Below are positions 1-47,727 of a stretch of 47,727 nucleotides of DNA, in pieces; position 1 is the stretch's first letter; the number at the start of each line of letters is the position of its first letter. A program made the position numbers and the translations under genes. Below the pieces are notes generated by a model. That model did no database searches and had not been told where the DNA came from. It saw only the letters and a list, made by a program, of their open reading frames with translations. Source of the DNA: Paracoccaceae bacterium (lineage in GTDB: Bacteria; Pseudomonadota; Alphaproteobacteria; Rhodobacterales; Rhodobacteraceae); assembly GCA_018223085.1 (NCBI GenBank), contig JAAEZB010000019.1, forward strand, positions 1 to 47,727. The letters run 5' to 3'.

Positions 1-51
1 TTTTTCAATCAGGCGCAGGAGCGTATTGAGAACAGTGAGACGCAGGCTCAT
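1..51 (-). CDS. 5' fragment of a gene downstream of gshB (possibly alpha/beta hydrolase)
   Basis: An ATG on the minus strand overlaps the gshB stop codon in an ATGA arrangement, and the frame stays open to the window edge. The 17 visible residues begin MSLRLTVLNTLLRL, a short basic and hydrophobic start. This tight coupling suggests translation together with gshB. The N-terminus reminds me of Rhodobacteraceae alpha/beta hydrolases, but 17 residues cannot establish a family. The gene itself is reasonably supported by the overlap; the product is not. Confidence 0.45.
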   Translation of the reverse strand, partial: MSLRLTVLNTLLRLIEK

Positions 52-983
52 CCCACGCGCGCCTCGATCGCCTCCCAGATCTTCTCGGCGATATTCACCC
101 CGTCAAAGCGTTCCAACTCCTGAATACCTGTGGGTGAGGTTACGTTGATCTCGGTGAGGTAATCGCCGATCACATCGATCCCGACAAAGACCTGTCCCTT
201 TTCGCGCAGAAGCGGGCCAATGGCAGCGCAAATCTCAAGGTCACGCTCGCTCAACCCGATCTTCTCAGGTCGGCCACCCACATGCATGTTCGACCGCGTT
301 TCGCCCGCCGCCGGCACCCGGTTGATTGCACCAACCGGCTCGCCATCGACAAGGATCACCCGCTTATCGCCGTTGCTCACATCCGGCAGGAACTTCTGCA
401 CGATGAGCGGCTCGCGGCTGAACCCGGTGAACAACTCATGCAGCGAAGTCAGATTGCGGTCATTGGCATCGAGGCGGAACACGCCCGCGCCACCATTGCC
501 GTAAAGCGGCTTGAGGATCACGTCGCCATGACGTTCCTTGAACGCCTTGATCGTATCGAGATCGCGGGCAATCGTCGTCGGCGGGGTCAGTTCCGGGAAA
601 TCCAATACGAGAAGTTTCTCCGGATAATTACGAACCCAGAACGGATCATTCACCACAAGCGCCTTGCCTTTGAGACGGTCAAGGAGATGCGTCGAGGTGA
701 TGTAATGCATGTCAAACGGCGGGTCTTGGCGGAGCCAAACCACATCGAAATCGGCAAGGTTCACGTGAATTTTCGGGCCAAGGTCGACATGATTGCCGAT
801 CTCGCGCCGCACAACCATATCATGCCCCCGCGCCGTAATCTCGCCCTCTTCATAAGCGAGCTTATCAGGCGAGTAATAGAACAATTCATGCCCCCGCGCC
901 TGCGCCTCCTCGGCGATACGGAAAGAGCTGTCGGCGTTGATGTCAACCGATGTGATCGGGTCCATCTGAAAGGCGATCTTCAT
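48..983 (-). CDS. gshB: Glutathione synthase (GshB)
   Basis: This is the cytosolic ATP-grasp ligase that joins gamma-glutamylcysteine and glycine to make glutathione. The 311-residue length is normal for bacterial GshB. The N-terminal start MKIAFQMDPI is typical of the family. The central stretch VILKPLYGNGGAGVFR is the nucleotide-binding part of the ATP-grasp fold, and VGIDVIGDYLTEINVTSPTG near the end carries the metal- and ATP-binding residues. The gene lies 64 bp downstream of yraN on the same strand, so an rsmI-yraN-gshB operon is likely. Family assignment is firm. Confidence 0.96.
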   Translation of the reverse strand: MKIAFQMDPITSVDINADSSFRIAEEAQARGHELFYYSPDKLAYEEGEITARGHDMVVRREIGNHVDLGPKIHVNLADFDVVWLRQDPPFDMHYITSTHLLDRLKGKALVVNDPFWVRNYPEKLLVLDFPELTPPTTIARDLDTIKAFKERHGDVILKPLYGNGGAGVFRLDANDRNLTSLHELFTGFSREPLIVQKFLPDVSNGDKRVILVDGEPVGAINRVPAAGETRSNMHVGGRPEKIGLSERDLEICAAIGPLLREKGQVFVGIDVIGDYLTEINVTSPTGIQELERFDGVNIAEKIWEAIEARVG

Positions 984-1047
984 GGGGCAATCCTCTGCAC
1001 TTCTTGCTTCTTAAATGGCCCATGCCCACGCCCCTTGCAATGCCTTG

Positions 1048-1422
1048 TCAGAATGCGTTCTCAAGAATCCGTATTTCGCCCACACCATTGACTAGGGCCA
1101 CGTCAAACCGACACGGGGTCAATTCGCCTTTTGGTTCCTCGGCGAGGAACAATTCTGCTCCCGCGTGAATGCGTGCGATCTGGCGCGGGGAAACCCTTGC
1201 CGCTGCTGTGTCGAAATCGCGGGATTTCTTGACCTCGACAAACACGATCCCCGCCCCATCACGCAGGATCAGGTCAATCTCGCCCCCGCCCTTACGCCAA
1301 CGCCGCGCCGCAAGCGCCATGCCTCGGCCAACATAGCGCCGTTCGACCGCCTCTTCCGCTGCCGCGCCCGCATGCCACGCGCGCAATCCGCGTTGTGCCT
1401 TGGTCTCATCGGTGCCGAACAT
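1048..1422 (-). CDS. YraN family (UPF0102) predicted endonuclease-fold protein
   Basis: The protein has 124 residues, and the frame is open further upstream. I chose the ATG giving MFGTDETKAQ because it lies 13 bp after the rsmI stop, whereas a longer form would run deep into rsmI. It shows the restriction-endonuclease-like core of the family: GGGEIDLILRDG, whose Asp is a metal ligand in related nucleases, then IVFVEVKKSRDFD, the ExK motif. UPF0102/YraN proteins commonly sit next to rsmI, as here. The cellular role is not well established, so the name describes the fold. It probably belongs to one transcript with rsmI and gshB. Confidence 0.87.
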   Translation of the reverse strand: MFGTDETKAQRGLRAWHAGAAAEEAVERRYVGRGMALAARRWRKGGGEIDLILRDGAGIVFVEVKKSRDFDTAAARVSPRQIARIHAGAELFLAEEPKGELTPCRFDVALVNGVGEIRILENAF

Positions 1423-1435
1423 ATCGTCCCTTTCG

Positions 1436-2311
1436 TCAGTCCCCGGACGAAAGTTTGAGCGCCATTTGGTAAATCTTCCGTTTATGCACGTTGAACGCCT
1501 GAGCCACGCTTTCAGCTGCATCGCGCACCGACATCGTCTCCAATGCCTGACGCACGGCCTCTTCAAGGTCGTCCTCGCCAACATTCTCGGCGCCGGGCCG
1601 ATCAACCAAAACCACGATTTCGCCGCGCAACGCATCGCTGCCGATCTCCTCGGCAAGGCTTTCCAAGGTGCCGCGCCGTACCTCCTCGAACTTCTTGGTT
1701 AACTCACGACAGACCACCGCCGATCGTTCACCGCCAAGAACCTTCGCCGCATCCCGAAGCATCGCCCCGACTCGTTTGGGCGATTCGTAAAACACCAGCG
1801 TCCCCGGCACCGCCTTGACCGCCTCAAGCGCGCTTTGCCGCGCCCCTTTGGCATTGGGCAGGAACCCGGCAAAGAAAAACGCATCCGTCGGCAACCCGGC
1901 CAGCGTTAACGCGGTGATGATCGCCGACGGTCCGGGTGCCGAAGTCACGCTATACCCCGCATCCATCGCCTCACGCGCAAGATGATAGCCCGGATCGGCG
2001 ATAAGCGGCGTGCCTGCCTCCGAGCCATAGGCCACTGACTTTCCCTCTTCGAGGAGCTTCAAAAGCTTGGCCCGTCCCTTGGGGCCCGAATGATCGTGAT
2101 ACGAGATCAAAGGCCGGTCCCCAAGGCGCACCCCGTGAATCTCAAGCAACCGGCGCATGGACCGCGTATCTTCCGCCGCAATGACATCCGCCGAGGCAAG
2201 GATATCAAGTGCCCGCAAGGTAATGTCGCGCGCGGTCCCAATAGGCGTTGCAACGAAGTAGAGCCCCGGCTCCAATCTGCTGATTTCGTGATTCAAAGCT
2301 GGACCCCTCAT
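1436..2311 (-). CDS. rsmI: 16S rRNA (cytidine-1402 2'-O)-methyltransferase RsmI
   Basis: RsmI methylates the ribose of C1402 in 16S rRNA using S-adenosylmethionine. The 291-residue protein has the tetrapyrrole-methylase fold: LYFVATPIGTARDITLRAL at the start, IAAEDTRSMRRLL, SYHDHSGPKGRAKLL, and the SAM-binding segment GTPLIADPGYHLAREA. The C-terminal part, ending in a helix-turn-helix-like stretch around VHKRKIYQMALKL, also matches RsmI. The gene is first in the minus-strand cluster and lies 79 bp from the divergent LppC-type gene. The same rsmI-yraN-lppC neighbourhood occurs in many proteobacteria. Confidence 0.95.
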   Translation of the reverse strand: MRGPALNHEISRLEPGLYFVATPIGTARDITLRALDILASADVIAAEDTRSMRRLLEIHGVRLGDRPLISYHDHSGPKGRAKLLKLLEEGKSVAYGSEAGTPLIADPGYHLAREAMDAGYSVTSAPGPSAIITALTLAGLPTDAFFFAGFLPNAKGARQSALEAVKAVPGTLVFYESPKRVGAMLRDAAKVLGGERSAVVCRELTKKFEEVRRGTLESLAEEIGSDALRGEIVVLVDRPGAENVGEDDLEEAVRQALETMSVRDAAESVAQAFNVHKRKIYQMALKLSSGD

Positions 2312-2390
2312 CTGTGTTGACTATGATCTGCCCGAACCGGGCCGCCTGCCTGAAGTCAAAAAACCGACCCGCCAAGAGAGTGACCATTCC

Positions 2391-3554
2391 ATGTTTTTCC
2401 GTTCTAGCCTTGCCCGCCGGTTTCTGAAAGGGGCCGCCGCCACGCTGGCCCTCGTTGGCCTGACTGCTTGTGTGCCCTCAACTGGCCCCGTGATCTCGAC
2501 ATCGAACCCGGTGCCGGTTGCATTGCTCGTGCCATCGGGCTCAGGAAATTCGGGCGACGCGCTCATTGCCCAGAGCCTTGAGAACGCCGCACGCATGGCT
2601 ATTTCTGATCTCGATGGTGTCAAGATCGACCTGCGTGTCTACTCGACTGCCGGCAAACCCGACATCGCCGCTGCCGCCGCGCAAAAGGCCGTTGCCGAAG
2701 GCGCCAAGATCATCGTCGGCCCGCTGCACGGGGCCGCCGCCAACGCCGCAGGCAAAGCCGTCGCAGGCAAAGGCGTCAATGTCCTGACCTTCTCCAACAA
2801 CACCGAAATCGCAGGCGGCAATGTCTTCCTGCTGGGATCAACTTTCGAGAATACGGCCAACCGGCTGGTGCAATACGCAACGAGCCAGGGCAAACGCAAC
2901 ATCCTCATCGTGCATGCCGATACCCTTCCCGGACAGGTCGGGCGCAACGCGATCATGGGTGCAATCAACGCCTCGACCGCCGCAAGCGCAGGCACCGTGA
3001 GCTACAAATACTCGCAGGATGGGGTCGTGGCTGCCGTCTCTGAAATCAAGACTGCTGTGAATGAAAATGCCCCCGACGCGATCTTTATCACCGCGTCTAC
3101 ATCGGGCGCCCTGCCGCTATTTTCGCAAATGCTGCCCGAAGCAGGGATTGATCCGCAAATGGTTCAGTATATCGGCCTGACCCGTTGGGATCTTCCGTCT
3201 CAGACCCTGGCCCTTCCGGGTGTGCAGGGCGCGTGGTTCGCCCGCCCCGATGAAGCCCTGAGCCGCGCTTACCTCGACCGTTACGCCAAGGCTTTTGGCG
3301 GTCTGCCTCATAACCTTAGCGGACTTGCCTATGACGGCATTGCGGCGATCGGCGCACTGGTCAAAGCAGGCAAAAGCAATGCATTGACCTCCGGTGCCCT
3401 GACGCAGGGCGCTGGATTTCAGGGGGTAAACGGTATATTCCGCCTGCGATCCGATGGAACGAATGAACGCGGGCTGGCCGTTGTCACGATCCGCGACAAA
3501 CAAGTGGTGACTCTTGACCCTGCGCCAAAAAGCTTCGGCGGCTTCGGTTTCTGA
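2391..3554 (+). CDS. Penicillin-binding protein activator, LppC/LpoA-type lipoprotein
   Basis: This 387-residue protein has a type II signal peptide: basic MFFRSSLARR, a hydrophobic stretch, and the lipobox LTAC with lipidated Cys27. The mature part is a periplasmic-binding-protein-like (ANF receptor) fold, with VALLVPSGSG as first strand and segments such as GAKIIVGPLHG and GKRNILIVHAD. In gammaproteobacteria LpoA/LppC activates PBP1A from the outer membrane. The alphaproteobacterial version lacks the N-terminal TPR domain, consistent with the short length. Its position opposite rsmI-yraN supports the assignment. It overlaps glnD by 41 bp. Confidence 0.88.
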   Translation: MFFRSSLARRFLKGAAATLALVGLTACVPSTGPVISTSNPVPVALLVPSGSGNSGDALIAQSLENAARMAISDLDGVKIDLRVYSTAGKPDIAAAAAQKAVAEGAKIIVGPLHGAAANAAGKAVAGKGVNVLTFSNNTEIAGGNVFLLGSTFENTANRLVQYATSQGKRNILIVHADTLPGQVGRNAIMGAINASTAASAGTVSYKYSQDGVVAAVSEIKTAVNENAPDAIFITASTSGALPLFSQMLPEAGIDPQMVQYIGLTRWDLPSQTLALPGVQGAWFARPDEALSRAYLDRYAKAFGGLPHNLSGLAYDGIAAIGALVKAGKSNALTSGALTQGAGFQGVNGIFRLRSDGTNERGLAVVTIRDKQVVTLDPAPKSFGGFGF

Positions 3555-6324
3555 ACCGGACGCCCTCCCTCTTCCCGCCCCGACGACCGAACTGGTCCGC
3601 CCGGCAGACGACATTCTTGACCGAAAGGCCCTGATCGAGGCGATTGAAACCGCCCGAACAGAACATCTTGACGACAAGGCGTTCCGTAATGCGGTGGTTA
3701 AGCTCCTTTTGGCGGCCCGCAAAACCGCCAACGCCGCAATAGAGGCAGGGTTTCTCGAACGTCCGCGCGATGCCCGCGCTATGAAAAGTGCCTATACTTG
3801 GGTGACTGATTGTCTCGTCGGTTCGGCCCACTACATCGCTACGACCTATCTACATCCCCTGCCCACCCCGACGGAATCCGAACGTATCGCGCTCTTTGCC
3901 GTCGGTGGTTACGGGCGTGGCGAAATGGCGCCGCAATCGGATGTCGACCTGCTCTTCCTCACCCCGTATAAAATCACCCCTTGGGCCGAGAGCGTCATTG
4001 AGACGATGCTCTATATCCTGTGGGATTTGCGCCTGAAGGTTGGTCATGCCTCGCGCACGGTCAGGGACTGCCTGCGCCTTGGCGCCGAAGATTTTACCAT
4101 CCGCACTGCCCTTCTCGAAAACCGCTTCCTGCGCGGCCATGCGCCACTCGCCGACGAACTGAACACGCGCCTAGAAAAGGACCTGTTCAAAGGCTCAGAA
4201 CGCGAATTCATCGAGGCCAAGCTCTACGAGCGCGACGAACGCCACAAGAAGCAGGGCGAGCGCTACATGGTCGAGCCGAACGTTAAAGAAGGCAAAGGCG
4301 GCCTGCGCGACCTGCAATCCCTGTTCTGGATCGCCAAATATGTCTACCACGTCCAGCAGGCTCGTGATCTCCTCGACAAAGGACTTTTCCACAGCGATGA
4401 ATACGACCGTTTCGCTGATGCCGAAAATTTTCTCTGGGCCGTGCGTGGCCATATGCACATCCTTGCGGGGCGTCCGGTCGAACAGCTGACTTTCGACTTG
4501 CAGGTGCAGGTGGCCGAACGCATGGGCTATGTCGACAAAGGCGGGCGTCGCGCGGTCGAACATTTCATGCAGGATTACTTCCGGCACGCGACCTCTGTCG
4601 GCGATCTGACCCGCATCCTTCTGAGCAAACTCGAAGCTGACCACGCCAAGGCCGCGCCACTCATGGAGCGCCTGTTCCGCCGTCGACCCCGAATCAAACC
4701 CGGCTACGAGGTGATCCACAACCGTCTGGCCATCGCGGATGACGACGCCTTCCTCAGCGACCCGATAAATATCCTGCGCCTCTTCGAAGAGGGCTTGCGC
4801 ACCGGGCTATTGATTCATCCCGACGCCATGCGCCTTGTGACCGCCAATTTGCACCTGATCGACGATGATTTTCGCGCCAACAAGGATGCCCAGAAAATCT
4901 TTCTCGGCCTGCTCCTCAAGCACGGCAACCCGGAACGCGCCCTGCGCCGGATGAATGAACTTGGCGTGTTGGCGGCCTTCATCCCCGAATTCGCTCCGGT
5001 CGTCGCAATGATGCAATTCAACATGTATCATTCCTACACGGTCGACGAACACACGATCCAGGTCATCTCCAACTATGCCCAGATCGAGCGCGAAGAGCTT
5101 CAGGTCGAACTGCCGCTGTCGTCAGAGATCATCAAAACCGGCGTCAACCGGCGCGTCCTCATGGTCGCTATGTTGCTGCATGATATCGGCAAAGGACAGG
5201 AAACCGATCACTCCATCCTCGGCGCTCAGATTGCCCGCCGTGTCGCCCCGGCGCTTGGCCTCAAGAAGTCCGAATGTGAAACCGTGGAATGGCTGGTGCG
5301 CTATCACCTCCTGATGTCTGACACCGCCCAGAAACGCGATATCGCCGATCCACGCACCGTGCGCGATTTTGCTAAGGCGGTGCGCTCGGTCGACCGTCTC
5401 AACCTGCTAACGGTGCTCACGGTCTGCGACATTCGCGGCGTTGGCCCCGATGTCTGGAACAACTGGAAAGCCGCGCTCCTGCGGGCACTCTACCGCCAGA
5501 CCCGCATGGTACTCGAAGACGGCATGGAAGCGATCACCCGCGAGAACCGCGGCACCGAAGCCAAGAAAAAGCTGCGCGCCGAACTCGTCGATTGGCCCGC
5601 TAAGGATCTCAAACGCGAGACCGCGCGCCATTATGATCCCTATTGGCAGGGGCTTCACATCACGGCCCACAAAGTCTTTGCCGAACTCCTGCGCAATATC
5701 GACGATGATGAAATCCGCATTGACCTGCACCCTGATGAAGACCGCGACGCAACCCGCGCCTGCTTCGCCATGGCCGATCATCCCGGTATCTTTAGCCGCA
5801 TGTGCGGTGCACTGGCCCTTGTCGGAGCCAATATCGTCGACGCCCGCACCTTCACCACCAAGGACGGCTACGCGACCGCCGCCTTCTGGATTCAGGATGC
5901 CGATGGCTCACCCTATGAGGCAAGCCGCCTCAAACGCCTACGCCAGATGATCGAGAAAACCCTCAAAGGCGAGGTCATCGCCACCGAAGCAATGAAATCG
6001 CGCGATGTCATCAAGAAACGTGAACGCGCCTTCAAGGTGCCGACAACGATCACCTTCGATAACGAAGGCTCGGAAATCTACACCATCATCGAGGTTGACA
6101 CCCGCGACCGCCCCGGCCTCTTGCACGATCTCACCCGCACATTGGCCAATAGCAACGTCTACATCGCCTCCGCCGTCATCGCGACCTATGGCGAACAGGT
6201 CGTGGATAGCTTCTACGTCAAGGATATGTTCGGCCTCAAATACCATTCTCCCGCCAAGCAACAGGCACTTGAGAAGAAACTGCGCGAAGCGATCGAACGT
6301 GGCGTGGAAAGGGCAATCTCGTGA
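3514..6324 (+). CDS. glnD: Bifunctional PII uridylyltransferase / uridylyl-removing enzyme GlnD
   Basis: GlnD senses glutamine and adds or removes UMP on PII proteins, so it governs nitrogen control. The 936 residues show the full domain order: nucleotidyltransferase with GGYGRGEMAPQSDVD (about 120-140), a PII-UTase middle region with KEGKGGLRDLQ, an HD hydrolase domain with LLHDIGKG (about 550), and two C-terminal ACT domains (DHPGIFSRMCGAL and DRPGLLHDLTRTL). The start used here is a TTG inside the preceding gene. No ATG occurs near the expected N-terminus, so the exact start is uncertain. It overlaps murJ by 4 bp (GTGA), which indicates coupling. Confidence 0.96.
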   Translation: MTLRQKASAASVSEPDALPLPAPTTELVRPADDILDRKALIEAIETARTEHLDDKAFRNAVVKLLLAARKTANAAIEAGFLERPRDARAMKSAYTWVTDCLVGSAHYIATTYLHPLPTPTESERIALFAVGGYGRGEMAPQSDVDLLFLTPYKITPWAESVIETMLYILWDLRLKVGHASRTVRDCLRLGAEDFTIRTALLENRFLRGHAPLADELNTRLEKDLFKGSEREFIEAKLYERDERHKKQGERYMVEPNVKEGKGGLRDLQSLFWIAKYVYHVQQARDLLDKGLFHSDEYDRFADAENFLWAVRGHMHILAGRPVEQLTFDLQVQVAERMGYVDKGGRRAVEHFMQDYFRHATSVGDLTRILLSKLEADHAKAAPLMERLFRRRPRIKPGYEVIHNRLAIADDDAFLSDPINILRLFEEGLRTGLLIHPDAMRLVTANLHLIDDDFRANKDAQKIFLGLLLKHGNPERALRRMNELGVLAAFIPEFAPVVAMMQFNMYHSYTVDEHTIQVISNYAQIEREELQVELPLSSEIIKTGVNRRVLMVAMLLHDIGKGQETDHSILGAQIARRVAPALGLKKSECETVEWLVRYHLLMSDTAQKRDIADPRTVRDFAKAVRSVDRLNLLTVLTVCDIRGVGPDVWNNWKAALLRALYRQTRMVLEDGMEAITRENRGTEAKKKLRAELVDWPAKDLKRETARHYDPYWQGLHITAHKVFAELLRNIDDDEIRIDLHPDEDRDATRACFAMADHPGIFSRMCGALALVGANIVDARTFTTKDGYATAAFWIQDADGSPYEASRLKRLRQMIEKTLKGEVIATEAMKSRDVIKKRERAFKVPTTITFDNEGSEIYTIIEVDTRDRPGLLHDLTRTLANSNVYIASAVIATYGEQVVDSFYVKDMFGLKYHSPAKQQALEKKLREAIERGVERAIS

Positions 6325-7862
6325 GGCCGATCCGCCTCCTGAGCAGCTTCTTGACCGTGGGCGGCTGGACCATGGCAAGCCGTATTCTCGGCTTTGTGCG
6401 CGATATCCTGATCCTCGCCCTGCTTGGCACCGGCCCTCTCTATGAGGCCTATGTCGTGGCGTTCCGCCTGCCCAACATGTTCCGCCGCTTCTTTGCCGAA
6501 GGCGCGTTCAACATGGCCTTCGTGCCGATGTTCTCCAAAAAAATCGAGGGCGAGGAAGACGCGCTTGGCTTTGCGCGTGAGGCCTTTGCCGGGCTGACCA
6601 TGGTTCTGATCGCACTGACGCTTCTGGCGCAACTGGTCATGCCATGGCTGATCTGGGGGCTGGCCTCGGGCTTTGCCGGACAGGAACAATTCGCCCTGTC
6701 CGTGGAATTCGGGCGCATCGCCTTTCCTTATATCCTCTTCATCTCGCTGGCCGCGCTGCTTTCGGGCGTATTGAACGCGACCGGCCGCTTTGCCGCTGCC
6801 GCCGCCGCGCCGGTTCTGCTAAACGTACTCCTCGTCGCGGCAATCTCCGTCGCGGCATGGCTCGGCATGGACGTGGCCCGCGCCCTGATCTGGATGATCC
6901 CCGTCGCCGGCATTGCCCAGCTTGCACTGGTCTGGATCGCGGCTGCCCGCGCCGGGTTCCCGCTGACCCTGCAACGCCCGCGCTGGACGCCTGAACTCAA
7001 ACGCCTCGTCACCATCGCTATTCCTGCCGCCCTCGCCGGAGGCGTGGTGCAGGTGAACCTCCTCGTTGGTCAACAGGTGGCCTCCTATTTTGATCACGCC
7101 GTGGGCTGGCTCTTTGCCGCCGACCGGCTCTATCAATTGCCGCTTGGCGTGGTCGGCATCGCAATTGGTATCGTGCTCCTGCCCGACCTGTCGCGCCGCC
7201 TCAAAGCGCATGACGAGGCCGGATCGCGCATCGCCCTGTCACGTGCCGCCGAAATTTCGCTCGCCCTTACGATCCCCTGCGCCGTGGCCCTCGTGGTGAT
7301 CCCTCTGCCGCTGGTCTCTGTCCTGTTCGAACGTGGTGCAACAACCGCGGATGACAGCGCCTCAATCGCCGTGGCCGTCGCCATTTACGGCCTCGGCCTT
7401 CCCTCTTTCGTGATTCAAAAAATCCTGCAACCGCTGTTCTTTGCCCGCGAAGACACCAAGACGCCATTCCGCTATGCGCTCTGGGCCATGGCGGTGAATG
7501 CCGCAGTGGCCATTGGCTTTGCTCCGCTCATTGGCTGGATCGCACCTGCAATTGCCACGACGCTGGCCGGTTGGGTCATGGTGGCCCTGCTCTACAAGGG
7601 CACCCGCCCGATGGGTTATGTCGCCAAATTCGATGAGCGCCTGCGCAGCCGCCTGCCGCGCATTTGTCTCGCCTCGGCGATCATGGGTGGCGCGCTCTGG
7701 GCGCTCACCATCACCCTCGGCCCGGCCCTTGGCACAGATGGCTGGCGCTACCTCGCACTGGCCATCCTGATCCTCGGCGGTTCGGTGGTCTATTTCGTTT
7801 CCGGGCACATCCTTGGTGCCTTCAAACTTTCGGATTTCCGTCGCGCCGCGCGCCGGGGCTAA
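6321..7862 (+). CDS. murJ: Lipid II flippase MurJ (MviN)
   Basis: MurJ moves lipid II across the inner membrane for peptidoglycan synthesis. The 513-residue protein begins with a GTG overlapping the glnD stop and is hydrophobic throughout, consistent with the 14 membrane segments of the MOP-superfamily family. Diagnostic stretches include GGWTMASRILGFVRDIL, FRLPNMFRRFFAEGAFN and ADRLYQLPLGVVGIAIG. The glnD-murJ pairing is common in alphaproteobacteria, and an adjacent trpS is also frequent in Rhodobacteraceae. The assignment is firm. Confidence 0.96.
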   Translation: MRPIRLLSSFLTVGGWTMASRILGFVRDILILALLGTGPLYEAYVVAFRLPNMFRRFFAEGAFNMAFVPMFSKKIEGEEDALGFAREAFAGLTMVLIALTLLAQLVMPWLIWGLASGFAGQEQFALSVEFGRIAFPYILFISLAALLSGVLNATGRFAAAAAAPVLLNVLLVAAISVAAWLGMDVARALIWMIPVAGIAQLALVWIAAARAGFPLTLQRPRWTPELKRLVTIAIPAALAGGVVQVNLLVGQQVASYFDHAVGWLFAADRLYQLPLGVVGIAIGIVLLPDLSRRLKAHDEAGSRIALSRAAEISLALTIPCAVALVVIPLPLVSVLFERGATTADDSASIAVAVAIYGLGLPSFVIQKILQPLFFAREDTKTPFRYALWAMAVNAAVAIGFAPLIGWIAPAIATTLAGWVMVALLYKGTRPMGYVAKFDERLRSRLPRICLASAIMGGALWALTITLGPALGTDGWRYLALAILILGGSVVYFVSGHILGAFKLSDFRRAARRG

Positions 7863-7866
7863 GGCG

Positions 7867-8556
7867 TCAATCCCGCTTGCGCAGCTTGCTCAAGAGATGC
7901 TGCCATCCCCCCGGTGCAAGCACGAAGGACAACAGGAAACCAGCTGCGAAACCGCCCACATCGGCAATCCAATCTTTGTTGCCGCCGAACAAGAGCCCAA
8001 ACAGAAGTTGAATGCCCAAAAGGAACCCGATCATTGTGAAAGCCCGCGCCTGGTTCGCGCCCATCTGACCAAGCCGCGTCCAGAGCAGGAAAGTGAACGC
8101 GCCTATCAACCCGTAGACACCGGGAAACGCCCCAAAAAGCGGCGGGCCGCCATCAATGAACAGCGCGTATCCAAGCGCTCCTGCGATCCCTGAAAGCAAG
8201 AAAACCGCCAGCGTCGCCACCGCCGAAAACACCTCGCCCACCATCTTGCCCAGCGCCAGAAGCATCACCCCGGCAAAGGCCGCATGAGTAAAACTGCCAT
8301 GCACGAAAAGATAGGTGACGGTGCGGATCACATGTTCCACCGGCCAGATATTATTGGCCAGCATCCAGCTGAAAATCTCATCGGCAAAGGCATAGCGCTG
8401 AAGCGCCGCAATACGCCAGCCAATCGCCTCTGGCCCGCCGACAATCCCCCGCGCGCCGAGCGTAAAGACAATCTCGATCCCCGCGATGAGCAGAAAAAGC
8501 GCCACAACAACCGGCGGTAAAGGATTGATAGGATGCGAATGCTCGGGCTGGGACAT
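7867..8556 (-). CDS. Rhomboid-family membrane protein lacking catalytic residues (predicted pseudoprotease)
   Basis: The 229-residue protein has about six hydrophobic segments and the rhomboid layout. [12 protein letters not shown] corresponds to the first conserved motif, [14 protein letters not shown] to the GxSG helix, and [13 protein letters not shown] to the His-containing helix. At the serine position there is Phe144 followed by Pro145, at the histidine position Asp199, and at the oxyanion Asn position Ala95. A proteolytically dead protein is therefore predicted. The ATG at 8556 was chosen over an upstream one because AAGGAG lies just before it and the longer form would run into trpS. 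It is convergent with murJ and divergent from trpS. Its function is unknown. Confidence 0.8.
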
Positions 8557-8630
8557 GCCTGCTCTCCTTGACGGGCTTTTGCGCCATCGGTAAGGCAACC
8601 ACACGCATAAATCCAGACGGAGTATTCCCC

Positions 8631-9665
8631 ATGAACGAGGCGGTCCAAACGTCCTCACCCTTCACCCCGCGGGTCTTCTCGGGCATCCAACCCTCGGGCA
8701 ACCTGCACTTGGGCAACTATCTCGGCGCGCTCAAGCGTTTCGTGGACATGCAAAGCGACGACATGCAGACGCTCTACTGCATGGTTGACATGCACGCGAT
8801 CACCGTCTGGCAAAACCCCGAAGACCTCAGACGCGCCACGCGGGAACTCTGTGCTGGCTTCATCGCCGCCGGGCTTGATCCGAACAAGTCCATCCTCTTC
8901 AACCAGAGTCAGGTTGCCGAGCATGCACAGCTTGCATGGGTATTCAATTGCGTTGCCCGCATGGGCTGGATGCAGCGTATGACACAATGGAAGGACAAGG
9001 CCGGCAAGAACCAGCAGAACGCCTCGCTTGGCCTCTTTGCCTACCCGGCCCTCATGGCTGCGGATATCCTCATCTACCACGCAACGCATGTGCCAGTGGG
9101 CGAAGATCAAAAGCAACATCTTGAACTGACCCGCGACATCGCGATCAAATTCAATCACGACTACGGCGTCGATCATTTCCCCATCACCGAACCGGTGATC
9201 GAAGGGGCCGCCACCCGTGTCATGTCGCTGCGCGACGGCTCCAAGAAAATGTCAAAATCCGACCCTTCGGATGCCAGCCGGATCAATATGACCGACGATG
9301 CCGACACCATCGCTAAGAAGATTCGCAAGGCCAAGACCGACCCTGACGCCCTGCCCTCCGAGGCCAAGGGACTTGAGGAACGCCCCGAAGCGCGCAACCT
9401 CGTCAACATCTACGCAGCCCTCGCCGACACCACCGTCGATGCCGTACTCGCCGATGTAGGCGGCAAGCAGTTTTCGGAATTCAAACCGATGCTGTCCGAG
9501 CTTGCGGTCGAAAAACTCGCCCCCATCTCGACCGAGATGGCCCGCCTGATGCAGGGACAGGACGAGATCGACCGCATCCTCGCCTCCGGCGCCACCCGCG
9601 CCCGCGAGATCGCCGCACCGATCCTCAAGAAGACCTACGAGATTGTCGGCATGGTCGGTGCCTAA
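8631..9665 (+). CDS. trpS: Tryptophanyl-tRNA synthetase
   Basis: TrpRS charges tRNA-Trp in the cytosol. The 344-residue length is standard for bacterial class Ic Trp[23 protein letters not shown] contains the HIGH-like signature (HLGN), and [16 protein letters not shown] carries the KMSKS loop. [16 protein letters not shown] is also diagnostic. I chose the ATG at MNEAVQTSS, which begins the conserved N-terminus; the in-frame upstream codons have no family similarity. The gene stands between the divergent rhomboid-like gene and the convergent kinase-PqqD gene. Confidence 0.97.
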
Positions 9666-9686
9666 GATACCGGCACCTTGCAGATT

Positions 9687-10895
9687 CTAAACAGACATGA
9701 TCAGGCGGTGTTTCAACATCGCCTGCATGATCTTCATAACCGCTTCTGTCAGATCTTTCACCGGCTGCTCCGGAAAGGCCGCAGCAAGCGTCTGCGTGAT
9801 CTCGCCATGCGTTGTCGGTTCTGCCAATAGCGTCCAGATCCCCGTCGTCACCCCGTTAAACGCATGCATCCCCGGCCCCTCGGCGCAGGCAACGAAAACG
9901 TCTTCCCCGTGTCGGACCTCGCAAACCGATGGGTTGCGTTGATAGGTCTGATCCCCCAGAGCCTCGGTATCTGTTGTCAGAACCGCGAGACTATCAGGTG
10001 GCAAGGTCGACGGATCAATCCGCGCCGCCGCGTCTCGCGGGTGCGCATCGCACCACGCCTTTAGGAACGCCGCAGCCTCCTCGCTATTGCTATATTGCAA
10101 CCGAAGACATTCCGCCGTCTCCACCAATCCGCTGAGCATCGCCAAAACCCGAGCCGGGTTCATGCTGCGTGAAAAGTTCTGATAAATCAGCCGCCGCATC
10201 ACCTCGGATGAGGTCACCGGCTCCAGCCGTGGAGCCCCTTCATCCGAGCGATCCAAGAGGATGATAGTCGAGACAGGTAGGTTCTCTCCATGAGGTGCCA
10301 ATTGCCCGGGTTGAAGACCCAAATACAGGTATTGCCGGTTCTGTGGCCCAGCATGATCTTCCATCCATCGTAATAGATCGGGAGAAAATTCCTTAGGTAG
10401 CGGCAAACGCAACCGCGGCGCCGCACCATTGGCAATACCGGTCAACGCCCCATCAGCGTCGAGCCGCAAAGGCAGGTAGTCATCCGTGAAAATGCGCGCG
10501 CCCTGTGCGGCAAGACAAGCCGTCAGCGTGCTTTTCCCGGCCCGCCGTTGATTTGGAAACAACATCAGGCTGCCATCACGCTCAATCGCAGCGCCATGGA
10601 AACACAACAACCCCGGTTCGTGCCTGATCCGCGACCACGCCAATTCCGCCAACAAGGTGCAAGCGGCGTGCAGAGGATCCGTGTGGGATTTACAAAGGTC
10701 GTAATGGTCCGAGGAAAACCAGTATTTTCCGTCTCTTCGCGATAGCACAAGAGATGGAACATCGGACCCATTTGTCACAGGTTGATAAGGCCAATCACTG
10801 AAAATCTCGGGAAGGCGTGCAATAACCTCACCGGCATCTTCAAAAACGACCGGGCCGTCGGTGCCGGAAAAATAGAAGCTTTGCGTCGCCACCAT
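9687..10895 (-). CDS. HprK-like kinase fused to a C-terminal PqqD-like domain
   Basis: The protein has 402 residues. Residues about 95-250 resemble the HPr kinase/phosphorylase fold seen in HprK-related proteins: HGAA at 100-103, a P-loop-like NQRRAGKST ending near 123, and a TDD motif at 137-139. The first Gly of the Walker A consensus is replaced by Asn. Residues about 316-402 resemble PqqD, the winged-helix peptide-binding domain (RiPP recognition element): VCEVRHGEDVF, FNGVTTGIWTLL and a predicted terminal helix. HprK homologues in some lasso-peptide clusters phosphorylate precursor serines. A substrate-like gene lies 82 bp upstream. I infer peptide phosphorylation guided by the PqqD domain. 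GC is visibly below neighbouring genes. Confidence 0.8.
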   Translation of the reverse strand: MVATQSFYFSGTDGPVVFEDAGEVIARLPEIFSDWPYQPVTNGSDVPSLVLSRRDGKYWFSSDHYDLCKSHTDPLHAACTLLAELAWSRIRHEPGLLCFHGAAIERDGSLMLFPNQRRAGKSTLTACLAAQGARIFTDDYLPLRLDADGALTGIANGAAPRLRLPLPKEFSPDLLRWMEDHAGPQNRQYLYLGLQPGQLAPHGENLPVSTIILLDRSDEGAPRLEPVTSSEVMRRLIYQNFSRSMNPARVLAMLSGLVETAECLRLQYSNSEEAAAFLKAWCDAHPRDAAARIDPSTLPPDSLAVLTTDTEALGDQTYQRNPSVCEVRHGEDVFVACAEGPGMHAFNGVTTGIWTLLAEPTTHGEITQTLAAAFPEQPVKDLTEAVMKIMQAMLKHRLIMSV

Positions 10896-10918
10896 TCCAA
10901 ATAGCCTCGGCTAAAAGA

Positions 10919-10952
10919 ATGCCCGGCACCAGAAACCTCTGAAGCCAGGCAT
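10919..10952 (-). terminator. Hairpin plus T-rich tail between the Gly-rich polypeptide gene and the kinase gene
   Basis: Read on the minus strand, ATGCCTGGC pairs with GCCGGGCAT (nine pairs, one G-U). Inside lies a second stem, CAGA/TCTG closed by a GGTT tetraloop, and the outer stem is followed by TCTTTTAG. This has the form of an intrinsic terminator 25 bp after the first gene and 23 bp before the second. Since the kinase gene has no obvious promoter of its own, partial read-through would give more polypeptide than kinase. Confidence 0.6.
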
Positions 10953-10977
10953 CATATTCTATTAGGTGAGCTGCAGG

Positions 10978-11388
10978 TTAGCGCTGATCCTGCGATGCGT
11001 CGCTCGCTCCGGACGCACCAGAGGCGCCATCATCAGACTCGCCGCCAGACGCTCCGGAAGCTCCGTCATCCGCACCGGATGCCCCATCATCAGAGCTACC
11101 ACCAGATGCACCAGACGCACCGCCGTCATCACCACCCGAAGCGCCACCACCGGAGCCACCGGAGCCGCCGCCATCGCCACCACCGGAACCACCGCCAGAG
11201 CCGCCACCATCGCCTCCGCCACCGTCACCGCCATCGCCACCTCCCGAACCACCGGACGCATGCGCCATGCTCAGGGTCGTAAAGGCCGGAGCGGTATAGA
11301 CCGCCGTTGCGCCCATACCAAGTTTGGCAAGAAACTTGCGGCGATCGATCGTCTCCGCAGACTGTTCTTCGTTAATGTTGTCGTCCAT
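10978..11388 (-). CDS. Tat-signal Gly/Ser/Asp-rich low-complexity polypeptide (putative kinase substrate)
   Basis: The 136-residue protein starts from an ATG seven bases after GAGGAG. Residues 1-15 are polar and acidic. RRKFLAKLG at 16-24 is a twin-arginine motif, followed by a mildly hydrophobic stretch and an AHA signal-peptidase-like site at 42-44. The remaining 92 residues are almost only Gly, Ser, Asp and Ala. They run from SGGGDGG-type repeats to repeated DDGASGASGG units and end in ASQDQR. There is no Cys. The codons fit an expressed frame with a strong ribosome site. It could be an exported adhesive or ion-binding protein, or a RiPP-like precursor modified by the downstream kinase-PqqD protein; the link is inferred from position. 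Confidence 0.8.
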   Translation of the reverse strand: MDDNINEEQSAETIDRRKFLAKLGMGATAVYTAPAFTTLSMAHASGGSGGGDGGDGGGGDGGGSGGGSGGGDGGGSGGSGGGASGGDDGGASGASGGSSDDGASGADDGASGASGGESDDGASGASGASDASQDQR

Positions 11389-11434
11389 AGTGAGCTCCTC
11401 CTTACGTGGTCACACCACTCCTGCTGCGAACACA

Positions 11435-11451
11435 TTGTTCTCCGAGAACAA
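11435..11451. promoter_or_regulatory. Perfect 8-1-8 palindrome upstream of the polypeptide-kinase operon
   Basis: TTGTTCTC and GAGAACAA are exact inverse complements around a single C. The site lies 47-63 bp upstream of the polypeptide ATG and overlaps a second small dyad, GAACA-cat-TGTTC (11428-11440). It may be an operator or an mRNA leader hairpin. It does not match the alphaproteobacterial LexA pattern GTTC-N7-GTTC. Confidence 0.5.
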
Positions 11452-11486
11452 ATCTCGTTCCCCGAATGTAACGATAAAACATAACG

Positions 11487-11507
11487 AATTATGAATCTGT
11501 CATAATT
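11487..11507. promoter_or_regulatory. Perfect 8-5-8 palindrome upstream of the polypeptide-kinase operon
   Basis: AATTATGA and TCATAATT are exact inverse complements with a five-base spacer (ATCTG). It lies about 100 bp upstream of the polypeptide ATG in an AT-rich stretch that would suit a promoter. It could equally serve plus-strand transcription, because a TATAAA lies at 11529-11534. The regulator is unknown. Confidence 0.5.
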
Positions 11508-11528
11508 ATGTCATCGGCGATTGCTTGC

Positions 11529-11739
11529 TATAAACGGGCACTGGGCCGCCGCCTCTTCCTTCTCTGAAGTGCCGCGCTCTGCGAAAATCGCATCCCCCCT
11601 CATCTCACAGCCTGAGTGTCACGAATCTGAATCATGACCAAGGTAATCTGAACTCAATCGCACCCCGCGAGGTTTTTCAGATTATACTTTTTTCAGTAGC
11701 AAACCCTTTACCCCCGGTCTTCCCCAGGCCGGGGGTTTT
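11529..11739 (+). ncRNA. Candidate small RNA or ilvE leader ending at an intrinsic terminator
   Basis: The 430-bp gap between the polypeptide gene and the aminotransferase gene holds no convincing protein gene. On the plus strand it has a TATAAA (11529-11534), with TTATGT 17 bp upstream as a weak -35. About 180 bp later a strong terminator occurs, with no plus-strand coding gene between. This layout suits a roughly 200-nt small RNA or an attenuated 5' leader of the aminotransferase gene. A five-codon ORF (MTKVI) at 11634-11651 is too short to argue for classical attenuation. The call rests on layout only. Confidence 0.3.
11711..11739 (+). terminator. Intrinsic terminator upstream of the aminotransferase gene
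   Basis: CCCCCGGTCT (11711-11720) pairs with AGGCCGGGGG (11726-11735), with one G-U pair and a five-base loop, followed by TTTT. It lies 80 bp before the aminotransferase start and has no plus-strand gene in front of it, hence the small RNA or attenuator suggestion. Confidence 0.7.
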
Positions 11740-11818
11740 CCGTGGGTATCCTTTGCCTCTGGACCTCCGAACGGGCCGGGTCTAGCATCCGCCCGAGCGA
11801 GCGAGGGAGACCAGCACA

Positions 11819-12688
11819 ATGGCAATCAGCGAAACCATCCGAACCTATTTCAACGGCACCTGGCATGACGGCAATGTGCCCATCATGCGCGCCGCCGATC
11901 ATGGCGCGTGGCTCGGCACTACGGTGTTTGACGGGGCCCGTTATTTCGAGGGCATGTCCCCCGATCTCGAACCGCATCTGGCGCGTGTGAACCGCTCGGC
12001 CAAAGCACTCATGCTTGCGCCGACCGTCTCGACCGAGGACATGATTGAAATCACGCGCGAGGGCCTGTCGGCCTTCGGCCCCGAGGACGCTGTCTATATC
12101 CGGCCTATGTATTGGGGCATCGACGGCGATATGACGACCTCGGGCATCGCCGCCACCCAGGATACAACCGGCTTTGCTCTCTGCCTTGAGGCCGTCCCCA
12201 TGGCCCCGCCCGAAGCCTCGACAACCCTGACCCGCACCCGTTTCCGACGCCCCGTCCTCGAATCCTCCGTGGTCAATGCCAAGGCCGGCTGCCTCTACCC
12301 CAACAACGCCCGCATGCTCGTCGAAGCGCGCTCCAAGGGTTTTGGCAACGCCTTGGTGGCTGACGCCATGGGCAACGTCGCCGAGAGCGCAACAGCCAAC
12401 GTCTTTATGGTCAAGGATGGCGAAGTTTTCACCCCGATCGCCAACGGCACCTTCCTCGCTGGCATTACCCGTTCGCGACACATGTCCAACATGCGCGCCG
12501 AAGGCATGAAAGTGCATGAAGCTGTCCTCTCCTTCGAGGATTTCGAAGACGCGGATGAGGTTTTCCTCTCCGGCAACTTCTCCAAGGTCACGCCCGTAAC
12601 CGCCCTCGACGACCGCCAGTATCAACACGGCCCGGTAACACGGCGCGTGCGCGAAATGTATTGGGACTGGGCGCGTTCAACCGCCTGA
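11819..12688 (+). CDS. ilvE: Branched-chain amino acid aminotransferase (class IV, IlvE-like)
   Basis: This cytosolic PLP enzyme catalyses the last step of Val, Leu and Ile synthesis, transferring an amino group from glutamate to the 2-oxo acids. The 289-residue protein has the fold-type IV signature. VVNAKAGCLYPNNARM holds the PLP lysine, ADAMGNVAESATANVFMV is the cofactor-phosphate region, and GTFLAGITRSRHM is the C-terminal motif. The ATG follows an AGGGAG ribosome site. D-amino-acid aminotransferase and 4-amino-4-deoxychorismate lyase share the fold, so substrate specificity is inferred. A terminator-like hairpin upstream may regulate it. Confidence 0.85.
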   Translation: MAISETIRTYFNGTWHDGNVPIMRAADHGAWLGTTVFDGARYFEGMSPDLEPHLARVNRSAKALMLAPTVSTEDMIEITREGLSAFGPEDAVYIRPMYWGIDGDMTTSGIAATQDTTGFALCLEAVPMAPPEASTTLTRTRFRRPVLESSVVNAKAGCLYPNNARMLVEARSKGFGNALVADAMGNVAESATANVFMVKDGEVFTPIANGTFLAGITRSRHMSNMRAEGMKVHEAVLSFEDFEDADEVFLSGNFSKVTPVTALDDRQYQHGPVTRRVREMYWDWARSTA

Positions 12689-12695
12689 TCACTTA

Positions 12696-12729
12696 GGGGA
12701 TCAAGCGCATCTTTCGTTGCCTGATCCCC
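12696..12729 (+). other. Inverted repeat between ilvE-like and stress-protein genes
   Basis: GGGGATCA (12696-12703) and TGATCCCC (12722-12729) are perfect inverse complements around an 18-base loop. No T-tract follows, so this may be an mRNA-stabilising hairpin or weak terminator. Confidence 0.35.
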
Positions 12730-12765
12730 GGCCTTGCGCCATGATTGCCCCAAGGGAGATCCGTC

Positions 12766-13221
12766 ATGCGTAAATTCCTCGTCGTTCTCGATGATAGCCG
12801 CGAATGCCTCAACGCCATGCGCTTTGCCGCTATGCGGGCCGCGCATACAGGCGGTGGCGTGCAAATCCTCTCAATCATCCCGCCCGATGAATTCAACCAC
12901 TGGATCGGGGTAAGCGACATCATGCGCGAAGAAACCCGCGAACGCATCATCGCCCATTTCGAGGTTTTCGCCAAATGGATGCGCGACCGGCAAGGGGTCG
13001 ACCCCGAACTCGTCATCCGCGAGGGCGAGGCGGTAAAGGAAATTCTCGGCCAGATTCGCGATGATACCGAAATCGGCGTACTCGTCCTTGGCGCAGGGAT
13101 CGACAAAAAAGGGCCTGGCCCCCTCGTGAACCAACTCTCCAAAAGCTCCGGGAGCCTGCCCGTCCCGATCACGATCGTCCCCGGCGACATGACCAAAGAG
13201 CGGCTCGAATCGATCACCTAA
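12766..13221 (+). CDS. Universal stress protein (UspA family)
   Basis: The 151-residue cytosolic protein has the Usp Rossmann-like fold. It starts MRKFLVVLDDSRECLNAMRFA, where the Asp residues sit at the usual nucleotide-binding strand, and it ends with VLVLGAG and LPVPITIVPGDM. The typical G-2x-G-9x-G(S/T) ATP loop is only partly recognisable in the last third, so nucleotide binding is uncertain. I chose the ATG at MRKF, 13 bases after AAGGGAGA, rather than an earlier in-frame ATG. Such proteins are linked to stress survival; the specific role cannot be read here. Confidence 0.85.
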   Translation: MRKFLVVLDDSRECLNAMRFAAMRAAHTGGGVQILSIIPPDEFNHWIGVSDIMREETRERIIAHFEVFAKWMRDRQGVDPELVIREGEAVKEILGQIRDDTEIGVLVLGAGIDKKGPGPLVNQLSKSSGSLPVPITIVPGDMTKERLESIT

Positions 13222-13304
13222 GTTAGTTTAGAATCATTCCAAACCTTGACTATCAAAGCTTGGAAGCGCATATCTCAAAGCGATAGAGAAAAGGTGCATC
13301 CGCT

Positions 13305-13868
13305 ATGTTTATTCAAACCGAATCCACGCCGAACCCCGCCACGCTCAAATTCCTTCCGGGGCAGACCGTGCTCGAAACCGGCACCGCCGATTTCCCCTCT
13401 TCCGAGGGCGCGGACGCATCCCCCCTCGCAAGCCGGATTTTCGCCGTCAAAGGCGTGTCTGCTGTGTTTTTTGGCACCGATTTCATCACCGTGACCAAGG
13501 ATGAGGCCGTCGAATGGGACCACATCAAACCCTCGATCCTCGGCGCCATCATGGAGCATTTCCAATCCGGTCAGCCGGTCATGGCAGGCGTTGCTTCGGC
13601 CGCCTCCGGCCACGCCGATCATGACGGCCCCGATGCCGAGATCGTTGGCCAGATCAAGGAACTCCTCGATACTCGCGTCCGTCCTGCCGTGGCACAGGAC
13701 GGTGGCGACATCACCTTCCACGGCTTTGAACGCGGCGTCGTTTACCTGCACATGCAGGGGGCCTGCGCTGGCTGCCCCTCCTCGACCCTGACCCTCAAAA
13801 TGGGGATCGAGAACCTCCTGCGCCATTACATCCCCGAAGTCACCGAGGTGCGCCCGGTTGCCGTCTGA
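13305..13868 (+). CDS. NifU-family Fe-S cluster carrier (Nfu type)
   Basis: Nfu proteins carry assembled 4Fe-4S clusters to target enzymes. The 187-residue protein has an N-terminal Nfu_N domain (MFIQTESTPNPATLKFLPG, SRIFAVKGVSAVFFG) and a C-terminal NifU-like domain (VRPAVAQDGGDITFHGF). The cluster-binding CxxC is seen as GACAGCPSSTLTLK. The length and two-domain form match alphaproteobacterial and mitochondrial NFU1. Its stop overlaps the start of the next gene by 11 bp. Confidence 0.94.
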   Translation: MFIQTESTPNPATLKFLPGQTVLETGTADFPSSEGADASPLASRIFAVKGVSAVFFGTDFITVTKDEAVEWDHIKPSILGAIMEHFQSGQPVMAGVASAASGHADHDGPDAEIVGQIKELLDTRVRPAVAQDGGDITFHGFERGVVYLHMQGACAGCPSSTLTLKMGIENLLRHYIPEVTEVRPVAV

Positions 13869-14301
13869 CGACGCAAATACCCCTACGACAATCACGGGAC
13901 GGTGCTATTGTGGTGCCGTCTCTTTTCGTTCGGACCGAGCGCCTCTTACTGTCGCCTACTGTCACTGCAACGACTGCAAACGCTGGACCGGCGCCCCGGC
14001 GCCTGCATTTGCGGCCTTCCATCCTGAGAATCTCACCCACACGCCCGACCAAGGCCCCGGCATTTCCTACTCCCCCGGTGTGACCCGGTGGAGCTGTGCG
14101 TCCTGTGGCTCACCGCTCATGGCGACCTTTGATTATCTCCCCGATCAGGTCTATGTTCCGCTCGGTCTGATCGATCAGGCCACCGCCCTGCCACCGCGCC
14201 TGCATTGCCACGCCGACGCCGCCTTCTCATGGCTACATCTCGACGATGGCCTTACCCGTGCCTCCGGTTCCGGTCGGAACACCCTGAACGCCGCTGACTG
14301 A
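13858..14301 (+). CDS. GFA/CENP-V family zinc protein
   Basis: The 147-residue protein has the cysteine pattern of the glutathione-dependent formaldehyde-activating (GFA) / CENP-V fold: GRCYCGAVSF, YCHCNDCKRWTG and WSCASCGSPL. These Cys residues bind two zincs in the family. Few members have a proven activity, so a role in formaldehyde handling should not be assumed. The only start before the first Cys motif is a TTG inside the end of the nfu gene, giving an 11-bp overlap; I see no alternative ATG or GTG. It lies 10 bp upstream of tsaB. Confidence 0.85.
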   Translation: MPSDDANTPTTITGRCYCGAVSFRSDRAPLTVAYCHCNDCKRWTGAPAPAFAAFHPENLTHTPDQGPGISYSPGVTRWSCASCGSPLMATFDYLPDQVYVPLGLIDQATALPPRLHCHADAAFSWLHLDDGLTRASGSGRNTLNAAD

Positions 14302-14311
14302 AAGACGACCC

Positions 14312-14959
14312 GTGCCCCTGATCCTCGGTTTCGACACCTCCGGTTCCTATTGCGCCGCCGCTCTGCTTTGTGACGACACGGTTCTTGCCGCCGCGCATGA
14401 AGAGATGAAACGCGGTCAGGCTGAACGCCTCTTCCCCCTCCTGGAAGAAGTCCTCGCCGAAGGCGGCGCCACATGGTCCGACCTTTCGGCCATCGGCGTC
14501 GGTATCGGCCCTGGCAACTTCACCGGCATTCGCCTCTCGGTCTCTGCCGCCCGTGGCCTCGCCCTTGCACGATCCATCCCTGCGGTTGGCGTCTCAAGCC
14601 TCGACGCGCTCGCCCATGGCACCCAAGGCCCGGTTCTCGCCTGCCTCGCTGCGCCGCGCGATCAGGCCTATCTCGCCGGACACCGCACACGACACGCCCT
14701 CGCGCCATCCCTTATGGCGATCGCCGATATCCCCACCGACCTCTCCGAACCCGGCCTAACCTGCATCGGCTCTGCCGCCGAGGCGGTTGCCGAGCGCCTT
14801 GACGCAGCCGTCTCCCCCGCGCCCTACGCGCCGGCCTCTGCCATCGCCCGCATTGCCGCCCTGCGCTGGCAGGATACCCCCGAACGCCCCGCACCGCTCT
14901 ACCTCAAGCCCGCCGACGCTGCGCCCTCGCGCGATACGGCACCCGCGATCCTCTCATGA
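14312..14959 (+). CDS. tsaB: tRNA threonylcarbamoyladenosine biosynthesis protein TsaB
   Basis: TsaB is the partner of TsaD in t6A37 modification of ANN-decoding tRNAs. The 215-residue protein has the ASKHA-type N-terminus ILGFDTSGSYCAAAL and the family hallmark GVGIGPGNFTGIRLS, followed by SSLDALAHG. It starts with GTG. Its stop overlaps the next gene in an ATGA arrangement, the usual tsaB-rimI coupling. Confidence 0.95.
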   Translation: MPLILGFDTSGSYCAAALLCDDTVLAAAHEEMKRGQAERLFPLLEEVLAEGGATWSDLSAIGVGIGPGNFTGIRLSVSAARGLALARSIPAVGVSSLDALAHGTQGPVLACLAAPRDQAYLAGHRTRHALAPSLMAIADIPTDLSEPGLTCIGSAAEAVAERLDAAVSPAPYAPASAIARIAALRWQDTPERPAPLYLKPADAAPSRDTAPAILS

Positions 14960-15369
14960 CACCAGACGCCCTCGCCACGCTCCATGCCGCTGCCTTTACC
15001 CAAAGCCGCCCATGGAGCGCCGCCGAATTCACCGACCTCCTCTCCTCGCCCTTCTGCTTTCTCACCGGAGACAGCCAGAGTTTCGCCCTCGGCCGCGCCA
15101 TCGCCGACGAAGCAGAACTCCTGACCATCGCGACACATCCTGACGCACGCCGCCAGGGCCTCGCCCGTGCCCGCCTCTCCGAATTCGAAACCGAAGCCCG
15201 CGCCCGTGGTGCCACCAGCGCCTTTCTCGAAGTCGCCGCCGACAACCCTGCGGCCATCGCCCTCTACATGTCCCAAGGCTACGCCGAGACGGCCCGCCGT
15301 GCGGGCTACTATCCGCGCCCACACGCCGCCGCCGTTGATGCCCTGATCCTGCGCAAGACACTGGCTTAG
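14956..15369 (+). CDS. rimI: RimI-like GNAT N-acetyltransferase
   Basis: RimI acetylates the N-terminus of ribosomal protein S18 in E. coli. The 137-residue protein has the acetyl-CoA loop DARRQGLARARL, a variant of Q/RxxGxG/A, followed by AFLEVAADNPAAIALYMSQGY, typical of RimI. Its start is fused to the tsaB stop (ATGA), as in many bacteria. The first half is diverged from E. coli RimI, so the ribosomal substrate is inferred from family and context. Confidence 0.88.
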   Translation: MTPDALATLHAAAFTQSRPWSAAEFTDLLSSPFCFLTGDSQSFALGRAIADEAELLTIATHPDARRQGLARARLSEFETEARARGATSAFLEVAADNPAAIALYMSQGYAETARRAGYYPRPHAAAVDALILRKTLA

Positions 15370-15470
15370 CGCCCTTCCCCATCCGGGCACACACGGTTTT
15401 TGTGCTTCCGGCCCAAGCTCTTGCCCCTTCCCTTGTTGCAAAGACGCAGAGCCTCCCGCAAAGTAAACCC

Positions 15471-16388
15471 ATGCAAATCTACCTGCCAATCGCCGAAGTC
15501 TCCGTGAATGCCTTCCTCCTTCTGGGGCTTGGCGGCATCGTGGGTGTTCTCTCGGGCATGTTCGGCGTCGGCGGCGGCTTCCTGATGACGCCGCTTTTGT
15601 TCTTTATCGGCATCCCCCCCGCCGTGGCCGTCGCGACCGAGGCGAACCAGATCGTCGCCTCCTCTTTTTCCGGTGTTCTCGCCCATCTCAAAAAGCGCAC
15701 CGTCGACCTCAAGATGGGGGTGGTCCTCCTCATAGGCGGCCTCATAGGCGCTGCACTCGGCGTGCTTCTCTTCAACTACCTGAAATCACTGGGCCAGGTC
15801 GATCTTCTGGTTAAGCTTTGCTACGTGGTCTTCCTCGGCGTAATCGGCGGACTAATGTTCATCGAAAGCCTCGGCGCCATTCGCAAAGCCAAGAAAAACG
15901 CCCCCCCCACCCGCCGCAAGAAACACAACTGGATTCACGGCCTGCCCTTCAAGATGCGCTTTCGGGTCTCCGGTCTCTACATCTCGGTGATCCCGCCGCT
16001 GATCGTCGGTCTTTGCGTCGGCATCCTTGCCGCGATCATGGGCGTGGGTGGCGGCTTTATCATGGTCCCGGCAATGATCTACCTTCTGGGCATGCCGACC
16101 AAAGTCGTGGTCGGCACCTCCCTGTTCCAGATCATCTTCGTCACCGCGTTCACGACGCTCCTGCACGCCACGACGAACTATACCGTAGACATGGCCCTCG
16201 CCGTGCTCCTGCTCGTCGGCGGCGTCATCGGCGCCCAGATCGGCACCCGCATTGGCACCCGCCTCAAGGCCGAACAGCTACGCATCCTCCTGTCCCTTAT
16301 GGTGATCACGGTCTGTGGCAAGCTCGCCTTCGACCTCCTCGTGCAACCCGCCGAACTCTTCAGCATCGGCGCTGTGGGAGGGCACTAA
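15471..16388 (+). CDS. TauE/SafE family sulfite/organosulfur exporter-like permease
   Basis: This is a membrane protein of 305 residues with about eight hydrophobic segments in two halves. Each half carries the family repeat: GVLSGMFGVGGGFLMTPLL in the first and GILAAIMGVGGGFIMVPAM in the second. Family members move sulfite, sulfoacetate or similar anions, but the substrate here is unknown. I chose the ATG at MQIYLPIAEV because conserved sequence begins there. One base separates its stop from the next start, so the two genes form a transcriptional pair. Confidence 0.9.
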   Translation: MQIYLPIAEVSVNAFLLLGLGGIVGVLSGMFGVGGGFLMTPLLFFIGIPPAVAVATEANQIVASSFSGVLAHLKKRTVDLKMGVVLLIGGLIGAALGVLLFNYLKSLGQVDLLVKLCYVVFLGVIGGLMFIESLGAIRKAKKNAPPTRRKKHNWIHGLPFKMRFRVSGLYISVIPPLIVGLCVGILAAIMGVGGGFIMVPAMIYLLGMPTKVVVGTSLFQIIFVTAFTTLLHATTNYTVDMALAVLLLVGGVIGAQIGTRIGTRLKAEQLRILLSLMVITVCGKLAFDLLVQPAELFSIGAVGGH

Positions 16389-16389
16389 G

Positions 16390-17151
16390 ATGTTGCGCCG
16401 CGCACTTGCCTTCCTTTTCCTGCTCGCCTCGCCGCTTGCCGCCGAAGAAGTCGTCCTCGGCCTGAGTCAGGATCACGTCTCTATCACCGCCAATTTCGAC
16501 GGATCCGAAATCCTCATCTTCGGCGCAGTGAAACGCGAAGCCCCAATTCCCGAGGGCGATCCCCTTGATGTGGTCATTGCCGTCTCCGGCCCGGAATACC
16601 CTCTGACCGTGCGCCGCAAGGAAAAACGCTTTGGCATCTGGATCAATACCGAAAGCCTCGAAATCGACTCCGCACCAAGCTTCTACGCCATCGCCACAAG
16701 CGCCCCCTTCCATGACGCTCTCTCCGAGGTCGAAGACCTACGCCACAAAGTGTCCATCCCACGGGCAATCCGCTCTGTCGGCGCCCCTTACGAGATCAAA
16801 GATGCCGCAGCCTTTAGCAAAGCTGTGATCCGCATCCGCACCAATAACGGCAGCTACCAACTCCGTGAAAATGCCATCGCCGTGGACCAGCAGACCCTCT
16901 TCAGGACCTCCATCGACCTGCCTGCAAACCTGACCGAAGGCGACTACCTCACACGCATCTTCCTGACACGCGGCGGCGAGGTCATATCACAATTCGAAAC
17001 CGTGATTGACGTGCGCAAGGTGGGCCTTGAGCGCTGGCTCTTTACACTGTCACGACAACAGCCGCTCCTCTACGGCCTCCTGTCATTGGCCATCGCCATC
17101 GCCGCGGGCTGGGGCGCATCCGCTGCTTTCCGCATCCTGCGCCAGAGCTGA
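16390..17151 (+). CDS. TIGR02186-family membrane-anchored protein, TauE partner
   Basis: The 253-residue protein has a cleavable-looking signal peptide (MLRRALAFLFLLASPLAAEE), a largely beta periplasmic region, and one C-terminal membrane segment (LLYGLLSLAIAIAAGWGASAAF). The motif pattern EEVVLGLSQDHVSITANFDG matches the alphaproteobacterial TIGR02186 family, regularly found next to a TauE-like permease, as here. Function is not known; a periplasmic subunit or regulator of the permease is a reasonable inference. Its stop is one base from the convergent SDR gene. Confidence 0.82.
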   Translation: MLRRALAFLFLLASPLAAEEVVLGLSQDHVSITANFDGSEILIFGAVKREAPIPEGDPLDVVIAVSGPEYPLTVRRKEKRFGIWINTESLEIDSAPSFYAIATSAPFHDALSEVEDLRHKVSIPRAIRSVGAPYEIKDAAAFSKAVIRIRTNNGSYQLRENAIAVDQQTLFRTSIDLPANLTEGDYLTRIFLTRGGEVISQFETVIDVRKVGLERWLFTLSRQQPLLYGLLSLAIAIAAGWGASAAFRILRQS

Positions 17152-17152
17152 T

Positions 17153-17881
17153 CTAACCGCGCCCGATATAGGGCATCTTGGTCGCCATCACCGTCATGAA
17201 CTGCACATTCGCATTGAGCGGCAGCTCCGCCATATGCAGCACCGACCGCGCCGCATCCCCGACATCCATCGTCGGATTGGGCGGCTGTCCCGCCTCGACA
17301 AGCCGCGCATTCAATCCGGCGACCATCTCTGTCTCCGCATTGCCAATATCAATCTGCCCACAGGCAATGTCATGCGCCCGCCCATCCAAAGACAGGCTCC
17401 GCGTCAGCCCGGTAATCGCATGTTTCGTCACCGTATAGCTGACCGATCCCTCGCGCGGCACATGGGCCGAAATTGATCCATTGTTGATGATCCGCCCGCC
17501 ATGCGGGCTTTGCCGCCGCATCTGCGCAAAGGCCTCGCGCGCGCAGATGAACATGCCACGCAGGTTAACATTGACCACCTCATCGAAATCCTCGACCGCG
17601 ATCTCATCAATCGCCCCCGGCGCGCCAAACATGCCCGCATTATTAAAGAGCGCATCCAGCCGCCCCGCCTTGTCCACAAAGCGCGCAAAGACCTCTGCCA
17701 TTGCATCCGCATCCGTCACATCCCCCGGAAGCGCCACAGCCCCCTGATGCGCCGCCGCCATTTCCTCAAGTGGTTCAGCCCGCCGCGCCACGAGGCCCAC
17801 ACGCCAACCCGCGGCAAGGAAAACCTCCGCCGCCGCCTTGCCAATGCCCGAACTTGCACCCGTAATCAGGATCGTTTTCAT
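17153..17881 (-). CDS. Short-chain dehydrogenase/reductase
   Basis: This 242-residue classical SDR has the cofactor motif TGASSGIG at 8-15, the NNAG motif (LFNNAGMFG), the catalytic Ser in NNGSISAHV, and the YxxxK pair in YTVTK. Arg residues after the second strand (ARRAEPL) favour NADPH. The substrate cannot be told from sequence. Its start overlaps the end of the helicase gene by 4 bp (ATGA), so it is translated with that gene. Confidence 0.9.
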   Translation of the reverse strand: MKTILITGASSGIGKAAAEVFLAAGWRVGLVARRAEPLEEMAAAHQGAVALPGDVTDADAMAEVFARFVDKAGRLDALFNNAGMFGAPGAIDEIAVEDFDEVVNVNLRGMFICAREAFAQMRRQSPHGGRIINNGSISAHVPREGSVSYTVTKHAITGLTRSLSLDGRAHDIACGQIDIGNAETEMVAGLNARLVEAGQPPNPTMDVGDAARSVLHMAELPLNANVQFMTVMATKMPYIGRG

Positions 17882-19410
17882 GCTGCCCCCTCCTCTTCAG
17901 CTTCAAGCGTCAACGGTGCTGGCGCCACCACGAGATCGTCTGTCCCAAGCGGATATGTGGGCCGCGCCAATCGGTTGCGCACCACCCAATAGAGCCGCTC
18001 CGACGCCCGCGTAATCGCCACATAGGCCAGCCGCTTCCACAAGGGCTGCCCCGCTTCGACCCGCCCCATCCGCGCCGCCGCGTAAAGATCGGGTGCAAAG
18101 ACCTGCACATTCTCCCATTGCGAGCCTTGCGCCTTGTGAATCGTCACCGCCGCACCATGCAAAAAGGTCGCCCCCATCCGCGCCGCATAAGGGATAAACG
18201 GCTCTTCCTCGTCCGGCTTCTCAATCTTCACGATCGACGCCGCCGATACACGCGGATCTTCAGCGCCGATCACATGCAGGCGCGAAAACCCCGGCTTACG
18301 TCCGGGGCCAAGATAAATGACCTGCGCGCCCTTGATGAGACCTCGCGCCTCAAGGTCGAGCCGCTTTTTGCGATGCTTGAGCGGCAATTCGATCCCGTCG
18401 CAAATGAGCGGCTCGCCTTCAAGGAGGGCATCCTCCGGCGCGCCATGCACCTGCCGAAACGCATTGATAAGCCTGATGCGCGTCGCATTGCGCCACACGA
18501 GCACCGGCGAGCGCGCCATGAGATCCACCTCGACCCGCTGGCTCCAGACCACCCGGTCGTCGCGCTTGGCCGTCTCCTCCACGAGGCGTTCGAAATCCTC
18601 AAATCCAACCTGCGGATCGCCAAGCGCATGGGCTAGATCAAGAATCGGACTATCCGCCTCCTGCCGATGCACCCGACTCAGTTCGAGCTTGGACGGCGCG
18701 GGCATGCCATCAAAAACCATGCTCCCCGATTGGTTCACCGGCGCGAGCTGTGCGGGATCGCCAAACAAGAGCAGGGTTGGAAAAATCTCTTTGAGATCGT
18801 CAAACTGCCGATCATCAAGCATCGAGGCCTCATCAACGAGCCCGATATCAAGCGGCTCATCGCGCCGCTTCCAGCCGGTGATGAAATCCGATCCCCGCAA
18901 CCCCGCCGCCGCAAGCGCGCCGGGAATGGACTTATGCAGCTTGTAAAATGCCTGCGCCCGCGCCAGCGCCTCTTCCGTAAGCCCTTCGATCTCCGGCTTG
19001 TCGCCATTGCCAACAAGCCATTCGGCGATACGCTCATATTCGGGGTCATATACGGGCGTATAGATGATCCGATGGATCGTCGTTGCCGGCACACCGCGCA
19101 TCCGAAGCACGCTCGCCGCCTTGTTGGTAGGCGCGAGAATCGCCAGCGTGCGCCGATCTTTGCGCCGCTTGCCCTCGTAATCGCCCGAAACGATATCGAC
19201 CCCGGCCGCCTCAAGCGCCTTGACCAGTTCCGCCAAGAGAAGGGTCTTGCCCGATCCCGCCTTGCCGAGCACAGCAGCAAGCGCCCGTTTTCCCTCACGC
19301 GGCGGGGTCAGCATCCCCTCGTCAAGATCGACGCCAGCCCCGCGCAAAAGCTCGGTGATCGTGTCGTAGGCCTCGGCCTGGTCATGCGAGAGAGTCAGCG
19401 CGTCCGTCAT
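17878..19410 (-). CDS. RecD-like superfamily 1 DNA helicase
   Basis: The 510-residue protein carries the SF1B helicase motifs: Walker A GKAGSGKT (about 49-56), motif Ia LAPTNKAA, Walker B VDEASM, motif III GDPAQLAPV, motif V TIHKAQGSQW and motif VI YVAITRASERL. It resembles stand-alone RecD2/Dda-type helicases rather than RecBCD RecD, and no recB or recC is nearby. A role in DNA repair or fork processing is inferred. The gene lies 41 bp downstream of luxI on the same strand, so read-through from the quorum-sensing genes is possible. Confidence 0.9.
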   Translation of the reverse strand: MTDALTLSHDQAEAYDTITELLRGAGVDLDEGMLTPPREGKRALAAVLGKAGSGKTLLLAELVKALEAAGVDIVSGDYEGKRRKDRRTLAILAPTNKAASVLRMRGVPATTIHRIIYTPVYDPEYERIAEWLVGNGDKPEIEGLTEEALARAQAFYKLHKSIPGALAAAGLRGSDFITGWKRRDEPLDIGLVDEASMLDDRQFDDLKEIFPTLLLFGDPAQLAPVNQSGSMVFDGMPAPSKLELSRVHRQEADSPILDLAHALGDPQVGFEDFERLVEETAKRDDRVVWSQRVEVDLMARSPVLVWRNATRIRLINAFRQVHGAPEDALLEGEPLICDGIELPLKHRKKRLDLEARGLIKGAQVIYLGPGRKPGFSRLHVIGAEDPRVSAASIVKIEKPDEEEPFIPYAARMGATFLHGAAVTIHKAQGSQWENVQVFAPDLYAAARMGRVEAGQPLWKRLAYVAITRASERLYWVVRNRLARPTYPLGTDDLVVAPAPLTLEAEEEGAA

Positions 19411-19451
19411 GCGCCGACCCTACAAGCGCCCCAGTCCGAGCGCCAGCGCGT

Positions 19452-20090
19452 TCACCCCGTCTGAGCGAGCATCGGCAGCGGCTGCCCCCCAAAGGAGCGC
19501 TCGAACCACATACGCGATGTCTCCGGCGGAATCCCCGCCCGCTCGGCCACGATACGACGCGCCTCTTCGCTAAAGTTCCAGAGCCCGACACTGATCCGAT
19601 CACGCCCTTCCCCCTTAGCCCCAAGGACTTCCGGCGACGATCCGATCATCCGGTAGATTCGCACCATGCGCGCATCGAACACACCGACGTAATGCTCGAC
19701 CCCGAAACCGGCCATGACCTCACCACCGCCAAGCATCAGCGCCCCTGCGGTTTTCGGTTCGGCATCACGCGACAGGCAGAATCGCGTGCATTCCCAAATC
19801 AGCGGCGAGGACACCCGGACCCCGTCCGTCAGGTCGAGGAAATGATCGTTGACCATGCAAGGCCCCGTCGTCGGCAAGAGCCGCATCGAGCCACCATGCG
19901 CCCCATCGGGCTTTTCCCAGATGACATAAAGTGGGTTCATATCATCGTATTCGTCACGTTCTTCCCCATTGGCATCAACCGTGACATCCCACCCAAGGCG
20001 CGCCTTGAACTGATCCGCACGATCAAGAAACATCGTGCGTTTCAGTTTGGGGAATCTTTCCAATTCATCAGCGTAAATAAAGCGGAGCAT
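19452..20090 (-). CDS. Acyl-homoserine-lactone synthase (LuxI family)
   Basis: LuxI enzymes make AHL signals from S-adenosylmethionine and acyl-ACP. The 212-residue protein has the invariant residues: Arg and Phe in RADQFKARLGW, the following Trp, the acidic pair in DEYDDMNPLYVIW, the Arg in GGSMRLLPTTGP, and Glu/Arg in WECTRFCL. I chose MLRFIYADEL, which lies after AAGGGATG and is the family N-terminus. luxR lies 84 bp upstream. A TTAA-N7-TTAA box in that gap lies where a CtrA site would sit, with TATGTT 15 bp downstream as a -10 candidate. Acyl chain length cannot be predicted. Confidence 0.95.
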   Translation of the reverse strand: MLRFIYADELERFPKLKRTMFLDRADQFKARLGWDVTVDANGEERDEYDDMNPLYVIWEKPDGAHGGSMRLLPTTGPCMVNDHFLDLTDGVRVSSPLIWECTRFCLSRDAEPKTAGALMLGGGEVMAGFGVEHYVGVFDARMVRIYRMIGSSPEVLGAKGEGRDRISVGLWNFSEEARRIVAERAGIPPETSRMWFERSFGGQPLPMLAQTG

Positions 20091-20140
20091 TCTGACATCC
20101 CTTTCCCGTTTTTCACGAGAACATAGGTGGAACATTTTAG

Positions 20141-20155
20141 TTAATTTTGTCTTAA
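20141..20155. promoter_or_regulatory. CtrA-type box upstream of luxI
   Basis: TTAA-TTTTGTC-TTAA is an exact match to the CtrA consensus TTAA-N7-TTAA. On the luxI strand it is followed after 15 bp by TATGTT, an acceptable spacing for a CtrA-activated promoter, and the luxI ATG is about 50 bp downstream. I found only one other exact match by eye in the whole window, 930 bp away in the same locus. Confidence 0.6.
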
Positions 20156-20174
20156 TCGAGCGCGCGGCGAATAC

Positions 20175-20906
20175 TCACACGACGATGAGCCCACGACTGA
20201 GGGCTCGGGCGACAGCATGGGTCGTATTGAGCGCCCCGAGCTTGGAGCGCGCGGATTCGATGTAGACACGCAGCGTATGCTCCGAAATCGAAAGCGTCTC
20301 AGCGACCTGCGCCCGGCTATAACCCATGGCCACAAGGGTCATCGCGTCGATTTCACGCGGGCTGAGAGCCCGAGATGGCTCCGGAGTGCGGCCGGGCTGC
20401 AATTCGAGCGCCTTCTCATTAAATTCATGCGCAATCAGGATGAGATCGCGCCGGTTATCTTCGGTAAACCGGGCCCATTCCTCATCGTCACAATTATGGC
20501 TGGTGGTGAAGAGCGCAAACTGGCCGATTGGCCCCCGAATCGGCACAGAAAACCCCTGATTGCCAACGCCATGCGCGATCGCTTCGGCCTGAAAAGCGCG
20601 CGAAGGCTTCGAGGACCAGTCCAACCTCTTCCAATCAACGGGATGGAACCTCTGATAACATCCGGTGATAACCGGATCGACCCGCAGGTAATCATGATCG
20701 ACATAGCGCTGCACCCATACATCCGAATAGGTGCCACAGCCGAACTGTTCGCCATTAGAACTGACCCAGTGATAAACCATGTGGTCGACATGGAAGTGAT
20801 CCCTCAGGGCAAGGATCGTCGCCTGTAACGCCTCAAGCCCTTGCGCCCGTTCGAGATCTCCCAGCAAGGCTTCCCGTCGTTCTATCTTCCCCATGCGGCC
20901 ATGCAC
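20175..20906 (-). CDS. LuxR-type AHL-responsive transcriptional regulator
   Basis: The 243-residue protein has an N-terminal autoinducer-binding domain and a C-terminal LuxR helix-turn-helix. Ligand-site residues are visible in the DYLRVDPVI motif (the conserved Asp-Pro), FHPVDW (Trp) and the Gly of GNQGFSVPI. The HTH region runs from LSPREIDAM through YSRAQVAETLSISEHTLRVY. The pairing with luxI makes a complete AHL circuit. The first codon is uncertain: GTG at 20906, or ATG at 20894 giving MGKIERREALL. Neither has a strong ribosome site. Both overlap the end of the preceding small ORF. Confidence 0.93.
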   Translation of the reverse strand: MHGRMGKIERREALLGDLERAQGLEALQATILALRDHFHVDHMVYHWVSSNGEQFGCGTYSDVWVQRYVDHDYLRVDPVITGCYQRFHPVDWKRLDWSSKPSRAFQAEAIAHGVGNQGFSVPIRGPIGQFALFTTSHNCDDEEWARFTEDNRRDLILIAHEFNEKALELQPGRTPEPSRALSPREIDAMTLVAMGYSRAQVAETLSISEHTLRVYIESARSKLGALNTTHAVARALSRGLIVV

Positions 20907-21048
20907 CTGTCATTTCCCCGGACGCCTCGATCTCAACCGTCGCCACCATGCGGGTCTGCTCAAGTTCCTGCGCCAGCGCGTCTAGGCCGTTGGCCTGAGC
21001 AAAAGTTCTCAGGTCCACGAGAACGTCGAGTATCCAGTCGTATTTCAT
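20833..21048 (-). CDS. Small conserved-looking ORF preceding luxR
   Basis: From the ATG at 21048 the product is 71 residues, starting MKYDWILDVLVDLRTF; the first 45 or so residues look like a compact helical domain. I recall similar short ORFs upstream of luxR in other roseobacters, but this cannot be checked here. A CGAGAG ribosome-like sequence precedes the ATG. The last roughly 25 residues lie over the luxR start and look unconstrained. It could be a regulatory partner of LuxR or a translational leader for it; the overlap of 62-74 bp is unusually long. Confidence 0.55.
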   Translation of the reverse strand: MKYDWILDVLVDLRTFAQANGLDALAQELEQTRMVATVEIEASGEMTGAWPHGEDRTTGSLAGRSRTGARA

Positions 21049-21069
21049 GTTCACTCTCGTTTTCAGTGG

Positions 21070-21084
21070 TTAATGAAAGGTTAA
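21070..21084. promoter_or_regulatory. CtrA-type box upstream of the luxR operon
   Basis: TTAA-TGAAAGG-TTAA matches the CtrA consensus exactly. A further near half-site, TTAG, follows at the same 11-bp spacing (21092-21095), so three half-sites are in phase. The box ends only 21 bp before the small-ORF ATG. For that start it leaves no room for a downstream -10, so it may repress, or drive a promoter whose first gene is luxR. Confidence 0.6.
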
Positions 21085-21202
21085 TACAAGTTTAGCACGA
21101 ACCGCTTTCACCCAAATATTCACTGATTTCCCCTCCCCTAAAATAGCGAGGGCGTCAGTCCGCAAATAATTGAATACACACAAACTCCTTTCCCAAACGT
21201 GA

Positions 21203-21237
21203 ATCGCCCGCGAATCAGCAAGTGATTCGCGGGCGAT
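21203..21237 (-). terminator. Long hairpin downstream of ccr
   Basis: ATCGCCCGCGAATCA (21203-21217) pairs perfectly with TGATTCGCGGGCGAT (21223-21237) around a five-base loop, 40 bp after the ccr stop. On the minus strand the T-tract is weak (TCACGTTTGGG). It is still the obvious end point for the ccr transcript. Confidence 0.65.
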
Positions 21238-21277
21238 CTTTATATGCTCTCCCACACGCCAGCGCGGGAGGAGGCGT

Positions 21278-22564
21278 TTACTTGCCTGCTTCGAGAACGT
21301 CTTCAAGCGTGCGCAGGCCGGTCTTCGGTGCCTGCACGAGCACCGACATGTTGCCCGGCTTGTGTTCGTTCTTCAGCATCTTCATATGCGCCGCCGGGAT
21401 CTCGTCCCAAGTGAACACTTCCGACATGCACGGGTCGAGACGACGCTCGCACATCAGGCGGTTCGCCGAAGCAGCCTGCTTGAGGTTAGCAAAGTGCGAC
21501 CCCTGAAGACGCTTCTGATGCATCCACATATAGCGCACGTCAAAGGTACAGTTGAAACCCGAGGTCCCGGCACAGATCACCACGATCCCGCCCTTCTTGA
21601 CCACAAGGGTCGAGACCGGGAAGGTCGCCTCACCGGGGTGCTCAAACACCATGTCGACGCTCACGCCTTTGCCGGTGATGTCCCAGATCGCCTTACCGAA
21701 TTTACGCGCTTCCTTGAGCCACGCATTATATTCCGGCGTATTGACCGTCGGGAGCTGACCCCAGCAGTCGAAATCCTTACGGTTGATAACGCCCTTGGCG
21801 CCCTGATCCATCACAAACTGGCGTTTGCTCTCGTCCGAGATCACGCCGATCGCGTTGGCACCCGCCGTATTGGCAAGCTGGATCGCATAGGACCCAAGAC
21901 CGCCCGACGCGCCCCAGACGAGGACGTTCTGACCGGGCTTGAGTTCATGCGGGTGGTGACCGAACAGCATCCGATACGCGGTCGCCAGCGTCAGCGTATA
22001 GCAGGCCGATTCTTCCCAGGTCAGATGCTTGGGACGCGGCATGAGCTGCTGAGCCTGCACCTTGGTGAACTGCGAGAAAGACCCGTCACCGGTCTCATAT
22101 CCCCAGATCCGCTGGGTCGGCGAGAACATCGGATCACCGCCGTTACATTCTTCGTCGTCGCCATCGTCCTGGTTACAGTGAATGACAACCTCGTCGCCCA
22201 CCTTCCAGTTCTTCACCTTGTCGCCCACTTTCCAGATGATGCCCGCAGCATCCGACCCGGCAATGTGGTAATCTTGGCCATGCACGTCGAAGGGCGAAAT
22301 CGGCACACCGAGACCGGCCCAGACACCGTTGTAGTTCACACCGGCTGCCATCACGAGCACGAGAACCTCGTGGCTGTCTACTTCCCAGGTATCGACAACT
22401 TCGACCTGGAAGGACTTATCCGGCTCGCCGTGACGATCGCGACGGATCGCCCAAGCGTACATTTTCTTGGGCACATAACCCATGGGCGGCATTTCACCGA
22501 TCTCATAAAGATCTTTTTCGGGGGCGTCGTAGGTGGTCACACCATTTTCGGTATCGAGAGCCAT
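21278..22564 (-). CDS. ccr: Crotonyl-CoA carboxylase/reductase
   Basis: Ccr converts crotonyl-CoA, CO2 and NADPH to (2S)-ethylmalonyl-CoA, the key step of the ethylmalonyl-CoA pathway for acetate assimilation. The 428-residue protein is an MDR-superfamily enzyme. It shows VMAAGVNYNGVWAGLG and the GSDAAGIIWKVGDKV segment near the N-terminus. The Rossmann motif VLVWGASGGLGSYAIQLA and GVSVDMVFEHPGEATFPVS follow. I chose the ATG at MALDTENG, preceded by AGGAGA; the in-frame upstream codons are not family-like. The ecm gene for the next mutase in the pathway lies 2.3 kb away on the other strand. Confidence 0.97.
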   Translation of the reverse strand: MALDTENGVTTYDAPEKDLYEIGEMPPMGYVPKKMYAWAIRRDRHGEPDKSFQVEVVDTWEVDSHEVLVLVMAAGVNYNGVWAGLGVPISPFDVHGQDYHIAGSDAAGIIWKVGDKVKNWKVGDEVVIHCNQDDGDDEECNGGDPMFSPTQRIWGYETGDGSFSQFTKVQAQQLMPRPKHLTWEESACYTLTLATAYRMLFGHHPHELKPGQNVLVWGASGGLGSYAIQLANTAGANAIGVISDESKRQFVMDQGAKGVINRKDFDCWGQLPTVNTPEYNAWLKEARKFGKAIWDITGKGVSVDMVFEHPGEATFPVSTLVVKKGGIVVICAGTSGFNCTFDVRYMWMHQKRLQGSHFANLKQAASANRLMCERRLDPCMSEVFTWDEIPAAHMKMLKNEHKPGNMSVLVQAPKTGLRTLEDVLEAGK

Positions 22565-22639
22565 TTTTCGTCTCCTGATGTTGAACTCTTGCCGCGATGC
22601 AGAATCGCGCTTCCTGACCAGTGAAATATCGACGGCCAC

Positions 22640-22649
22640 GCAACATTGC
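22640..22649. promoter_or_regulatory. GCAA-CA-TTGC dyad upstream of ccr
   Basis: The site lies 76-85 bp before the ccr start. On the ccr strand it reads as part of GTTGCAATGTTGC, so TTGC also appears as a direct repeat. Alphaproteobacterial short-chain fatty acyl-CoA regulators (the RamB/PccR group) are reported to recognise TTTGCAAA-like sites, which makes this a weak operator candidate. Confidence 0.3.
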
Positions 22650-22719
22650 AACTGCATTTGGTATAGTTTTGTAATTTTATGACCGAGCCGATGCAGAAAA
22701 TCCTGCTGCACCTGCGAAA

Positions 22720-24075
22720 TCAGGGGAAAAGATGCCGGATTGAGCGCGCATAATAGGCCAGCAGGGGTTTTTCCTCAGGATTCGGCGCAAACCGGCCTGC
22801 GGTTCTCAGGATGATTCCACGTTCTTCAAGGCTGCGCAGTCCGACCTCTGCCGCATAGGCAATATCACCACGCGGCAAATGCACATGCTCCGGCGCGAGC
22901 CCCGCGATTCTATCCTCGAACGCATGTTCGACCCCGGCCCGCGAGAGGGGGGCCGCAGCTTCCTCAATAATCGTCGCCACAAGCGGCACCGGCAACGCAG
23001 GCACCACATCGGCAATCCGCGCCATCAGGTCCTCGGCGAGCGGCTCTGCAATATCCCCTTCTCGTCCGGCTGTGAAACCGGCAAGCGACAGGGGCTCACC
23101 AAAGCTTACCGCCGCATATCCAAAGCGATGATATTTCCCCCGCAGCCGCAACCAGAGCTGTTTGATAAGGAACCCGGCAATGACACTGATCCGGGCGTGG
23201 AACCGTCGCCCCTTACCCTGCGCTGCAATAAGAATGCGATCCTCAAGAACCCGATCATAGTTGAGCGCCACCGGTACAAAGACCACATCCCGCATGCCCG
23301 GCTCAAACCCATCAACGATATACTTTAATAGCCCGAGCTTAGGCGCCTGTAGCCCGCCATCAATCGACAAACCTCCCTCGGGGAACATCGCCTGCGTGAC
23401 CCCGCCCTCCGTTGCAAGCCGCACATACCGCGCCAGAACCTTGCGATAGAGCGCATTGCGCGATTGCCGCCGGATAAAATAGGCCCCCATCGCCTTGATA
23501 AGACGGCTAAGCGGCCAGACCCGCGCCCATTCCCCCACCGCATAGGCCAGCGCCGAGCGCTGCGCCGCAAGATAGGTAACAAGCACGTAATCCATGTTCG
23601 ACCGGTGGTTCATCACAAAAATCACCGTCGCGTCCTTGGGAATATTCTGAATCCCCGTCTCATCGAAATAGCCAAGCCGTACACGATAAAGCGCCCGGCT
23701 CAGGAATTTCGCCAATCGGATCGCAAACCCGAAATAGGTCGAGGCACTAAACGACGGCACAATCTCGCGCGCATAACGTTTGGCCTGCTGAAAGGCGACG
23801 TTCTCTGGGATGCCTTCGGCCTTCGCATGTTCGACAATCGCCTGACTGACATCCGGCGAATAAACAATGCGTTGGATCATGTCATGCCGCCGCAAAAGCT
23901 TGAACGGCTCAATAGGCCGCTCCAGCCGCGTATTGAGCCGCGCCACAGCCTTTTCCATCCGACGCCGGAAGAACCACCGCACCGATGGGAAAAGAAGGTG
24001 GCTCGCCGCCGTCACCGCCGCAAAAAGCAGGATCAGGATAAAAAGCCACAGCGGGAGTTCGACCGTGGATGTCAT
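22720..24075 (-). CDS. plsB: Glycerol-3-phosphate acyltransferase, short PlsB-like form
   Basis: This membrane-associated enzyme would acylate glycerol-3-phosphate at the start of phospholipid synthesis. The 451-residue protein opens with a hydrophobic anchor (LPLWLFILILLFAAVTAASH). It shows acyltransferase block I as VMNHRSNMDYVL (the NHxxxxD variant of HxxxxD), a block II region around AMGAYFIRRQ, and block III as FPEGGLSIDGG. It is little more than half the length of E. coli PlsB, as is usual for this alphaproteobacterial group. A 1-acyl-glycerol-3-phosphate acyltransferase activity cannot be excluded. It is followed by ccr after 155 bp. Confidence 0.82.
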   Translation of the reverse strand: MTSTVELPLWLFILILLFAAVTAASHLLFPSVRWFFRRRMEKAVARLNTRLERPIEPFKLLRRHDMIQRIVYSPDVSQAIVEHAKAEGIPENVAFQQAKRYAREIVPSFSASTYFGFAIRLAKFLSRALYRVRLGYFDETGIQNIPKDATVIFVMNHRSNMDYVLVTYLAAQRSALAYAVGEWARVWPLSRLIKAMGAYFIRRQSRNALYRKVLARYVRLATEGGVTQAMFPEGGLSIDGGLQAPKLGLLKYIVDGFEPGMRDVVFVPVALNYDRVLEDRILIAAQGKGRRFHARISVIAGFLIKQLWLRLRGKYHRFGYAAVSFGEPLSLAGFTAGREGDIAEPLAEDLMARIADVVPALPVPLVATIIEEAAAPLSRAGVEHAFEDRIAGLAPEHVHLPRGDIAYAAEVGLRSLEERGIILRTAGRFAPNPEEKPLLAYYARSIRHLFP

Positions 24076-24140
24076 GGGGGAACTCTTGCAATGCAGAGGC
24101 CTCAGGTAAATATCAAATACGTATCTAACCTGAGAAACCC

Positions 24141-24731
24141 ATGACCGCCCTACGCATTACTCCCGGCTTTTCCGAGGTCGAACGCCCCCTCGCCGCCCGC
24201 CTCTACTGGCAAGCCTTCAAAGGCAAGCTCGGCCCGGTGATGAAGCCGACGCCGCGCGCATTGGCGTTTTTCGAAACCATCCTTGATCCCCGTTTTGCCC
24301 TCGCCGCCCGCGACGAAACCGGAAAACTTCTCGGGCTTGCCGGGTTCAAAACCGCTGAAGGTGCCCTGACTGGCGGCGGAATACGTGATCTTGCCCGTGC
24401 CTATGGTTGGGTCGGTGGCCTCTGGCGCGGAGCGATTCTTTCGGTCCTCGAACGCGACCTCGCTCCCGATACGCTTCTCATGGATGGCATCTTCGTGGCC
24501 CAAGAGGCCCGTGGTCGAGGCGTCGGCACAGCACTCCTCGACGCGATCAAGGCCGAGGCCCACGCCCGCGGCCTCTCTTCGGTGCGGCTCGACGTGATCG
24601 ATACCAATCCGCGCGCCCGTGCTCTCTATGAACGCGCCGGGTTCACCCCGACAGGCGTCGAAAAAACCGGCCCCCTGCGCCATGTTTTCGGCTTCGCAAC
24701 AAGCACCACCATGCTCTACCCTCTGCCCTGA
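24141..24731 (+). CDS. GNAT family N-acetyltransferase
   Basis: The protein has 196 residues with the acetyl-CoA motif QEARGRGVGTALLDAI and the following VRLDVIDTNPRARALYERAGF, a complete GNAT C-terminal half. The N-terminal half (ERPLAARLYWQAFKGKLGP) is family-specific, and I cannot assign a substrate. It is divergent from plsB with a 65-bp gap and ends 108 bp before ecm. No functional link to the ethylmalonyl-CoA pathway is visible beyond position. Confidence 0.85.
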   Translation: MTALRITPGFSEVERPLAARLYWQAFKGKLGPVMKPTPRALAFFETILDPRFALAARDETGKLLGLAGFKTAEGALTGGGIRDLARAYGWVGGLWRGAILSVLERDLAPDTLLMDGIFVAQEARGRGVGTALLDAIKAEAHARGLSSVRLDVIDTNPRARALYERAGFTPTGVEKTGPLRHVFGFATSTTMLYPLP

Positions 24732-24803
24732 CGTTCCGTCGCGCCCTCGCCGCAACGCAGCGAATTGACTTCCACATGATGTTTCGAATATTTACGCTCT
24801 GAC

Positions 24804-24816
24804 GCAATAAAATTGC
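24804..24816. promoter_or_regulatory. GCAAT-AAA-ATTGC dyad before ecm
   Basis: A perfect five-base inverted repeat lies 24 bp upstream of the ecm ATG, sharing GCAA/TTGC arms with the dyad upstream of ccr. It is close to the ribosome site (AAGAGGA), so it may act in the leader. This is weak evidence for common control. Confidence 0.3.
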
Positions 24817-24839
24817 CAAGCTGATTCAAGAGGACGCCC

Positions 24840-26807
24840 ATGTCGCAGACGCAGAAAGACCGCCCCTGGCTCATTCGCACATATGCTGGCCACTCGACCG
24901 CCAAGGCTTCGAACGCGCTTTACCGCTCGAACCTCACCAAGGGCCAGACCGGCCTCTCGGTCGCCTTCGACCTGCCAACCCAGACCGGCTATGATTCCGA
25001 TCACGTGCTGTCGCGCGGCGAAGTCGGCAAGGTCGGCGTGCCCGTCTGTCACCTTGGCGACATGCGCACCCTGTTCGACCAAATTCCCCTCGAACAGATG
25101 AACACCTCGATGACCATCAACGCCACCGCACCGTGGCTCCTGTCGCTCTATATCGCCGTGGCCGAGGAACAAGGTGCCGACGTGTCCAAGCTTCAGGGCA
25201 CCGTGCAGAACGACCTCATCAAAGAATACCTGTCGCGCGGCACCTATATCTGCCCGCCCGCGCCCTCGCTCAAAATGATCGCTGACGTGGCCGAGTATTG
25301 CTATACGCATGTGCCCAAATGGAACCCGATGAACGTCTGTTCCTATCACCTGCAAGAGGCCGGTGCGACGCCCGAGCAGGAATTGGCCTTCGCGCTGGCC
25401 ACCGCCATCGCCGTGCTCGACGCCCTCAAGCCTCGCGTCCCCGAAGAAGACTTCCCGCGTCTCTGTGGCCGCATCTCCTTCTTCGTCAACGCCGGGATCC
25501 GCTTTGTCACCGAGATGTGCAAGATGCGCGCCTTTGTCGATCTCTGGGATGAAATCCTTGTCGAACGCTATGGCATCGAAGACCCCAAATCGCGCCGCTT
25601 CCGCTATGGCGTGCAGGTGAACTCCCTCGGCCTGACCGAACAACAGCCCGAGAACAACGTCTACCGTATCCTGATCGAGATGCTTGCCGTGACCCTGTCG
25701 AAAAAGGCCCGCGCCCGCGCCGTCCAGCTCCCGGCCTGGAACGAAGCCCTCGGCCTGCCCCGCCCCTGGGATCAGCAATGGTCCATGCGCATGCAGCAGA
25801 TCATGGCCTACGAGACCGACCTCCTCGAATATGACGACCTGTTCGACAACAACCCCGCCGTCGACAAGAAGGTTGCAGAACTCAAGGACGGTGCGCGCGC
25901 CGAACTGGCCAACCTCGATTCCATGGGCGGTGCCATTAGCGCCATCGACTACATGAAATCGCGCCTCGTCGAATCCAACGCCGAACGCCTCAACCGTATC
26001 GAGGCGGGCGAAACCATCGTCGTCGGCGTCAACAAATGGCAACAGGGCGAACCCTCGCCGCTGATGACCGGCGATGGCGGCATCATGGTTGTTGACCCCG
26101 CCGTGGAACAGGAACAGATCAACCGCCTTAACGACTGGCGCGACGAACGTGACGACGCCGCCGTGCGTGCCGCACTGGACGCCCTGCGTGAAGCGGCGGC
26201 AATGAATGAAAACATCATGCCCGCCTCCATCGCCTGCGCCAAGGCTGGCGTGACCACCGGCGAATGGGCCGCACAGATGCGCTCGGTGCATGGCGAATAC
26301 CGTGGCCCAACCGGCGTCTCCTCCTCTCCCTCGAACAAAACCGAAGGCCTCGACGATCTGCGCGCCGCCGTGGACGCAGTGTCCGATCGCCTTGGCCGTC
26401 GCCTCAAGTTCGTCATCGGCAAACCCGGCCTTGATGGCCACTCGAACGGTGCTGAACAGATCGCCTTCCGCGCCCGCGATTGTGGCATGGACATCGAATA
26501 TGAAGGCATCCGCCTCACGCCCGAGGAAATCGTCGCCTCCGCACTTGAGACCAAGGCCCACGTCGTCGGCCTCTCAATCCTGTCTGGCTCGCATATCCCG
26601 CTGGTCGAGGATCTGATGAACCGCATGCGCGAGGCAGGCCTTGGCGACGTGCCGGTCGTCGTCGGCGGCATCATTCCCGATGACGATGCCGAACGCCTGA
26701 CCGCCATGGGCGTCGCCCGTGTCTACACGCCCAAGGATTTTGAGCTGAACACAATCATGAGCGACGTGGTGACCCTCGTGGACCCGGCCCCGGTCGCGGC
26801 CGAATAA
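24840..26807 (+). CDS. ecm: Ethylmalonyl-CoA mutase (MeaA type, B12-dependent)
   Basis: Ecm converts ethylmalonyl-CoA to methylsuccinyl-CoA in the ethylmalonyl-CoA pathway, using adenosylcobalamin. The 655-residue protein has the substrate-binding barrel first (YRSNLTKGQTGLSVAFDLPT, TINATAPWLLSLY) and a C-terminal B12-binding domain with KPGLDGHSNGAEQIA, where DGHSNG is the base-off DxHxxG motif, plus GLSILSGSH and VVVGGIIPDDD. Methylmalonyl-CoA mutase is homologous. The MeaA-like N-terminus and the nearby ccr favour Ecm. An intrinsic terminator follows 23 bp after the stop. Confidence 0.93.
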   Translation: MSQTQKDRPWLIRTYAGHSTAKASNALYRSNLTKGQTGLSVAFDLPTQTGYDSDHVLSRGEVGKVGVPVCHLGDMRTLFDQIPLEQMNTSMTINATAPWLLSLYIAVAEEQGADVSKLQGTVQNDLIKEYLSRGTYICPPAPSLKMIADVAEYCYTHVPKWNPMNVCSYHLQEAGATPEQELAFALATAIAVLDALKPRVPEEDFPRLCGRISFFVNAGIRFVTEMCKMRAFVDLWDEILVERYGIEDPKSRRFRYGVQVNSLGLTEQQPENNVYRILIEMLAVTLSKKARARAVQLPAWNEALGLPRPWDQQWSMRMQQIMAYETDLLEYDDLFDNNPAVDKKVAELKDGARAELANLDSMGGAISAIDYMKSRLVESNAERLNRIEAGETIVVGVNKWQQGEPSPLMTGDGGIMVVDPAVEQEQINRLNDWRDERDDAAVRAALDALREAAAMNENIMPASIACAKAGVTTGEWAAQMRSVHGEYRGPTGVSSSPSNKTEGLDDLRAAVDAVSDRLGRRLKFVIGKPGLDGHSNGAEQIAFRARDCGMDIEYEGIRLTPEEIVASALETKAHVVGLSILSGSHIPLVEDLMNRMREAGLGDVPVVVGGIIPDDDAERLTAMGVARVYTPKDFELNTIMSDVVTLVDPAPVAAE

Positions 26808-26830
26808 ACCGCCTCCCTCGCACAAAACCA

Positions 26831-26860
26831 AGCCCTCCCCATATGCGGGAGGGCTTTTTA
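26831..26860 (+). terminator. Intrinsic terminator after ecm
   Basis: AGCCCTCCC pairs with GGGAGGGCT around a seven-base loop and is followed by TTTTA. It closes the ecm transcript. Confidence 0.88.
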
Positions 26861-26906
26861 TTTGGCCGCAACCATAGTGCGAAAAGCCCCCAGAAGCGCA
26901 GAAGCT

Positions 26907-26922
26907 GACACAAATTAGTGTC
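26907..26922. promoter_or_regulatory. GACAC-N6-GTGTC dyad upstream of the H-NS-like gene
   Basis: A perfect five-base inverted repeat with an AT spacer (AAATTA) lies about 60 bp before the start of the H-NS-like gene and after the ecm terminator. It is a plausible operator; the regulator is unknown. Confidence 0.35.
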
Positions 26923-26982
26923 TTGTTCGTCATTCGAATTTTTCCAACAAAGGATAAAAGGCAAAAGAATAGGACTTTCCGC

Positions 26983-27297
26983 ATGACACTCGACGGTATG
27001 ACGCGCGACGAATTAATCGACCTCAAAGCCCGGATCGACATCCAACTCGATAAACTCGAAGCCCAACGCAAAGCCGACGCCCTCGAAGCCGCCCGCAAAG
27101 CCGCCGAAGAATTCGGCTTTTCCCTTGAAGAGCTTTCCGGTGCCCGAAAACCGGGCAAAGGCAAACTTGTCAAAGGCATGCCTAAATACGCCCACCCCGA
27201 AGACGCCACCAAGACCTGGACCGGCAAGGGCCGCAAACCGAAATGGTTCGACGATGCCCTCGCGGCGGGTATTACCCCGGAGCAGATGGAAATCTGA
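26983..27297 (+). CDS. H-NS-family nucleoid protein (HvrA-like)
   Basis: The 104-residue protein is built like H-NS. Residues about 1-55 are a charged helical oligomerisation region (MTRDELIDLKARIDIQLDKL, AARKAAEEFGF). The C-terminal DNA-binding motif is YAHPEDATKTWTGKGRKPKWF, the classic WtGkGrkPkW core that enters the AT-rich minor groove. HvrA of Rhodobacter, which tunes photosynthesis and nitrogen-fixation genes, belongs to this group. The ATG after AGGACT was preferred to an earlier in-frame start without family similarity. It is monocistronic, bounded by terminators on both sides. Confidence 0.88.
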   Translation: MTLDGMTRDELIDLKARIDIQLDKLEAQRKADALEAARKAAEEFGFSLEELSGARKPGKGKLVKGMPKYAHPEDATKTWTGKGRKPKWFDDALAAGITPEQMEI

Positions 27298-27323
27298 TCT
27301 CGCCGGTATTCACCGCCTATTGC

Positions 27324-27353
27324 AAAAGCCCGACTTCAAAGGTCGGGCTTTTT
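27324..27353 (+). terminator. Intrinsic terminator after the H-NS-like gene
   Basis: AAAAGCCCGAC pairs with GTCGGGCTTTT around a seven-base loop, followed by TTCTTTT. Because both arms end in A/T runs, it could work in both directions. Confidence 0.88.
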
Positions 27354-27425
27354 CTTTTCCCAACCGCCAAAGCCCGTTGAAGCCAACAAGGCCGATGCTA
27401 TTGTCGCCCTTAAAGGAGATCGCCC

Positions 27426-28133
27426 ATGACCATCCATATTGGCGCCAAGCCCGGTGATATTGCCGAAACCGTATTGATGCCCGGCGATCCCTATCGCGCC
27501 AAATGGGCGGCGGAAAACTTTCTCGACGCTCCTCGCTGCGTCAACGAAGTGCGCGGGATGCTTGGCTATACCGGCACATGGAAGGGTAACCCCGTTACAA
27601 TCCATGGCTCCGGCATGGGGATGCCCTCGCTCTCGATCTACGCCAACGAACTGATCCGCGATTATGGCGCCCAAACCCTGATCCGTATCGGCTCCTGCGG
27701 CGCGATGCAGGACCATGTCGCCCTACGCGATCTCGTCCTCGCCATGTCCGCCTCTTCCGTCTCGACCCCGTCCTCGACGATCTTCCGCGAGCTGACCTAC
27801 GCCCCCACCGCCGACTTCTCCCTTTTGGAGGCCGCCGCCACCGCCGCGCGCGCCAAGAGCCTGTCTCCGCATGTGGGCGGCATCTATTCGTCGGATACCT
27901 TCTACGACGAACGCCGCGACCTTGATGAACAGATGATCCGCCACGGCATTCTTGCCGTCGAGATGGAAGCCGCCGAGCTTTACACCCTCGCCGCCCGCTA
28001 TGGCCGCCGCGCCCTCGCGATCCTGACGGTGTCCGATCACCTGCCCACCGGCGATCGCCTCTCCTCCGAAGACCGCGAAAAAAGCTTCTCAGAGATGGTC
28101 GAAATCGCCTTTGAGGCCGCCTTCGCCAAGTAG
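27426..28133 (+). CDS. deoD: Purine-nucleoside phosphorylase, DeoD type
   Basis: DeoD splits purine (deoxy)nucleosides with phosphate to give the free base and (deoxy)ribose-1-phosphate. The 235-residue protein has the hexameric NP-I family signatures: [16 protein letters not shown] with the phosphate-binding Arg, [25 protein letters not shown] and the substrate Glu in [13 protein letters not shown]. Asp in TVSDHLPTG is the catalytic base that separates DeoD from MTA phosphorylases. AAAGGAGAT precedes the ATG. Its 3' end overlaps the convergent LysR-type gene by 45 bp. Confidence 0.95.
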
Positions 28134-28973
28134 CACAAGCAACGCCCGGAGCGGCCCCGTCGGTCGCCCCCGCACGCCTGCCTCAAGCCACGCGCCGGTC
28201 TCCACCCGCGTGCCAAACGGCGCGACGAGCGTGCCGCGCGCAAGATGCCCCGCTACAAGCGCCCCATGCCCCATAAGCACGCCCGCGCCGTTCACCGTCT
28301 CCTCAACCGCCAGCGCATAAAGCGAAAACACCGGCCCCGCGACACTGATCTCCGCGTCCACAGCTTCCAGCCAGCGCGCCCAATCCTCCTGCCACACCGC
28401 GTCGCCAAGACAGGGCACCGCTGCAAGGTCCGCAACCTCCCGCAATCCTTCCGCCACCTGCGGCGCGCAGACCGGAAAAATCTCGTCCCGCGCAAGGCGC
28501 AGGCCCTCTCCCGCGCCATAAAACACCGCAAGGTCAAACGGCTCACGATCAAGGTTTGGCGGCATTTCCATCGCCGTGATCGACACTTCCAATTCCGGCA
28601 AGGCGCGCCGCACCTCCGGCAAACGCGGCGAGAGCCAAAGCTGCGCCACCGCCGGAAGCGCCGCCACATGAATACGCTCGGGCCGCGCCGCCTCGCGCAG
28701 CGCCCCAACCGCCGCGCCCATCGCATCAAAGGCCGCAATCATCTTTGGCAGCACACGTTCGCCCACCGCCGTAAGCCGCACCCCCTGCGCCCGACGCTCG
28801 AAAAGCGGCGCCCCCGCCCAATCCTCAAGCGCCTTGACCTGCTGCGCCACGGCGCCTGGCGTCACACATAATTCCTCCGCCGCACGTGCAAACCCGCCAA
28901 GCCGCGCCGCCGCCTCAAAGGCGCGCATCGCTTTCATCGGAGGCCCCTGTGGGCGTGGCGGCTGAACGGACAT
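28089..28973 (-). CDS. LysR-type transcriptional regulator (GcvA-like)
   Basis: The 294-residue protein has an N-terminal winged helix-turn-helix ([38 protein letters not shown]) and a C-terminal co-inducer-binding domain. The helix and the [11 protein letters not shown] opening are close to GcvA-type regulators. I chose the ATG at MSVQPPRP, which has GGGTGAG at the right distance; an ATG four codons earlier sits inside a palindrome and has no ribosome site. It is divergent from the SHMT-like gene and is probably that gene's regulator. Confidence 0.88.
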
Positions 28974-28982
28974 AAACTCACC

Positions 28983-28997
28983 CATAGATTTTCTATG
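28983..28997. promoter_or_regulatory. Palindrome between the LysR gene and the SHMT-like gene
   Basis: CATAGA-TTT-TCTATG is a perfect 6-3-6 dyad and contains the T-N11-A pattern of LysR sites. It lies in the 104-bp divergent intergenic region just upstream of the LysR gene start, the classic place for a site that controls both genes. Confidence 0.5.
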
Positions 28998-29077
28998 CCT
29001 AGATTACATGAAATCTCGTTTGCACCAAGTCCGTCCCTTTGCTCTCCTGTCCCCATCTGAAACCGGAGTGCCTCCCC

Positions 29078-30400
29078 ATGCCGAACCTCGCCCCCCGCCC
29101 TTGGGTGCCTGCCGCCTGCGAAACCTATATCCAGACCCTCGCCACCGAGACCGCGACAGATACAAGCGCCGCAATCAGCGCCCGCCTCGACGCCCTCGTC
29201 GCCGAGAACCGCCAGATTCACGAACGCGATTGCTTTAACCTCAATCCCGCGACCAACGTCATGAACCCGCGCGCCGAAGCAATGCTTGCCTCCGGCCTCG
29301 GCTCCCGCCCCTCGCTCGGTTATCCCGGAGACAAATACGAGATGGGCCTAGAGGCGATGGAAAAGATCGAGGTGATCGCCGCCGAACTCGCCGCCGAGAT
29401 CTTTGATGCCAAATATGCCGAGATCCGCGTCCCCTCCGGCGCTATCGCCAATCTCTATGCCTTCATGGCCCTGACCAAACCCGGCGACACGATCATCACC
29501 CCCCCGGCCTCTGTCGGCGGTCACGTGACCCACCACGCCGATGGCTGCGCCGGTCTCTATGGCCTCAAATCGCACCCCGCCCCTGTCGACGCCGATGGCT
29601 ACACCATCGACCTCGCCGGCCTCGAATCCCTCGCCCACGAGATCAAACCAACCCTGATTACCATCGGCGGCTCGCTGAACCTCCTTGAACACCCCGTCGC
29701 CGAAATTCGCGCCATTGCCGACGCGGTCGGCGCGCGCGTCCTCTTCGACGCCGCCCATCAATGCGGCATCATCGCGGGCAAGGCATGGAAGAACCCCCTC
29801 GCCGAGGGAGCGCATCTGATGACCATGTCCACCTACAAAAGCCTCGGCGGTCCGCCCTCGGGCCTCATCGTGAGCAACGACGCCGAAATTGCCCAGCGCC
29901 TCGACGCCATCGCCTTTCCCGGCATGACCGCCAATTTCGATGCCGCCAAATCCGCCGCCCTTGCTGTCTCGCTTCTCGACTGGCGCGATTTCGGCGCGGC
30001 CTATGCCGCCGAGATGATCGCCATGTCCCAATCCCTTGCCGAAGCCCTTAAATCCGAAGGCCTCCCCGTGTTCGAAACCCGCCACGGCCCCACCCGCTCG
30101 CATCAATTCGCCATTGAGGCCGCGCCCTTTGGCGGAGGACAGGCCGCGTCAAAAACCCTGCGCAAGGGCGGCTTCCTCGCTTGCAGTATCGGCCTACCCA
30201 TTCCTGCCGTCGAAGGCGACATGAACGGGCTGCGCATCGGCACGCCGGAACTTGTCCGCTGGGGCATGACAACCGCCGACGCCCCGGAACTCGCCCGCCG
30301 TATCGCGACTGTCCTGCGCTCCAATGCCCCCGAGGAACTCGCCGCAGATACCGCCGCCTGGCGTCAGAGCTACAACAGCCTGCGCTTCATCCACGACTGA
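29078..30400 (+). CDS. Serine hydroxymethyltransferase-like PLP enzyme
   Basis: The 440-residue fold-type I PLP enzyme resembles SHMT. NLNPATNVMNPRAEAMLASGL and GYPGDKYEMGLEAME match the substrate-loop region, LFDAAHQCGIIAG holds the cofactor Asp-x-x-His, and MTMSTYKSLGGPPSG holds the PLP lysine in place of the SHMT motif THKTLRGP. The divergence suggests an aldolase or hydroxymethyltransferase acting on another amino acid, such as 2-methylserine or a beta-hydroxy amino acid. The ATG lies after CCGGAGTG. It is flanked by a divergent LysR gene and followed by an AEC transporter, suggesting a small amino-acid unit. Confidence 0.8.
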   Translation: MPNLAPRPWVPAACETYIQTLATETATDTSAAISARLDALVAENRQIHERDCFNLNPATNVMNPRAEAMLASGLGSRPSLGYPGDKYEMGLEAMEKIEVIAAELAAEIFDAKYAEIRVPSGAIANLYAFMALTKPGDTIITPPASVGGHVTHHADGCAGLYGLKSHPAPVDADGYTIDLAGLESLAHEIKPTLITIGGSLNLLEHPVAEIRAIADAVGARVLFDAAHQCGIIAGKAWKNPLAEGAHLMTMSTYKSLGGPPSGLIVSNDAEIAQRLDAIAFPGMTANFDAAKSAALAVSLLDWRDFGAAYAAEMIAMSQSLAEALKSEGLPVFETRHGPTRSHQFAIEAAPFGGGQAASKTLRKGGFLACSIGLPIPAVEGDMNGLRIGTPELVRWGMTTADAPELARRIATVLRSNAPEELAADTAAWRQSYNSLRFIHD

Positions 30401-30456
30401 CCCTGCCTGCGCGCGGGTCATTGTGCCCGCGCGCCGTTCGCCCTAGACCTTCTCCC

Positions 30457-31365
30457 ATGGTCTTCGTCACGATCCTTCTTGGCCTTCTGCCCTCCTTCCT
30501 CATGGTCGCCCTCGGCGGCCTGCTGCGGAGCCGCCTCTCGCGCGATGCGTGGCAGGGGCTGGACCGTCTCAACTTCGAAGTCCTCTTTCCCGCGCTGATC
30601 TTCGTCGCCGCCTCGTCGCGCCCTATCGCCGTTGCTGACATTCTGCGCATCGGCCCTGCCGTCTGGGCCATTCTCTTCGCGGGTCTCGCACTCGGCTATC
30701 TCGCCCGCCGCTTCGGCCCCGACCGTTTCCTCGACTTCGCAGGCGCATGGCAAACCGCTTGGCGCTTCAACACCGCCATGGCCTTCGTCGCCGTCGCCAC
30801 GCTTTCAAACCCGCCCCTTGGCGAACTGGCCGTGGCCGTCGGCCTCGCCATCCCCATGGCCAATCTTCTTGCCGTCTCCGCCCTCTCACGCGGAAGCGGC
30901 TCTCTCACTCAGACTCTCAAGCGTGTCGCGACAAACCCCTTCCTCATCGCCTCGGTCTCCGGCGTGCTCGTGGGCCTCTCCGGCCTGACAATCCCCGCGC
31001 CCATCATGGCACCCCTCGAAATGCTATCGCACGCCGCGATCCCCATCGCCCTGATCTCCGTCGGGGCGACCATGAACTGGGGCGCGCTGGCCCGGCTCGA
31101 CCGGTTTAGCTCCATCATCTGCGCTACGAAACTTGTCGCCCTGCCTGCGCTGACCTTCGCCGCCTGCAAACTCCTCTCTGTCGAACCGGCCATCGCCCGC
31201 ACCCTCACACTCTTCGCCGCCATGCCAACCGCCTCGGCGGCCCATGTCCTTGCCGGGGGCTTTGGTGCCGACCGCAGCCTCGCCGCAACGCTGGTTGCAC
31301 AATCAACTCTTCTGGCCGCCGTAACCCTGCCCCTCTGGATCACACTCATCGCGCTCTCTTTTTGA
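30457..31365 (+). CDS. AEC family (auxin efflux carrier-like) transporter
   Basis: The membrane protein has 302 residues and about ten hydrophobic segments. The N-terminal LLGLLPSFLMVALGGLLRSR, FEVLFPALIFVAAS and the C-terminal FAAMPTASAAHVLAGGFGAD are typical of AEC permeases, which carry organic acids and amino-acid derivatives. The substrate is unknown. It lies 56 bp downstream of the SHMT-like gene on the same strand and may export or import that enzyme's substrate or product. Confidence 0.88.
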   Translation: MVFVTILLGLLPSFLMVALGGLLRSRLSRDAWQGLDRLNFEVLFPALIFVAASSRPIAVADILRIGPAVWAILFAGLALGYLARRFGPDRFLDFAGAWQTAWRFNTAMAFVAVATLSNPPLGELAVAVGLAIPMANLLAVSALSRGSGSLTQTLKRVATNPFLIASVSGVLVGLSGLTIPAPIMAPLEMLSHAAIPIALISVGATMNWGALARLDRFSSIICATKLVALPALTFAACKLLSVEPAIARTLTLFAAMPTASAAHVLAGGFGADRSLAATLVAQSTLLAAVTLPLWITLIALSF

Positions 31366-31409
31366 TCCCTGAAACACATCGTTTCCCTGTTTCCATCTCG
31401 AAAACGATC

Positions 31410-31433
31410 CTGACAAATCCCTGATATTGTCAG
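31410..31433. promoter_or_regulatory. CTGACAA-N10-TTGTCAG inverted repeat upstream of a LysR gene
   Basis: A perfect seven-base inverted repeat lies 76-99 bp before the start of the LysR-type gene that follows. Size and position suit an autoregulatory LysR site. The target regulator is assumed to be the adjacent gene. Confidence 0.45.
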
Positions 31434-31508
31434 CCCCCCGCCCTGCTTTGGCCCGATTTCGCCGCGATACCTAATCCTCGACGAAAAGTGTTACGAGGAC
31501 GCAATACG

Positions 31509-32414
31509 ATGGATCGCCTGACTGAAATGGAAGCCTTTGCCACTGTGGTGGATCAGGGCGGCTTTACTGACGCCGCCAAGAAAATGGGGATCTCCAAGTC
31601 CGCCGTGTCCAAGCACGTCTCCTCGCTTGAGGCCCGCCTTGGTGCCCGCCTTCTCAACCGTACCACGCGCCGCGTCTCCCCGACCGAGATCGGCCTGGCC
31701 TATTACGACCGCGCCCGCCGCGTCCTGAACGATGCCGGTGAGGCCGACGCCCTCGTGACCTCGATGCAGTCGGCACCTTCGGGTCTGCTGCGCATCTCCG
31801 TCGCAACGGATTTCGGCGTCAATCATCTCTCGCCCGTCCTCGGCGATTTCCTCGCCGAATTCCCTGACATCAACGTCAACATGGTGCTCAACAACCGCTA
31901 TGTCGAACTGATCTCGGAAGGGTTCGATATGGCGATCCGCATTGGCGAACTCGAAGATTCAAGCCTGCGCGCCCGCAAATTCTCGGAAACCACCAAGCGG
32001 ATGATCGCAAGCCCCGCCTATTTCGAAAAATACGGCCGCCCCGAAAAGATCGACGACCTGAACGAACACAAGCTCCTGCATTACTCGAACCAATCCAACG
32101 GTGCCGTGTGGAAGCTCGCCGCCCCCTCGGGCGAAAAACGTCAAATTCGCACCGCGGGCTGGCTCTCGGTCAACGACGGCCAATCGCTCCTCAACGCCGC
32201 CATTGCCGGCCTCGGGATCGCCTATCTGCCGTCCTTCCTCTATGCCGACGCCATGGCGCAAGGCCTGATCGAAGATGTGATCCCCGACCTTCCGGTCGAG
32301 ACTCAAGGCATCTACGCCGTCTACCCGCCGGGCCGTTTTACCCAGCCCAAGGTCCGCGCCTTCATTGATTTTCTTGTCCACGCCTTCGCGGACAAAGGCC
32401 CCACCGACTGGTGA
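31509..32414 (+). CDS. LysR-type transcriptional regulator (AaeR/DmlR-like)
   Basis: The 301-residue protein begins MDRLTEMEAFATVVDQGGFTDAAKKMG, and the HTH continues with SKSAVSKHVSSLEARLGARLLNRTTRRVSPTEIG, the pattern of the large DmlR/AaeR-like LysR group. The effector domain follows, with DMAIRIGELEDSSLRARK. GAGG precedes the ATG at a proper distance. No divergent target gene lies next to it, so it may act on the upstream transporter gene, on itself, or elsewhere. A clear terminator follows. Confidence 0.9.
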   Translation: MDRLTEMEAFATVVDQGGFTDAAKKMGISKSAVSKHVSSLEARLGARLLNRTTRRVSPTEIGLAYYDRARRVLNDAGEADALVTSMQSAPSGLLRISVATDFGVNHLSPVLGDFLAEFPDINVNMVLNNRYVELISEGFDMAIRIGELEDSSLRARKFSETTKRMIASPAYFEKYGRPEKIDDLNEHKLLHYSNQSNGAVWKLAAPSGEKRQIRTAGWLSVNDGQSLLNAAIAGLGIAYLPSFLYADAMAQGLIEDVIPDLPVETQGIYAVYPPGRFTQPKVRAFIDFLVHAFADKGPTDW

Positions 32415-32456
32415 GCCAAACCCTTTCCCCAAGGCTTTCCAGCTGAAAGCACACCT

Positions 32457-32480
32457 GCCCGGGCCTTCGCGCCCGGGCTC
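32457..32480 (+). terminator. Intrinsic terminator after the LysR gene
   Basis: GCCCGGGC (32457-32464) and GCCCGGGC (32471-32478) pair around CTTCGC, followed by TCTTTCTTTTT. Each arm is self-complementary, but the T-rich tail supports termination on the plus strand. Confidence 0.82.
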
Positions 32481-32515
32481 TTTCTTTTTGGGGTAAGAAG
32501 AAACAAGGCACGCCC

Positions 32516-33463
32516 TTAGGGCAATACCACAACCTCGACGCGCCGGTTCGCCTCGCGGCCTTCCTCTGTCGCATTGCTGGCACGCGGGGCAAGGAAACCA
32601 ATACCGCGCGCCGAAACCTGCGCCTTATCGATCCCATAGTCCTTAACAAGCGCGCTCATAACCGCCTCGGCCCGCGCCTGCGACAATGCGATATTGCGCT
32701 CAAGATCGCCCTCGCTATCGGTATGCCCGACAAGCATCACCCGCCGTGCCACATCCGCACGTAGCCACGCCGCAAGCCCATCAAGAACCGCAAAAGGCCC
32801 CTCGCCAAGCTCCGACGCACCGGTTTTGAAAGCCAACCCAGACAGAACCGCCGTGCCCTTTGTTTCAAGCCTCTGGGCCAACTGCCCCGCCGCCGGGTCC
32901 GGTGTAGCGGTTCCATCAAGATGTGGCAGGGTTTTCGGCTCGGGCGCGGGAACAAGATCGAGCGGCGCTTGCACCGCCGGAACCACTTCGATCACCTGCA
33001 CCATCGCCGCAAGCGCCGTATGGCTGACCAGGACACCAACCGCCTCCGGTCCATCCGCGCTTTCCCGGCGCGCACCGACAAAACGATATTCGGCCAAGTC
33101 GACATACATATCCGGCGGTGGCAAAACCTCGACCGCAAAGCGGAAATCGAACCCGCCACAGTCCTCTGTCTCACAAGCCAGAACAATCTCATAGCCCTGC
33201 GCAACAAGCTGCTTTTCCATGCTGCGCGCGAGGGCTGTCACCTTGTCGGCTTGCCCCACAATACGCCAAGTCCGCTTGCTCACCCGCCCGTCAACCTTAA
33301 CCAACGGCACAGCACCATCGCCATAAACACCCACCGGCAGACGATAAGCCCCATCCGCAACGCTCCGCGCGGCGATCGCCTCCGCCCCCTCGGGCAGAGA
33401 CAAATCAAATGCCGCCGCCATATGCGGTACAAGCAGCAAACATATGGCGGCAAAACGTGTCAT
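32516..33463 (-). CDS. OmpA-family peptidoglycan-associated protein
   Basis: The 315-residue protein has a signal peptide (MTRFAAICLLLVPHMAAA) and a C-terminal OmpA domain from about residue 205. In that domain MLVGHTDSEGDLERNIALSQARAEAV carries the diaminopimelate-binding Asp and Arg, and REANRRVEVVV closes the fold. The middle region (about 20-190) has a Cys pair (ACETEDCGGF) and no family I recognise. A periplasmic protein that binds the cell wall is expected. It is last in a four-gene minus-strand operon and overlaps the previous gene by 4 bp. Confidence 0.88.
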   Translation of the reverse strand: MTRFAAICLLLVPHMAAAFDLSLPEGAEAIAARSVADGAYRLPVGVYGDGAVPLVKVDGRVSKRTWRIVGQADKVTALARSMEKQLVAQGYEIVLACETEDCGGFDFRFAVEVLPPPDMYVDLAEYRFVGARRESADGPEAVGVLVSHTALAAMVQVIEVVPAVQAPLDLVPAPEPKTLPHLDGTATPDPAAGQLAQRLETKGTAVLSGLAFKTGASELGEGPFAVLDGLAAWLRADVARRVMLVGHTDSEGDLERNIALSQARAEAVMSALVKDYGIDKAQVSARGIGFLAPRASNATEEGREANRRVEVVVLP

Positions 33464-34032
33464 CTGTGCTGAGCGTGATACTCGTTGTTGGGCATCATCC
33501 CCGTCGCCGACGCCACACGGTTCGACATGTTGAAGAACCCGGTCACATTGGCAATGTCCCAGATATCGCGATCACTAAACCCAACATCGCGCAGCGCCTG
33601 ACGATCCTCCTCCGTCACTGCGCTGCTCTCCTTGGTCACCTTCTCGGCAAAGCTCAGCATCGCACGCTGACGCGCATCAAGCTGCGCCGCCTTCCAGTTC
33701 ATCACCATGACCTCGCCAAGGATCGGATCGCCCGAAAGCTCCCGCACCGCCGCACCATGCGCCGTGAGGCAATAGAAACACTTGTTGATCGACGACACCA
33801 GAACCGCAATCATCTCGCGCTCAAGCTTGCTCAACCCGCTCTCGGCAAGCATCAGATCGTTGTAAAGCGCCGCAAAAGCGTTGAGTTTGTTAATATCAAA
33901 CGCATGCGCCTTGAGCACGTTCGGCACAAGACCAAGCTTCTCATCGCAAATATCGAAATACTTTTGGGTCGCCTCCGGCAACGGGTCCACCATCGGCAGA
34001 TCAAGCGCCGTGGGCATATCCGGCTGACTCAT
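33460..34032 (-). CDS. AhpD-like peroxidase-related protein
   Basis: The 190-residue protein belongs to the carboxymuconolactone decarboxylase/AhpD family. The redox motif NKCFYCLTAHGAAVRE contains CxxC followed by the catalytic His. The C-terminal part (IWDIANVTGFFNMSNRVASATGM) matches the group annotated as peroxidase-related enzymes. The electron donor and physiological substrate are unknown. I chose the ATG at MSQPDMP, which has GGGAGGA in front; the longer form adds residues across that ribosome site. It is coupled to the OmpA-like gene by an ATGA overlap. Confidence 0.9.
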   Translation of the reverse strand: MSQPDMPTALDLPMVDPLPEATQKYFDICDEKLGLVPNVLKAHAFDINKLNAFAALYNDLMLAESGLSKLEREMIAVLVSSINKCFYCLTAHGAAVRELSGDPILGEVMVMNWKAAQLDARQRAMLSFAEKVTKESSAVTEEDRQALRDVGFSDRDIWDIANVTGFFNMSNRVASATGMMPNNEYHAQHR

Positions 34033-34046
34033 GATTTCCTCCCTAA

Positions 34047-34772
34047 TCACTCCGCCAAAATGCGGTAGTGATACTGTCCCACAACCGTCATCCCGAGGGA
34101 AGCATAGAGCCCATTTGCCGCTGCGTTCTCCTTTGTACAGATAACCGCAAGCGTATGCCCACCATGGTCAAGCGTCCAATAGGCCGCCCGCCGCATGAGC
34201 CACCGGCCAACCCCCTGACGGCGCTGAAACGGCAGGATTTCCACCGCGTGCACCATGCTGATCCCCTCATGCATGGCACAGAAACTCGCCCCCGCCGGTT
34301 TATCGCGCCACCGGCTGACAAATCCGGTCTTGGGGTCACACGCCCGAAACATCACGTCGATCCGCGCCTCATCAATGCCCCCCGACGCCCAGATTTCCCG
34401 CATGATCTCAAGCGGCTCCCACGCCTGAATGGCCGCCGTGCGCGGCGGCACCTCGGTCGCGATATCCTTGGCCTCGGCGGCATACATGTTCACCGGGTCA
34501 ATGACCGCGTAACCCCGCGCGGCAAGCACCTCATCAAGCGCGGTATCGCCCTCGCGGATTTGAAACAACGGCCCTTGGCCCAGCGCCCGCATCGCCTCTT
34601 CCGCCGCCACGATATCGCCATCCTCGAAAGCACCCCGCGCCGTCGCCGCCGAAACCCGCTTGCCGCCGCCCTTGCCCTCGCGAATAAGGAACGGACCACA
34701 CTCGGACGCCGCCGCTGCGGGCCAAGTCGCATCAATCACGTCATAAAGGGTTTGCGCACTCGGCAGGCTCAT
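34047..34772 (-). CDS. GNAT family N-acetyltransferase
   Basis: The 241-residue protein carries a GNAT domain in its C-terminal half: SMVHAVEILPFQRRQGVGRWLMRRAA is the acetyl-CoA loop (QRRQGVG), and CTKENAAANGLYASLGM is the following helix-strand unit. The N-terminal 110 residues look like a second, degenerate GNAT-like half. The substrate is not predictable. It sits between the cinA-like and AhpD-like genes, overlapping the former by 4 bp (ATGA) and lying 14 bp from the latter. Confidence 0.85.
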   Translation of the reverse strand: MSLPSAQTLYDVIDATWPAAAASECGPFLIREGKGGGKRVSAATARGAFEDGDIVAAEEAMRALGQGPLFQIREGDTALDEVLAARGYAVIDPVNMYAAEAKDIATEVPPRTAAIQAWEPLEIMREIWASGGIDEARIDVMFRACDPKTGFVSRWRDKPAGASFCAMHEGISMVHAVEILPFQRRQGVGRWLMRRAAYWTLDHGGHTLAVICTKENAAANGLYASLGMTVVGQYHYRILAE

Positions 34773-35488
34773 TTGAACATCTCCGCAAGTTTCGTCATCG
34801 CCGCGTCAATCTGCGCCCCATCCGTGCCCCGGATAACGATATTGGCGCCGTAAACGCCATTCTTTTGATAAGGGTACGATCCGATGGACAGCTCCGGGTG
34901 CGCCTCTGCCAGCGCCGCCAATGGCCCTGCGATCTCGCCCTCTCCGCGCTCAATCCGCAAGGACTGTGACAAGAGCGGCTGTCCCCCGGTGAGATGCGGC
35001 AACACACTGGCCACCATCGCCTGAAATACCGCCGGAACGCCTGCCATCACATGCACGTTCTCAATGGTAAAGCCCGGCGCGATGGAGACCGGGTTCTCGA
35101 TCAATGCGGCCTTTTCCGGTATCCGCGCCATCCGCTGACGCGCCTCGTTAAACTCAAGCCCCTGCCGCTCATAATGCGCCGCCAAAAGGGCACGCGCATC
35201 ATCGCGCACATCAATGCTCTGGCCAAACGCCTCGGCCATGCAATCGGCGGTGATGTCATCATGGGTCGGCCCGATACCGCCGCTGGTAAAGACGTGATCG
35301 TATAGGTTCGCCAATTCCCGCACCCCATAGACGATATCGCCCCGATCATCGCCCACGATCCGCACCTGCATAAGGTCGATCCCCTGCTTGGTAAGCTCAC
35401 AGGCGAGGTAATGCATATTGCTGTCGCGCGTGCGGCCCGAAAGAATCTCGTCACCGATGACAAGCATCGCGGCGGTGGGGTTGGACAT
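34769..35488 (-). CDS. CinA-like molybdopterin-binding (MoCF) domain protein
   Basis: The 239-residue protein has the MoaB/MogA-type fold found at the N-terminus of CinA: AAMLVIGDEILSGRTRDSN at the start and FTSGGIGPTHDDITADCMAEAFG in the middle. It lacks the C-terminal nicotinamide-nucleotide amidase part of full CinA, a common stand-alone form in alphaproteobacteria. Function is not settled; such proteins may act as pyrophosphatases or bind cofactors. It is first of a tight four-gene minus-strand operon and 47 bp from divergent sfsA. Confidence 0.87.
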   Translation of the reverse strand: MSNPTAAMLVIGDEILSGRTRDSNMHYLACELTKQGIDLMQVRIVGDDRGDIVYGVRELANLYDHVFTSGGIGPTHDDITADCMAEAFGQSIDVRDDARALLAAHYERQGLEFNEARQRMARIPEKAALIENPVSIAPGFTIENVHVMAGVPAVFQAMVASVLPHLTGGQPLLSQSLRIERGEGEIAGPLAALAEAHPELSIGSYPYQKNGVYGANIVIRGTDGAQIDAAMTKLAEMFK

Positions 35489-35535
35489 GGGAAGCCTCCT
35501 TGCCAGATGTCACCTGCATCTATAGGCCCCTGCCC

Positions 35536-36240
35536 ATGCGCTTTCAAACCCTCCTTGTGCCTGCGGTGCTGATCCGTCGCTACAAACGCTTCCTCGCCGA
35601 TGCCCGGCTTGAGGATGGCACCGAGGTGACCGCCCATTGCGCCAATCCCGGCTCGATGATGGGGCTGGCCGACCCCGGAACCCGGATCTGGCTCGAACCC
35701 AATGACGACCCGAAGAAAAAGCTCAAATACGGCTGGCGTCTGGTCGAGCATGACACCGGCCATTTTACCGGCGTCGATACCTCCGTGCCCAACCGCGCCC
35801 TGAAATCCGCGCTTCTCGCCCGCGCCATCCCCGAGCTGGCCCATTATCCGCTCGTGCGCCCCGAGGTGAAATACGGCGAGAAAAGCCGGATAGATTTCCT
35901 CCTCTCCGGTGATGACCTTCCCGACCTCTATGTGGAGGTCAAAAGCGTCACCCTCTCACGCAACCCCGGCCTCGCCGAATTCCCCGATAGCGTGACCGCC
36001 CGAGGCGCCAAACACCTTGCCGAATTGCAAAACATGGTCGCCGCAGGCCACCGCGCCATGATGTTCTATCTCGTCCAACGGACCGACGCCGAAACCGTCA
36101 CCCTCGCCCATGACATCGACCCGACCTACGCCGCCGCCTTCGATGCCGCCCGCGCCGCAGGGATCGAGGTCATGGCCTATGGCTGCACCCTCTCGCCCGA
36201 CGGCATCGACATCGGCGCGCCCCTGCCCTTCCATCGCTAA
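35536..36240 (+). CDS. sfsA: DNA/RNA nuclease SfsA family protein
   Basis: The 234-residue protein has the SfsA features: an OB-like N-terminus (RRYKRFLADARLEDGTEVTAHCANPGSMMG) and a PD-(D/E)xK nuclease core with SRIDFLLSG and YVEVKSVTLS. SfsA was named for sugar-fermentation stimulation and has been proposed to be a nuclease that binds DNA. I chose the ATG at MRFQTLLVPAV, the family start. Its functional role in this organism is unknown. It is separated from map by a hairpin-rich stretch. Confidence 0.92.
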   Translation: MRFQTLLVPAVLIRRYKRFLADARLEDGTEVTAHCANPGSMMGLADPGTRIWLEPNDDPKKKLKYGWRLVEHDTGHFTGVDTSVPNRALKSALLARAIPELAHYPLVRPEVKYGEKSRIDFLLSGDDLPDLYVEVKSVTLSRNPGLAEFPDSVTARGAKHLAELQNMVAAGHRAMMFYLVQRTDAETVTLAHDIDPTYAAAFDAARAAGIEVMAYGCTLSPDGIDIGAPLPFHR

Positions 36241-36259
36241 CCCTCCTCTTCATCTTGGT

Positions 36260-36312
36260 TCAAATACTCTGGGGTGAAGAACCGCCAAAGGCGGTCAGAG
36301 GGGCAAAGCCCC
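36260..36312. repeat. Intergenic hairpin element of a type common in Rhodobacteraceae
   Basis: After GTTCAAATACTCTGGGG come two small perfect hairpins, ACCGCC-AAA-GGCGGT (36281-36295) and GGGGC-AAA-GCCCC (36300-36312). I recall similar AAATACTC-plus-GC-hairpin elements between genes in many roseobacter genomes. It may act as a terminator for sfsA or as an mRNA 3' element. No second copy was seen in this window. Confidence 0.45.
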
Positions 36313-36384
36313 TGCTCCCTCTGGCATCCCGGCGCAATCCGTCCTACATACTGCCGGTCAAAACACAAACGGAGCACCGGGCAG

Positions 36385-37191
36385 ATGATCGGTAAAGGGC
36401 GCCAGACCCGCGACGGGATCAGGATTTACCAAGACGCGGATTTTGCGGGCATGCACAAGGCTGGCGAACTGGCCGCGCGCATCCTTGACGAAATCGCCGA
36501 ACACGTCTTCCCCGGCCAATCCACCGGCGAGATCGACCGTCTGATCGAGGCAAAGGTCGACGCCGCGGGCGCGACCTCCGCCACCATCGGCTATCGCGGC
36601 TACAAACACGCCTCCTGCATCTCGGTGAACCATGTCGTCTGCCACGGCATTCCCGGCGACAAGAAACTCAAAGATGGCGACATCCTCAATATCGACGTGA
36701 CGGTGATCGTCGATGGCTGGTTCGGGGATACATCGCGCATGTATGTGGCGGGCAAACTGAACCGCAAGGCCGAGCGCCTGATCCAGGTAACCCACGATTC
36801 CCTGATGAAAGGCATCGAGGCCGTCAAACCCGGCAATACCTTCGGCGATATCGGCCACGCGATCCAGACTTACGTCGAAAGCCACCGCATGTCCGTGGTC
36901 CGCGACTTCTGTGGCCATGGCCTTGGCCGCGTCTTCCACGCGCCGCCCAACGTGCTGCACTATGGCCGCCCCGGCACCGGCCCGACCCTTGAAGAAGGCA
37001 TGTTCTTCACCATCGAACCCATGGTGAACCTCGGTCGCCCCGAAACCAAAGTGCTCGCCGATGACTGGACCGCCGTCACCCGCGACAAATCCCTCTCGGC
37101 CCAATTCGAACATTCCGTCGGCGTGACCGCCACCGGGGTCGAGATTTTTACCTTGTCTCCGGCGGGAAAGTTCCACCCCACCTACGGCTGA
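36385..37191 (+). CDS. map: Type I methionine aminopeptidase
   Basis: Map removes the initiator Met from nascent proteins. The 268-residue protein has the metal ligands in order: the two Asp in NIDVTVIVDGWFGDTS, His in GHGLGRVFHAPPNV, Glu in FFTIEPMVNLG and Glu in QFEHSVGVT. The substrate His is in VVCHGIPGDKKL. I chose MIGKGRQTRDG, which follows GGAG; the in-frame sequence upstream is the intergenic hairpin element. The pairing with sfsA is seen in related genomes. The assignment is firm. Confidence 0.96.
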   Translation: MIGKGRQTRDGIRIYQDADFAGMHKAGELAARILDEIAEHVFPGQSTGEIDRLIEAKVDAAGATSATIGYRGYKHASCISVNHVVCHGIPGDKKLKDGDILNIDVTVIVDGWFGDTSRMYVAGKLNRKAERLIQVTHDSLMKGIEAVKPGNTFGDIGHAIQTYVESHRMSVVRDFCGHGLGRVFHAPPNVLHYGRPGTGPTLEEGMFFTIEPMVNLGRPETKVLADDWTAVTRDKSLSAQFEHSVGVTATGVEIFTLSPAGKFHPTYG

Positions 37192-37340
37192 TCCGCGCCG
37201 CGCCTGTGCTAGCACAGCCTTCTGGCCCGCCCAAATTGACCTAAGGGAAATCTCCGGTATTTTTCCCACATGGTCAAAATTTAATGCGTGTTTTCAAGAT
37301 GATAATGAATCATTTGAGGGCCTGCGACCCTGAGAACCAT

Positions 37341-37369
37341 TTGCAACAGGTCTATGGCGCCCGTATATA
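37341..37369 (+). promoter_or_regulatory. Predicted sigma-70 promoter of the TRAP binding-protein gene
   Basis: TTGCAA (-35) and TATATA (-10) are separated by 17 bp. The transcript would begin just before a perfect hairpin, CTACGCC-AC-GGCGTAG (37374-37389), placing a stem-loop at the mRNA 5' end. A dyad ATGAT-N5-ATCAT (37299-37313) lies upstream as a possible operator. Confidence 0.55.
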
Positions 37370-37433
37370 GCCCCTACGCCACGGCGTAGCGATACGCCGA
37401 TCTGACGTTCACAATCAAAAGGAGGCTCGCGCG

Positions 37434-38480
37434 ATGTTCCCCTTCAAATCCGCAGCCCTCGCCGCCCTTCTCGGGCTCACCGCAACCCAAGGTATCGCAC
37501 AGGAAGTCACCCTGCGCTTCCAGCATTTCGTCTCGCCGAAATCCGCGAACCCAAAATATTTCATCGAGCCCTGGGCCGAAAAGGTCGAAAAGGACTCGAA
37601 TGGCCGCATCAAGGTCGAGATTTACCCCTTCATGCAACTCGGCGGCAAAGCCCCGAGCCAGTATGACCTGATCCGCGACGGCGCGATTGATGGCGGCTGG
37701 GTCATCCCCGGCTATCAGCCCGGTCGCTTCCCCGAAGCCGAAGCCATGGAAATGCCTTTCCTGGTGACAAAATCCGCCGAAGAGGCCTCCAAGGCCGCCT
37801 GGCTTTATACCCAAAAGCACCTGATGGACGACTTCAGGGATGTCCACGTGATCGCCGCCCACATGCATGGCCGCGGCCTCGTGCACAAAAAAGGCCCCGC
37901 CGTGGCCTCGGTCGAGGACTTCTCCGGCCTCAAACTGCGCGGCCCCTCGCGCCCGGCAACGCTGCTGTTGAAGAAACTCGGCGCAACACCAATCGGCATG
38001 CCCGTCCCCGCCTTCCCCGAAGCCCTCTCCAAAGGCGTTGTGGATGGCGGCGTGATTACCTGGGAAATGTCGCCCTCGCTCAAGCTCGACGAGCTGACCG
38101 ATAGCCACACTGACGTGGCAGGCGATAAATCGCTCTACAATCTCTATTTCATCTGGGCGATGAACAAAGACAAATACGAGAGCCTCCCCGATGATCTGAA
38201 GGCCGTGATCGACGCCAACTCCGGCTTCTTCGCCTCCGCTTGGGCCGGTCGCGCCCATGATACCGGCGATAAGGTCGGCAAACAGGTCATGACCGACGCA
38301 GGCAACGAAATCGCAACCCTGAGCGAAGAAGAAACCGCGCGCATCAAGGTCCTTGGCGACGAAGTCATCGCCGACTGGATCGAAGAAGTGAGCCGCAAAG
38401 GCCTCGATGGGGCCGCCCTCATCGACGACGCCCGCGCCGCAGTTCAGGTCACCCGCGACGTTTCGGGCCGCGAATACTGA
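37434..38480 (+). CDS. TRAP transporter substrate-binding protein (DctP family)
   Basis: This periplasmic protein captures an organic acid or similar solute for a TRAP transporter. It has 348 residues: a signal peptide (MFPFKSAALAALLGLTATQGIA), then the DctP fold with TLRFQHFVSPKSANPKYFIEPWAEKVEKDSNGRIKVE, and LRGPSRPATLLLKKLGATPIGMP, where the Arg is the usual carboxylate-binding residue. AAAAGGAGG is a strong ribosome site. No TRAP permease genes (DctQ/DctM) adjoin it, and a terminator follows at once, so it is an orphan. The ligand cannot be deduced. Confidence 0.93.
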   Translation: MFPFKSAALAALLGLTATQGIAQEVTLRFQHFVSPKSANPKYFIEPWAEKVEKDSNGRIKVEIYPFMQLGGKAPSQYDLIRDGAIDGGWVIPGYQPGRFPEAEAMEMPFLVTKSAEEASKAAWLYTQKHLMDDFRDVHVIAAHMHGRGLVHKKGPAVASVEDFSGLKLRGPSRPATLLLKKLGATPIGMPVPAFPEALSKGVVDGGVITWEMSPSLKLDELTDSHTDVAGDKSLYNLYFIWAMNKDKYESLPDDLKAVIDANSGFFASAWAGRAHDTGDKVGKQVMTDAGNEIATLSEEETARIKVLGDEVIADWIEEVSRKGLDGAALIDDARAAVQVTRDVSGREY

Positions 38481-38499
38481 TCCCGATCTCACAAGCACA

Positions 38500-38529
38500 A
38501 AGGCCGCCCTCCCTCAGGGCGGCCTTTTT
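38500..38529 (+). terminator. Intrinsic terminator after the TRAP binding-protein gene
   Basis: AAGGCCGCCCT pairs with AGGGCGGCCTT around CCCTC and is followed by TTTC. It is strong, and closes a single-gene transcript. Confidence 0.9.
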
Positions 38530-38592
38530 CATGTCCGCCGTTTGGCCCCTTCCACACTTGCCCGAACGCGGTTCATGCCCTAAAGCGCCCCC

Positions 38593-39474
38593 ATGCTCGA
38601 TGATGATATTGACGATATTCACCCGCTCTTTCACGGCGCGCCTTCCACGGCGGGCTTCAAGAAGCTGCGCAAACGCATCGTGCGCCAGACCCGCGAGGCG
38701 ATTAACCAATACGGCATGATCGAACGCGGCGGCGAGAAACAAAAATGGCTCGTCTGCCTCTCCGGCGGCAAAGATAGCTACACGCTCCTCGCCGTGTTGC
38801 ACGAGTTGAAATGGCGCGGCCTTCTGCCCGTCGACCTCCTCGCCTGCAACCTCGATCAGGGGCAGCCCAACTTCCCCGCCACTGTCCTGCCCGCCTTCCT
38901 TGAGAAAATGGGCGTCGAGCACCGCATCGAATACCAAGACACCTATTCCATCGTGAAGGACAAGGTGCCTGCTGGCCGGACCTACTGCGCCCTCTGCTCG
39001 CGCCTGCGTCGCGGCAATCTCTACCGCATCGCCCGCGAAGAGGGCTGTTCGGCGGTTGTCCTCGGCCATCACCGCGACGACATCCTCGAAACCTTTTTTA
39101 TGAACCTCTTTCACGGCGGACGCCTTGCGACCATGCCGCCCAAACTGGTCAACGAAGAAGGCGATCTTTTCCTCTATCGTCCGCTCGCTCATGTCGCCGA
39201 GGCCGATTGCGAGAAATTCGCCACCTCGATGAACTACCCGATCATTCCCTGCGATCTCTGCGGTTCACAGGACGGGCTGCAACGCCAGCAGGTCAAACAA
39301 ATCCTCGACCAATGGGAAAAGAACGCCCCCGGTCGCCGACAGGTCATGTTCCGCTCGCTGATGAACATCCGCCCGTCCCACATGCTCGACCCGAAACTCT
39401 TCGATTTCGCCGGTCTCGAACTGGGATCGAAACAATTTGAACAAATTGACACAGAAATTCCCAAACTGCGTTAA
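38593..39474 (+). CDS. ttcA: tRNA 2-thiocytidine(32) synthetase TtcA
   Basis: TtcA thiolates C32 of certain tRNAs with an Fe-S cluster and ATP. The 293-residue protein has the PP-loop [14 protein letters not shown], the cluster-binding CALCSR motif (two Cys) and the third region [35 protein letters not shown] is also diagnostic. The start ATG follows a spacer typical of the window. It lies 56 bp before the EAL gene on the same strand. Confidence 0.96.
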
Positions 39475-39530
39475 CGGCTGACTTAGATCCCCTGCCCTAA
39501 CCTGCGCTGGATTGTTTGCAGGGGATAGGC

Positions 39531-41042
39531 ATGCACGCGCAAGACTGGATGAGGGCAACCTCGCGTTACTTTCAGGTGCTGGCACCGGTGATCGCGCTTG
39601 GCGGTTACCTGCTCTTGGGCGAACTGTGGCTGCTAAGTGTGCTCGCCCTCCTGCCGCTGGCAACCTTCCTCGCAACGCCCTCTGCTCCCGCGCGCACGCA
39701 CCTGCCTGAGCAAGAGGACATGCTGACCGGGTTATTGACCCGCGATGGTTTTGAAAATCGCCTGCGGGCCTTTTTTGTGCGCCCGGTTGAGGGGCAAACG
39801 GCGACCGCGCTCTTCCTGCTTGAAATCACCGGCTTTGCCGAGATTAAAACCCGCCATGGTGAGGCGGCGGCGGATGCAGTCCTGCGCCAATCCGCCTTTC
39901 GCATCCGCGCCGCCCTGCGACAGAGCGATCTCATCGCCCGCGTGAGCGAGTCGCGCATGGCGATCTGCCTGTCCCCTGCGCCTTCGCTGGATGACGAGGC
40001 CTGCTTGCAACTCGCCACCCGGCTTCAAACTGCCTTAGAAGAACCTGTGGCCTTACCTGTCGCCTCCATTTTACCGGGGTGGAGCTTTGGCATCCATCGC
40101 TGCTCTCTGACGGCGGATAGCGCCGAGCTTGCGTTTGATCGCGCCGCACAGGCGCTTGAGGATGCCCTGCGCACCGGCCCCTCTGCGCTGCGCCTCTTCA
40201 CACCTGCACTCGGACGGCGTGCCACGCGTCACCGCCGCATTGCCGAAGACGCCGGTCACGCGCTTGACCGCGACCAGATCGAAGCCTGGTTTCAGCCCCA
40301 GATTTCAACCGATACCGGCGCCGTAACCGGGTTTGAGGCTCTGGCACGCTGGAACCATCCGCAGCTCGGCCTCGTGCCACCCTATGATTTCCTTCCTCTG
40401 CTGCAAAAATACGGCCAGTCCGAACGCCTCTCGGATCGGATGCTGCAACACGCGCTTTCGAACATACGCGCATGGGACGATGCCGGGCTTTGCGTGCCCT
40501 CCATCGGCGTCAACTTTGCCGCCGAGGAACTGGCCAACCCCACCCTGCCGGACAAAATTTCTTGGACACTGGACCGATTCGACCTCGCCCCGGAACGGCT
40601 TACAGTGGAAATCCTCGAATCCGTGGCCCTTGGCCCCGGCGACTCGACCGTGATCGACAATGTGAACCACCTCGCCGCCATGGGCTGCCCAATCGACCTT
40701 GATGATTTCGGCACCGGCCACACCTCGATAAGCGCCATGCGTCGCCTCTCGGTATCGCGCGTGAAGATCGACCGCTCCTTCGTGACCCGTATAGATCAGG
40801 ACGGCGACCAACAGCGCATGGTCGCGGCGATCCTGACCATGTGCGAAAGACTCGGGCTCGAAACTCTGGCCGAAGGCATCGAGACGCCGGGGGAACACGC
40901 CATGCTGGCCCAGCTCGGCTGCACCCATGTGCAGGGCTTTGGCATCGCCCGCCCCATGCCCGCCGCCGAAACCGCCCCCTGGATCGCCCGGCACAATACC
41001 ACGCTCTCGCCGCCCCCGACCATCGGTCGCGGCACCGCTTAG
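39531..41042 (+). CDS. Cyclic-di-GMP phosphodiesterase: membrane anchor, degenerate GGDEF, intact EAL
   Basis: The 503-residue protein begins with two hydrophobic segments (about 15-55), then a GGDEF-like domain in which the signature is SESRM (ARVSESRMAICL), so cyclase activity is not expected. The EAL domain (about 255-490) keeps its catalytic set: FEALARWNHP, NFAAEEL, VEILES, DDFGTGHTS, KIDRSFV and LAEGIET. Hydrolysis of c-di-GMP is therefore predicted at the inner membrane. I chose the ATG six bases after AGGGGA over an upstream TTG. It precedes yidC by 107 bp. Confidence 0.92.
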   Translation: MHAQDWMRATSRYFQVLAPVIALGGYLLLGELWLLSVLALLPLATFLATPSAPARTHLPEQEDMLTGLLTRDGFENRLRAFFVRPVEGQTATALFLLEITGFAEIKTRHGEAAADAVLRQSAFRIRAALRQSDLIARVSESRMAICLSPAPSLDDEACLQLATRLQTALEEPVALPVASILPGWSFGIHRCSLTADSAELAFDRAAQALEDALRTGPSALRLFTPALGRRATRHRRIAEDAGHALDRDQIEAWFQPQISTDTGAVTGFEALARWNHPQLGLVPPYDFLPLLQKYGQSERLSDRMLQHALSNIRAWDDAGLCVPSIGVNFAAEELANPTLPDKISWTLDRFDLAPERLTVEILESVALGPGDSTVIDNVNHLAAMGCPIDLDDFGTGHTSISAMRRLSVSRVKIDRSFVTRIDQDGDQQRMVAAILTMCERLGLETLAEGIETPGEHAMLAQLGCTHVQGFGIARPMPAAETAPWIARHNTTLSPPPTIGRGTA

Positions 41043-41149
41043 ACCCCGGCACAGGCGTCAAACCCGCCGATTCCCCACAATCCACTTGACCTTTGCCCCT
41101 CACCTCTGTTGAACCCTCCCAAAGTTTCAAGGAACAGGTGTCTTCGGCA

Positions 41150-42961
41150 ATGGACGATCAGAACAAGAACCTCATCCTCGCGACCGTGCTTAGCTTCGTC
41201 GTGATTTTGGTCTGGTTTATTATGTTTCCCCCCCCCGAAGAGCCGGTGGTCGACCCCAACGCGCCTGCGGTAACCGCCGAGGCGACCACGACCGCCCCCG
41301 TCGCCGCCCCAAGCGTCGCGACCGGCAACACGACCGCTCCGGCCCCGACCGACACCGCGCTCACCAACGCGCCGCGTATCGACATCGACACCGCCCGCCT
41401 CTCGGGCTCGATCTCGCTCCTTGGTGGCCGCATCGACGACCTGCGCCTTGATGACTACCGCGAGACCCTCGCCCCCGACGCCCCGACCGTCACCTTCCTC
41501 GCCCCGCGCGGCGAAGCGGATGCCTTCTATGCGCTCTACGGCTGGGCTCCCGGCGCGGGCCTGACCCTTGACGCCGTCCCCGGCGCCAACACCGAATGGT
41601 CCGTCGAAAGCGGTAGCAAGCTCACCGTCGACAGCCCCGTTACCCTTGCCTGGGACAACGGTGCTGGCCTGACCTTCCGCCGCACCATCTCGGTCGATGC
41701 AAACTACATGTTCTCCATCGACCAAAGCGTCGAGAACACCGGCGCGGGAACCGTCTCCCTCGCCCCCTATGGCATCCTCGCCCGTCACGGCGAACCGACC
41801 GACCTCAAAAACTTCTTCATCCTGCATGAAGGCGTCGTCGGCATGGCCGATAGCGAACTGTCGGAAACTGACTATGACGACATCGCCGATTTCGCCTTTG
41901 ATCAACGCGAAGGCGCCAAGGCCGAAGTCACCCAGGTGACGGAAAACGGCTGGATCGGCTTTACCGATCATTACTGGATGGCGACCCTGATCCCGGCCCA
42001 GAACACCCCGTTCAAATCCGTGGTCAAATACGATGATCGCCGCGACATCTACCAAACCGAAACCGTCATGCCGACAGTGACCCTCGCCGCCGGCGAAACG
42101 GTCTCCGTCGACAGCCAGCTTTTCGCCGGCGCCAAGGAATGGGCCACGATCCGCGCTTATGAAAAGGATGGCGTAACCGGCTTCCTCGATTCGATCGACT
42201 GGGGCTGGTTCTTCTTCCTGACCAAACCGATCTTTGCGACCCTGCACTGGCTGCATGGGCTCATTGGCAACATGGGCTGGTCGATCATCGCCCTGACCGT
42301 GCTTCTCAAGATTGTCGTCTTCCCGCTGGCCTATAAATCCTACGCCTCCATGGCCAAGATGAAAGAGCTTCAACCGCAGATGGAGAAGCTCAAGGAATCC
42401 GCAGGCGACGACCGCCAGAAGCTTCAGCAATCCATGATGGAGCTCTACAAGAAGGAAAAGGTAAACCCCGCCTCGGGCTGCCTGCCGATCCTGATTCAGA
42501 TCCCGATCTTCTTCTCGCTCTACAAAGTGATCTTCGTGACGCTCGAACTGCGCCACGCTCCATGGCTCGGCTGGATTACCGACCTCTCGGCGCCCGATCC
42601 TTCCTCGATCCTGAACCTCTTTGGCCTGCTGCCCTTCGCAGCCCCCGAAGCCGGATCTTTCCTCGCTATCATCAGCCTTGGCATCCTGCCGATCCTGCTC
42701 GGTATTTCCATGTGGCTGCAACAGAAACTGAACCCGGCCCCCACCGATCAGACACAGGCGATGATCTTTGCCTGGATGCCTTGGGTCTTCATGTTCATGC
42801 TCGGTAGCTTCGCCTCCGGTCTGGTGCTCTACTGGATCACCAACAACACGATTACCTTCACCCAGCAGTATCTCATCATGCGCAGCCACGGCTACAAACC
42901 GGACGTCTTTGGCAACATCAGGTCGAGCTTCTCGCGCAAGAAAAAGACAGACGCGAAATGA
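41150..42961 (+). CDS. yidC: Membrane protein insertase YidC
   Basis: YidC inserts and folds inner-membrane proteins, alone or with Sec. The 603-residue protein has the Gram-negative layout: an N-terminal membrane segment (NLILATVLSFVVILVWFIMF), a large periplasmic beta domain (about 60-330), and five C-terminal segments beginning FFFLTKPIFATLHWLHG. The conserved Arg groove region is not resolved by eye, but MKELQPQMEKLKE and NPASGCLPILIQIPIFFSLY are diagnostic. It overlaps the MOSC gene by 4 bp. A long run of Ala, Thr and Pro follows the first segment. Confidence 0.96.
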   Translation: MDDQNKNLILATVLSFVVILVWFIMFPPPEEPVVDPNAPAVTAEATTTAPVAAPSVATGNTTAPAPTDTALTNAPRIDIDTARLSGSISLLGGRIDDLRLDDYRETLAPDAPTVTFLAPRGEADAFYALYGWAPGAGLTLDAVPGANTEWSVESGSKLTVDSPVTLAWDNGAGLTFRRTISVDANYMFSIDQSVENTGAGTVSLAPYGILARHGEPTDLKNFFILHEGVVGMADSELSETDYDDIADFAFDQREGAKAEVTQVTENGWIGFTDHYWMATLIPAQNTPFKSVVKYDDRRDIYQTETVMPTVTLAAGETVSVDSQLFAGAKEWATIRAYEKDGVTGFLDSIDWGWFFFLTKPIFATLHWLHGLIGNMGWSIIALTVLLKIVVFPLAYKSYASMAKMKELQPQMEKLKESAGDDRQKLQQSMMELYKKEKVNPASGCLPILIQIPIFFSLYKVIFVTLELRHAPWLGWITDLSAPDPSSILNLFGLLPFAAPEAGSFLAIISLGILPILLGISMWLQQKLNPAPTDQTQAMIFAWMPWVFMFMLGSFASGLVLYWITNNTITFTQQYLIMRSHGYKPDVFGNIRSSFSRKKKTDAK

Positions 42962-43713
42962 CCGCGCGCGTCGCGGCCCTCTGGCGTCATCCGATCAAGT
43001 CGCACGGGCGGGAATCTCTCTCGCATGTGCGCCTTGAGGAGGGGCGGACCATGCCCTGGGATCGCCGCTGGGCCGTGGCACATGAAGACGCTAAAATCGT
43101 CGATGCGACCGCTTGGGCCCCCTGCCAAAATTTCTCTCGCGGGTCCAAAGTGCCCAGCCTGACCGCGATCAATACCGTGGTAAACGAAAGCACGGGCATG
43201 GTGACGCTTTCGCATCCCAACCGCCCGAACCTGACCTTCAATCCCGACACCGAACAGGAGGCATTCCTCGACTGGGTTCGCCCCCTCATGCCCACGGATC
43301 GCTCCGCCTCGGCCCAGATCTTGCGCCCGGCGCTCAATGGCATGACCGATAGCGATTTCCCCTCTCTGAGCCTCCTCAATATCGCCTCCAGTGACGCTGT
43401 CTCGACAGTCATGGCCATGAAGCAGCCCCTCTCCATGCTGCGCTGGCGTGGCAATATCCATATCGACGGCCTCGCCCCTTGGGCCGAACGGGAATGGCTC
43501 GGCAAACAGGTCCGCATCGGCTCGGTCGAATTCGAGGTGCGTGAGGAAATCGTGCGCTGCCTTGCAACGACGGCCAACCCCGAAACCGGCGAACGTGACG
43601 CCGATACGCTCAAGGCCCTGAACGAAACCTTTGGTCACCAGAATTTCGGCGTCTACGCTGTGGTGACCAAATCGGGCGAAATCGCGCTCGATGACCCGGT
43701 AGAGGTGCTCTGA
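42958..43713 (+). CDS. MOSC-domain protein
   Basis: The 251-residue protein has an N-terminal beta-barrel part (ALWRHPIKSHGRESLSHVRLEEGR) and a MOSC domain with VRCLATTANPETGERD, which keeps the Cys used for sulfur carriage in molybdenum-cofactor sulfurase C-termini. Substrates of stand-alone MOSC proteins are mostly unknown. The gene overlaps yidC (ATGA), and its stop shares a base with the engB start (TGATG), so the three genes form one translational unit, a conserved Rhodobacteraceae order. Confidence 0.88.
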   Translation: MTARVAALWRHPIKSHGRESLSHVRLEEGRTMPWDRRWAVAHEDAKIVDATAWAPCQNFSRGSKVPSLTAINTVVNESTGMVTLSHPNRPNLTFNPDTEQEAFLDWVRPLMPTDRSASAQILRPALNGMTDSDFPSLSLLNIASSDAVSTVMAMKQPLSMLRWRGNIHIDGLAPWAEREWLGKQVRIGSVEFEVREEIVRCLATTANPETGERDADTLKALNETFGHQNFGVYAVVTKSGEIALDDPVEVL

Positions 43714-44366
43714 TGCAACTTCCCTTCCCTATCGCCGAAGAACCGGACGAGATCAGCCTTGAAAAGGGCCGCAAGCTCTTTGTCGGAAGCAACGCCGACT
43801 TCCTCAAGGGCGTGGTCGCTATGTCTGGCCTGCCGCCCGATGACCGGATCGAGGTCTGCTTTGCCGGGCGTTCCAACGTGGGTAAATCCTCCCTCATCAA
43901 CGCCCTGACCGGCCGCAAGGGTCTTGCTCGTGCCTCCAACACGCCGGGGCGCACCCAAGAGATCAACTACTTTACCCTCGCCGAGAGCCACTATCTCGTC
44001 GACCTGCCCGGCTATGGCTATGCCAACGCCCCGCTCGACGTGATCGCCAAGTGGCAGAAGCTCCTCAAGCAATACCTTTCTGGCCGCGCCACCCTGCGCC
44101 GCGCCTTCGTCCTCATCGACGCCCGCCACGGCATCAAGGACGTCGACGAAGAGATCATGTCGCTTCTGGACTCGTCCGCCGTGACGTTTCAGGCGGTGCT
44201 GACCAAGGCCGACAAGGTCAAAGCCAATGATCGCGAAAAAATCCTCGATCAGGTCCGTGCCAAGCTTTCCAAACACCCCGCCGCTTTCCCCGAGATCGTG
44301 CTGACCTCGTCGGAAAAAGGCGATGGCCTGGCAACCTTGCGCGCTATTATCACCGGCCTCGTCTGA
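43713..44366 (+). CDS. engB: Ribosome biogenesis GTPase EngB (YihA/YsxC)
   Basis: EngB is an essential GTPase of large-subunit assembly. The 217-residue protein has G1 GRSNVGKSS, the switch region NTPGRTQEINYF, G3 DLPGYGYANAP, G4 TKADKVKAND and a G5-like TSSEKG near the end. Length and motif order are standard. It is coupled to the upstream MOSC gene and followed by a 189-bp convergent gap holding an unusual repeat element. Confidence 0.96.
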   Translation: MQLPFPIAEEPDEISLEKGRKLFVGSNADFLKGVVAMSGLPPDDRIEVCFAGRSNVGKSSLINALTGRKGLARASNTPGRTQEINYFTLAESHYLVDLPGYGYANAPLDVIAKWQKLLKQYLSGRATLRRAFVLIDARHGIKDVDEEIMSLLDSSAVTFQAVLTKADKVKANDREKILDQVRAKLSKHPAAFPEIVLTSSEKGDGLATLRAIITGLV

Positions 44367-44457
44367 CCCTCAGGGAAACATTTTCTTTCAAAGAATTCGG
44401 CAACGCCCAACGCGCGCATCTCGCCGATTCGCGCAACGCACGCCGCGTTAAACCGGG

Positions 44458-44530
44458 TTTTCCGCGATCCCGCACCGACGCAATACCGACGTAATACCGA
44501 CGCGATGCAGACAGGCGTTTTCGCGGAAAA
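44458..44530. repeat. Three 11-bp tandem repeats inside a perfect 10-bp inverted repeat
   Basis: ACCGACGCAAT, ACCGACGTAAT and ACCGACGCGAT follow each other without a gap (44474-44506). They are framed by TTTTCCGCGA (44458-44467) and its exact inverse complement TCGCGGAAAA (44521-44530). GCGTTAA occurs as a direct repeat further out (44446-44452 and 44536-44542). The gap lies between two convergent genes, so promoter activity is not required. The function is unknown; a structured RNA end, a protein-binding array or a small mobile remnant are possible. Confidence 0.8.
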
Positions 44531-44555
44531 TCAGCGCGTTAACTATTGATTCGCC

Positions 44556-45287
44556 CTAAACGTGCTGGGCCCCGTTCACCTCGATCTCGGTGCCCGAAAT
44601 ATACGAACTCTCCTCAGAACACAGAAAGTAGATCGCCGAGGCCACTTCCTCGGGTTGACCAAGCCGTTGCAGGGGCAGTTTCTCAACGATCTTATCCGTC
44701 CCCGGACTGAGGATAGAGGTCTCGACCTCCCCCGGTGCAATCGCGTTGACCCGAACCCCTAAGGGCCCGAAATCATGGGCCATTTCCCGCGTCAGCGCCG
44801 CCAGTGCTGCCTTCGATGTGGCATAGGCCGCGCCTGCAAACGGGTGCACGCGGCTCCCCGCGATCGAGGTGATATTGACCACCGACCCCTTGGCCGCTGC
44901 CAACTCTTCCTTGAGCCCCCGCGCAAGCACAACCGAAGCAAAGAAATTCACATGGAACACCTGCCCCCATGTCATCAGATCGGTGTTGAGCGTATTAAGC
45001 CGCTCGCCACCCGGCCCTTTCGGCGACACCCCCGCATTATTGACCAATGCATCCAACCGCCCATCCAACATTTCCTGAAGGATTCCAATGGCATTGACGG
45101 TATCCGCCGCATCCGAAAGATCGAGCATAAGATGACTATCCGGGTTCGCAAACGGGCATTCCGGCGCGCAGGGCGTGCGCGATACGGTAATCACACGCCA
45201 TCCCTCACGGTTGAAACGCCGCACCGTCGCATGCCCAATCCCCCGGCTCGCGCCAGTAATCAGAAGGGTCTTCCGTGAATCGGCCAT
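44556..45287 (-). CDS. SDR family oxidoreductase (FabG-like)
   Basis: This 243-residue classical SDR has the cofactor motif [12 protein letters not shown] ([12 protein letters not shown]), catalytic Ser in [10 protein letters not shown] and YATSK, the Tyr-Lys pair. C-terminal [20 protein letters not shown] is the FabG-like end. TVSRTP after the second strand suggests NADPH. The substrate is unknown. I chose the ATG at [12 protein letters not shown], with GAGGT in front; an ATG five codons earlier is possible. It is divergent from argB. Confidence 0.88.
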
Positions 45288-45403
45288 ATCATCATACCTC
45301 ATACTACTGCCCCCCAAGTCCTGCGCCAAACCGCTACGAAGGGCAATGGCCCTTGGCAGCAAAGCCCCAAAGGTCTAACACACTTGCCCAAGAGGACCTC
45401 AGA

Positions 45404-46267
45404 ATGAAGAAGCAAGACATGAACCGCGATTGGATCGCAACCGCCCGCACACTCTCCCAAGCCCTGCCCTACCTGCAGCGCTACTCCGGCGCCATCGTCG
45501 TTATCAAGCTCGGCGGTCACGCCATGGGCAGTGACGAGGCCATGGAAGAATTCGCCCGCGACGTGGTTCTCATGCGACAGGTCGGCGTCAACCCGGTGAT
45601 CGTCCATGGCGGTGGCCCGATGATCAACGCGATGTTGGAACGTCTTGAAATCAAATCGGAATTCGTCAACGGCAAACGCGTCACCGACGCCGCCACGGTC
45701 GAGGTCGTCGAAATGGTGCTCTCGGGCATCGTCAACAAACGCATTGTGCAAGCCATCAATAGTCAAGGTGGTAAGGCCGTGGGCCTCTCGGGCAAGGATG
45801 CCAACCTGATGGTTTGCGATCAGACGAATCCCGATCTCGGTTTCGTCGGCACCCCGTCGCAGATGAACCCCAAGATCCTGCATGAACTCTTTTCGCATGA
45901 CACGATCCCCGTCATTGCCCCCCTTGGCGCGGGCCGTAATGGCGAGACGTTCAACGTCAATGGCGATACCGCCGCCGGGGCCATCGCCGCCGCGCTCAAG
46001 GCGGATCGGCTGCTTCTCTTAACCGATGTGGCCGGGGTCAAAAACGGCTCGGGCGAAGTCATCACCGAGTTGAAGGCCCAACAAATCCGCGACCTGACCG
46101 AGGAAGGCGTGATCGCTGGCGGCATGATCCCCAAGACCGAAACCGCGCTCTACGCAATTGAGGGCGGCGTGCGCGCCGTGGTGATCCTCGACGGGCGCGC
46201 GCCCCATGCCTGCCTGCTTGAGCTTTATACCGAACACGGGGCGGGCTCGCTCATTCGTGGTGACTGA
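45404..46267 (+). CDS. argB: Acetylglutamate kinase
   Basis: ArgB phosphorylates N-acetylglutamate in the second step of arginine synthesis. The 287-residue protein has the amino-acid-kinase fold: [12 protein letters not shown] (ATP loop and Lys), [29 protein letters not shown] and [18 protein letters not shown]. An N-terminal helix ([21 protein letters not shown]) is typical of arginine-inhibited, hexameric forms, so feedback inhibition is likely. I chose MKKQDMNRD after AGAGGA; in-frame upstream sequence is not family-like. It lies 8 bp before the ferredoxin-like gene. Confidence 0.96.
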
Positions 46268-46275
46268 TACACGCC

Positions 46276-46941
46276 ATGAACCTGTCCTTTGATATCGTTG
46301 AAAAAAGCGCCAACGCGCTACACCTCGATATCCTCGGCGGGTTTCATCCCGACCCCGACGATCCCGAGCTTGCCGGTTTTGGCACGCTCCTCCTCCTTGG
46401 CCCGCTGGAACCTGCCTTCTGGGATCACTTTCGAACCCAGAAGGAATATCTCGACGGGACACCAAACCCCGTCGACCGCTGGTCCTCGCACGTGGTCACG
46501 GCGCTTGCAGCGGCCCTTGGCGGCCACCCGTTCTTCCCCTTCACGGGCCCGCCCTACATGCCCTTCTACCAATGGGCATTGCGCACCGAACGGTGCCATA
46601 GCTCTCCGGTTAATCTTCTCGTGCATGATAGGGCCGGGCTTTTCGTCTCATTCCGTGGGGCTCTTGCTCTGCGCCAACGCCTCGACCTACCCACCGCGCC
46701 GCCCTCTCCTTGCGGCGTTTGCACAGATCGCCCCTGCACCATGGCATGCCCGGTCGATGCCTTTGCCTCGGGTCTCTATGATGTGGATGCTTGCCGTAAC
46801 GTCATGCGTGAAGATGACCCGACAAATTGCCTTTCGCGCGGCTGCGCGGTGCGCCGCGCTTGTCCCGCCGCGCAGGGCTATGGCAGACTAGAGGCGCAAT
46901 CGTCCTATCACATGCGAATCTTTCTGGAAAATGACCCTTAA
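46276..46941 (+). CDS. QueG-type 4Fe-4S ferredoxin-like protein
   Basis: The 221-residue protein has about 150 residues of unassigned N-terminal sequence, then two Cys clusters. The first is CGVCTDRPCTMACPVDAF. The second is NCLSRGCAVRRACPAAQGY, with an additional Cys in DACRNV. The arrangement resembles the ferredoxin part of QueG (epoxyqueuosine reductase), but the B12-binding domain is absent. A redox partner protein is therefore likelier than a queuosine enzyme. It follows argB by 8 bp and overlaps the SixA-like gene by 11 bp. Its function is unknown. Confidence 0.8.
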   Translation: MNLSFDIVEKSANALHLDILGGFHPDPDDPELAGFGTLLLLGPLEPAFWDHFRTQKEYLDGTPNPVDRWSSHVVTALAAALGGHPFFPFTGPPYMPFYQWALRTERCHSSPVNLLVHDRAGLFVSFRGALALRQRLDLPTAPPSPCGVCTDRPCTMACPVDAFASGLYDVDACRNVMREDDPTNCLSRGCAVRRACPAAQGYGRLEAQSSYHMRIFLENDP

Positions 46942-47422
46942 ACTCATCCTCTCGCGTCACGCGAAATCGAGCTGGAAACACGGCGATCTTTCCGATCACG
47001 ACCGCCCTCTGAACAAACGCGGTCGCGCTTCTGCCGAAGCTATCGGACATTGGTTGCGCAAAAAAGGGTTTAGCCCCGATACAGTCCTGAGTTCCACCTC
47101 CGAGCGCACCCGCGAGACCTATGATCTCATGGGCTTTGAGGCCAAGCCGGACTTCACACGGTCCCTCTACCTCGCTTCTGCGCCGGTCATGCTCGACACG
47201 CTGCGCAAGGCCTCTGGCGAGACGGTCTTGATGCTTGGCCACAATCCCGGCACCGGAGAAATGGCCGAACGTCTGGCCAAGAAACTCCCCAAGCATTCCC
47301 GCTTCCTCGACTATCCGACCTGCGCCACCACGGTGTTTGAATTCCAAGCAGAGTCTTGGGCCGATGTCCGCTTTGGGGAGGGCAAGGTTCTGGCCTTTAC
47401 GGTCCCCCGAGACCTCATCTAA
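46931..47422 (+). CDS. Histidine phosphatase family protein (SixA-like)
   Basis: The 163-residue protein has the phosphohistidine signature SRHAKSSW with the catalytic His, the phosphate-pocket Arg in TSERTRETYDLMG, and the second His in MLGHNPGTGEMAERL. Length and simplicity match SixA, which dephosphorylates phosphohistidine in HPt-type proteins. The actual substrate here is not known. Its ATG lies inside the ferredoxin-like gene, so the two are probably co-translated. A terminator follows 20 bp after the stop. Confidence 0.9.
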   Translation: MTLKLILSRHAKSSWKHGDLSDHDRPLNKRGRASAEAIGHWLRKKGFSPDTVLSSTSERTRETYDLMGFEAKPDFTRSLYLASAPVMLDTLRKASGETVLMLGHNPGTGEMAERLAKKLPKHSRFLDYPTCATTVFEFQAESWADVRFGEGKVLAFTVPRDLI

Positions 47423-47442
47423 CCCCCGTCATCCCAAAGCAA

Positions 47443-47468
47443 AAAGCCCCGCACATGGCGGGGCTTTC
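47443..47468. terminator. Bidirectional intrinsic terminator between convergent genes
   Basis: AAAGCCCCGC pairs with GCGGGGCTTT around ACATG. T-runs occur on both strands, so it can serve the SixA-like gene and the convergent ABC-ATPase gene. Confidence 0.88.
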
Positions 47469-47488
47469 TCGTTGCTTTGGTCCCGGCT

Positions 47489-47727
47489 TTAGTGGCCGAG
47501 GATCTGGCTCAGGAAGAGCTTGGTCCGGTCGCTCTGCGGGTTGTTGAAGAACTCTTCCGGCTCATTCTGTTCCACGATCTGGCCCTGATCCATAAAGATC
47601 ACCCGGTTCGCCACCTGACGGGCAAAGCCCATCTCGTGCGTCACGCAGAGCATGGTCATACCCTCTTCGGCAAGCTCGATCATCGTGTCGAGCACTTCCT
47701 TAATCATCTCCGGGTCAAGCGCCGACG
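47489..47727 (-). CDS. Polar amino-acid ABC transporter ATP-binding protein, C-terminal part (5' end outside window)
   Basis: The visible 79 residues start in the middle of the Walker B/D-loop region ([12 protein letters not shown]) and continue with the H-loop ([29 protein letters not shown]) and [20 protein letters not shown], the typical C-terminus of the GlnQ/AapP/BztD family. The protein would hydrolyse ATP for uptake of Glu, Gln, Asp or Asn, or a similar amino acid. The frame is open to the window edge. Permease genes would be expected upstream, beyond the window. Confidence 0.9.

Follow-up and report, generated by a model that had tools for sequence, protein, structure and literature searches.

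A kinase fused to a PqqD-like domain and its serine-rich Tat-leader partner: a candidate leader-guided phosphorylation module in Rhodobacteraceae

What could a kinase of the HprK type be modifying when it is fused to a PqqD-like domain and encoded next to a serine-rich polypeptide with a twin-arginine (Tat) signal? This question is raised by two adjacent genes of a marine bacterium, and the same kinase-peptide pair was found in dozens of its relatives. We therefore compared the pair with known peptide kinases, with ordinary Tat leaders and with its counterparts in related genomes.

A kinase-PqqD fusion and a leader peptide encoded as a pair

The window, by which we mean the whole stretch of 47,727 nucleotides that was analysed (contig JAAEZB010000019.1), carries both genes on its minus strand with 82 bp between them, the peptide gene upstream and the kinase gene downstream; the initial annotation names the flanking genes trpS and ilvE. 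The kinase gene (9687..10895, minus strand) encodes a 402-aa protein in which an HprK/PEPCK-fold kinase domain (about residues 1-288; 10032..10895, minus strand) is joined to a PqqD (RRE) domain at the C-terminus (residues 318-402; 9690..9944, minus strand). The peptide gene (10978..11388, minus strand) encodes a polypeptide of 136 aa that is predicted to be exported, made up of a Tat-type leader (residues 1-44; 11257..11388, minus strand) and a Gly/Ser/Asp tail (residues 45-136; 10981..11256, minus strand), which we propose as the substrate of the kinase. The initial annotation had described a kinase with an HprK-like fold and a PqqD-like domain next to a Tat-signal Gly/Ser/Asp polypeptide, and this pair proved to be real.

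In the window protein, the Pfam PqqD family (PF05402) was matched at residues 339-399 with 26.8 bits, against a curated cut-off of 23.4 bits, and a PqqD match at E<=0.01 was present in all 31 aligned kinase-PqqD fusions (set A1). The C-terminus of the window protein has the fold of leader-binding PqqD-like proteins and aligns to TbiB1-leader complexes, so the PqqD/RRE assignment of the initial annotation was upheld by profile as well as by fold comparison.

The pair was also kept together in relatives, so that neither of the two outcomes named in the initial annotation as refuting it (no co-occurrence, no PqqD fold) was obtained. Among 394 genomes sampled from the family, almost every one from a different genus, the kinase (E<=1e-10) was found in 31 and a strong leader in 30, with both in 29 (Fisher's exact on 29/1/2/362, 1.9e-40), a co-occurrence that is partly circular because peptides beside kinases served to train the leader model. 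A leader was called strong at E<=4.1e-9 with the leader-only profile (the next best match was 1.6e-6), and as at most 19 candidates per genome were scored, absences of the leader in this survey are not proof. In the 30th leader genome (G244) the peptide is directly followed by the beginning of a kinase, which is cut off by the end of the contig, and the two genomes with a kinase and no strong leader (G095 and G414) hold matches without the full fusion. In a scan of named genomes, from Shimia, Aliiroseovarius, Tabrizicola, Loktanella, Yoonia, Actibacterium, Ruegeria, Rhodobacter, Oceanibaculum and other genera, the kinase gene was preceded by a leader ORF in the same orientation at 63 of 65 loci. 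Thirteen of the 65 repeat, by contig and coordinates, loci used to build the leader model; the other 52 had the leader ORF in 50. One of the two misses has its kinase at a contig edge (L221), and at the other (L200) there is a partly masked ORF that has a serine repeat and a similar leader. All 31 aligned fusions had a leader ORF. The kinase and leader peptide form a conserved module, and the arrangement, a small precursor gene beside an RRE-bearing modifying enzyme, is that of RRE-dependent RiPPs.

Outside the family, 25 loci with an unfused kinase were collected, and in 20 of them the fetched stretch contains PqqD as an ORF of its own. A leader ORF was present in just 14 of the 25, which counts against a leader-guided explanation of the kinase; the tails were often rich in Ser, Arg and Pro. 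None was found within the fetched 1.5-kb flanks of the other 11, two of which start at a contig edge. At two unfused loci (L077, 1206-1415; L078, 1523-1759) the leader peptides have tails of about 20 residues with two Cys and are more like small RiPP precursors.

The spacer between the peptide and kinase genes can form an RNA hairpin (10919..10952, minus strand; dG -30.6 for the 82-nt spacer, z -2.3). This is a common feature, with z<-2 in 53 of 79 loci compared with 8 of 80 control stretches, and the hairpin may set a higher output of the peptide. No intrinsic terminator was called in the spacer by the terminator scanner. Upstream of the pair, a single promoter candidate with a 9-of-12 match (minus strand, 11534-11505) was rejected, as the region gave two matches where 1.1 were expected, which is not above chance.

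The leader motif and the kinase domain compared with known systems

The window leader contains the twin-arginine motif (in DRRKFLAKLG), a hydrophobic stretch and an AxA site, with the predicted cut between AHA and S, as in Tat substrates. In the hydrophobic part of this signal lies a motif resembling those recognised by RRE domains, Y31-x-x-P34-x-F36 (11281..11298, minus strand). The RR, Y, P and both Ala of AxA were invariant in 32 of 32 aligned leaders, and among leaders matching the leader model, to which the motif scoring was restricted, the pattern RR-x(8-16)-YxxPx[FLMVI] was present in 82 of 82 distinct primary leaders and in 43 of 43 other leader-bearing ORFs at these loci. All 22 class-level leaders, some of which repeat loci already counted, fit a looser version with [RK]R-x(8-18). 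None of the 20 distinct ordinary Tat leaders of relatives fits the pattern, in a small control for which 30 loci were taken, with six versions of one protein and two leaders (L245 and L250) that look like wrong frames. Two exceptions were seen outside these counts: L200 has Val at the Tyr position, and L257, an off-locus protein with a strong match to the leader model, has the motif without its Pro.

In lasso peptide systems, the Tyr, Pro and Leu of a leader YxxPxL motif have been reported to be required for recognition by the PqqD-like B1 protein (PMC10368454). Judged from the sequence, what is new here is that such a lasso-type, B1-read motif is located inside a Tat signal. The window motif has F at the Leu position and spans positions 14 to 9 ahead of the predicted cut, compared with 17 to 12 in lasso leaders. 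According to the available text of the same study, BsfB1 speeds up phosphorylation by BsfK, an HprK-like kinase; changing Tyr or Leu of the BsfA leader singly was without effect on phosphorylation, which counts against a leader-guided explanation, and the triple change did have an effect (PMC10368454). Phosphorylation of the leader instead of the tail was considered and is not favoured; Ser or Thr residues after YxxPx are common in the window's clade and less so in its sister clade (by eye).

The kinase domain carries H100, G120, K121, S122, T123, D138, D139, R161, R163 and R216. Its H/GKS/DD spacing is identical to that of BsfK (H at -20 and DD at +18/+19 from the P-loop Gly), and with the exception of a P-loop glycine, the catalytic residues agree with BsfK in identity and spacing. 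The P-loop segment NQRRAGKST (residues 115-123; 10527..10553, minus strand) departs from the canonical GxxxxGK[ST] in having Asn in place of the first Gly. In set A4, 57 kinases fetched with patterns favouring N/A at this position, the residue was N, S or A in all 57 and H/GKS/DD was intact in all 57; it was Gly in 12 of the 31 fusions of set A1. Changing the equivalent residue of BsfK, Gly163, reduced its activity (PMC10368454, available text), and the altered glycine counts against a leader-guided kinase. At one locus (L074, in G171) the kinase is apparently split over two frames and the peptide gene is intact.

Compared with HPr kinase/phosphorylase (HprK), the window protein shares the PEPCK/HprK fold, the conserved His, GKS and Asp-Asp, and differs in the altered P-loop, the extra RRE domain and the lack of a match to Pfam Hpr_kinase_C, which is matched by 2 of the 31 A1 members. 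The nearest NCBIfam model, HprK_rel_A (TIGR04352), also describes HprK-type kinases; membership was rejected at 55.4 bits against a cut-off of 200, and no HprK_rel_A match at E<=1e-20 was found in the window's own genome. PqqD-part matches lie beside 2 of 20 HprK_rel_A loci (L149 and L158). At two of the 20 (L145, 563-1099, and L146, 642-1166, both plus strand), upstream ORFs with an RR leader were seen by eye (leader-model E 1.8 and 16); unlike the window leader, these have no YxxP. The HprK_rel_A system may also act on exported proteins.

The closest likeness is with the lasso kinase systems of BsfK/BsfB1 and the paeninodin kinase. These share the HprK-type kinase, a PqqD-like leader binder, a leader with YxxPx-hydrophobic, and a kinase and precursor encoded together. 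However, B1 is a discrete protein in lasso systems, and in the window the kinase itself carries the RRE; the precursor begins with a twin-arginine signal as its leader, and the proposed substrate is a long Ser-rich tail instead of a threaded peptide. The window peptide ends in SQDQR and so lacks a C-terminal Ser acceptor, as does BsfA.

The serine-repeat tail and what the kinase might do

The predicted mature window tail (92 aa) contains 44 Gly, 19 Ser and 14 Asp, with a net charge of -14. Tails of relatives use different triplets, SAA, SEP, SRP, SGG and SGP, of which serine is the common member (by eye). Among the 82 primary tails, from which duplicate and masked-letter (X) sequences were removed, Ser pairs at lag 3 numbered 1054 compared with 491 in shuffles (z 39.1), the highest z of eight residues tested, and a 27-aa stretch with S/T at 8 or more of 9 third positions was present in 58 of the 82, compared with 8.7% of shuffles. 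The window tail is less regular, its best 27-aa stretch having 6 of 9, which counts against a leader-guided explanation. Both Ser codon families were used (TCN 889, AGY 810; at least three of each in 60 of 82 tails), a pattern that favours selection on the amino acid over simple expansion of a DNA repeat. Periodicity is also seen for Gly, Ala, Pro and Arg, and at lag 6 Pro exceeds Ser, so the repeat could instead be structural or glycosylated.

The charge of the tail follows the kinase. When the A1 fusions were divided by eye into two clades on the kinase tree, charge was zero or below in 18 of 18 tails of the window's clade and basic (above zero) in 12 of 12 of the sister clade (Mann-Whitney p 5e-6, a value that ignores shared descent). 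The comparison covers 30 of the 31 fusions, with the masked L053 dropped and the class-level L111, L113 and L114 left out. This agreement ties tail chemistry to kinase lineage, and the basic tails argue against calcium binding as a common purpose; the acidic, calcium-binding surface material suggested in the initial annotation is thus not supported as a general function.

In several subclades, the variable serine tail is followed by a C-terminal Cys-pair motif (for example at L177, L194, L205 and L214-L220; by eye), such as CSGPTDDDAGC, possibly forming a small knob.

Taken with the co-occurrence, the leader motif, the alignment of the PqqD domain to TbiB1-leader complexes, the BsfK spacing, the serine periodicity and the agreement between kinase clade and tail charge, we think it probable that the fusion is a leader-guided peptide kinase, in which the RRE would guide phosphorylation of serines at multiple sites before Tat export. 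That the kinase acts before export, as the initial annotation had suggested, gains support from the leader motif and the serine periodicity. Leader binding, phosphorylation, the number of sites, the order of events, location and purpose are what we infer from these comparisons. The PqqD/RRE domain would bind the YxxPx-hydrophobic motif in the hydrophobic part of the signal peptide, keeping the precursor in the cytoplasm and presenting its disordered tail to the HprK-type active site, where several serines, and threonines in some relatives, would be phosphorylated. After release, the Tat system would use the signal and signal peptidase would cut at AxA, just before the serine tail, leaving a phosphoserine-rich polypeptide in the periplasm or at the surface. 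In related species, other proteins with the same leader, such as PepSY-like proteins beside a two-component system and subtilases, could be co-substrates.

The number of sites is where a competing explanation is strongest. The HprK-type peptide kinases that have been characterised each modify a single residue, which is Ser3 for BsfK (PMC10368454, available text) and the C-terminal Ser for others, according to the part of a review that was available (PMC8498205), and the single-serine modification by BsfK counts against a multi-site reading. The kinase could thus mark one or a few serines, for example near the cut site or the C-terminus, with Ser-x-x being mainly a flexible or structural spacer, and the periodicity of Gly, Ala and Pro and the recurrence of short C-terminal Cys-pair motifs in subclades (by eye) are in keeping with this. 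We nevertheless regard it as unlikely, since by eye no single serine position is common to SEP, SRP, SGG and SAA tails, and serine has the strongest lag-3 signal. A further possibility is that the phosphate is an intermediate, and that tail serines are further decorated (phospho-sugar or nucleotidyl) by enzymes encoded elsewhere. Phosphoglycosylated lasso peptides, as outlined in the same review, use an HPr-kinase homologue with a nucleotidyltransferase (PMC8498205); at the present loci, no decorating gene was recognised among the neighbour families common to at least 7 of 80 loci, most of them unannotated, and we consider such decoration improbable.

Tat proofreading chaperones are cytosolic proteins that bind a Tat signal before export, and the position of the RRE motif within the hydrophobic region of the signal would suit a fusion that is mainly such a chaperone, although here an RRE within a kinase fusion would do the binding. 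The RRE would then shield the signal, with the kinase domain serving as an ATP-driven timer or modifying a target other than the tail, which would also accommodate a P-loop without its first glycine in the window's group. The agreement of kinase clade with tail charge, the serine periodicity and the catalytic residues retained throughout set A4 speak against this and make a chaperone role improbable. Least credible by far is that the genes are chance neighbours and that the kinase acts on HPr or some other target in the cytosol, as its HprK/PEPCK fold might suggest; the gene order is kept at 63 of the 65 loci, the leader-binding domain is fused in every A1 member, and the protein does not belong to HprK_rel_A.

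Neighbouring genes, genomic site and wider meaning

Among 80 loci compared, an OmpR-type response regulator was present in 33 and a histidine kinase family member in 34. These two-component genes usually follow a third ORF, whose product, as judged by eye, combines the same leader with a serine-rich linker and an end resembling PepSY; Pfam PepSY was tested on three such proteins and exceeded its cut-off of 24 in one (29.6), with 18.9 in another and no match in the third. At the sister-clade loci L063, L064, L065, L067 and L068, the peptide has a subtilase that carries the same leader in its vicinity, the L064 protein having a Pfam S8 match. The initial annotation had noted the absence of a protease gene, which holds for the window locus and does not extend to these related loci. 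No lasso cyclase (C) or B2 leader peptidase was recognised among the neighbour families common to at least 7 of the 80 loci, most of them unannotated. Sigma factors are nearby at L065 and, by eye, at L256.

The site between trpS and ilvE is occupied in a patchy manner. The kinase was found in 3 of 25 genomes of the genus, and in one of these (G005) it is on another contig than trpS. In five of the 25 (L260, L262, L264, L276 and L279) the trpS and ilvE-like matches are about 190-390 bp apart, too close for the pair to fit in; gaps of about 0.7 and 1.3 kb were seen in two more, and the others had no ilvE match within the fetched 1.5 kb. The window gap is 2153 bp. The GC3 of the pair is 0.53 and 0.62 against 0.76 for the neighbours, in line with the lower GC remarked on in the initial annotation. 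The patchy occupancy and low GC3 fit gain by transfer or repeated loss.

No published description of the kinase-peptide pair was found in the literature covered, in which preprints were absent and subscription papers few, and the word "kinase" is absent from the main text of the RRE-Finder paper in the form available (PMC7470986). The comparisons point to a so far undescribed mode of phosphate decoration that acts on a protein before it leaves the cell. Tentatively, and with somewhat less confidence than an even chance would allow, it may be proposed that the secretion signal doubles as a RiPP leader: an RRE-kinase would read the YxxPx-hydrophobic code buried in the Tat signal and make polyphosphoserine tails before export on a small set of clients (the repeat polypeptide, the PepSY-like protein and the subtilase). 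In many Rhodobacteraceae this would amount to a regulated system of envelope phosphoproteins, which in other Alphaproteobacteria would operate with the kinase and PqqD encoded by separate genes. If true, RiPP leader recognition would be linked to twin-arginine export, and HprK-type peptide phosphorylation would reach beyond small lasso peptides to repeat proteins that are exported. Clients could be found by sequence from the code RR...YxxPx-hydrophobic...AxA followed by a serine repeat, and the kinase with its recruiting tag would be a compact means of phosphorylating disordered chains.

Proteins with the same leader also occur away from the pair (L255, L256 and L257). In L257 (3980-5213), the leader protein, whose motif lacks Pro as noted above, has an (SSSGG)n tail and adjoins a signal-peptidase-like S26 protein.
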